Below the pieces are notes generated by a model that worked only from the letters and a program-made list of their open reading frames with translations, was not told where the DNA came from and ran no database searches. The translations under genes and the position numbers were made by a program. A stretch of 34,002 nt of DNA from Bacteroidales bacterium (GTDB lineage: Bacteria; Bacteroidota; Bacteroidia; Bacteroidales; VadinHA17): assembly GCA_023251395.1 (NCBI GenBank), contig JAHEYW010000006.1, forward strand, positions 1 through 34,002. The letters are read 5' to 3'. Below, in pieces: positions 1 through 34,002 of this stretch. Numbering within the stretch: the first letter of the stretch is position 1; the number at the start of each line of letters is the position of its first letter.

Positions 1-596
1 GAAAGGGACTTTTTCTTGCCAACAAATTCAACAATGAGGGTCATCCTGGCTGCATTTTCAAGTACTTCAATTTTATCAAATGCCTGGAGAAGATTTGATC
101 CGGTGGTCAGAACTCCATGATTTTCGAGCAACAGAATGTCAGATTGGGCAACAGATTCAGCGACCAGCTCTGCAAGTTTTTTTGAGCCCATGAGAGCATA
201 AGGGACAAAGGATGGTTCACTCAGTATAATAAGTGCTTCAGCTGTAAGCTTGATATCTATCTTGTTCTTCATTGCGGTGAACGCAGTGGTAAAGGTCGGA
301 TGTGCATGGACAATTGCCTTTACGTCTTTTTTTCTGTATACAGATAAGTGTACTTCTGATTCAATTGATGGCTTCAGATGAGGTGTAAGATTATCCCCAT
401 TCAGACTAAGGAGTCCAACTTCTTCACATTTCATGCTTCCCTTATCTGTTCCTGATGGTGTAAGTGCAATAATATCATCAGCTACCCTGAGGCTGATATT
501 TCCACCGGTAGTTGTCGTCAGTCCATGGCTGTACAGCCGGCGCATGAATCTGGCTACCTCTTTACGTTCAGTTTTATATTTCTTAGAATAATCCAT
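1..596 (-). CDS. Class II aldolase/adducin family protein (L-fuculose-phosphate aldolase-like), 3' end cut by window
   Basis: This gene is missing from the ORF track because it runs off the left edge; I translated it by hand into 198 codons from ATG at 596. Members of the family are zinc-dependent aldolases or epimerases acting on sugar phosphates. The N-terminus has the family pattern RRLYSHGL...TTGGNIS. E81 in the PSIESEVH segment matches the catalytic glutamate, H97 and H99 in HAHP and H160 in ENHG match the three zinc-ligand histidines. Family members are about 210-230 residues, so only a short tail is lost. A -7-like element sits 10 bases before the ATG, suggesting a nearly leaderless mRNA. 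The substrate cannot be told from this sequence; fuculose-1-phosphate, rhamnulose-1-phosphate or ribulose-5-phosphate are all possible. Confidence 0.88.
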   Translation of the reverse strand, partial: MDYSKKYKTERKEVARFMRRLYSHGLTTTTGGNISLRVADDIIALTPSGTDKGSMKCEEVGLLSLNGDNLTPHLKPSIESEVHLSVYRKKDVKAIVHAHPTFTTAFTAMKNKIDIKLTAEALIILSEPSFVPYALMGSKKLAELVAESVAQSDILLLENHGVLTTGSNLLQAFDKIEVLENAARMTLIVEFVGKKKSL

Positions 597-606
597 CTGA
601 ATGATC

Positions 607-614
607 CAAAGATA
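607..614 (-). promoter_or_regulatory. -7 promoter element TATCTTTG for the class II aldolase
   Basis: Read on the minus strand this is TATCTTTG, an exact match to the Bacteroidota primary sigma factor -7 consensus TAnnTTTG. It ends 10 bases before the aldolase ATG, so the transcript would have almost no 5' leader. No clear -33 TTTG was found. Confidence 0.6.
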
Positions 615-670
615 AAAATCTATTTTCTATCTGCTTTCGCTATTTATAAATTGTTTTACTATCACAGTAG

Positions 671-820
671 TTAATTCTACTTCGACAGATTAGAAAAATC
701 AACCTGTTTTTACCTTAATCCCTAAAGGGAACAGGTTGATTTTTCAGCTTGCTCCCTTTAGGGTCGGTACAAACAAGCTGAAAAATCAGATTAAAAAGCA
801 ATCTGTCAAAGTAGAGTTAA
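671..820. repeat. Nested palindromic element with alternative stems (foldback, about 150 bp)
   Basis: The outer arms 671-691 and 800-820 are inverted repeats of 21 bases with two mismatches. Inside, 694-708 pairs perfectly with 730-744 (stem AAAAATCAACCTGTT), enclosing TCCCTAAAGGGA at 719-730. A second stem pairs 738-751 with 774-787 (GATTTTTCAGCTTG). The two inner stems share bases 738-744, so they cannot both form completely. CCCTAAAGGG at 720-729 is also the exact reverse complement of CCCTTTAGGG at 754-763. No open reading frame of note lies inside. It may be a MITE or REP-type repeat, or an RNA structure upstream of the aminotransferase. The rest of the gap 597-987 is AT-rich and shows nothing else I can name. 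Confidence 0.7.
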
Positions 821-987
821 AATGAATATCTGAATGTTCATAACAAAAGTAGAACGGCAGATAAAAAGGTATAGTGTTATTTCGTTATTTTGTTATCTGA
901 TCTTTTAACTGAAGAAAAATTCTTCTGCTTAGATGTACCTGGAAATTGTTTAATGTCAAATTGCAGCCGGAACAAATAAAATAGTTA

Positions 988-1851
988 ATGATTATTGCGT
1001 ATATAAATGGCAGATTCCTGCCAAAACAAGAGATCACCATTAGTCCTGATGACCGAGGTTTTCTTTTTGCTGATGGTGTTTACGAAGTTATCAGATGGTA
1101 TGAAGGTTTCTTCTATGATATGGAAGGACATCTCACCAGATTGAAAAGGAGCCTCAGGGAGCTAAGGATTGACTGGAAGGAGACCGATTCATATCCATCA
1201 ATTGCCAGGGAGCTGATAAAAATGAACGGTTTTGAGGACAAGCCCGCGATGGTATATTTACAGGTAACAAGAGGGGCTGCCCCTAGAACACATTCTTTCC
1301 CCTCATCAGAAATAAGCCCGACAATATATGGATATGCCTTTGATTTTGTTCCTGACAGAAAGGGTATAGAATCAGGAATCAGGGTAATGTTGAAGGAGGA
1401 TATCAGATGGAGCAGATGCGATATAAAATCAATTGCCCTTCTGCCAAATACACTGAGCTTTCAGGAAGCTTATGAAAAAGGAATGAAAGAATGTCTGTTT
1501 GTCCGCAATGGGATAATAACCGAAGGGTCAAGATCCAATGCTTTCTTTGTCATCAATAAGATCCTTTTCACACATCCTGAATCTAATTTTGTCCTTTCAG
1601 GGGTTACAAGAAAAAATATACTCCGGATTGCCCAGGAATCAGGAATTCAGGTTAAAGAGGAGGCCGTCCCTGAATCTAGCCTGCCTGCGATTGATGAGGC
1701 ATTCATCTCAAATACATCAGCTGAAGTCACTCCGGTAATCGAAATCGGTGGAATGAAAGTAGGAGCCGGTGTTCCCGGTCCGGTAACTCGTCTTATTTAT
1801 GAAGGATTTGGGAGAGAAATTTCTAAATTGAAAATTTCAAGGACCCTCTGA
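988..1851 (+). CDS. dat: D-amino-acid aminotransferase (PLP class IV)
   Basis: This fold-type IV PLP enzyme would interconvert D-alanine and alpha-keto acids to give D-glutamate and other D-amino acids for peptidoglycan. The N-terminal segment DRGFLFADGVYEV (22-34) carries the family tyrosine (Y32). VTRGAAPRTH (93-102) resembles the D-alanine transaminase carboxylate-binding motif, with R95 and H102. K147 in the DIKS segment is the expected Schiff-base lysine and E179 in EGSRSN the pyridine-nitrogen partner. The length, 287 residues, is normal. It lies 85 bases upstream of lysS in the same direction, but lysS has its own promoter element. Branched-chain aminotransferase or aminodeoxychorismate lyase are alternatives; the VTRG..PR.H signature favours the D-amino-acid enzyme. 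Confidence 0.8.
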   Translation: MIIAYINGRFLPKQEITISPDDRGFLFADGVYEVIRWYEGFFYDMEGHLTRLKRSLRELRIDWKETDSYPSIARELIKMNGFEDKPAMVYLQVTRGAAPRTHSFPSSEISPTIYGYAFDFVPDRKGIESGIRVMLKEDIRWSRCDIKSIALLPNTLSFQEAYEKGMKECLFVRNGIITEGSRSNAFFVINKILFTHPESNFVLSGVTRKNILRIAQESGIQVKEEAVPESSLPAIDEAFISNTSAEVTPVIEIGGMKVGAGVPGPVTRLIYEGFGREISKLKISRTL

Positions 1852-1902
1852 GAAGATAAAGGATAAGCAAATTATTCAGTACATAAGACCCACTTATTTT
1901 TT

Positions 1903-1910
1903 TATATTTG
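1903..1910 (+). promoter_or_regulatory. -7 promoter element TATATTTG for lysS
   Basis: TATATTTG matches the Bacteroidota -7 consensus TAnnTTTG exactly and lies 26 bases before the lysS ATG, giving a predicted leader of about 20 bases. No clear -33 partner was seen. Confidence 0.6.
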
Positions 1911-1936
1911 CACAAATTTTTAAATGACCTTTTACT

Positions 1937-3658
1937 ATGAGTCTCAGCGAACAGGAACAGATACGACGACAGGCACTTGACGAATTAAGGAAGATTGGAA
2001 TAAACCCTTATCCGGCAGCCGAATTCACAACAAATGAATTTGCACAGGAAATTGTTGAAAAATTCGATCCTGAAAAGAATAATTTCCCGGATGTGACCCT
2101 GGCAGGAAGGATCATGAGCCGGCGTATAATGGGAAATGCTTCATTCGCCGAGATCATGGACTCTTCAGGCAGAATACAGATCTATCTGCGCCGCGATGAT
2201 ATCTGTCCGGGTGAAGACAAGACAATGTACAACACAGTCTTCAAGCACCTGTTGGATATAGGTGATATTGTCGGAGTAAAAGGTTTTGTTTTCAAAACCC
2301 AGATGGGAGAAACAACCATTCATGTAAAGGAATTAACACTTCTCAGTAAATCGATCCGGCCACTTCCAGTCGTTAAGGAGAAAGATGGTATTCTTTTCGA
2401 CGCAGTCACGGATCCTGAAATGAGATACCGGCAGAGATATGTTGACCTGATTGTAAATCCTCATGTCCGGGATATATTCCGGAAACGGACACAGATAATC
2501 CAGTCGATGAGGGAGTTGTTTAACTCAAAAGGATATCTCGAAGTTGAAACACCAATCCTTCAACCTATCCCTGGCGGAGCAACAGCAAGGCCTTTTATAA
2601 CTCACCATAACGCGCTTGATATACCTTTGTATCTGCGCATTGCAAATGAACTTTATCTCAAACGTCTGATTGTCGGCGGATTTGAAGGAGTATATGAATT
2701 TGCAAAGGATTTCCGTAATGAAGGAATGGACAGGACCCATAACCCTGAGTTCACCGTGATGGAGATCTATATATCGTATAAGGATTATAACTGGATGATG
2801 AGCTTTACTGAAGAAATAATCAGGAAAGCCGCAGTAGACCTCCATGGCTCAACAGTAGTCACTTATGGGGATAAAACTATCGATCTTACTCCTCCATATA
2901 AAAGGATTAGCATGCTTGATTCAATTAAGGAGAATACAGGTATTGACATTACGGGGATGAGTGAAGATGACCTCAGAAATGTTTGTGACAAACTGGCCGT
3001 TGCGCATGATAAAACGATGGGAAAAGGCAAGCTAATCGACGCTATTTTCAGTGAAAAATGTGAACATAGCCTTGTACAGCCAACTTTCATAATTGATTAT
3101 CCTGCAGAAACGTCGCCTCTGACAAAGATGCACAGGAGCAAACCCGGATTGACCGAAAGATTTGAGCTCTTCATCAATTGCAAAGAAATTGCCAACGCAT
3201 ATTCGGAGCTTAATGATCCGGTAGACCAGATGGAAAGGTTCCAGGACCAGCTTAAGCTATCTGAGAAAGGAGATGATGAAGCTATGTTCATTGACCTTGA
3301 TTTCGTCCGCGCGCTCGAATATGGAATGCCTCCGACATCAGGGATGGGAATGGGTATTGACAGGCTCACAATGCTTCTTACCAATCAATCATCAATTCAG
3401 GATGTTTTGCTATTCCCTCAGATGAAACCCGAGAAGAAATCATCTGCTGACGGGGATGAGAAATTCAATGCAGCAGGGATTCCGGCTGAATGGATCGATC
3501 CGCTTAGAAAGCTGGGGTATACAACTATCAGTAAACTCAGGGAAGTTGAGAAACACACCAAACTTCATCAGGATCTTTGCGGATTTAACAAGAAAAATAA
3601 ACTGGGTCTACAGAATCCGACACAGGATGAAGTGAAGGCCTGGCTTGAGAATAAATAG
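1937..3658 (+). CDS. lysS: Lysyl-tRNA synthetase, class II
   Basis: It charges tRNA-Lys with lysine in the cytoplasm. An OB-fold anticodon-binding domain spans about residues 54-136. The catalytic core shows motif 1 around 186-209, motif 2 as [18 protein letters not shown] (259-276) and motif 3 as [13 protein letters not shown] (469-481). The length of 573 exceeds the roughly 505 residues of E. coli LysS. The excess is a C-terminal tail of about 70 residues (from about 500) that looks like a small helical domain and that I know from Bacteroidota LysRS proteins. Translation starts at ATG 1937, about 26 bases from the promoter element, and a strong hairpin terminator follows the stop. The tail's role is not evident from sequence. 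Confidence 0.97.
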
Positions 3659-3670
3659 GGGGATAAAAAA

Positions 3671-3704
3671 AAAGGGGCTTATTACGGCCCCTTTCCCTTT
3701 TTAA
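3671..3704. terminator. Rho-independent terminator between lysS and the convergent small gene
   Basis: AAAGGGGC (3671-3678) pairs perfectly with GCCCCTTT (3687-3694) around an 8-base loop, followed by a T-rich run. A-rich sequence lies on the other side, so it can serve lysS on the plus strand and the convergent gene on the minus strand. Confidence 0.85.
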
Positions 3705-3744
3705 TTTAAACCTAAAACCAAACTATATTTATGTTGAAAGATGC

Positions 3745-4230
3745 TTAGTTTGAAGCGGTAAGATTCTCTACATTATTAAGCAGCATAGGAAAGAAAGCAG
3801 CTATGAGTCTGGTATTATCCCGCCTCCAGCCTTCTCCTGTAGTTAAGGCTTTCTGATGAAAATATTCTGCTCTGTTCAGGGCAGACTGAGAGGTTTTATA
3901 ACCCTCTCCTTCAAGACTGTTATCGAGTAAATTTACTCCAAAATAGTCCTTGTTGGCAACATACTTGACACTAAGAACATCAGAAATTACATAGTATATT
4001 TTCTGTTTCTTGTCCATGTCGACTGCAATCCTGACCTCCAGGTTTGAGTTTTCATAAGTAATGACGTATGGCAGGTGCTGTTTACCATTGATGGTCATAT
4101 ACTTATCATCAATTTCAACTTTATAGTTTCCCAGTGCAGAATATGTTTTCCCATCTGCAACAAATTTCCTCGCGTAGGAGGCCAGGCTTACAGCCAGTAT
4201 TAAACAGGCTACTAATAAAATTCTTTTCAT
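3745..4230 (-). CDS. Small secreted protein of unknown function
   Basis: I do not recognise a family. The 161-residue product begins MKRILLVACLILAVSLASYA, a typical Sec signal peptide with a likely cleavage around residue 20 and no lipobox cysteine, so the mature part of about 140 residues should be periplasmic or secreted. The mature sequence is mixed charged/aromatic with short alternating strands (KVEIDDKYMTING, YVITYENSNLEVRIAVD), suggesting a beta-rich fold in the first half and a helical second half. It converges on lysS across a shared terminator and stands alone on its strand. No convincing promoter element was found upstream. It looks like a real gene because of the signal peptide, normal composition and conserved-looking start. 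Confidence 0.75.
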   Translation of the reverse strand: MKRILLVACLILAVSLASYARKFVADGKTYSALGNYKVEIDDKYMTINGKQHLPYVITYENSNLEVRIAVDMDKKQKIYYVISDVLSVKYVANKDYFGVNLLDNSLEGEGYKTSQSALNRAEYFHQKALTTGEGWRRDNTRLIAAFFPMLLNNVENLTASN

Positions 4231-4476
4231 GGCTAATTGTGTTTACATTAATAATTAATTACTTGTCCAAAAAATTCTTTAAGGTCTTTTATTTCGTTCT
4301 TTACTGTCCTTTTCGATATAAAGACCGGATAGAAAGTAATTATGCTGCAAATTTTTTGTTAATGTTGTGTTAATTCAACGTATAGCATTGATTATCTGAT
4401 ACTTATAAGACCGTCTTTTTTTCTCTTAAATTATTGAAGAAGTTAAAATTCTAAATGTATACCCCCTGGTCGAATG

Positions 4477-4663
4477 AACACCTCACCCTATCCCGATAGC
4501 TATCGGGACCCTCTCCTTAAGGAGAGGGACTTAAAATCATGAATATCATAGCTTTACACCCCCTTCTCTTGAAAGAGAAGGGGGGCGGGGGGATGAGGTG
4601 ATAATTTCAGGAGAAGAGCCTGTCCCGACCGAAGCGTCGGGACAGGCTGGGGGATGAGGTGTT
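4477..4663. repeat. Cluster of REP-like palindromes bounded by short inverted repeats
   Basis: Four palindromes follow one another: TCCCGATAGCTATCGGGA (4491-4508, perfect), CCCTCTCCTTAAGGAGAGGG (4509-4528, perfect), a 12-bp stem CCCCCTTCTCTT/AAGAGAAGGGGG (4559-4570/4573-4584), and an 11-bp stem CCTGTCCCGAC/GTCGGGACAGG (4619-4629/4636-4646). The cluster is bounded by AACACCTCA (4477-4485) and TGAGGTGTT (4655-4663), exact inverted copies. GGGGATGAGGTG occurs twice in direct orientation (4589-4600 and 4650-4661). There is no coding capacity, so it looks like dispersed intergenic repeats accumulated in one gap. The rest of 4231-4828 is AT-rich with no feature I can support. Confidence 0.8.
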
Positions 4664-4828
4664 AAAATCAGGATAAAGTAATGCGGGATGCGTAAAAACC
4701 TATATAACGGAACTGAATTTACTTTTCTTCACACCGGATCTCAAGTGAAAAAAACATGAGAACATATAATATAAAAGGTATTTCTTCTAAATTTAAGTTC
4801 TGAAAGTAATTTTAAACAGATCATAAAA

Positions 4829-5449
4829 ATGCTCCATCTCTTAAAACATCCGCTTCTGACACATAAGCTTACTAACCTTCGCAGAAAAGATACTGATACC
4901 AAAGAATTCCGTGAAACTCTTGCAGAGATAGCCGGGCTTATGGCATATGAGATTACGCGAGACCTTCCGTTGAAGAAGATAACAATCGAAACACCCCTGG
5001 GCAGTTGTCATACCCACGAGCTTGCCATGGATGTGGTTCTGGTCCCGGTTTTACGTGCCGGACTCGGTATGGTCGGTGGTATTTCGAGTCTTATTCCATC
5101 AGCCAGAATAGGACATATCGGAATGTACAGGGATCATGAAACGCTGCAACCCATGACATACTATTCAAAATTTCCTGATAATCTCGGGGATGCAATGGTT
5201 ATGGTTCTCGACCCGATGCTGGCAACCGGAGGCAGCTCAACCGCTGCAATTAAGATAATTAAAGATCAGGGTGCAAAAAGCATTAAGCTGGTGTGTATCG
5301 TTGGAGCCCCTGAAGGAATTAAACGTATCGAAAAGGATCATCCCGATGTTCAGATTTATCTTGCAGGCCTTGATGAATCCCTGAATGATAAAGGCTATAT
5401 TGTTCCGGGTCTCGGGGATGCCGGTGACAGGATATTCGGTACGAAGTAG
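4829..5449 (+). CDS. upp: Uracil phosphoribosyltransferase
   Basis: This pyrimidine salvage enzyme converts uracil and PRPP to UMP and pyrophosphate in the cytoplasm. The PRPP-binding loop reads VMVLDPMLATGGSS (124-137), and the C-terminal GLGDAGDRIFGT matches the uracil-binding region of the family. The 206-residue length is standard (about 208). It stands about 370 bases after the small secreted gene on the opposite strand, with the palindrome cluster in between, and 112 bases before the ABC ATPase, so it may be transcribed alone. No exact promoter element was found in its upstream AT-rich stretch. The assignment is secure; only the regulation is unclear. Confidence 0.97.
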   Translation: MLHLLKHPLLTHKLTNLRRKDTDTKEFRETLAEIAGLMAYEITRDLPLKKITIETPLGSCHTHELAMDVVLVPVLRAGLGMVGGISSLIPSARIGHIGMYRDHETLQPMTYYSKFPDNLGDAMVMVLDPMLATGGSSTAAIKIIKDQGAKSIKLVCIVGAPEGIKRIEKDHPDVQIYLAGLDESLNDKGYIVPGLGDAGDRIFGTK

Positions 5450-5561
5450 TGTCAGTGAGTCGTGCAGTCGTGCAGTCTTAAGGTCTTGTAGCCTAAAGGT
5501 CTAAATTATAAACCTCAGGTTTGCCAAAACAATTACTAACTTTCGCATGTTAAACTGATAT

Positions 5562-6497
5562 ATGGCGAACCAATTCGTTATTGAAGCTAAAAACGTCTGG
5601 AAATCCTTCAAGACCGTGCAGGCTGTAAAAGGTGTTGACATAAAAATTCCTGAGGGGCAGTTTGTTGCACTTCTTGGGCCGAATGGTGCAGGAAAAACGA
5701 CGTTTGTGGAGATGATTGAAGGTATCCAAAAACCAGACTGTGGGGAGATAACAATTATGGGGAAGACCTGGAAAGGAAATGAGGATGAACTTCACCGCTT
5801 TCTTGGAATCTCACTTCAGGAAACTTTATTTATCGACAAGTTAAACGTATTTGAAACACTTGATCTTTTTGCATCTTTCTTCGACCTTGGAAAGCAAAAG
5901 GTTAATGAGATAATTGAAATTGTCGGGCTGGAGGAAAAGAGAAAATCATATGTGGTTAACCTTTCTGGCGGACAGCGTCAGAGACTGGCCCTTGGTGTAT
6001 CGCTGATAAATGATCCAAAGATCCTTCTTCTTGACGAGCCGACAACAGGCCTTGATCCAAATGCAAGAAGGGAAATATGGGAAATACTTCAGCGGCTTAA
6101 AGATAAAGCCGGTACTTCAATGATCCTTACAACTCACTATATGGAGGAGGCAGAAAATCTTTGCGACTATATCATTATTTTGGATAATGGAAAGATTCTG
6201 AAAGAAGGTACTCTCAGTCAGCTGCTCGATGAAGACACAAACCAGAAGGTCATTGAATTTACCACAGAGAAAGGAGTTTTACCGGAGGATGCTCATGGGC
6301 CCGACCTTCCCTTTTCAATCCGTCGTGAACCAACAGGAAATAAGGGTTATGTTACACTGACAAATTTTGAATCTGATCTCCCTGTATTCATGTCCTATCT
6401 TAAATCGAGGAACATTAGTCTGCGAAATATGGAATGCAGAAGAAAAACACTTGATGATCTTTTTGTTTCACTTACAGGGAGGAAGATTGATGAATAG
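5562..6497 (+). CDS. ABC-2 type transporter, ATP-binding protein
   Basis: This is the nucleotide-binding subunit of an exporter. It shows Walker A GPNGAGKT (39-46), signature LSGGQ (134-138), Walker B ILLLDEP (154-160) with D-loop GLD, and the switch histidine H192. After the ATPase domain (about 1-225) follows an 85-residue C-terminal extension like the accessory domain of drug- and antibiotic-export ATPases. Its last 8 bases overlap the start of the permease gene, so the two are translationally coupled and should form one complex. Just upstream is TAACTTTC (5537-5544), one base off the -7 consensus. The substrate is unknown. Confidence 0.93.
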   Translation: MANQFVIEAKNVWKSFKTVQAVKGVDIKIPEGQFVALLGPNGAGKTTFVEMIEGIQKPDCGEITIMGKTWKGNEDELHRFLGISLQETLFIDKLNVFETLDLFASFFDLGKQKVNEIIEIVGLEEKRKSYVVNLSGGQRQRLALGVSLINDPKILLLDEPTTGLDPNARREIWEILQRLKDKAGTSMILTTHYMEEAENLCDYIIILDNGKILKEGTLSQLLDEDTNQKVIEFTTEKGVLPEDAHGPDLPFSIRREPTGNKGYVTLTNFESDLPVFMSYLKSRNISLRNMECRRKTLDDLFVSLTGRKIDE

Positions 6498-7632
6498 GAT
6501 CGTCAGGTTTAACCAGCTTTGGCGGCTAACAATAGCACTGCTTCTGGAAATAATCAGGGAACCAGGTGTTCTTTTCTGGGGAATTCTTTTTCCAATTCTC
6601 ATGTCGCTCGGCCTTGGTATTGCTTTCACTAAAAAAACCGATGTCATTAGAAAAGTAGCCGTTGTGGAACAAAACGAAAGTCAGGTTACTAAAAGGGATA
6701 CAGGAGCTATCTACAAATTTCTGAATTCAAGATGCGAACTGAACACATCCGGGAAGGCTGATTCTTACAATTGGAAATATACCATTAAAGACGAGAAGCT
6801 GGGAAATTCGATTTTCCTTTTTTACAAAATGGAACAGGAAGAAGCGATGAAACTGCTCAAACGTGGAACTGTTAACGTGCTTTTAATCAATAAGAATGGT
6901 GCGACAGAATATCATTTTGATCCTATGAATCCTGATGCGCAGCTGACATATCTTAAACTCAGCGGTATTTTAGGTACCGGAATGACAAGTGATGTGAAAG
7001 GCAGTGGTGAAATCAGACCATTGACTGTAACCGGGACGCGCTATATAGATTTCCTTGTACCCGGACTGATCACCATGGGTGTAATGATGTCATCAATGTG
7101 GGGAATAAGCTATGGCATCATTGAAAAAAGATCAAAGAAACTCCTCAGAAGGCTGGTAGCGACCCCAATGAAGAAATCTCATTTTCTCATTGCCCTGATA
7201 ACTGTGAGATTATTAATGAACTTCATTGAATCACTGGTTTTGTTCCTGTTTGCGCTTATCGCATTTAAGCTTAAGATACAGGGTGATATATCTTCACTTA
7301 TTGTAATGTTTCTTGCAGGAAACATTGCCTTTGCAGGTATTGCAGTTTTTGTATCATCACATACATCAAATACTGAGGTAGGAAATGGACTGATAAATTT
7401 CGTTGTTTTTCCGATGACTGTCCTCTCAGGGATCTTCTTCAGCTATCAGAATTTTCCGGACTGGAGCCTTCCCGTTATCAGGAACCTGCCCCTGACGATG
7501 ATGACTGATGGAATCAGGAGTATATTTAATGAAGGGGCAGGATATGCCGAGGTTGCCTTCCCAATTGTTATCCTGACATTTACCGGTATAGTCTTCTTCT
7601 TTGCAGGATTAAAAATATTCAAATGGCACTGA
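6490..7632 (+). CDS. ABC-2 type transporter, permease protein
   Basis: The ORF track begins this frame at 6367, inside the ATPase gene. The likely start is ATG at 6490 (MNRIVRF), overlapping the ATPase stop by 8 bases and giving 380 residues, a normal size. One membrane segment lies near the N-terminus (GVLFWGILFPILMSLGLGIAF). A soluble region of about 140-150 residues follows, then five further hydrophobic segments ending in the C-terminal ILTFTGIVFFFAGL. That arrangement is typical of ABC-2 permeases with a large extracytoplasmic loop. It pairs with the preceding ATPase as an exporter of unknown substrate. The downstream GIN-domain lipoprotein, 81 bases away, may be in the same transcript. 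Confidence 0.9.
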   Translation: MNRIVRFNQLWRLTIALLLEIIREPGVLFWGILFPILMSLGLGIAFTKKTDVIRKVAVVEQNESQVTKRDTGAIYKFLNSRCELNTSGKADSYNWKYTIKDEKLGNSIFLFYKMEQEEAMKLLKRGTVNVLLINKNGATEYHFDPMNPDAQLTYLKLSGILGTGMTSDVKGSGEIRPLTVTGTRYIDFLVPGLITMGVMMSSMWGISYGIIEKRSKKLLRRLVATPMKKSHFLIALITVRLLMNFIESLVLFLFALIAFKLKIQGDISSLIVMFLAGNIAFAGIAVFVSSHTSNTEVGNGLINFVVFPMTVLSGIFFSYQNFPDWSLPVIRNLPLTMMTDGIRSIFNEGAGYAEVAFPIVILTFTGIVFFFAGLKIFKWH

Positions 7633-7713
7633 CACTGAAAATATTCTTTATAATTAATGCAGCATCCTGATTTTCTATGAGTCTTTAGATCAAACCAATA
7701 AATTAGGAAGCAA

Positions 7714-8436
7714 ATGAAAAGCCTGAAAATTTTTCTGATCATATTAGTCAGTTTAACCCTTATTGCATCATGTATCAATGGCCAGATCCACAAGACAGTA
7801 AGGGGCAATGGCGATGTTGTAAAGAAAGAAAGAAATGTTGAATCGTTCGACGGAATAAAAGTAAGTTCCGGTGTAAGCGTTTACCTTCGTCAGGGGGACA
7901 AAGAATCGGTTACAGTTGAAGCTGACGAAAATCTTCATGAATATATAATTTCAGAAGTAAAAGGAGGTGTGTTACATGTCTATTCAGATGCCATTATCCG
8001 CAATGCTGAAAGGGAAAGGGTATATGTCACAATGAAAGAAATACATTCCCTGAAAACAAGCAGTGCCGGCGATATTATCGGCGAAGCACCTCTTAAATGT
8101 GAGGATGTCGAAATTGGGGTAAGCAGCGCCGGTGATATTAAACTTGAGATTACTGCAAAAAATGTCGAAGTCGATATAAGCAGTTCAGGTAATGTCAGGT
8201 TGACCGGGGAAGCAGAAAAGCTTAATGCAAACCTGAGCAGTGCCGGGAACCTTGAAGCATATGATTTCAAAGTAAAAGAAGCTGACGTTTCTGTTTCAAG
8301 CGCGGGTGATGCAAAAGTATTTGCCTCTGAACGAATTCATGCACGCGCATCAAGTGCAGGTGATATAACATACAAAGGCGATCCGGAATATGTTGACGCA
8401 CACTCATCGAGTGCAGGAGGTATTCATAGAAGGTAA
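7714..8436 (+). CDS. Head-GIN domain (DUF2807) putative lipoprotein
   Basis: The signal peptide ends in the lipobox IASC with C20 as the lipidated residue, so the mature protein is expected at the outer membrane or periplasm. The rest is a DUF2807 region rich in short beta strands. Its hallmark is a repeated SSAG (or SSSG) turn at residues 116, 137, 157, 175, 195, 213 and 232, a period of about 18-21 residues that suggests stacked rungs of a beta helix. The family is abundant in Bacteroidota, often near transporters and sensory genes, but its biochemical role is unknown. The gene follows the ABC-2 pair in the same direction and is closed by a hairpin terminator. Confidence 0.88.
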   Translation: MKSLKIFLIILVSLTLIASCINGQIHKTVRGNGDVVKKERNVESFDGIKVSSGVSVYLRQGDKESVTVEADENLHEYIISEVKGGVLHVYSDAIIRNAERERVYVTMKEIHSLKTSSAGDIIGEAPLKCEDVEIGVSSAGDIKLEITAKNVEVDISSSGNVRLTGEAEKLNANLSSAGNLEAYDFKVKEADVSVSSAGDAKVFASERIHARASSAGDITYKGDPEYVDAHSSSAGGIHRR

Positions 8437-8472
8437 TATACCACATAATATATATCCCTTCATTATTACAGG

Positions 8473-8506
8473 AGGCTGTTCCAGAATACCGGAACGGCTT
8501 TTTTTT
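8473..8506 (+). terminator. Rho-independent terminator after the GIN-domain gene
   Basis: AGGCTGTTCC (8473-8482) pairs with GGAACGGCTT (8491-8500), allowing G-T pairs, around an 8-base loop. Eight T residues follow from 8499. It lies 36 bases after the stop codon and probably closes the ABC/GIN transcript. Confidence 0.8.
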
Positions 8507-8507
8507 G

Positions 8508-8534
8508 CCCCCTAAATCCCCCTAAAGGGGGACT
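8508..8534. repeat. Short REP-like palindrome with CCCTAAAGGG core
   Basis: The 14-base palindrome CCCCCTAAAGGGGG (8518-8531) is preceded by a second CCCCCTAAAT unit. The same AATCCC...TAAAGGG core occurs in the foldback element at 717-729. This points to a dispersed repeat family rather than part of the neighbouring terminator. Confidence 0.6.
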
Positions 8535-8630
8535 TCAACATATATTATATTTGAATGTTAACCTTTTATAGCTCCTATTCAGGAAAGTTCCTAAAGCTAT
8601 CATATATGTCCTTCCTGACAGCTTTTTTCG

Positions 8631-8638
8631 TAACTTTG
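8631..8638 (+). promoter_or_regulatory. -7 promoter element TAACTTTG for gpsA
   Basis: TAACTTTG is an exact match to TAnnTTTG and lies 16 bases before the gpsA ATG at 8655. It would drive gpsA-pgi after the upstream terminator and repeat. Confidence 0.6.
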
Positions 8639-8654
8639 TATCAAATGGAATGAC

Positions 8655-9656
8655 ATGACAAAAAACTCTGAAGCAGAGGTAACAGTTATCGGTTCCGGAA
8701 GCTGGGCAACCGCTATAGTGAAGATGCTTTGCACCAATGTTTCAAAAATATGCTGGTATATTCACTTCGAGGAGGAGTTAAAATATCTGAAAAAATACCA
8801 TCACAATCAGAAGTATCTTAGTGCAGTTAATTTCAAACCGGAAAAGCTTCTTCTCACAGGCGATATCAACCGGGCTGTTAAAGCGTCAGATATTATCTTC
8901 CTTGTCACCCCGGCAGCTTTCCTTAAACAAACTCTTGCACCACTTATTATTCCGCTGAAAGGAAAAATAGTTTGCTCAGCAATAAAAGGATTTATCCCCG
9001 ATGACACGTGTATTGTCGGGGAATTCATTCATAATAACTACAATTTTCCTTACTCCGCCATTGTAATTATTACGGGACCAAGCCATGCCGAAGAGGTAGC
9101 AATGGAAAAGCTTACCTACCTTACGATTGCCTCCCAGGATCCTGAAAGAGCAAAAATTACTGCACATGTATTGAAGAATCACTACCTGCGGACAATCATT
9201 TCTGATGATATATATGGTACCGAGTATGCTGCAGTCCTGAAAAATATTTATGCAATTGGTGCGGGAATTTGTATTGGATTAGGATATGGGGACAATTTCC
9301 TGGCTGTCCTGTTATCCAATGCTGCGATGGAAATGAAGACATTCATTGATAATATTCATCCTATTGAACGTGATATTAAGAGTTCTGCTTACCTGGGTGA
9401 CCTGCTTGTGACAGGATATTCACAGTTCAGCCGGAACAGGGCTTTCGGCAATATGATTGGAAAAGGGTATCCGGTTCAGACTGCATTAATGGAAATGACA
9501 ATGATTGCTGAAGGATATTATGCATCTAAAGGAATACACAAAGTAAAATCCGACAAGAATCTGGATATTCCGATTGCAGAGACTGTATACAGGATACTGT
9601 ATGAAAATGCCATTCCCTCGAAAGAAATATATAACCTGACAAAAATACTTAAGTGA
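8655..9656 (+). CDS. gpsA: Glycerol-3-phosphate dehydrogenase [NAD(P)+]
   Basis: It reduces dihydroxyacetone phosphate to sn-glycerol-3-phosphate for phospholipid synthesis. The N-terminal dinucleotide fold begins GSGSWATA (13-20), a variant of the usual GAGSWGTA. K111 in SAIKGF, GPSHAEE (141-147), K196 in AVLKNIYAIGAG, LGDL (247-250) and SRNRAFG (259-265) match conserved NAD- and substrate-site positions. The length of 333 residues is standard. The stop lies one base before the pgi ATG, so the two are almost certainly cotranscribed. The glycine-to-alanine change in the nucleotide loop is mild and I do not read it as loss of function. Confidence 0.95.
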   Translation: MTKNSEAEVTVIGSGSWATAIVKMLCTNVSKICWYIHFEEELKYLKKYHHNQKYLSAVNFKPEKLLLTGDINRAVKASDIIFLVTPAAFLKQTLAPLIIPLKGKIVCSAIKGFIPDDTCIVGEFIHNNYNFPYSAIVIITGPSHAEEVAMEKLTYLTIASQDPERAKITAHVLKNHYLRTIISDDIYGTEYAAVLKNIYAIGAGICIGLGYGDNFLAVLLSNAAMEMKTFIDNIHPIERDIKSSAYLGDLLVTGYSQFSRNRAFGNMIGKGYPVQTALMEMTMIAEGYYASKGIHKVKSDKNLDIPIAETVYRILYENAIPSKEIYNLTKILK

Positions 9657-9657
9657 T

Positions 9658-11001
9658 ATGAAAGAAAATATTAACGTAAGTCTGAAAGGGTTACCAGGAT
9701 TTGTTCCATTGGAAGAAATCATTGCTCTATCCCGTTTGTCTTTAAGACATCTGGAGGCAATAAATAGCAGAACAGGAGCCGGGAACGATTTTCTTGGCTG
9801 GGTCAGTCTGCCCGAAGAAATGCATCTTCAGACAGATCAAATCATGAAAATTGCCAGACATATAAGAAATGTTTCTGATACAACTGTTGTGGTTGGAATC
9901 GGAGGCTCTTATCTGGGTGCCAGGGCAGTAATCGAAGCACTATCACATTCATTTCCTCTTCTTTCGGCTTCCAAAAATCACCAGATCTTATATGCAGGGC
10001 ATAATCTTTGCGAGGATTATCTGTCTGAACTGCTAGAAGTTCTTGATCACCGGAATTACTCAATAGTTGTGATTTCCAAATCAGGTACCACTACTGAACC
10101 GGCTATAGCGTTCAGACTGCTTAAAGATCATCTTGAGGCAAAATATGGTAAGTCAGTGGCTGCCGACAGGATCATTGCAATCACCGATTCAACAAAAGGT
10201 GCACTCCGTTCACTTTCCGAATTAAATGGTTATGAGACTTTCTCTATTCCTGACGATATCGGAGGACGATATTCAGTACTTACACCGGTTGGTTTGTTGC
10301 CAATAGCAATAGCAGGCATAGATATTAAAGCCATTATGGAAGGTGCCATTTCGATTGCTGCATTAACAAGAGATAATAAGAACCATGAAAATAATCCTGC
10401 ACTTTTATACGCTGCAGCCAGGAACCTTATCCTCCAGACCGGCAGGAGCATCGAGATCATGGTAAATTACCACTCAAAATTTCATTATCTCTCAGAATGG
10501 TGGAAACAACTTTATGGGGAAAGTGAGGGAAAAGACGGTAAGGGACTATTCCCGGCATCTGTTGATCTTACAACAGACCTTCATTCCATGGGACAATATA
10601 TACAGGAGGGACAAAGAATAATGTTTGAGACTGTAGTTTCAGTAAAGTCTTCAGAGAAAAAAGTGATTATCCCGCTTGAAAAGGAAGATTCAGACCAGCT
10701 AAATTTCCTTGCAGGGAAAAGAATTTCTGAAGTAAATGCCAATGCTGAAACAGGAACTTTTCTTGCACATACCGACGGAAAGGTGCCGGTAATAGCTATT
10801 TCCGTTCCCAAAATTGATGAATTTTACCTCGGCCAACTTATCTATTTCTTTGAAATTGCCTGTGCAATAAGCGGATATATACTTGATGTAAATCCTTTTG
10901 ATCAGCCTGGTGTTGAAGCTTATAAGAAGAACATGTTCGCCTTGTTGAACAAACCCGGATATGAGGAAGCGGGAAAAAAGCTGAGGGAAAGGCTGAAATA
11001 A
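9658..11001 (+). CDS. pgi: Glucose-6-phosphate isomerase
   Basis: It interconverts glucose-6-phosphate and fructose-6-phosphate in glycolysis and gluconeogenesis. GIGGSYLGA (80-88) and SKSGTTTEP (140-148) are the phosphate-binding SIS-fold motifs, and GEDGKGLFP-type sequence (here GKDGKGLFP is read as EGKDGKGLFP) lies near residue 300. The length of 447 residues matches the shorter bacterial form as in Bacillus, not the 550-residue E. coli form. It begins one base after the gpsA stop and has no promoter of its own that I can see. The 92-base gap after it holds a weak GC-rich repeat fragment. Confidence 0.96.
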   Translation: MKENINVSLKGLPGFVPLEEIIALSRLSLRHLEAINSRTGAGNDFLGWVSLPEEMHLQTDQIMKIARHIRNVSDTTVVVGIGGSYLGARAVIEALSHSFPLLSASKNHQILYAGHNLCEDYLSELLEVLDHRNYSIVVISKSGTTTEPAIAFRLLKDHLEAKYGKSVAADRIIAITDSTKGALRSLSELNGYETFSIPDDIGGRYSVLTPVGLLPIAIAGIDIKAIMEGAISIAALTRDNKNHENNPALLYAAARNLILQTGRSIEIMVNYHSKFHYLSEWWKQLYGESEGKDGKGLFPASVDLTTDLHSMGQYIQEGQRIMFETVVSVKSSEKKVIIPLEKEDSDQLNFLAGKRISEVNANAETGTFLAHTDGKVPVIAISVPKIDEFYLGQLIYFFEIACAISGYILDVNPFDQPGVEAYKKNMFALLNKPGYEEAGKKLRERLK

Positions 11002-11015
11002 GATAAAAGACAATC

Positions 11016-11044
11016 CACCTTCGCCAAGGCTTCGGAGGACGAAG
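11016..11044. repeat. Weak GC-rich intergenic repeat fragment between pgi and the sugar kinase
   Basis: A short GC-rich stretch with partial inverted symmetry (CCTTCGCCAAGG, and CTTCG facing CGAAG) interrupts an otherwise AT-rich 92-base gap. Its composition differs from its surroundings and it resembles dispersed intergenic repeats, but the pairing is weak. Confidence 0.35.
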
Positions 11045-11093
11045 AAAGTAAAAAGATAAAAGCAGAATGACAAAAGAAGAAAATTAAACAAAT

Positions 11094-12173
11094 ATGAAAA
11101 TTGAACTTAAGAAAGATTGTACCTGGGCTCTAGTTGCACCAACCAGTATGGGTGTCAGAATTACACCTCCGAATGGCCAGCCTGTTCATTGCAGTGATAT
11201 GTTCCATATGCAGGTAACAAGTGCAGAAAGTAATGTTGTTTCAGTTTCTTCACTTTTAGGTTTACCGGTGAAGGTCCTGACGACATTTGTAAAGGAGAGT
11301 CCAATTGCAAGATTTATAAAAGACAATCTTGCTGCACGTCATATTTCCTATGAAGGTGTTGAAGTTGAACAGGGAGGACCATGGGGTTACCGGCATCAGT
11401 TTAATATTGCAGACAGCGGTATCGGACTGAGAGGTCCGAGGGTCCAGAATGACAGAGCAGGAGAAGTTGGAAGAACACTCAATGTAAAAGATTTTGATCT
11501 TACAAGGTTGTTTGAAAAGGAAGGTGTAAAGATACTTCACCTTTCGGGGTTAATTGCTGCATTATCACCAGAGACCAGTACATTTTGTCTTGAGCTTGCC
11601 AGGGCGGCTAAAAAACATGGGACAAGGATCTCCTTCGATCTTAACTACAGGGCAACCTTCTGGAAAAACCGTGAGAAGGAACTTTCTGCAGCATTCAGAG
11701 AGATTGCCGGGATATCAGATATCCTTGTAGGAAATGAGGAAGATTTTCAGCTTTGTCTTGGTATTGCAGGACCTGAAGAGGGAGGAAAAGACCTTGCATC
11801 AAAAATCGATAGTTTTAAGGAAATGATCAGCCGTGTAAAAAAGGCTTACCCTGATGCTTCGGTTTTTGCAACTACGCTTCGTCAGGTGATTCATACCAAT
11901 GAACATCTCTGGGGTGCTATCATGCTTGAGGGTGATGAATGGCATGTAGCAGAGCCCAGGGAGATACATGTACTTGACCGTATCGGGGGTGGCGATGGGT
12001 TTGTTGGTGGAATGCTTTATGCAATCCTGAAAGGATGGGAACCCGAAAAATGGATACAGTTTGGATGGGCTACCGGTGCTCTTGCAACAACATCAATATA
12101 CGACTACGCACAACCTGCAGACGAGGAACAGGTCTGGTCCATCTGGAAGGGTAATGCCCGCGTAAGAAGATAG
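11094..12173 (+). CDS. PfkB-family sugar kinase, probably 2-keto-3-deoxygluconate kinase
   Basis: This ribokinase-fold kinase would phosphorylate a sugar or sugar acid with ATP. FDLNYR (181-186) resembles the DxNxR segment of KDG kinases. RIGGGDGFVGG (297-307) is the C-terminal PfkB signature with catalytic D301; the usual GAGD appears as GGGD. The length of 359 residues is slightly above the family norm of about 310-345. It follows gpsA-pgi in the same direction after 92 bases and converges on the COG2403 gene with 15 bases between them. KDG kinase is the best guess from the DLNYR segment; fructokinase or another PfkB kinase remains possible, and no KDG aldolase gene is in the window to support it. 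Confidence 0.72.
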   Translation: MKIELKKDCTWALVAPTSMGVRITPPNGQPVHCSDMFHMQVTSAESNVVSVSSLLGLPVKVLTTFVKESPIARFIKDNLAARHISYEGVEVEQGGPWGYRHQFNIADSGIGLRGPRVQNDRAGEVGRTLNVKDFDLTRLFEKEGVKILHLSGLIAALSPETSTFCLELARAAKKHGTRISFDLNYRATFWKNREKELSAAFREIAGISDILVGNEEDFQLCLGIAGPEEGGKDLASKIDSFKEMISRVKKAYPDASVFATTLRQVIHTNEHLWGAIMLEGDEWHVAEPREIHVLDRIGGGDGFVGGMLYAILKGWEPEKWIQFGWATGALATTSIYDYAQPADEEQVWSIWKGNARVRR

Positions 12174-12188
12174 AGAAGAGATATAAAC

Positions 12189-13535
12189 CTATTTCCCTTT
12201 CAATTTGAATCTCTTCACAAAATCATCAATAACCTGCTCCAGGTCAGGATAGCCAATTTCCTGAAGATCATAATATACCCTGGTATTAGGTCTCTTGATT
12301 TTGATAATTCTGTTCAGGTCGATAGGTGTTGCAATGATAACACTGTCGCAATCGGTGTTATTAATGGTTGTCTCGAGGTCTTTCAGCTGTTCTTCTCCGT
12401 AGCCCATTGCCGGCAGAAGTGTTCCTATGTTTGGATAAATTCTGAATGTTTCACTCAATTTACCGACAGTAAACGGACGTGGATCAACAAGTTCTGATGC
12501 GCCGAATTTTTTAGCAGCAACGATCCCGGCTCCGATCTTCATCTCACCATGTGTAAGAGTTGGTCCGTCTTCAACGACCAGAACTCTTTTCCCCTTTATC
12601 ATCGAAGGATCATCAACCTTAATAGGAGAAGCAGCATCAACCACTATAGCTTTAGGATTGACCTTCTCAATATTTTCTCTGACAATCTGAATAGCTTCCG
12701 GCCCGGCACTGTCGATCTTGTTAATTATCACCACGTCAGCAATTCTCAGAGTAACTTCACCAGGATAATAATTAAGCTCATGACCGGCTCTGTGAGGGTC
12801 AGTCACAGTAATCATAAGATCAGTCTTATAAAAAGGAAAATCGTTGTTGCCACCATCCCACAGGATCACATCGCAACCTTTCGGATCTTTCTCTGCCTCG
12901 CGGATTATAGCCTCATAGTCAACTCCGGCATAAATAACATTGCCTCTTACTACATGTGGTTCGTATTCTTCAAGTTCCTCAACTGTACAATTGTGTTTTT
13001 TAAAATCTTTCACCTGGGCAAAACGCTGAACTTTTTGAGCGTTCAGGTCACCATATGGCATCGGATGTCTTATTGCCACAACTTTCAAACCTTTTTTCAT
13101 CAGAAGTTCAATGACTCTTCTTGATGTCTGACTCTTTCCGCAGCCTGTCCTGATTGCACCCACTGAAATAACAGGTTTTGTGCTTTTTATCATAGTATCA
13201 GCCGGACCAAGCAGGATAAAGTTGGCACCAGCAGCATTTACTATTGCGCTCATTGACATAACTTTATGGTAAGTCACATCGCTGTATGAGAAGACACATT
13301 CGCTGACTTTGTGTTTCCTTATAAGGTTTGTAAGATTTTCTTCAGAGAAGATAGGTATCCCGTCTGGGTAAAGTTTTCCTGCAAGTTCAGCCGGATATTT
13401 TCTTCCGTCAATATCAGGAATTTGTGCAGCTGTGAATGCAACAACTTTATATGTTTCATTGTTCCTGTAGTAAGTATTGAAATTATGAAAGTCCCTTCCT
13501 GCTGCTCCGATAATAATAATATTTTTTATGGTCAT
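12189..13535 (-). CDS. COG2403 P-loop protein, cyclic-2,3-diphosphoglycerate synthetase family
   Basis: The ORF track opens at 13559, but ATG at 13535 is preceded by GGAGGA four bases upstream, a clear Shine-Dalgarno site; this gives 448 residues starting MTIKNIIIIG. An N-terminal Rossmann-like segment GAAGRDFHNFN (10-20) comes first, then a P-loop GAIRTGCGKS (126-135), the acidic segment ILWDGGNND (224-232) and INKID (271-275), which resembles the G4 motif of GTPases. The archaeal relative makes the thermoprotectant cyclic 2,3-diphosphoglycerate; bacterial members are usually called predicted GTPases and their role is unknown. It sits convergent with a sugar kinase, so a link to phosphorylated C3 metabolites is possible but unproven. 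Confidence 0.82.
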   Translation of the reverse strand: MTIKNIIIIGAAGRDFHNFNTYYRNNETYKVVAFTAAQIPDIDGRKYPAELAGKLYPDGIPIFSEENLTNLIRKHKVSECVFSYSDVTYHKVMSMSAIVNAAGANFILLGPADTMIKSTKPVISVGAIRTGCGKSQTSRRVIELLMKKGLKVVAIRHPMPYGDLNAQKVQRFAQVKDFKKHNCTVEELEEYEPHVVRGNVIYAGVDYEAIIREAEKDPKGCDVILWDGGNNDFPFYKTDLMITVTDPHRAGHELNYYPGEVTLRIADVVIINKIDSAGPEAIQIVRENIEKVNPKAIVVDAASPIKVDDPSMIKGKRVLVVEDGPTLTHGEMKIGAGIVAAKKFGASELVDPRPFTVGKLSETFRIYPNIGTLLPAMGYGEEQLKDLETTINNTDCDSVIIATPIDLNRIIKIKRPNTRVYYDLQEIGYPDLEQVIDDFVKRFKLKGK

Positions 13536-13536
13536 A

Positions 13537-13546
13537 TTTCCTCCGG
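13537..13546 (-). promoter_or_regulatory. Shine-Dalgarno site deciding the COG2403 start
   Basis: On the minus strand CCGGAGGAAAT precedes the ATG at 13535. A strong GGAGG is rare in this window and favours the shorter start over the track's start at 13559. Confidence 0.7.
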
Positions 13547-13789
13547 TTTTTTGGTTCAAAATTTTATTTCAACTTCTTGAGAAATGATTTAAACAGAAGC
13601 CGTAAATTTATATTTTAGAAAGCGAAGATGCGAGTGTTTAATTCAATTATTTATGACATTAATCAGCCAACAAATAATTGTATCATAATAATTTATACCA
13701 TATATCATTACATCAATACAATACACTGAAGAAAATGTTCATTAGTTGGCAAACTATATGGCAAATTCTTTGTACTATTGAAACTAATT

Positions 13790-14401
13790 ATGAATGTTTT
13801 GGCCCATATATATCTTTCAGGTGATTCAGAAAAGATAATCATTGGCAACTACATTGGCGACTATGTAAAAGGCCGGGATTACTTAAAATACCCTGAGATG
13901 ATCAGAAAGGGCATAATACTTCACAGGCATATTGATGGATTTACCGACCGGCATCCTGTAGTACACCGCAGCAAAATCCTCTTTACTCGAAAGTATCATA
14001 AATACGCCGGTGTGATTACAGATATCCTGTATGATCATTTTCTTACGAAAGAATGGGATTTTTTTTCAAGGCGTCCGCTTGAAAGTGTAACATACAACTT
14101 CTACCGGGCGCTGGTAAATAATTATGAAATCATGCCCGAGAATGTAAGGGAGATGATGCCATTCTTCATTATAAATAACTGGATTGAATCCTACCAGACA
14201 GTAAAAGGTATCAAGCATGTTCTGAATACTTTGAGCAAAAGGTCAACACTACCTAATGAGACCCGCTTTGCAATGCAGATGCTTGATAAGAATTACTATT
14301 CACTCCAGGATGATTTTATGGAATTCTTTCCACAGCTTATTGAATATGTTGAAAAGGATTTTGGGATCGAGATATCCCACAGGATAACTATACCTTTCTG
14401 A
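13790..14401 (+). CDS. AcpH-like protein (acyl carrier protein phosphodiesterase family, DUF479)
   Basis: The track starts this frame at a TTG (13778); the internal ATG at 13790 gives MNVLAHIYLSG, the usual family N-terminus, and 203 residues. The E. coli relative removes the phosphopantetheine group from acyl carrier protein. Visible family features are NVLAH at the start, NYIGDYVKG (about 20-28), HRHIDGFTDRHP (about 46-57) and the acidic, aromatic TDILYDHFL segment, supplying His/Asp residues for a metal site of HD-like type. Its stop codon abuts the rodA stop on the opposite strand with no gap (TGATCA). Whether it truly acts on holo-ACP in this phylum is not established. Confidence 0.82.
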   Translation: MNVLAHIYLSGDSEKIIIGNYIGDYVKGRDYLKYPEMIRKGIILHRHIDGFTDRHPVVHRSKILFTRKYHKYAGVITDILYDHFLTKEWDFFSRRPLESVTYNFYRALVNNYEIMPENVREMMPFFIINNWIESYQTVKGIKHVLNTLSKRSTLPNETRFAMQMLDKNYYSLQDDFMEFFPQLIEYVEKDFGIEISHRITIPF

Positions 14402-15826
14402 TCAGACCAGATATTCTGTTCTGCTTGCGTCGAGTCTCAGAAAGATAAATAACAATACAGTAAATCCCCACATTGAGCTTCCTCCATAGCTGAAGAAGGG
14501 AAGAGGAATTCCAATTACAGGTACCAGTCCGATTGACATTCCGATATTAATAAAGAAGTGCATCAGGAAAATTGATACCACACCATAACCGAAGATCCTG
14601 GAGAAGAAGGACCGTTGTCGTTCAGCCAGAAAAACAAGCCTTATCAGAAAGCCCAGATAAAGCCCAATTACAACAAAAGAACCTATGAAGCCCCACTCCT
14701 CCCCGACAGTACAGAAAATAAAATCGGAGCTCTGCTTTGGAACAAATTTGAATTTTGTCTGAGTTCCACGCAAAAATCCTTTTCCTGCAAAACCACCTGA
14801 TCCAATTGATATGATTGACTGATTAACATTATATCCGGTTTTATATGGATCTGTCTTCATTCCGAGTAAAATACTTATACGATCCCGTTGATGAGTTTTA
14901 AGCATATTATTAAATGCATAATCAACAAAATTCACATAAGCCAGGCTACCGACAAGGAAGAAATAAATAACCAGAACTGCGAAAGCTTTCTGCCGGTAGA
15001 TATATAAAGCTACGGCAAATCCTGTTATGATAACAGCAATCAGGATGATCAGGTCAGTTTCAAATTTATTCAGAAAATAGTAATTGAGCAGATATATTGC
15101 TGCGGAAAGAAATAAAACAATTCCTAATCCGGCAACACATAATATCCATTTCCTCGTTGCAAACCAGGTAAGAACAAATGCAACAGCCAAAATTACAATT
15201 GTCAGATACAGATTATTAAAAAGAAGGGTTACGAAAAACAGGAGAATCATCAGCAAGCCTGAAACAAAAATATATGGACTCATCCCCTCACGGAACAACA
15301 CAAGGAAAAAACCAAGATAAATAATTACCGATCCCAGATCAGGTTGAAGCGCAGTAAGGAATGCAGGAAGCAAAATAATGGCAGAAGCCTCAATGAGTGT
15401 TTTAAACTTTGAAAGGTCCTGTCCTCTCGCATGAATATACCGTGCAACAGCAAGGGCAGTTCCAGCTTTGGCAAATTCTGATGGTTGAAGTGTAACAGCT
15501 CCAAACTGAAACCATGATTTAGCACCATTAATTTCCTTCCCCAGGACAAGTACAAGGATTAACAGGAAGATTGTCCCTCCATACAGGAAATATCCGAAGA
15601 AGAAATAAAACCGGTTATCAATAATCACAACGAATACTGCCAGTATAATTGCAGCGAGGATCCATACAAATTGCTTTCCATATCTCTGGGACATGTTGAG
15701 TATCCCCTGGTGTTCCTCATTATAAACTGCAGCATAAATATTAAGCCATCCCAGGACGACCATTACCAGAAACAAAAGGACAGAGATCCTGTCAATTCGC
15801 AACAATATGTTCTCGCTCCGGTTCAT
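14402..15826 (-). CDS. rodA: Rod shape-determining protein RodA (SEDS glycosyltransferase)
   Basis: RodA polymerises lipid II into glycan strands with PBP2 in the elongasome at the inner membrane. The protein is almost entirely hydrophobic. GAKSWFQFG...LQPSEFAKAG is the SEDS signature, and GEEWGFIGS plus the C-terminal PLPFFSYGGSS are the other conserved motifs. At 474 residues it is about 100 longer than E. coli RodA. The extra length is additional hydrophobic segments in the middle (about residues 190-295). It is the last gene of the cluster, overlaps pbp2 by 4 bases and ends head-on against the AcpH-like gene. Confidence 0.95.
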   Translation of the reverse strand: MNRSENILLRIDRISVLLFLVMVVLGWLNIYAAVYNEEHQGILNMSQRYGKQFVWILAAIILAVFVVIIDNRFYFFFGYFLYGGTIFLLILVLVLGKEINGAKSWFQFGAVTLQPSEFAKAGTALAVARYIHARGQDLSKFKTLIEASAIILLPAFLTALQPDLGSVIIYLGFFLVLFREGMSPYIFVSGLLMILLFFVTLLFNNLYLTIVILAVAFVLTWFATRKWILCVAGLGIVLFLSAAIYLLNYYFLNKFETDLIILIAVIITGFAVALYIYRQKAFAVLVIYFFLVGSLAYVNFVDYAFNNMLKTHQRDRISILLGMKTDPYKTGYNVNQSIISIGSGGFAGKGFLRGTQTKFKFVPKQSSDFIFCTVGEEWGFIGSFVVIGLYLGFLIRLVFLAERQRSFFSRIFGYGVVSIFLMHFFINIGMSIGLVPVIGIPLPFFSYGGSSMWGFTVLLFIFLRLDASRTEYLV

Positions 15827-17628
15827 TTCCTTGGTAATGAAAGGTTAAGAATATAATCTTCAAGATTCTTGTTAGATATACTGCCCTTCAGATATTTTTC
15901 TATCATCAGGCTGGCCACAGGGGCAGCATAAGTAGCACCATAACCAGCATTTTCGACATATACTGCAATAGCTATTTTCGGATCATCTTTCGGGGCAAAG
16001 GCAATAAATATTGAATGGTTAGCCCCGTGCGGATTCTGCGCAGTTCCTGTTTTGCCACAGATCACTATATCTTTTTGCGCAGCGATAGCAGCAGTACCAC
16101 CCGGGCCAACAACTTTCTCCATGCCATTTATTATATATTCGAAATTAGCTGAATCAATATCAATACGATGTTTAGTTGTGAAACGTTGTACTGTAAAGAT
16201 TGAATCGCCGACAGATTTCACGATATGCGGTGAGATATAGTATCCCCTGTTTGCAATTGCGGCTGTCATGTTTGCCATCTGAAGTGGTGTTGTACCGATT
16301 TCTCCCTGCCCGATTGATAAAGAAATAATATTAAGTGCTTTCCATTTATCCTTGCCATGTAATTTGTCATAATATGATCCTGAAGGAATAAAACCTGATA
16401 ATTCATTTACAAAATCAGTTCCAAGTGTATTCCCAAATCCAAACTCGGAAAGGTAAGTTTTCCATTTATTATATGCAGCCGGCACATTCTGATAGGCCGG
16501 ATTCTCAAGTACCCTTCTGAATACCTGGCAGAAATAAGCGTTGCAGGAGTTTTTGATCGCACCTTCCAGATCGAGTGGAGATTCATGAACATGGCAATCT
16601 ACAAAGAGATATCCCTGATTACATGAAAAGAATGTTGATGGGGATATTACTTTCTCCTGCAGTCCTATCAAGCCGTTAACAGGTTTAAATGTAGATCCGG
16701 GAGGATAAGAAGCCATCAAAGCCCTGTTAAATAAAGGCTGGGTGGAATCTCCATTGAGTTTCGTAAAATTTTCTGACCTTATCCTTCCAACAAGGAGTCC
16801 CGGGTCATAGAAAGGAGCAGATACAAGGGTAAGTACTTCACCGGTCTTCGGTTCTATTGCCACAATGCTTCCCGATTTATTCTGCATCAGGAATTCTCCG
16901 TATGCCTGAAGGTCCATATCAATTGAAGATACTATCTTCTTTCCTTCTGCTGCATCAGAATCCCTTCTTCCTTCATTATAAGAACCCTTCACCCTGCTGT
17001 AAACATCAACCATGAATATTTTGACTCCCTTCACTCCCCGTATCTCTTTTTCGTACGCCTCTTCAATCCCGCTCTTCCCAATATAATCGCCTGATTTATA
17101 ATATGGCTCCTTTCTGATAATATTATCATCTACCTCGCTGACATATCCGAGTATATGAGCTGCTATTGGTTTAGTATATTTTCTCAGGGTTCTTGGCTGA
17201 ACATAAAATCCTGGATACATAAACATCTTTTCCTGAAACCTTGCATATATCTCAGCGGAGACCTGCTTAAGAAAAATTGAGGGTGCCTTCCTGGAATAGT
17301 TTATTGCAAACTTCATTCGCTCTTTAAATATATCTTCTGTAATACCAAGAATATTACAAAAGCCGGCAGTATCAAATTTTGATGTTTGAGACGGGATCAC
17401 CATAATATCGTAAGCGGCCTGGTTAGAAACCATAATCTTACCATTACGATCAAGAATAATCCCCCTGGCTGGATACTGTGTAACATACCGGAGAACATTG
17501 TTATCCGCTGAAAGCCGGTAAGAGACATCCAGTACCTGAATCCGGAAAAGTCTTAAAAGCAGTGTAAGAGAAGCAATTACAATAAATGCAATGATAACAT
17601 ATTTCCGGTTTATGTAGGCATCTTTCAT
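15823..17628 (-). CDS. mrdA: Penicillin-binding protein 2 (elongasome transpeptidase)
   Basis: This class B PBP cross-links peptidoglycan during cell elongation with RodA as partner. One N-terminal membrane helix (about 9-30) is followed by the pedestal/dimerisation domain with RGIILDRNG (55-63). The transpeptidase domain carries the active-site S312 in STFK (312-315), SCN (361-363) and KTG (526-528). The 601-residue length is typical. It lies 9 bases after mreD and overlaps rodA by 4 bases, so translation is probably coupled. The three transpeptidase motifs are intact, with Cys in the middle of the SxN motif. Confidence 0.95.
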   Translation of the reverse strand: MKDAYINRKYVIIAFIVIASLTLLLRLFRIQVLDVSYRLSADNNVLRYVTQYPARGIILDRNGKIMVSNQAAYDIMVIPSQTSKFDTAGFCNILGITEDIFKERMKFAINYSRKAPSIFLKQVSAEIYARFQEKMFMYPGFYVQPRTLRKYTKPIAAHILGYVSEVDDNIIRKEPYYKSGDYIGKSGIEEAYEKEIRGVKGVKIFMVDVYSRVKGSYNEGRRDSDAAEGKKIVSSIDMDLQAYGEFLMQNKSGSIVAIEPKTGEVLTLVSAPFYDPGLLVGRIRSENFTKLNGDSTQPLFNRALMASYPPGSTFKPVNGLIGLQEKVISPSTFFSCNQGYLFVDCHVHESPLDLEGAIKNSCNAYFCQVFRRVLENPAYQNVPAAYNKWKTYLSEFGFGNTLGTDFVNELSGFIPSGSYYDKLHGKDKWKALNIISLSIGQGEIGTTPLQMANMTAAIANRGYYISPHIVKSVGDSIFTVQRFTTKHRIDIDSANFEYIINGMEKVVGPGGTAAIAAQKDIVICGKTGTAQNPHGANHSIFIAFAPKDDPKIAIAVYVENAGYGATYAAPVASLMIEKYLKGSISNKNLEDYILNLSLPRK

Positions 17629-17637
17629 AGTGAATGG

Positions 17638-18144
17638 CTAACGGCCCCTCCTGTAATATTCAGCCAGAAGAATAAAGACTGTGGAAAAGATTGTACTCAG
17701 GATCACTCTCAGAAGTGTTGCAAAGAATTCGGCAAATCTGAAAACCTCCATGTAGAACAGGACGAAATGATGTGCAAAGATCATTACTCCTGAATATAAC
17801 AGAAACCATCTGAAACCATATATCACCATCGAAGGAACGGCACCAGCTTCATAACCATCCCTGGGTGAAATCATTCTGAGGATATATGGGCGAATGAAAC
17901 CTGAAAAGACCGTTGCAGATGTATGTATCCCCGGTGTTCCATTAAAAAGATCGACAGTCAGTCCCGAAAAGAAACAGATAATAAGCAGTAACCATGAAGG
18001 AATTTCAACAGGTAAAATTAATATCAGCATTACATAAACATATGGATTAATGAATCCACTGAACTGTATGTTGTTGAAAAGCAATACCTGTAAAAATATC
18101 AGGATAACAAAAATGACTGTATATCTGATTATTGAATTTATCAT
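17638..18144 (-). CDS. mreD: Rod shape-determining protein MreD
   Basis: MreD is a small inner-membrane protein of the elongasome. The 168-residue sequence is hydrophobic, with about five predicted membrane segments, and includes the family's DLFNGTPGIHTSATVFSGF region after the third segment. Sequence conservation in this family is low, so the call rests on hydrophobicity, size and position between mreC and pbp2. The start overlaps the mreC stop by 4 bases (ATGA type). Confidence 0.9.
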   Translation of the reverse strand: MINSIIRYTVIFVILIFLQVLLFNNIQFSGFINPYVYVMLILILPVEIPSWLLLIICFFSGLTVDLFNGTPGIHTSATVFSGFIRPYILRMISPRDGYEAGAVPSMVIYGFRWFLLYSGVMIFAHHFVLFYMEVFRFAEFFATLLRVILSTIFSTVFILLAEYYRRGR

Positions 18145-18962
18145 TTATATGGCTTTTCAAGTTCTGTTTGTTCAAGTCTTCTGAGATTCCCGGCAATACT
18201 TACATAGTCTATTTTCCTGAAATCTGTTGTGAGCAAGATCTTCACTTTGTAAAAATCTCCTCCGGCTTTCTCATAACTGTCGATAATACCTACAAGTACC
18301 CCCTTGGGAAAAATTGAGGAATATCCGGTTGTTAAGACCGTATCTCCTTTATTTATAAGTACATGCAGCGGGATTTCATTAAGATATGCGAAGCGATAAT
18401 CTCTTCCGTCCCAGGTGACGGAACCAAAATATCCGTTTGATTTTATTCTTGCACTCAGGTGAAAATCGATGTTAAGGAGTGACATCCCAACAGAAAAATT
18501 TTCAGAGCTGCTGACAATTATGCCAGCTACACCATCCGGACTTATCACTGCCATATCTACATCGATCCCCTGTTTTTTTCCCTTATTAATTGTAAAGAAA
18601 TTTTTTTGCCTGTTTGTTGAGTTATTGATAACCTCAGCACTTGTATATGTATACTGCTGATTATTTGCTGAATCCGTATATGAAATAAAAAGATGATCAG
18701 CGCTTCTGTTCATCTTTTCAATATGGTTTCTCAGATCAATATTCTCCTGGGCAACTTTGGAATTGACAGAATAGAGGTTAAAGTATGTTCTTGTTTTTGC
18801 AATGTTTTTTTCAACGCCAAGGGTCATCAGCCTCATTCCCTTTGCCAGCCTGATATTATGATAGTCATTTCCCTGTACAGCAAGATAAATTGCAAAACCT
18901 TCCAGAAGGAGAAATATTATCAGGTTATTGTATCTGGCCAGAAAATTAAGCAGATTCCTCAT
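18141..18962 (-). CDS. mreC: Rod shape-determining protein MreC
   Basis: MreC is a bitopic inner-membrane protein whose periplasmic part links MreB to PBP2. There is one N-terminal membrane helix (about 10-28), a likely coiled-coil stretch containing SKVAQENIDLRNHIEKM (about 68-84), then the beta-domain core with the GKKQGIDVDMAVISPDGVAG pattern and the later GDTVLTTGYSSIFPKGVLVG. The length of 273 residues is standard. It starts 13 bases after mreB ends and overlaps mreD by 4 bases. Confidence 0.94.
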   Translation of the reverse strand: MRNLLNFLARYNNLIIFLLLEGFAIYLAVQGNDYHNIRLAKGMRLMTLGVEKNIAKTRTYFNLYSVNSKVAQENIDLRNHIEKMNRSADHLFISYTDSANNQQYTYTSAEVINNSTNRQKNFFTINKGKKQGIDVDMAVISPDGVAGIIVSSSENFSVGMSLLNIDFHLSARIKSNGYFGSVTWDGRDYRFAYLNEIPLHVLINKGDTVLTTGYSSIFPKGVLVGIIDSYEKAGGDFYKVKILLTTDFRKIDYVSIAGNLRRLEQTELEKPYK

Positions 18963-18975
18963 TCACACTGCTTTA

Positions 18976-19998
18976 TTATCTCATTAGGAACGGGAACTTC
19001 TCGACATTTTTAAGTGCAACACCTGTGCCCCGTGCAACCGCATGCAGCGGATCCTCTACAACATGAAAATTTATATTGATCTTATCGGTAAGACGTTTGT
19101 CAAGTCCTCTCAGGAGTGCTCCACCACCAGCGAGGTAAACCCCTTTGTTAACTATATCTGCATACAGTTCAGGTGGTGTCTGCTCCAGCACACTTAAGAC
19201 AGCTGCTTCAACCTTAGAAAGTGACTTATCCAGACAGTAAGCTATTTCCTGGTATGATATCGGGATTTCAATCGGAAGCGAAGTCATGATATTTGGTCCC
19301 CTCACAATGTAGTCAGGTGGTGGATTATCGATATCCGGAAGTGCTGCTCCCACGCCGATCTTTATGTCTTCAGCTGTTCTTTCACCAATTTTAATATTAT
19401 GCTGGTGCCTCATATAAGCCTGAATATCAGAGGTAAATCCATCACCAGCTATCCTGATCGATTTATTGCAGACAATACCTCCCAGTGCAATAACGGCAAT
19501 TTCAGTAGTTCCACCGCCAATATCCACAACCATGCATCCTTCGGGAGCCTCAACATCGAGACCAATTCCAATTGCTGCTGCCATTGGTTCATAGATCATA
19601 TAAACATCTCTTCCCCCTGCATGTTCGGATGAGTCGCGTACCGCTCTGATCTCAACTTCGGTGCTTCCCGAGGGAATGCAAACAACCATTTTCAGTGAAG
19701 GGGCAAACAGCCTTGGTCCTTTATTGATCATTTTTATCATTCCCCTGATCATAAGTTCAGCAGCATTAAAGTCTGCTATAACCCCATCTCTTAGCGGTCT
19801 TATTGTTCTTATGTTCTCGTGAGTCTTGCCATGCATTTGTCTGGCCTGCTCGCCGATTGCAATAAGTTTGCCGGTATTCTTATCAACTGCAACAATTGAA
19901 GGTTCATCAACTACAACCTTGTCGTTATGGATTATTATTGTATTTGCTGTCCCGAGGTCAATTGCTATTTCCTGTGTTAAAAACGAAAAAAGCCCCAT
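18976..19998 (-). CDS. mreB: Rod shape-determining protein MreB
   Basis: This bacterial actin forms membrane-bound filaments that orient cell-wall synthesis. The phosphate-1 loop IAIDLGTANT lies near residues 12-21, the phosphate-2 segment DIGGGTTEIAV in the middle, and an adenosine-binding GGGALLRGLD near the C-terminus. The 340-residue length is normal. It lies 27 bases downstream of purH in the same direction and heads mreBCD-pbp2-rodA, so a rod-shaped or at least elongating cell is expected. Confidence 0.97.
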   Translation of the reverse strand: MGLFSFLTQEIAIDLGTANTIIIHNDKVVVDEPSIVAVDKNTGKLIAIGEQARQMHGKTHENIRTIRPLRDGVIADFNAAELMIRGMIKMINKGPRLFAPSLKMVVCIPSGSTEVEIRAVRDSSEHAGGRDVYMIYEPMAAAIGIGLDVEAPEGCMVVDIGGGTTEIAVIALGGIVCNKSIRIAGDGFTSDIQAYMRHQHNIKIGERTAEDIKIGVGAALPDIDNPPPDYIVRGPNIMTSLPIEIPISYQEIAYCLDKSLSKVEAAVLSVLEQTPPELYADIVNKGVYLAGGGALLRGLDKRLTDKININFHVVEDPLHAVARGTGVALKNVEKFPFLMR

Positions 19999-20025
19999 TT
20001 TATATTTATATATTATTATTGATTA

Positions 20026-21549
20026 TCAATGTTTAAAGTGCCGTATTCCAGTGAAAACCAAAGCGATGTTGTTTTTACTGCAATAATCAACGGAATCCTG
20101 ATCCCTTACAGAACCTCCTGGTTCTACTACTGCAGTAATTCCTGCCTTATGTGCTATTTCAACGCAGTCGGCGAAGGGAAAGAAAGCATCAGATGCCATC
20201 ACAGCACCATGAATGTCAAATCCAAAGGAATGCGCTTTTTCGATAGCCTGCTTCAAAGCATCCACTCTTGAGGTTTGACCTATACCGCTTGCACATAGTT
20301 GTCCGTTCTTTGCCAGGACAATAGCATTTGATTTACTGTGCTTGACTATTTTGTTTGCAAAGACCAGATCGCTCAATTCCTGCTGTGTGGGTGTCCTGGG
20401 TGTTACAGCTTTCATTTCATTTTCAGATTCCAGACTATTGTCCTTTTCCTGCCACAGAACACCGTTTATAAGAGATCTGTATTGAGCATGAGGCTTAAGC
20501 TGCAATTTGCGTCTGAGTATGATCCTGTTTTTCTTTTGTCTGAGTATTTCCAGTGCTTTTGGGGAAAAATCAGGTGCAATGATTATCTCGAAAAAGATAC
20601 TGTCAACTTCGGCTGCGGTTTTATCATCAATTGCAGCATTTGTTACAATTATCCCACCGTATGCAGAAACTGGGTCACAAGCCAGAGCATCTTTCCATGC
20701 ATCGCAAAGTTTATTTCTTGAAGCTATTCCACAGGCATTGTTATGTTTTATAACGGCACAAGTAGTATCTGAAAAGTCATCAATAAGACTTAATGCAGCA
20801 TCGATATCAAGCAGGTTATTATATGAAATCTCCTTCCCGTGAAGTTTTTCAAAAACCTTATCAAGGTCACCGTAAAAGATACCTTTCTGGTGAGGGTTTT
20901 CACCATATCTTAATGTAACCGGAGTATTTATACTTTCCCTGAATACCGGAATCCCTGCTTCCCTGTTAAAATAGGAAAAGATTGATGTATCATAATGTGA
21001 AGTTGTCTTGAATGCTTCTGCAGCAAAGAGTCTTCTTTCCTCCAGAGTTGTTTCCCCTTTGCCATCTTCAAGAATTCGTAACAATGAACTATATTGTTCT
21101 CTGCCAGAGACAATCATTACATCTTTAAAGTTCTTTGCTCCTGCCCGTATCATAGAAATTCCGCCAATATCAATCTTTTCGATTATTTCTTCCTCATTAT
21201 TAACACTGGCAACTGTTTCTTCAAACGGGTAAAGATCAACAATAACAAGATCTATCTCAGGAATTTTGTATTTTGAAAGAGCAGCAGCATCTTCTGCATT
21301 TTCCCTCCTTGCCAGAATCCCGCCAAAGACCGACGGATGAAGAGTTTTCACCCTCCCTCCGAGTATTGACGGATACGTTGTTAAACTTTCAACAGATTCG
21401 GCCTGTACCCCCAGCTCCTGAATAAACTTTAAAGTGCCGCCTGTCGAAAATATCCTGACCCCAAGCTCTTTAAGTTTAACGACAACAGTATCCAATCCAT
21501 CTTTATAATACACTGATATAAGTGCACTATTGATTTTTTTATTGCTCAT
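20026..21549 (-). CDS. purH: Bifunctional AICAR formyltransferase / IMP cyclohydrolase
   Basis: PurH carries out the last two steps of de novo IMP synthesis. The track begins at 21597, but ATG 21549 (MSNKKINSALISVYYKDG) gives the normal 507 residues and begins the MGS-like cyclohydrolase domain; the extra 16 residues are not family-like. The IMP cyclohydrolase half covers about 1-190, with STGGT near residue 35. The formyltransferase half contains KHNNACG, with the catalytic Lys-His pair, and ends in EPGGSVRD...GIRHFKH. A -7 element TACTTTTG lies 46 bases upstream of the start. It leads the mreBCD-pbp2-rodA cluster, an arrangement I know from other Bacteroidota. Confidence 0.96.
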   Translation of the reverse strand: MSNKKINSALISVYYKDGLDTVVVKLKELGVRIFSTGGTLKFIQELGVQAESVESLTTYPSILGGRVKTLHPSVFGGILARRENAEDAAALSKYKIPEIDLVIVDLYPFEETVASVNNEEEIIEKIDIGGISMIRAGAKNFKDVMIVSGREQYSSLLRILEDGKGETTLEERRLFAAEAFKTTSHYDTSIFSYFNREAGIPVFRESINTPVTLRYGENPHQKGIFYGDLDKVFEKLHGKEISYNNLLDIDAALSLIDDFSDTTCAVIKHNNACGIASRNKLCDAWKDALACDPVSAYGGIIVTNAAIDDKTAAEVDSIFFEIIIAPDFSPKALEILRQKKNRIILRRKLQLKPHAQYRSLINGVLWQEKDNSLESENEMKAVTPRTPTQQELSDLVFANKIVKHSKSNAIVLAKNGQLCASGIGQTSRVDALKQAIEKAHSFGFDIHGAVMASDAFFPFADCVEIAHKAGITAVVEPGGSVRDQDSVDYCSKNNIALVFTGIRHFKH

Positions 21550-21594
21550 TATCTGACGTTTACCACGGAGGTTTATACAATTTATCCCAGTGAT

Positions 21595-21602
21595 CAAAAG
21601 TA
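21595..21602 (-). promoter_or_regulatory. -7 promoter element TACTTTTG for purH-mre operon
   Basis: On the minus strand it reads TACTTTTG, an exact TAnnTTTG match 46 bases before the chosen purH ATG. It falls at the end of the track's longer frame, a further reason to prefer the internal start. Confidence 0.55.
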
Positions 21603-21692
21603 GCTATTTTTATAACATGGCAGGTTTGTTCGGTGGAAAAAGTAAAAAAAATTCTGCCTGATTGATAACCCGGAAATAGTCGATGATTTTAT

Positions 21693-21700
21693 TATCTTTG
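21693..21700 (+). promoter_or_regulatory. -7 promoter element TATCTTTG for the MacB/FtsX-type permease
   Basis: TATCTTTG matches TAnnTTTG exactly and ends 25 bases before the ATG at 21726. Together with the purH element it makes the 21550-21725 gap a divergent promoter region. Confidence 0.6.
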
Positions 21701-21725
21701 GAGATTAACTTTACAGACAGAAGAA

Positions 21726-22973
21726 ATGTTTTTCAGGATATTTAAAGAAGGTATTGTTTTTGCTGTTAACTCAATAGTTGTTAATAAGTTAAGAACATTT
21801 TTGTCCCTTTTTGGTATTACAATCGGGATTTTTTCCATAATTTCTGTTTTCACTGTTCTTGATTGGATGGAAAGTTCTATAAGGAGCAGCATTTCGACTT
21901 TAGGGGACAATGTAGTATATATTCAGAAATGGCCATGGACATTTAATGATAACTTTGCCTGGTGGGATGTAATGAAATGGCCTGCTATATCCCTCGATGA
22001 TCTTAAGGCTATCCAGACCAAAACAACAAAAGCTGAAACTGCCTGTTTTGATGTTACACAGTCAAAACAGATTAAATACAAGAAGAATATCGCCTCTAGC
22101 ATCGCAACAACCGCAGTAACATACGAGTTCAAAGATCTCAGGACAATAGATGTGGAAAAAGGAAGATATTTCTCTCCGTTTGAGGTCACTTCGGGCAAGA
22201 ATGTTGTTGTTCTCGGTAACACAATTGCAGAAAAGTTATTTGATAAATCTGATCCAATTGGAAAAGAAATAACCATAGGAGGGTATAAGACCACAGTAAT
22301 TGGTGTGGTGAAAAAGGAAGGGAAAGGTGCTTTTAGCGGTTTGGAACTTGATGAAAGAGCCCTTATTCCATTGAATTTTGGAAAAACCTTTATGAATCTG
22401 CGGAACAGGTTTGTTGATACAGAAATAATGGTAAAACCAAAACCAGGTATTGCTGCACAGGAATTGACTGATGATCTGCAAATGGTAATGCGGGCAGCAA
22501 GGAGGATCAGGCCCGGTCAACAAAGTAATTTCTCAGTAAATCAGGCTACACTTCTTACACAGGGATTCGATGCTATCTTCGCTGGGATTAATGTAGGCGG
22601 CTGGCTTATTGGAGGACTTGCAATTCTTGTAGGCGGATTCGGAATCGCCAATATCATGTTCGTTTCTGTAAGAGAAAGAACCAATCAGATCGGAATACAA
22701 AAAGCCCTTGGTGCAAAAAGATACTTTATCCTTATGCAATTCCTGACAGAATCTTTGTTGTTGTCAGTTGTTGGAGGAATCCTTGGAATAATTTTTATCC
22801 TTATTGGTACTGTGATAATAAATTATCTTTACGAACTTAATATGTTCCTTACATTCGGGAATATTATCCTTGCCATTGTCATTTCAGGTGTAATAGGGAT
22901 TGTGGCAGGATACGCGCCAGCGTATGCTGCAGCAAGAATGAATCCGGTAGACGCTATAGGTTTCTCATTCTGA
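21726..22973 (+). CDS. ABC transporter permease, MacB/FtsX family
   Basis: The 415-residue protein has the classic layout: one N-terminal membrane segment (about 20-45, FLSLFGITIGIFSIISVFTVL), a periplasmic core domain of about 230 residues, then three C-terminal segments with the FtsX-family signature ERTNQIGIQKALGAKR between the second and third. Relatives export macrolides, lipoproteins or peptides by a mechanotransmission mechanism. No ATPase is next to it: the gene stands between divergent purH and convergent ksgA (5 bases away), so its partner is encoded elsewhere. The substrate is unknown. Confidence 0.9.
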   Translation: MFFRIFKEGIVFAVNSIVVNKLRTFLSLFGITIGIFSIISVFTVLDWMESSIRSSISTLGDNVVYIQKWPWTFNDNFAWWDVMKWPAISLDDLKAIQTKTTKAETACFDVTQSKQIKYKKNIASSIATTAVTYEFKDLRTIDVEKGRYFSPFEVTSGKNVVVLGNTIAEKLFDKSDPIGKEITIGGYKTTVIGVVKKEGKGAFSGLELDERALIPLNFGKTFMNLRNRFVDTEIMVKPKPGIAAQELTDDLQMVMRAARRIRPGQQSNFSVNQATLLTQGFDAIFAGINVGGWLIGGLAILVGGFGIANIMFVSVRERTNQIGIQKALGAKRYFILMQFLTESLLLSVVGGILGIIFILIGTVIINYLYELNMFLTFGNIILAIVISGVIGIVAGYAPAYAAARMNPVDAIGFSF

Positions 22974-22978
22974 AAATA

Positions 22979-23758
22979 TCAGTCGACGATCATATTGGCT
23001 TTGACCCAATTGGTAAGGCCAATAAACTGGTCTACTGACAATTGTTCTGGCCTGAGATGGAATAAGGAATTATCTTCTGACTTGAGTCTGAATGCCGACC
23101 TGACTGAATTTCTGAGAGTCTTTCTCCTCTGGTTAAAGGAGGCTTTGACCACCCTTGTAAAAAGTTGTTCATCACATCCGAGTGTTTTAGTCCCGTTCCG
23201 TTTTAACCTGATGACACCTGATTTTACTTTTGGTGGCGGAGAAAAAACATTTTCAGAAACAGAAAAGAGATAATCTGTTTCATAATATGCCTGGAGCAAT
23301 ACACTTAAAATTCCATAAGTCTTTGATCCCGGACCTGCACAGATCCTTTCAGCCACTTCCTTCTGAAACATTCCTGTCACCTCGACCACCTTATCCCTGT
23401 TATCCAGAACTTTAAAAAGGATCTGACTGGATATGTTGTACGGGAAGTTACCAGCTATACAAAATTTAGCATCAAAGAGACTATTTATATCGATATTAAG
23501 GAAATCACCGGTAATAATATTTTTCAGCTCTGGCAGGTTTTCCTTCAGATAATTTACCGACTCATGGTCGATCTCAATGACCCTGAAATCACGAAAGTTT
23601 CTGTCGAGGAGGAATTTTGTAAGGATGCCCATTCCGGGACCAATTTCAAGGACAGATTCATAACCTTCCCCAGTAATTGAATCAGCAATCCTTGCTGCAA
23701 TTTTCTTGTCTTTGAGGAAATGCTGACCTAGATTCTTCTTTGGTCTGACCCTGTTCAT
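22979..23758 (-). CDS. rsmA: 16S rRNA dimethyladenosine transferase
   Basis: Also called KsgA, it dimethylates two adjacent adenosines near the 3' end of 16S rRNA during 30S maturation. The N-terminal LGQHFLKD (10-17) is the family hallmark. The SAM-binding loop is EIGPGMG (38-44) and the adenosine-site motif is NFPY (104-107), where many homologues have NLPY. The length of 259 residues is normal. It lies 33 bases downstream of the large ABC transporter gene on the same strand, with no separate promoter element found, so it may be cotranscribed. Confidence 0.96.
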   Translation of the reverse strand: MNRVRPKKNLGQHFLKDKKIAARIADSITGEGYESVLEIGPGMGILTKFLLDRNFRDFRVIEIDHESVNYLKENLPELKNIITGDFLNIDINSLFDAKFCIAGNFPYNISSQILFKVLDNRDKVVEVTGMFQKEVAERICAGPGSKTYGILSVLLQAYYETDYLFSVSENVFSPPPKVKSGVIRLKRNGTKTLGCDEQLFTRVVKASFNQRRKTLRNSVRSAFRLKSEDNSLFHLRPEQLSVDQFIGLTNWVKANMIVD

Positions 23759-23791
23759 GTTAAACGGCTAAATGATAAATAAGAATCAGCT

Positions 23792-26700
23792 TCAAAGCAA
23801 TTGTCGTCCGAACTTTCTCCATAATGGTAGCCTGAGAGTCTCCAGCCAGTTAATGAAACGCTTGAGCAGGTTGTAGTACAGAGTAATAAAAAGGAAGCCT
23901 ACCATTATCCAGATTGCAATCAGATTAAAAAGCAGTGTCGGTATCCTCTTCCCGCCAATAACTTTATAAGGGGCAAAAAACTGAGCTCTCCCGACAGGGG
24001 AGTCGGGAATCATAAATATTGGCTGCGTTTTTCGTATATATCTGTTTCCAACCTGAAGTATCTCGGTTCGCAGATCATCCCTGTTTTTTACCAGGTCATC
24101 GAGCCTTTTATTAAAATATCTGTCCTGAAGTGCAGACCATCCATTGGGTCCGATCCTTAATGCAATACTCTCAGCAACAGAGTCCCTCAGTTTATTTGTT
24201 CTATCCTGCTGCGCCCTGAAATGCGTTTTAATTTTGCCCAGGTATTTTTTCATACTGTCAGCAACAAACTCATTTAAATCTTTAAATGTCAGACTTCTGA
24301 ATTCAGCAGGTAATACGATCCCGGATTCTCTGGATAAACTTCTGAAATGATATCGCAATAACCTGAGGTTTTTTTCAACTGTATCCCTGGAAATTGGATT
24401 CTTCCCGTATGTTTCGCATTCATTTATTTTAGCCATCATTGCTGAGTAAAGTACTCGTGCATTATAATCATAAGTGTTTGCCTGAAGATCATACTGGAAA
24501 AGTGGTTTTTCAAACTTATTATTCTTGAACTGTTCAACAGTTATTGCTTCATAAGCCCACCTTGTAGCCATAAAATCCCCAACCACAGGAACATATACCT
24601 TCCGGGAAATTGACCAGTGCAGATCATCGAATTTTATCATAGCACCACCGAGCAGTAACTGTGGTACCAGGATAAGAGGGATGAGAATGTAGATACTCAC
24701 AATTGTCCTCATCCCTGCAGAAATATTAAGTCCTATCAGGTTACCATAACAGGCAGTAGTAAAAAATATCAGCCATTGCTGCCAGAGCATCCCCCTTATC
24801 TCCAGGACCAAACTTGCCACTAGTACAAAAAACAGCGCCTGGATTGCAGATAGTACAAAAAGGAAATTAATTTTTGAAATAAGATAACTTAACCTGCTTA
24901 ATCTCAGAAACTTCTCTCTCTCCAGTATCTTTCTGTCCTTGAAGATCTCCTCAGCGCTTACCATAAGCCCAAGAAAAAGTGCAACAACAACAGTCATAAA
25001 CAGGAAGACCGGATAACTCTTGTTGTCTGAGAAGATATAATATCCGTTAATTGTATATTTTGAAAGGTAACCCAGGATAAATGCAAGGAATGGTGCTTCA
25101 ATAAGATTCAGAATAACATATTGAGTATCTGCTTGTTTCCTTAATAAATTCCTTTTTATGAATGTACGGATCTGGTATAGCTTTTTCGGTACTTTAAAGT
25201 TACTGGCAGGTAATTCTGTCTTTTCGGGTGACTTCTCAAAGACAGGCATCATCTTCTTTTTATACTTTTCATACCATTCCTCAGGACTAACCTGTCGCTC
25301 TGTCCCCTGGTAGCCCAATGTATCAATAACCTTTACCTCAACAATATGCAGAATATCTTCAGTATTTATATTGCCGCAGTTCGGACATTCACTTTCTGAT
25401 GCATTTGCCTGTGAGGCTTCTGTTTTGAAATATACCAGGGCTTCTACCGGATCTCCATCATAGATCATATAGCCCCCCTTGTCAAGTATCCATAACCTGT
25501 CAAACAGTTTCAGAATATTTGATGATGGCTGATGAATATTGGCAATTACAAGTTTTCCTGAAAGAGCATGTTTCCTGAGCAGATTCATAACCTTCTCCGA
25601 ATCATGCGATGAGAGTCCTGAAGTAGGTTCATCTACAAAAAGTACCGCCGGTTCCCTCATAAGTTCCAGACCGATGTTAAGTCTTTTTCTCTGACCACCA
25701 CTTACTTTTTTGCTCAGCAGGTCTCCAACCTGAAGGTCTTTAATTTCGAGGAGCTCAAGATCAGCCAGTACTTTTAAAACCAGATCATTAAGTTTTCTCT
25801 CATCAAAATCACCGAAACAAAGTCTTGCATTAAAATAGAGGTTCTGAAATACTGTCAGCTCCTCGATCAGCATATCATCCTGCGGGACATAACCTATCAG
25901 ACCTTTTAGTATTTCATCATCATCATGAAGATCGTAGCCATTTATAAAAAGGTTTCCGGAGTCTGGAACCATCTTCCCATGAAACAAATTCAGCAGGGTA
26001 GTTTTTCCAACACCACTTCCTCCCATAATTCCCACCAGGTTTCCTGATTCAAGCCTGAAATTCAGAGGTTTGATTCCATTATCAGATCCTTTGAATGAAA
26101 ACTCAACATCACGTCCTTCAAATACAATTTTACCATGGAAAGTATCAAGAAGGAATGCCTTATATACTTTTGAGTAATAAATCGGCTCAATTCCAGGTCC
26201 CTTGATATTCACACCCCTGTCGAGCAAATAAGGCCGGCAGGCAATGATATCACGACCTTTGAAATACAGGGCAAGAGAACCATCATAAGTCAGTACCAGC
26301 GAACCAGTGCTTTCAATATGGAGGACAAACAGCTGGCCTCTGAATCCCTTAACCCTGAGGTGCTTCCATTGATGATAATTGACGAAATCATTCTCAACGG
26401 AATATTTTGGATTATCACTTTCTATTATCAGTATACAATCAGGAGAAACTTTATCATAGTGCCTTCCGATCATGAATGCACAGGCATTCTCGTATTCTTT
26501 CTGAGAGATATTAAAAGTTCGTGAAACGATCTCGATAATGCTTTTCTCCTGTTCGGTAATACTGCCGTCTTCAAATGCAAACTCGAGCAGCTGCAGAAAG
26601 ACGATCATTCTTTCATCAAGGAAAAGCCCTTTTTTGATCTGACGGCAGATATTGGTGATCTGGAAGGAGATAAGGGAACCTTCGTCGGCAAGTTCTTCCT

Positions 26701-26902
26701 TGTCGACATTTTTAAGCTCATAGGAGTAAAATTCAAGATTGTTTTCGAACAGGGCAAAATATTCCTCTTCCAGCTCACGGTTAAGATATCTTCTGAGGTA
26801 ACTGCGAAGTATTTTTTTGCCTCGCGAAGTAATTCCTCCAGGATTAACTGTAGAGGCAATTGCAAAAATGTGTATTAATGCCAGTAATACCGATTCCCTC
26901 AT
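23792..26902 (-). CDS. ABCG-like ABC transporter with N-terminal TerB-like domain
   Basis: This 1036-residue fusion has several parts. Residues 1-145 include FLQLLEFAFEDGSITEQE (102-119), which resembles a TerB-like calcium- or metal-binding helical region. Residues 150-270 form a beta-rich linker, possibly FHA-like. The ATPase has Walker A GGSGVGKT (294-301), signature VSGGQRKRL (400-408), Walker B LFVDEP (421-426) and IHQPSS (456-461), all in the style of eukaryotic ABCG half-transporters. A CPNC pair (506-509) follows. The membrane part (about 595-755) has about five segments, then a long soluble region (about 760-980) and a last segment near 985-1005. Upstream lies a lipoprotein gene separated by a terminator-like hairpin. 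The substrate is unknown. Confidence 0.85.
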   Translation of the reverse strand: MRESVLLALIHIFAIASTVNPGGITSRGKKILRSYLRRYLNRELEEEYFALFENNLEFYSYELKNVDKEELADEGSLISFQITNICRQIKKGLFLDERMIVFLQLLEFAFEDGSITEQEKSIIEIVSRTFNISQKEYENACAFMIGRHYDKVSPDCILIIESDNPKYSVENDFVNYHQWKHLRVKGFRGQLFVLHIESTGSLVLTYDGSLALYFKGRDIIACRPYLLDRGVNIKGPGIEPIYYSKVYKAFLLDTFHGKIVFEGRDVEFSFKGSDNGIKPLNFRLESGNLVGIMGGSGVGKTTLLNLFHGKMVPDSGNLFINGYDLHDDDEILKGLIGYVPQDDMLIEELTVFQNLYFNARLCFGDFDERKLNDLVLKVLADLELLEIKDLQVGDLLSKKVSGGQRKRLNIGLELMREPAVLFVDEPTSGLSSHDSEKVMNLLRKHALSGKLVIANIHQPSSNILKLFDRLWILDKGGYMIYDGDPVEALVYFKTEASQANASESECPNCGNINTEDILHIVEVKVIDTLGYQGTERQVSPEEWYEKYKKKMMPVFEKSPEKTELPASNFKVPKKLYQIRTFIKRNLLRKQADTQYVILNLIEAPFLAFILGYLSKYTINGYYIFSDNKSYPVFLFMTVVVALFLGLMVSAEEIFKDRKILEREKFLRLSRLSYLISKINFLFVLSAIQALFFVLVASLVLEIRGMLWQQWLIFFTTACYGNLIGLNISAGMRTIVSIYILIPLILVPQLLLGGAMIKFDDLHWSISRKVYVPVVGDFMATRWAYEAITVEQFKNNKFEKPLFQYDLQANTYDYNARVLYSAMMAKINECETYGKNPISRDTVEKNLRLLRYHFRSLSRESGIVLPAEFRSLTFKDLNEFVADSMKKYLGKIKTHFRAQQDRTNKLRDSVAESIALRIGPNGWSALQDRYFNKRLDDLVKNRDDLRTEILQVGNRYIRKTQPIFMIPDSPVGRAQFFAPYKVIGGKRIPTLLFNLIAIWIMVGFLFITLYYNLLKRFINWLETLRLPLWRKFGRQLL

Positions 26903-26910
26903 GGAGGTTT

Positions 26911-26949
26911 AACAATATAAAAAGACCGCAAGGCTATGGCGTTGCGGTC
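26911..26949 (-). terminator. Hairpin terminator between the lipoprotein and ABCG-like genes
   Basis: GACCGCAA (26924-26931) and TTGCGGTC (26942-26949) form a perfect 8-bp stem with a 10-base loop. On the minus strand the stem is followed by TTTTT, so it can end the lipoprotein transcript just before the transporter start; partial read-through would set their ratio. Confidence 0.75.
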
Positions 26950-26966
26950 ATCATTTTAAGTCAGAA

Positions 26967-27794
26967 TTATTGAATTATTTTTTCCCTTACTGTGCTAATT
27001 GCTTTGCTGATGTCCTTGATATTATTCAATGTCAGACTTGTTCCCAGACCCTGATAAACCTTACGTATAGGTTCCATGTTCTTAAGCATTTCTTTGATAT
27101 TGGGATCATTACTATATGGCTTGGTCAGGTCAAGGTAAAGTTCAAATGATTTTTTCTGGTCAAGAAGCACTTTTGAAAACCTGGCATCCTGATAAGCTGC
27201 TTCATTAACAAGGCATGTAAGGTACATTCCTTCAACCCATCCACCACCAACAACCAACAGAGCAAAAGTCTGCTGATCATTATCAGTCATATATGAATAG
27301 GTCTCGTTGAATGCATTTGAAAGAATTGAAACCAGTTTATCCTTATTGTCGAAGTTGGTCTTAATACTATCGTATAAAGCAGGCTTATATATCTGTGACA
27401 AATTAAGATCATTGGCAAGACTTTTCATTACATCCATGTATGTGGTTACTTCCTGCATTATATTATAGACTGTAACATAACTCAGGTCTGCTCCATATAT
27501 ACCTATTGCAGTAGCTTTCGCTTTACTGGTATAGTATTTTTTTACATTTCCGGCAGAATTTGTGACCCCTATCTGATACCCGACTTCCATATCAGTAAGC
27601 AACTTTATTACCTGTGCACTTGTAGGTAGTGGATATACATTCTTTATGATTGCCTTTTTTATAGTATCTCCTTTTTGCAGATCAACTGTTCCTTTACCTT
27701 TGGCTTTATTGGAAGAACTGGAATTGCAGGAAGTTAATCCGATTAAACCAAAAACCAATAAAGGAATGATCATAGTTATAATGGTCTTTTTCAT
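26967..27794 (-). CDS. Lipoprotein of unknown function next to the ABCG-like transporter
   Basis: The 275-residue product begins with a signal peptide ending in the lipobox LTSC (C23), followed by a serine/asparagine-rich linker and a mostly helical domain. The family is not one I can name, though I recall similar lipoproteins beside the large ABCG-like transporter in Bacteroidota. The mature part has no obvious catalytic motif. Conserved-looking stretches include KAKATAIGIYGADLSYVTVY (about 92-111) and VVGGGWVEGMYL. It is encoded just upstream of the transporter on the same strand, separated by a hairpin, so it may act with it in envelope transport; this is inference from position only. Confidence 0.75.
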   Translation of the reverse strand: MKKTIITMIIPLLVFGLIGLTSCNSSSSNKAKGKGTVDLQKGDTIKKAIIKNVYPLPTSAQVIKLLTDMEVGYQIGVTNSAGNVKKYYTSKAKATAIGIYGADLSYVTVYNIMQEVTTYMDVMKSLANDLNLSQIYKPALYDSIKTNFDNKDKLVSILSNAFNETYSYMTDNDQQTFALLVVGGGWVEGMYLTCLVNEAAYQDARFSKVLLDQKKSFELYLDLTKPYSNDPNIKEMLKNMEPIRKVYQGLGTSLTLNNIKDISKAISTVREKIIQ

Positions 27795-27983
27795 GCCTGA
27801 TCGTTTTAAATGATTTATTTGCTTTTTAACGGGTATAAAAATAGAAAATAAAATTATATTAATTACACCTATTTTTCTAATTTGATCCGAACACTCAGAG
27901 TAAATTAGATGTCAATCAAATTTTCCTCACTTAAAATTAGGTTCTAATCTTCATCCTATTTAAGGTCCTGAACTATTTTTGAT

Positions 27984-27991
27984 TATCTTTG
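27984..27991 (+). promoter_or_regulatory. -7 promoter element TATCTTTG for the patB-type gene
   Basis: TATCTTTG matches TAnnTTTG exactly and ends 26 bases before ATG 28018. It lies inside the ORF-track frame that opens at a TTG at 27979, so translation from that TTG is unlikely. Confidence 0.65.
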
Positions 27992-28017
27992 AACCCCTGA
28001 ATTTAACCTCATTTTTA

Positions 28018-29193
28018 ATGGGCTGGAATTTCGATGAACCTGTCATCAGGGAAGGTACTAATTGCATCAAGTATGATCTGAGAAAAGAAATTTTCGGAAA
28101 CGAAGATGTAATTCCCATGTGGGTTGCAGATATGGATTTTAAGACACCTGAGTTTATCATTCAGGCACTCACTGACCGTTTGAAACATGAAATCATGGGG
28201 TATTCTTTCAGGCCTCATGAATATTTTTCATCGATTATCGACTGGTCGGAAAAACGATATAACTGGAAAATAGAAAAAGAATGGATATGCTTCAGTCCGG
28301 GAATAGTTCCTGCTTTAAATTTCTGTACTCTTGCATACACAAATCCTGGCGACAAAATTATTGTTCAACCACCGGTATATTTCCCTTTCTTCAGCGCTGC
28401 AGAACTGCATGGACGGAAACTTATATATAACCGGTTAAAGGAATCAGATGGCAGCTGGGAAATGGACTTTGATAACCTTCGTGAGTCCATCGACGAGAAG
28501 ACCAAAATGATTTTCATTTCAAATCCTCATAATCCACTCGGCAGAGTCTGGTATCCTGATGAACTATATGAACTTTCTGAAATCTGCTTGGAAAATAATA
28601 TTATTATGGTCTCTGATGAGATACATTGTGACCTGGTCTTACCCGGCTTCAAATTTACTCCTGCGGCTTCTCTTTCAGACAGGATTGCATCTGACACAAT
28701 TACCTGTATTGCACCAAGCAAGACATTTAACCTGGCCGGGCTATCAACTTCTTCAGTCATTATTTCAAACCCGGAATTAAGAAAATCTTTTAATTCTGTT
28801 GTCGAAAAACTTCATGTTGGAAATGGAAATATTTTTGGTACTATTGCTTCAATTGCTGCCTATACCCACGGACATGCCTGGCTTGATGAACTATTAAAAT
28901 ATATTGAATCAAATGTGGGTTATGTACTTGAATTCTGTAGTGACAGGATCCCGGAAATAGTTCCTCTCAGGACGGAAGCAACTTATATGATCTGGCTTGA
29001 CTGCAGATCATTACATATGTCGGGCAAAGAACTGCAGTCCTTTTTTGTTAAAGAAGCTGGTGTTGGAATGAATGAAGGATCTACCTTCGGCCCCGGTGGA
29101 GAAGGTTTCATGAGAATGAACCTGGCTTGTCCAAAAGCCACACTGATTAAAGCAATGGATAAAATTGAAAAAGCGATCAGCAAACTAAGATAA
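28018..29193 (+). CDS. MalY/PatB-type PLP-dependent C-S lyase (cystathionine beta-lyase-like)
   Basis: This fold-type I PLP enzyme probably cleaves C-S bonds of cystathionine or cysteine conjugates to homocysteine or thiols plus pyruvate and ammonia. The track starts at TTG 27979, but the promoter element at 27984-27991 makes ATG 28018 (MGWNFDEPV) the better start, giving 391 residues. Motifs seen: MWVADMDF (34-41), the substrate-side tyrosine in PPVYFP (118-123), SNPHNPLGRVW (168-178), SDEIHCDL (199-206) and the Schiff-base lysine K235 in PSKTFNLAG. It lies 21 bases before carA in the same direction, so the two probably share a transcript. The exact substrate is uncertain; class I aminotransferase activity is also possible. 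Confidence 0.88.
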   Translation: MGWNFDEPVIREGTNCIKYDLRKEIFGNEDVIPMWVADMDFKTPEFIIQALTDRLKHEIMGYSFRPHEYFSSIIDWSEKRYNWKIEKEWICFSPGIVPALNFCTLAYTNPGDKIIVQPPVYFPFFSAAELHGRKLIYNRLKESDGSWEMDFDNLRESIDEKTKMIFISNPHNPLGRVWYPDELYELSEICLENNIIMVSDEIHCDLVLPGFKFTPAASLSDRIASDTITCIAPSKTFNLAGLSTSSVIISNPELRKSFNSVVEKLHVGNGNIFGTIASIAAYTHGHAWLDELLKYIESNVGYVLEFCSDRIPEIVPLRTEATYMIWLDCRSLHMSGKELQSFFVKEAGVGMNEGSTFGPGGEGFMRMNLACPKATLIKAMDKIEKAISKLR

Positions 29194-29214
29194 ACCAGTA
29201 ATACTCATTTGTGA

Positions 29215-30303
29215 ATGAAGAACAGGATAAATGTAAAACTAACCCTTGAGGACGGGACCATATATACAGGAAAATCGTTCGGGGCAAATATACCTGCTGC
29301 AGGAGAAGTAGTATTCAATACTGCAATGACGGGTTATCCGGAAAGTCTTACAGATCCATCCTACAGGGGCCAGATTTTGTGCCTTACATACCCGCTGATA
29401 GGTAATTATGGAGCGCCTGGAAAAGAAGAGGCTGATGATATATTGAAGTATCATGAGTCTTCATCAATTCATATTTCAGCATTAATAGTATCTGATTATT
29501 CTTTTGATTACAGCCACTGGAATGCAACCGAAAGCCTCGAAGAGTGGCTTATAAAAAATAATGTGCCAGGAGTCTATGGAATAGATACAAGAGCCCTAAC
29601 CAAAAGAATAAGGGAAAAAGGAGCCATGCTGGGCAAAATTGAACCAGATGGTTCATCAATTGATTTCTACGATCCGAATAAAGTCAACCTGGTGGCAGAA
29701 GTAAGTACAACTACAAAGAAAATATATGGTTCAGGTTCAAACAGGATCATCCTTGTAGATTGCGGAGTAAAATACAATATCATTAGGAATCTCCTTAAAA
29801 GGGACACAACAATAATTCGGGTACCCTGGAATTATGATTTCCATAAAGAGGAGTTTGACGGATTGTTCCTTTCAAACGGACCGGGTGACCCCAAAATGTG
29901 TGACATCACTATCAGCAATATAAAGAAATCGCTTGAAGGGAATAAACCTGTATTTGGCATATGTCTTGGCAATCAGCTGATGGCTCTCGCCTCAGGAGCC
30001 GATACATATAAGCTTAAATATGGTCACAGGAGCCATAATCAGCCTGTTATTCAGGTAGGGACTGACAAGGCATATATTACTTCTCAGAACCATGGCTTTG
30101 CTGTGAATAACAAAACTCTTGGAAGGGACTGGCTTCCTTATTTTATAAATATTAACGATAACACAAATGAGGGAATGATACACCGGAGAAAGCCGTTCTT
30201 TTCTACCCAGTTCCATCCCGAGGCTTCAGGTGGACCAACAGATACCGATTTTCTGTTCGATACCTTTATTGAAAATATTGCAAGGTATAAGGGTATTAAT
30301 TGA
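29215..30303 (+). CDS. carA: Carbamoyl-phosphate synthase small subunit
   Basis: CarA is the glutamine amidotransferase subunit that feeds ammonia to CarB for carbamoyl phosphate, a precursor of arginine and pyrimidines. The N-terminal CPSase domain (about 1-150) is followed by a class I GATase domain with nucleophile C250 in FGICLGNQ (248-254), plus H334 and E336 in FHPEA. Asn253 replaces the usual His of GICLGHQ next to the nucleophile; the catalytic triad itself is intact. The 362-residue length is normal. carA shares a transcript with the PatB-type gene; its partner carB lies 3.4 kb away beyond the argRGH operon. Confidence 0.95.
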   Translation: MKNRINVKLTLEDGTIYTGKSFGANIPAAGEVVFNTAMTGYPESLTDPSYRGQILCLTYPLIGNYGAPGKEEADDILKYHESSSIHISALIVSDYSFDYSHWNATESLEEWLIKNNVPGVYGIDTRALTKRIREKGAMLGKIEPDGSSIDFYDPNKVNLVAEVSTTTKKIYGSGSNRIILVDCGVKYNIIRNLLKRDTTIIRVPWNYDFHKEEFDGLFLSNGPGDPKMCDITISNIKKSLEGNKPVFGICLGNQLMALASGADTYKLKYGHRSHNQPVIQVGTDKAYITSQNHGFAVNNKTLGRDWLPYFININDNTNEGMIHRRKPFFSTQFHPEASGGPTDTDFLFDTFIENIARYKGIN

Positions 30304-30326
30304 GCTTATAATAATAACGTGTTAAC

Positions 30327-30398
30327 CACGGAGTTACACAGATGTAAATGAGAAGTTGAGGTTGTTTCAACAGCCTCAACTCCGTTCAAAACTCCGTG
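30327..30398. terminator. Nested inverted repeat between convergent carA and argH
   Basis: An outer inverted repeat CACGGAGTT/AACTCCGTG (30327-30335/30390-30398) encloses an inner hairpin GTTGAGG/CCTCAAC (30355-30361/30374-30380) that tightens through GTTG/CAAC to a TTT loop. It lies between two converging genes and may end both transcripts, but there is no T-run, so it could equally be a dispersed repeat. Confidence 0.5.
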
Positions 30399-30424
30399 CC
30401 ACCCCTTGGTAAAACAATCTTTAC

Positions 30425-31771
30425 TTATTTATCCAATTTATAATTCACCAGCTTTGACTCAAGTTCAGAAGATGTTTTACTGTTGAAGCTTTTCATATGC
30501 GTTTCAGCCATCTTTTGAATCTGATCATTACATAGATTACCAATACTTCCTTCATGAGAATAATCTTTTGTAGATGTTCTGGAAAATGAACCATTTTCTA
30601 ACCTGGCTCCAACTTCTTTATAAGCGTCCCTGAAAGGAACTCCCGACCTTACAAGCCTGTTCACCTCTTCCGTGCTGAATATTGAATTATAAACCGGGTA
30701 TTCTGTAATATCTTTTCTGATCCTGATCCCGGTCAGCATGAAATTAAGTATATCAATGCAAGCTTCAAGTTCTTTAAAGGCATCAAATACAAGTGGCTTA
30801 AGAAGCTGAAGATCCCTGTGATAGCCCGATGAAAGATTGGATGTCAGCATAGCAATTTCCGCCGGTACAGCCTGCAGATGGTTTGTACGTGCCCTGATTA
30901 TCTCAAAAACATCAGGATTCTTTTTCTGGGGCATGATACTTGACCCGGTAATGTATTCCCCCGGAAAATCAATAAACTTGAATTCAGCACCCATATAAAG
31001 ACAAATATCCATTGAAAATCTTCCCAGGGTTCTGGCAACTGAAGCAAGTGCACCAGCAACTGCCATTTCAACCTTACCCCTGTTCAGGCTGGCATAGGCT
31101 GAATTAAAAACGAGATCATCAAATTCAAGCAGGTCTGCGGTGAGCTTCCTTTTTAATGGTAATGTCGTACCATATCCTGCAGCAGTACCCAACGGATTGC
31201 GGTTATTCAGTTTTCTTGCTGAGGCCAGCAGATGAAGGTCGTCAGCAAGGCTTTCGGAATAGGCTCCAAACCATAATCCGAATGATGAAACCATTGCCGG
31301 CTGCATATGTGTATATCCCGGAAGCAGAACCTCCTTATGCTGCTCACTCAGAGACTGAAGCTTATTGAAAAGGGCAAAAACCTTGACTGCTATCCTGTCG
31401 ATCTCTGATCTGGTAAATAACCTGATATCAAGCAGAACCTGGTCATTTCTTGATCTGCCGGTATGGATCTTTTTACCTGTTGGTCCCAGATTAACTGATA
31501 AATCCTTCTCAACCTGAGAATGGATATCTTCAACCCCTTTCTCTACAATAAGTTCCCCTTTTGTAGCTTTCTGAAAAAGAAGATGAAGGCCATTTAAAAG
31601 ACTTTGCTTTTCTTCAGGTGTCAAAAGGCCAACATTTTGGAGCATTATTGCATGTGCCATTGAACCGATAATATCCCATTCGGCCAGCGAAAGATCCATT
31701 ACCCTGTCATTGCCTACGGTAAATTCAATTATTGCCGGATCAGGTTCTACGCCTTTATCCCATAGTTTCAT
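30425..31771 (-). CDS. argH: Argininosuccinate lyase
   Basis: It cleaves argininosuccinate to arginine and fumarate, the last step of arginine synthesis. HTGRSRNDQV (103-112) and the signature GSSIMPQKKNPD (276-287), with the catalytic serine loop, are intact; the catalytic His region is GYTHMQPA (152-159). The 448-residue length is normal. It lies 70 bases downstream of argG on the same strand and probably belongs to the argR-argG-argH transcript. A hairpin (31822-31845) overlaps the argG stop codon. Confidence 0.97.
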   Translation of the reverse strand: MKLWDKGVEPDPAIIEFTVGNDRVMDLSLAEWDIIGSMAHAIMLQNVGLLTPEEKQSLLNGLHLLFQKATKGELIVEKGVEDIHSQVEKDLSVNLGPTGKKIHTGRSRNDQVLLDIRLFTRSEIDRIAVKVFALFNKLQSLSEQHKEVLLPGYTHMQPAMVSSFGLWFGAYSESLADDLHLLASARKLNNRNPLGTAAGYGTTLPLKRKLTADLLEFDDLVFNSAYASLNRGKVEMAVAGALASVARTLGRFSMDICLYMGAEFKFIDFPGEYITGSSIMPQKKNPDVFEIIRARTNHLQAVPAEIAMLTSNLSSGYHRDLQLLKPLVFDAFKELEACIDILNFMLTGIRIRKDITEYPVYNSIFSTEEVNRLVRSGVPFRDAYKEVGARLENGSFSRTSTKDYSHEGSIGNLCNDQIQKMAETHMKSFNSKTSSELESKLVNYKLDK

Positions 31772-31821
31772 AAGATGCAGAATTTAGTTTAACAGCTGTA
31801 AAGATTTCAATAAACTATAGA

Positions 31822-31845
31822 GTAAGTGAAGTAACTTCTTCTTAC
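31822..31845 (-). other. Small hairpin at the argG stop, upstream of argH
   Basis: GTAAG (31822-31826) pairs with CTTAC (31841-31845) and GAAG (31828-31831) pairs with CTTC (31835-31838) around a TAA loop. It overlaps the argG stop codon on the minus strand and lacks a T-run, so it is more likely a processing or attenuation structure than a terminator, if it is functional at all. Confidence 0.35.
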
Positions 31846-33086
31846 CCCAGGGTGCTTTTCTTACGTCCCGATTCAACTATTGCTCTGTGAGCCATCAGTC
31901 GGATAGCATTTATTTTTATGAACCCTTTGCTGTCAGTTTGATCAAAGCCTCCTTCAATATCCATACTTGACAGGTTTTTGTTATATAATGAGGATGGGGA
32001 TTCTCTTCCTTCAATTATAATATTGCCCTTATACAGACAAAGGTGAACACTACCGTCAATCAGCTCCTGGCTTTTATCTACAGCGGCCATCAGAAAGTCC
32101 ATTTCAGGGCTGAACCAGAATCCGTTATAAATAAGCTCCGAGAATTTTGGTGTAAGCATATTTCTCAGTCTCATTACCTCCCTGTCCATGGCAATGCCTT
32201 CGATATCTCTGTGGGCTGCATAAAGTATTGTAGCTCCGGGGGTTTCATATACTCCTCGTGATTTGATACCAACGAACCTGTTTTCAACCATATCCAGAAG
32301 ACCGATGCCATTCTTACCTGCAATTTCATTCAGGTAAACGAACATTTCGTAGGATTCAGTTTTTTCAGTTCCGTCATCCTTATTCAGAACTTTAACTGGT
32401 AAACCATCTTTGAAGTCAATTACTATCCTTGTTTCGACATCAGGTGCATCCTGTGGCATAACCATCTTCTGGAGCATGCTTTTATGCAGAGTATACATAG
32501 GATCTTCAAGTACCCCGGCCTCATGACTGATGTGCATAAGATTATCATCCTCACTGTAAGGTTTTGCAATACTTGCCTTAACCGGAATGTTTTTCTCAGC
32601 CGCATATTTCAAAAGATCGGTTCTGCCTTTGAAAGTTGCCAGGAACTCTCTGTCTTTCCAGGGTGCAATAACCTTTACTCCTGGCATCAATGCATAATAT
32701 GAAAGTTCAAAACGGACCTGGTCATTTCCTTTACCGGTAGCACCATGTGCGACAGCTTTAGCCCCTTCAGCTTTTGCGATCTCAATCTGTTTCAGAGCTA
32801 TAAGTGGCCTTGCCAGTGAGGTGCCCAGAAGGTACCTGTCCTCATAAATTGCATTTGCTTTTACTGCCTTTAGAACGTAACCATCAATAAATTCCTTCTT
32901 CAGGTCGCTGACAATCACTTTCGAAGCACCAAGAAGAAGAGCTTTTTTACGACATTCCTCAAAATCTTCCGCCTGACCAACATCCGCAACAAATGCAATA
33001 ATTTCATAACCTTTTTCAATAAGCCACTTCAGAATAACAGAAGTATCCAGACCGCCACTATAGGCCAAAACCACTTTTTCTTTCAT
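31842..33086 (-). CDS. argG: Argininosuccinate synthase
   Basis: It condenses citrulline and aspartate with ATP to argininosuccinate. The N-terminal ATP-binding loop [12 protein letters not shown] (8-19) is the family signature; [14 protein letters not shown] (about 113-126) is the second conserved segment. The length of 414 residues is typical. It starts 32 bases after the argR stop on the same strand, and no -7 element was seen in that gap, so it is probably read from the argR promoter and repressed with it. Confidence 0.97.
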
Positions 33087-33118
33087 TGTATTATTATTAA
33101 TAATTGTTAGTGTGTATT

Positions 33119-33598
33119 TTATTCTTTTTTAACCACGTCCCTGAATCCCGGGAATATCATCTCGAGGCATGAATGAACCTGAGAGGCTGTAATATTGTCC
33201 CTTGGAATTATCATTACCGTATCATCACCTGCAATAGTCCCGGCTATTTCAAAGCGGCCGGCATTATCAATAATAAAAGCAGTACTGCTTGCGTGACCGG
33301 GAATTGTCTTAAGCAGAACCAACCCTCTTGCATTTACTACGGATCTGATCACTGAGATAATATTTTTATTCAGTCCGCTTCCCCCAATCTGCTTTGATGA
33401 ATCAGAAAGTGAATATTTGTAACCACCACTATCTGAAGGAATTCTTATTACACCCAGCTGATGAAGGTTACGCGAAAGGGTAGCCTGAGTGCAGGTAATT
33501 CCAGATTTTTTAAGCCTTTTAAGCAACTCTTCCTGGGAAGAAATATTTTCCTCCGATATGATCTTTTCGATCTCAAGAAGCCTTGCTACCTTTTGCAT
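33119..33598 (-). CDS. argR: Arginine repressor ArgR
   Basis: ArgR is a hexameric, arginine-responsive regulator. The track opens at a TTG (33619) that lies inside the promoter element, so ATG 33598 ([13 protein letters not shown]) is preferred, giving 159 residues. The N-terminal winged helix contains the SR pair (42-43) in [12 protein letters not shown]. The C-terminal domain has the trimer/arginine segments [11 protein letters not shown] (101-111) and GTIAGDDT (120-127). Two ARG-box-like sites overlap its own start and -7 element, pointing to autorepression of argR-argG-argH. The divergent carB promoter begins about 40 bases beyond the boxes and may also respond. Confidence 0.95.
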
Positions 33599-33609
33599 AT
33601 TTATACATT
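33592..33609 (-). promoter_or_regulatory. ARG box 1 (ArgR operator)
   Basis: On the minus strand AATGTATAAATATGCAAA agrees with 16 of 18 positions of the E. coli ARG-box consensus wnTGAATwwwwATTCAnw. It overlaps the argR start codon. Its partner begins exactly 21 bases away. Confidence 0.75.
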
Positions 33610-33612
33610 TTC

Positions 33613-33630
33613 GATGCAAATTTATACATT
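33613..33630 (-). promoter_or_regulatory. ARG box 2 (ArgR operator)
   Basis: On the minus strand AATGTATAAATTTGCATC agrees with 14 of 18 ARG-box positions. It contains the argR -7 element, so ArgR bound here would block RNA polymerase. The centre-to-centre distance of 21 bp to box 1 is the usual ARG-box pair spacing. Confidence 0.7.
33617..33624 (-). promoter_or_regulatory. -7 promoter element TAAATTTG for argR
   Basis: On the minus strand TAAATTTG matches TAnnTTTG exactly and lies 18 bases before the argR ATG. It sits wholly inside ARG box 2. Confidence 0.6.
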
Positions 33631-33665
33631 TTTTGAATATTCCAAGGCTCTTTTAAAAATAATTG

Positions 33666-33673
33666 TATTTTTG
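33666..33673 (+). promoter_or_regulatory. -7 promoter element TATTTTTG for carB
   Basis: TATTTTTG matches TAnnTTTG exactly and ends 17 bases before the carB ATG. The ARG boxes lie about 36-74 bases upstream of it on the same DNA, so ArgR could influence carB as well. Confidence 0.6.
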
Positions 33674-33690
33674 TGACTCAAAATCCGGCA

Positions 33691-34002
33691 ATGAAAGATG
33701 AATTAAAAAAGGTAATAATCCTTGGTTCCGGGGCACTTAAGATCGGGGAAGCGGGTGAATTTGATTATTCCGGTTCACAGGCACTGAAGGCTCTTAAGGA
33801 GGAAGGAATAGAGACAATTCTGATAAATCCTAATATAGCAACAGTACAGACCTCGGAGAATATTGCCGATAAAATTTACTTTCTTCCGGTCAATCCATAT
33901 TTCGTAGAAAAAGTAATAGCAAAGGAGCGTCCCGGTGGAGTTCTGCTTTCTTTCGGAGGGCAGACAGCTCTCAACTGCGGAACAGAACTATACAAAACCG
34001 GC
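33691..34002 (+). CDS. carB: Carbamoyl-phosphate synthase large subunit (N-terminal 104 residues, cut by window)
   Basis: This gene is absent from the ORF track because it runs off the right edge. By hand translation it begins [24 protein letters not shown] and continues through [18 protein letters not shown] and [13 protein letters not shown]. This matches the first pre-ATP-grasp domain of CarB, with [17 protein letters not shown] in place of the E. coli GAGPIVIGQACEFDYSG. CarB uses ammonia from CarA, bicarbonate and two ATP to make carbamoyl phosphate. The ATG follows a -7 element by 17 bases. It is divergent from argR and separated from carA by the argRGH operon. Confidence 0.93.

Follow-up and report, generated by a model that had tools for sequence, protein, structure and literature searches.

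MITEs of prokaryotes have been described as A+T-rich, intergenic, derived from ISs and strongly foldback (PMC10969869). The element described here lies in a 34,002-bp stretch of a Bacteroidales contig (the window) and is almost certainly a non-autonomous MITE of an IS701-family element, presumably mobilized in trans. It resembles other IS-derived MITEs (PMC10969869), including MITEAba12 (PMC6382973) and BrickBuilt of Porphyromonas gingivalis (PMC4596501), in being short, intergenic, A+T-rich and free of ORFs, and in combining terminal inverted repeats (TIRs) common to an autonomous IS with short target duplications and a strong foldback. It differs from those elements in having an IS701-family parent and an interior made of a covarying, inverted hairpin pair that the parent lacks. 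With IS701-family ISs (NCBIfam NF033540) it shares 17-bp ends and a 4-bp YTAR-like target; however, it carries no transposase, and the ends alone are held in common. REP, BIME and REPIN sequences with RAYT (PMC3733652; PMC6006769) are likewise inverted pairs of short imperfect palindromes found in multiple intergenic copies, whereas the window element is unlinked to RAYT genes and has DDE-type TIRs and target duplications at its borders. A description of an IS701 MITE was not found in a limited literature search.

Structure and folding of the element

The element occupies the spacer between a divergent class II aldolase gene and the gene for a D-amino-acid aminotransferase, lying 168 bp before the aminotransferase ORF. 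Its mobile unit is 142 bp long (675-816), to which the 4-bp TTAA target duplication is added. In relatives where both genes were seen, the aldolase and aminotransferase matches were on separate contigs, so that there is no orthologous spacer for an empty-site comparison. The features are as follows.

671-691 and 800-820: outer repeat, 19 of 21 positions identical, the remaining two being G-U pairs in RNA
671-674, no strand: left target-site duplication TTAA, assigned from the sequence, the 4-bp duplications of the family and the autonomous IS copies, which are likewise flanked by TTAA
675-691, plus strand: left terminal inverted repeat TTCTACTTCGACAGATT, one mismatch to the IS701-type IS end TTCTACTTTGACAGATT
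693-745, no strand: hairpin A, arms 693-708 and 730-745 (16 bp, 100% complementary), loop holding CCCTAAAGGG at 720-729
693-701, plus strand: first of two 9-bp direct repeats GAAAAATCA that bracket the hairpin pair
737-788, no strand: hairpin B, arms 737-751 and 774-788 (15 bp, 100% complementary), loop holding CCCTTTAGGG at 754-763
737-745: TGATTTTTC, the 9 bases common to stems A and B
780-788, plus strand: second 9-bp direct repeat GAAAAATCA
800-816, minus strand: right terminal inverted repeat, read on that strand as CTCTACTTTGACAGATT, one mismatch to the IS end
817-820, no strand: right target-site duplication TTAA

A preliminary description of this DNA had reported a foldback at 671-820, which proved to be real and in that place, with slight corrections to its coordinates. 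The outer 21-base inverted repeat is present, and the two inner hairpins pair perfectly as described, over 16 and 15 bp rather than 15 and 14; the stems do share bases, with the common stretch running from 737 to 745 rather than from 738 to 744. The reverse complementarity of the two loop motifs (CCCTAAAGGG and CCCTTTAGGG) was also found, and hairpin B as a whole is a diverged inverted copy of hairpin A, the two being homologous as reverse complements. Mutual exclusion of the inner stems holds for full A against full B, although a shortened B is compatible with A. There is in addition a third, long-range pairing, of 720-739 with 744-763 (85% complementary).

When 671-820 was folded, as had been proposed, it was far more stable than its shuffles (-62.7 versus -27.5 +/- 3.4 kcal/mol; z = -10.5; 0 of 200). 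With RNA parameters, the long-range pairing is the minimum-free-energy fold at -61.9, compared with -55.5 when A and -55.3 when B is forced. With DNA parameters, stem A is best at -32.9, followed by B at -31.4 and the long-range pairing at -27.4.

Copies in the genome and the genus

The proposed search of the genome and its relatives with 671-820 revealed a multi-copy sequence, represented in its own genome by four full copies, one partial copy and about five short ones (55-60 bp). A DNA search of the genus detected related sequence in 15 of its 62 genomes. Five genomes (G035, G039, G041, G053 and G060) each had at least 10 matches, those in G041 being to hairpin B only. Copies in G039 are up to 98.6% alike and lie at different places beside different genes. 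None of the 29 copies examined was inside an ORF, which makes the element intergenic, and copies have unrelated genes as neighbors, in every orientation encountered. In the element's own genome, all good copies of the hairpin core are enclosed by a pair of IS701 TIRs.

The short copies in this genome consist of the outer repeat with a single GAAAAATCA in the loop. Where the short form passes directly from ATTAGAAAAATCA into TATTAAAAGG, the long form continues from ATTAGAAAAATCA through the hairpins, which end in GAAAAATCA, and then into GATTAAAAAG. The short-form join thus falls at the 9-bp direct repeat, and the short copies correspond to the loss of everything between the two GAAAAATCA. Loss is more likely than insertion, because these arms are also found with the hairpin elsewhere (L110 and L112-L121); it would most likely have occurred by slippage between the two direct repeats at the hairpin base.

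Parent element and target-site duplications

When the family was searched with the outer repeat, two pairs of oppositely oriented ends about 1.5 kb apart came to light, G059:C180 and G055:C49. Each delimits 1,498 bp with TTAA on either side, has the same 17-bp TIRs as the MITE (TTCTACTTTGACAGATT; perfect in G059:C180) and encloses a single ORF, of 446 aa in G059:C180 and 441 aa in G055:C49. The two transposases match the IS701 model NF033540 at 242 and 248 bits (curated cut-off 150; 1e-71 and 2e-73), and both match Pfam DDE_5 (166-167 bits, 1e-48). A further end pair, 1,508 bp apart, occurs in G067. The autonomous IS comes from sister genomes within the genus, and a DDE_5 gene was not detected in the element's own genome (G000), nor in G014, G035, G053 or G049. 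The own genome, which is 91% complete, provisionally seems to be without the transposase, and its copies are therefore probably stranded.

The part common to MITE and IS is the outer 17-19 bp, and their interiors differ. The hairpins are absent from the IS, the 5' non-coding part of which folds no better than shuffles (z +0.8). Since the interior is not shared, the MITE is not a simple internal deletion of the IS found.

Identical 4-bp flanks were present in 32 of the 59 elements with both ends. Fifteen of these 32 were sequences other than TTAA (CTAA, ATAA, TTAG, TTAT, CTAT and CTAG), against an expectation of 1.87, the mean after right flanks were shuffled among elements in 10,000 rounds (0 of 10,000). 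The flanks have a central TA in 51 of 59 cases on the left and 48 of 59 on the right. The TTAA of the window copy is palindromic, and a duplication there is indistinguishable from an extended TIR; the non-palindromic duplications come from other copies. Members of the IS701 family have been reported with 4- or 5-bp duplications (PMC8024623), and the 4-bp duplications read from the flanks here fit that range.

The ends of the element are shown to be those of an IS701-family IS, and the element itself belongs to a large set of copies that are dispersed between genes and have 4-bp duplications. The MITE insertion that the preliminary description had offered as one option is borne out by its multiple intergenic copies, by TIRs matching those of an autonomous IS701-family element and by 4-bp target duplications, in a unit of 142 bp without a transposase gene. 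Under this reading, an IS701-type transposase acting in trans would bind the two TIRs and insert the unit into the aldolase/aminotransferase spacer at an A+T-rich, YTAR-like site, and filling of the staggered cut would generate the TTAA duplication. The interior is a foldback module that pairs one hairpin with a diverged, inverted duplicate of it.

Conservation of the inner stems

Covariation, for which a search had also been advised, is present in stems A and B across the copies. Changes on both sides were found in 8 of the 16 pairs of stem A (35 copies), and stem A together with the outer repeat had 12 covarying pairs versus 6.3 +/- 1.6 in shuffles (0 of 500), with a covariation score of 0.129 versus 0.060. 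For stem B, both-side changes in 5 of 11 pairs and a score of 0.258 versus 0.066 in shuffles (0 of 500) were obtained on hand-anchored arms, and this count leans somewhat towards structure. MAFFT had moved the right arm by one base in G035 and G039; the anchors were conserved A/T runs rather than pairing, some of the arms were placed by eye, and merging of duplicates left 17 distinct rows.

The long-range pairing of 720-739 with 744-763 was rejected as a functional fold: it has the best RNA energy, but 75% of its cells are paired and its covarying pairs are below the shuffles in number.

Judging from the aligned copies, pairing of both inner stems is maintained, by selection or by self-correction of the palindrome. 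Covariation is no proof of RNA function, because one arm of an imperfect DNA palindrome can be corrected to match the other, and such arm-against-arm repair (quasi-palindrome correction) would most likely explain why pairing is kept in all lineages. A second likely reason would be that a compact foldback holds the two TIRs close to each other, while a transcript that needs the fold would be a less likely one. The two folds between which a switch had been suggested are both real in the family, since their stems are conserved with covariation, but functional switching found no support. Most likely, the hairpins have no function for the host.

Alternative explanations

A pair of homologous hairpins in inverted orientation, some 40-50 nt apart and in multiple intergenic copies, is also what a RAYT-associated REP doublet (BIME or REPIN) would look like, its two inverted palindromes being moved by a Y1 HUH transposase. 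Hairpins A and B do form a pair of inverted imperfect palindromes of the REP/BIME type, Y1_Tnp/RAYT genes are present in the genus, and the hairpin is also found singly, within different TIRs in G041 (L112-L121) and apparently lacking those of the element at L110 and L129. However, none of 33 Y1_Tnp loci (in 10 of 11 genomes searched) had either the CCCTTTAGGGTCGGGG hairpin core, with three mismatches allowed, or the TIR in its flanks within about 1.5 kb, and the five Y1_Tnp loci in the element's own genome adjoin other repeats. The confinement of all good core copies in that genome to IS701 TIR pairs also argues against this origin, as do the 17-bp TIRs and 4-bp duplications, which are not REP features. 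The earlier suggestion of a REP insertion therefore fails in the strict RAYT sense; RAYT as mover of the whole unit is largely refuted, and we consider a RAYT-associated doublet improbable.

The strong alternative folds, 168 bp before the aminotransferase ORF, would also suit the structured leader proposed earlier, or an attenuator, as an RNA that serves the aminotransferase or the divergent aldolase and switches between two folds. The copies keep their pairing and the stems covary, as such an RNA would require, though palindromic DNA can keep its pairing without RNA function. Of 16 relatives in which the flanks of the aminotransferase homologue were read, none had a TIR or an intact hairpin core close to that gene (L205 and L206, which are element loci, being excluded); the single core match with three mismatches among these 16 loci was at L202. 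Copies of the element adjoin unrelated genes in every orientation encountered, an Rfam scan gave no credible match (the best were eukaryotic miRNA models that fell far short of their gathering scores), and a terminator scan gave no terminator-like site. We abandon the leader proposal as highly improbable. A MITE that was secondarily co-opted, with hairpins or ends that affect expression of flanking genes or protect DNA locally, is a different matter, and one that we judge unlikely. Among 19 copies with both neighbors called, the gene gaps were tandem in 10 cases, divergent in nine and convergent in none, which places copies in promoter-bearing gaps, but the ORF calls are crude and the sample is small. 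Promoter-bearing gaps are, moreover, longer and hence bigger insertion targets anyway, and the exact insertion site is not conserved. An IS701-type MITE remains our preferred reading of 671-820.

The five Y1_Tnp (RAYT-like) genes of the element's own genome (L030-L034) adjoin short repeats, for example GCCGTTGGCTTTAGCC and CCTCGTAGAGG, that are apparently separate REP families. One Y1_Tnp copy has an in-frame stop.

Other interiors within the same ends

In an exact scan of GTDB species genomes for the 17-bp end, many of the matches listed were in Bacteroidota. They include short elements with 4-bp duplications and quite different interiors (L246, L255, L219, L236, L281, L274, L220, L248 and L271). 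Thirteen folded interiors besides that of the window had z values from -1.9 to -11.0; these were chosen by eye and compared with 60 shuffles each, and the strong folding of other interiors within the same TIRs is a lead, not a measurement. One speculative and, in our estimate, rather doubtful extension is that IS701-type ends form a general shell in which foldback DNA has been captured repeatedly, the interior being an active part of the transposition unit. Its basis would be the occurrence of the same TIRs and target duplications around unrelated multi-palindrome interiors, some of which resemble local dispersed repeats, together with the presence of the hairpin module within other TIRs. The interior might then bring the two ends together, or be a cruciform or single-strand substrate, instead of being a passenger.

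Several related arrangements were observed. In G041 and G032 (L112-L121 and L124), hairpin B lies inside a repeated element of roughly 195 bp with other ends (TTGAGTCCACTCCGA...), and the hairpin module is common to two MITE-like backgrounds. In G053 and G019 (L106, L107 and L126), the CCCTTTAGGG loop of hairpin B contains insertions of other foldback repeats, such as CATAGCCGTCAA...TTGACGGCTATGCC, so that palindromes are nested in palindromes. In G035 (L075, L078, L082, L083, L084 and L162), five copies have a 62-bp sequence, TCTCTTATGTAAC...GCTGAAGGA, directly against their left end; at one of these copies (C48), the other side has an ORF beginning MGKSKTKKAEVKKISQLTVINPTAAGIDVSDTE, which appears to resemble an IS110-type transposase, and the arrangement possibly reflects an IS110-type element that targets the MITE repeat. 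On a Methylococcales MAG contig labelled gammaproteobacterium (L257, 3424-3691), the interior between the same TIRs (2 and 0 mismatches) folds strongly (z -11), and the 4-bp flanks do not match.

Implications

For an undescribed MITE family of Bacteroidota, the analysis supplies the parent transposon, the target site and a record of copy number, and the tempting but mistaken reading of its foldback as a riboswitch is removed. If the wider pattern holds, with one set of TIRs around many foldback interiors, these elements would constitute a natural experiment on the reasons for the frequent occurrence of palindromic interiors in bacterial MITEs.

Follow-up and report, generated by a model that had tools for sequence, protein, structure and literature searches.

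Near the end of the window, by which we mean the whole stretch of 34,002 nucleotides that was analysed, an arginine repressor gene lies on the minus strand ahead of two arginine biosynthesis genes and faces a divergent carB gene. The features of the locus, with two putative ARG boxes in the intergenic region, are the following.

30425–31771, minus strand: argH, argininosuccinate lyase; open reading frame 70 bp after argG, in conserved gene order
31842–33086, minus strand: argG, argininosuccinate synthase; open reading frame 32 bp after argR, named from its sequence
33119–33598, minus strand: argR, arginine repressor, with domains PF01316 and PF02863
33592–33609, minus strand: ARG box B, TTTGCATATTTATACATT on the forward and AATGTATAAATATGCAAA on the minus strand, covering the argR start codon; 16 of 18 matches
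33613–33630, minus strand: ARG box A, GATGCAAATTTATACATT on the forward and AATGTATAAATTTGCATC on the minus strand, covering the argR −7 element; 14 of 18 matches
33617–33624, minus strand: argR −7 element TAAATTTG, read from the sequence, within box A
33643–33646, minus strand: likely argR −33 element CTTG, 18 nt upstream of the −7 element; TTG stands at 18–19 nt in most of 30 loci
33666–33673, plus strand: likely carB −7 element TATTTTTG, read from the sequence; most relatives keep its complement, CAAAAATA
33691–34002, plus strand: start of carB (ATG, MKDELKK...), PF25596, cut by the window end; the start is conserved in relatives

The product of argR is a full-length repressor in which both the N-terminal DNA-binding domain (PF01316, Arg_repressor, 75.4 bits) and the C-terminal arginine-binding domain (PF02863, Arg_repressor_C, 64.5 bits) score above the cut-off. 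It contains a GTIAGDDT stretch, nearly invariant among relatives, which we take to be typical of the arginine-binding domain of ArgR. The short gaps between argR, argG and argH (32 and 70 bp) and the lack of any terminator-like site over positions 30300–34002 fit an argR-argG-argH operon, and argG directly follows argR in every locus of the genus that was checked. The carA and carB genes share a strand and are split by these three genes of the opposite strand (window positions 29215–34002).

The boxes were scored against the 18 positions of the classical ARG box WNTGAATWWWWATTCANW. Box A is the one farther from argR, while box B is nearer and has the argR ATG inside it (CAT at 33596–33598, minus strand); their centres are 21 bp apart, which leaves 3 bp between the two 18-bp boxes, and the whole operator reads AATGTATAAATTTGCATCGAAAATGTATAAATATGCAAA on the minus strand. 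The initial annotation had reported two such sites, with 16 and 14 matches and this spacing, and was exact to the base; it was equally right in placing the −7 element inside one of them and the start codon inside the other. The −7 element TAAATTTG itself fits the Bacteroides consensus TAnnTTTG (PMC7366714). Imperfect 18-bp palindromes, a gap of about 3 bp, overlap with a promoter through its predicted −7 element and conservation among ArgR-bearing relatives are all found here, so that, as far as sequence can tell, every testable feature of an ARG box is present at the argR pair.

Statistics on this sequence alone provide modest evidence, suggestive and not decisive. The window holds one pair, whereas 60 dinucleotide shuffles gave 0.05 on average, and 0.11% of the local AT-rich shuffles contained a pair (local p ~0.001); the degenerate paired pattern, with zero mismatches allowed, has one match in the whole 3.2-Mb genome. 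It is the comparison among relatives that is decisive for the pair. Both boxes occur at the same place in all of 29 further argR upstream regions, whose ArgR proteins are 54–66% identical, and the motif derived from the argR loci of the genus is ATGHATAWATWTGCA. When 36 genomes of the genus were searched with up to 3 mismatches, the pair was found in 34, every match being at argR and always with the 21-bp spacing, and the reversed pattern used as a control gave 0 matches in the same 36 genomes. In the two genomes without a pair, the argR match reaches a contig end (G019) or argR was not found (G030). One genome carries an identical operator sequence at two contig ends (G002:C22:39-73 and G002:C367:21-55), probably a single locus split by assembly.

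An AT-rich repeat of this kind could be nothing other than promoter and start-codon sequence (TAnnTTTG, ATGCAA) resembling ARG boxes by accident, as both boxes do overlap such elements and single matches to the motif also occur at other promoters. At the −7 element, 29 of the 30 loci have either TATATTTG or TAAATTTG, and the remaining one has TATCTTTG. Independent evidence for an operator comes only from the left halves of the boxes and the CA of box A, the right part of box A and the right half of box B doubling as promoter and coding sequence. In these core columns, where no letter is dictated by the −7 element or by the coding sequence, identity is 96–100%, versus 75% for the other intergenic columns: TG.AT in the non-coding left half of box B is invariant in the genus, and in box A TG.A and the CA after TTTG, outside the −7 element, are 96–100% conserved. 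Exact pairing at 21 bp is moreover unique to argR, and in sister families box B lies just ahead of the argR start codon and wholly outside it, which makes the start codon inside the box a feature of this genus. Accidental resemblance is accordingly very improbable.

The operators of E. coli consist of two 18-bp boxes 3 bp apart that bind one hexamer and overlap promoter elements (PMC6640053, PMC6245113), and the argR site resembles them in its two imperfect palindromes, their gap and their position over promoter elements. By this likeness, the most probable action of ArgR is to keep polymerase off the argR promoter. What is observed is two conserved sites, exactly spaced, that overlap the promoter and the start codon. 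On these grounds we believe with high confidence that the pair would bind a single ArgR hexamer as one operator, with arginine-bound ArgR repressing argR-argG-argH by promoter occlusion. When arginine is plentiful, the arginine-bound hexamer would occupy both boxes and cover the −7 element together with the beginning of the transcribed region at the argR promoter; RNA polymerase would then be kept away and the three genes repressed, so that both the end product and ArgR would exert negative feedback. The scheme presumes that ArgR binds here, that it needs arginine to do so, that its effect is repression rather than activation and that the three genes are co-transcribed.

The same hexamer might also govern the divergent carB promoter, a possibility raised by the initial annotation together with the autorepression of argR-argG-argH. 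The start of carB, first read as GTG at 33673, has been corrected to ATG at 33691, the start that relatives conserve. The carB gene is divergent from and close to argR in most loci of the genus, the distance from box A to the carB −7 element is almost constant (mostly 35–37 nt), and the carAB operon of E. coli is under ArgR control (PMC6245113). A near-constant distance, however, is to be expected wherever two divergent promoters share the space, and the boxes of the window sit upstream of the carB core promoter and not over it. The boxes are also retained without an adjacent carB, in 4 loci of the start-codon type and in 18 others, counts that mix two collections sharing some genomes and are not independent; none of 9 carB genes relocated to a distance of about 2.6 kb has a box ahead of it. 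The boxes thus neither depend on carB nor follow it, and we rejected co-control by ArgR: a shared operator seems improbable and these comparisons lend no support to joint control of carB, which ArgR might still affect indirectly in the genus. The predicted autorepression, on the other hand, is strongly supported by the conservation of the pair in the genus and in most sister families.

A look for the motif before other arginine genes, suggested by the initial annotation, was mostly negative. No ARG box was found at carA in the window, nor near the ornithine carbamoyltransferase gene, with about 1.5 kb covered on each side; this gene adjoins a carbamate kinase gene in the genome of the window. 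A second paired operator was not found elsewhere, and no target was found among the arginine-catabolism genes. Neither argC nor argB was found above the curated cut-off in the 36 genomes of the genus (G000–G035), the weak matches resembling aspartate-semialdehyde dehydrogenase, carbamate kinase and proB. The genes argG, argH and argR and that for ornithine carbamoyltransferase are present in genomes of the genus although argC and argB are not recognised. Taken together, the missing argC and argB, the boxless ornithine carbamoyltransferase and carA genes and the lack of a second pair indicate that ArgR may here regulate little beyond a single operon.

A wider regulon in the genus, acting through single or weaker boxes and including proline genes that possibly supply ornithine, is another possibility, and we consider it rather doubtful. 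It would agree with the lack of recognisable argC and argB and with a single box that stands in the same place, about 92 bp upstream of proB, and is strong (22.0–24.8 bits) in three genomes (loci L175, L176 and L178) and weaker in two more (L177 and L186); proC, named from sequence, also stands behind argG in two sister families. The proB boxes are confined to a subclade, however, with no such box before proB in the genome of the window, and the other single matches lie mostly inside genes or before unrelated genes. Single matches do outnumber those of the reversed control pattern, but we did not accept this excess as a regulon, given that the control has different dinucleotides and that the motif overlaps the −7 consensus. 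The strongest single site elsewhere in the genome of the window (G000:C239:8892-8905, locus L007), which contains a −7-like TAAATTTG and lies just before a probable gamma-glutamyltransferase gene, was likewise set aside as probably a promoter match.

Outside the genus, an ArgR domain match was present in 17 of 296 genomes of a class-wide sample, mostly within the same order, Bacteroidales. Most sister families of this order retain pairs at 21 bp; a few relatives have 22 bp, and in some sister families the boxes are 41–42 bp apart with a weaker middle box over the −7 element. Beyond the main group, pairs are weak or missing at some ArgR loci, and one genome (G053) has a pair away from argR, upstream of unrelated genes. 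In place of argG-argH, several sister families carry behind argR an acetyltransferase-like gene and an argG of different appearance (names from sequence; loci L222, L223 and L224), and it is behind this argG that proC is found in the two families mentioned above (L222 and L223). The persistence of the pairs before differing downstream genes shows that the putative operator outlasts a change of its target genes. It is conceivable, at somewhat less than even chances in our judgement, that ArgR of this genus has been reduced to an almost dedicated switch, which has a single paired operator in each genome and acts on its own operon only, the recognisable upper arginine pathway having been lost, with the same operator kept across the order before differing sets of arginine genes, and proBA possibly gained in one subclade.

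Unlike in E. coli, where the half-sites are TGAAT/ATTCA, those of the present operator are TGNAT/TGCA; the promoter is of the Bacteroidetes −33/−7 type, the start codon lies inside box B, and carA of the window is boxless. The nearest solved structure to the ArgR of the window is AhrC of B. subtilis (1f9n), with 5cj9 and 1b4a also close. A TQAT(V/L)SR stretch is common to this protein and to AhrC and other ArgR/AhrC repressors, whose regulons appear to be much larger than the one seen here. Makarova and colleagues reportedly described in 2001 one conserved type of ARG box across bacteria, and the argR site fits that type.

Our literature search on ArgR in Bacteroidetes, incomplete in its coverage, returned nothing relevant, in agreement with the earlier remark that ArgR operators are little described in this phylum. 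An autoregulatory ArgR operator, as this putative one would be, is ordinary biology of a known kind in a little-studied group. What is gained for Bacteroidales is a well-supported candidate motif for ArgR operators, TGHATAWATWTGCA, which occurs as a pair at 21 bp covering the −7 element. The searched literature holds no description of such an operator for this order, and the motif is directly usable for mapping ArgR regulons there. The locus would also provide a case of a repressor–operator pair outliving the replacement of the genes under its control.
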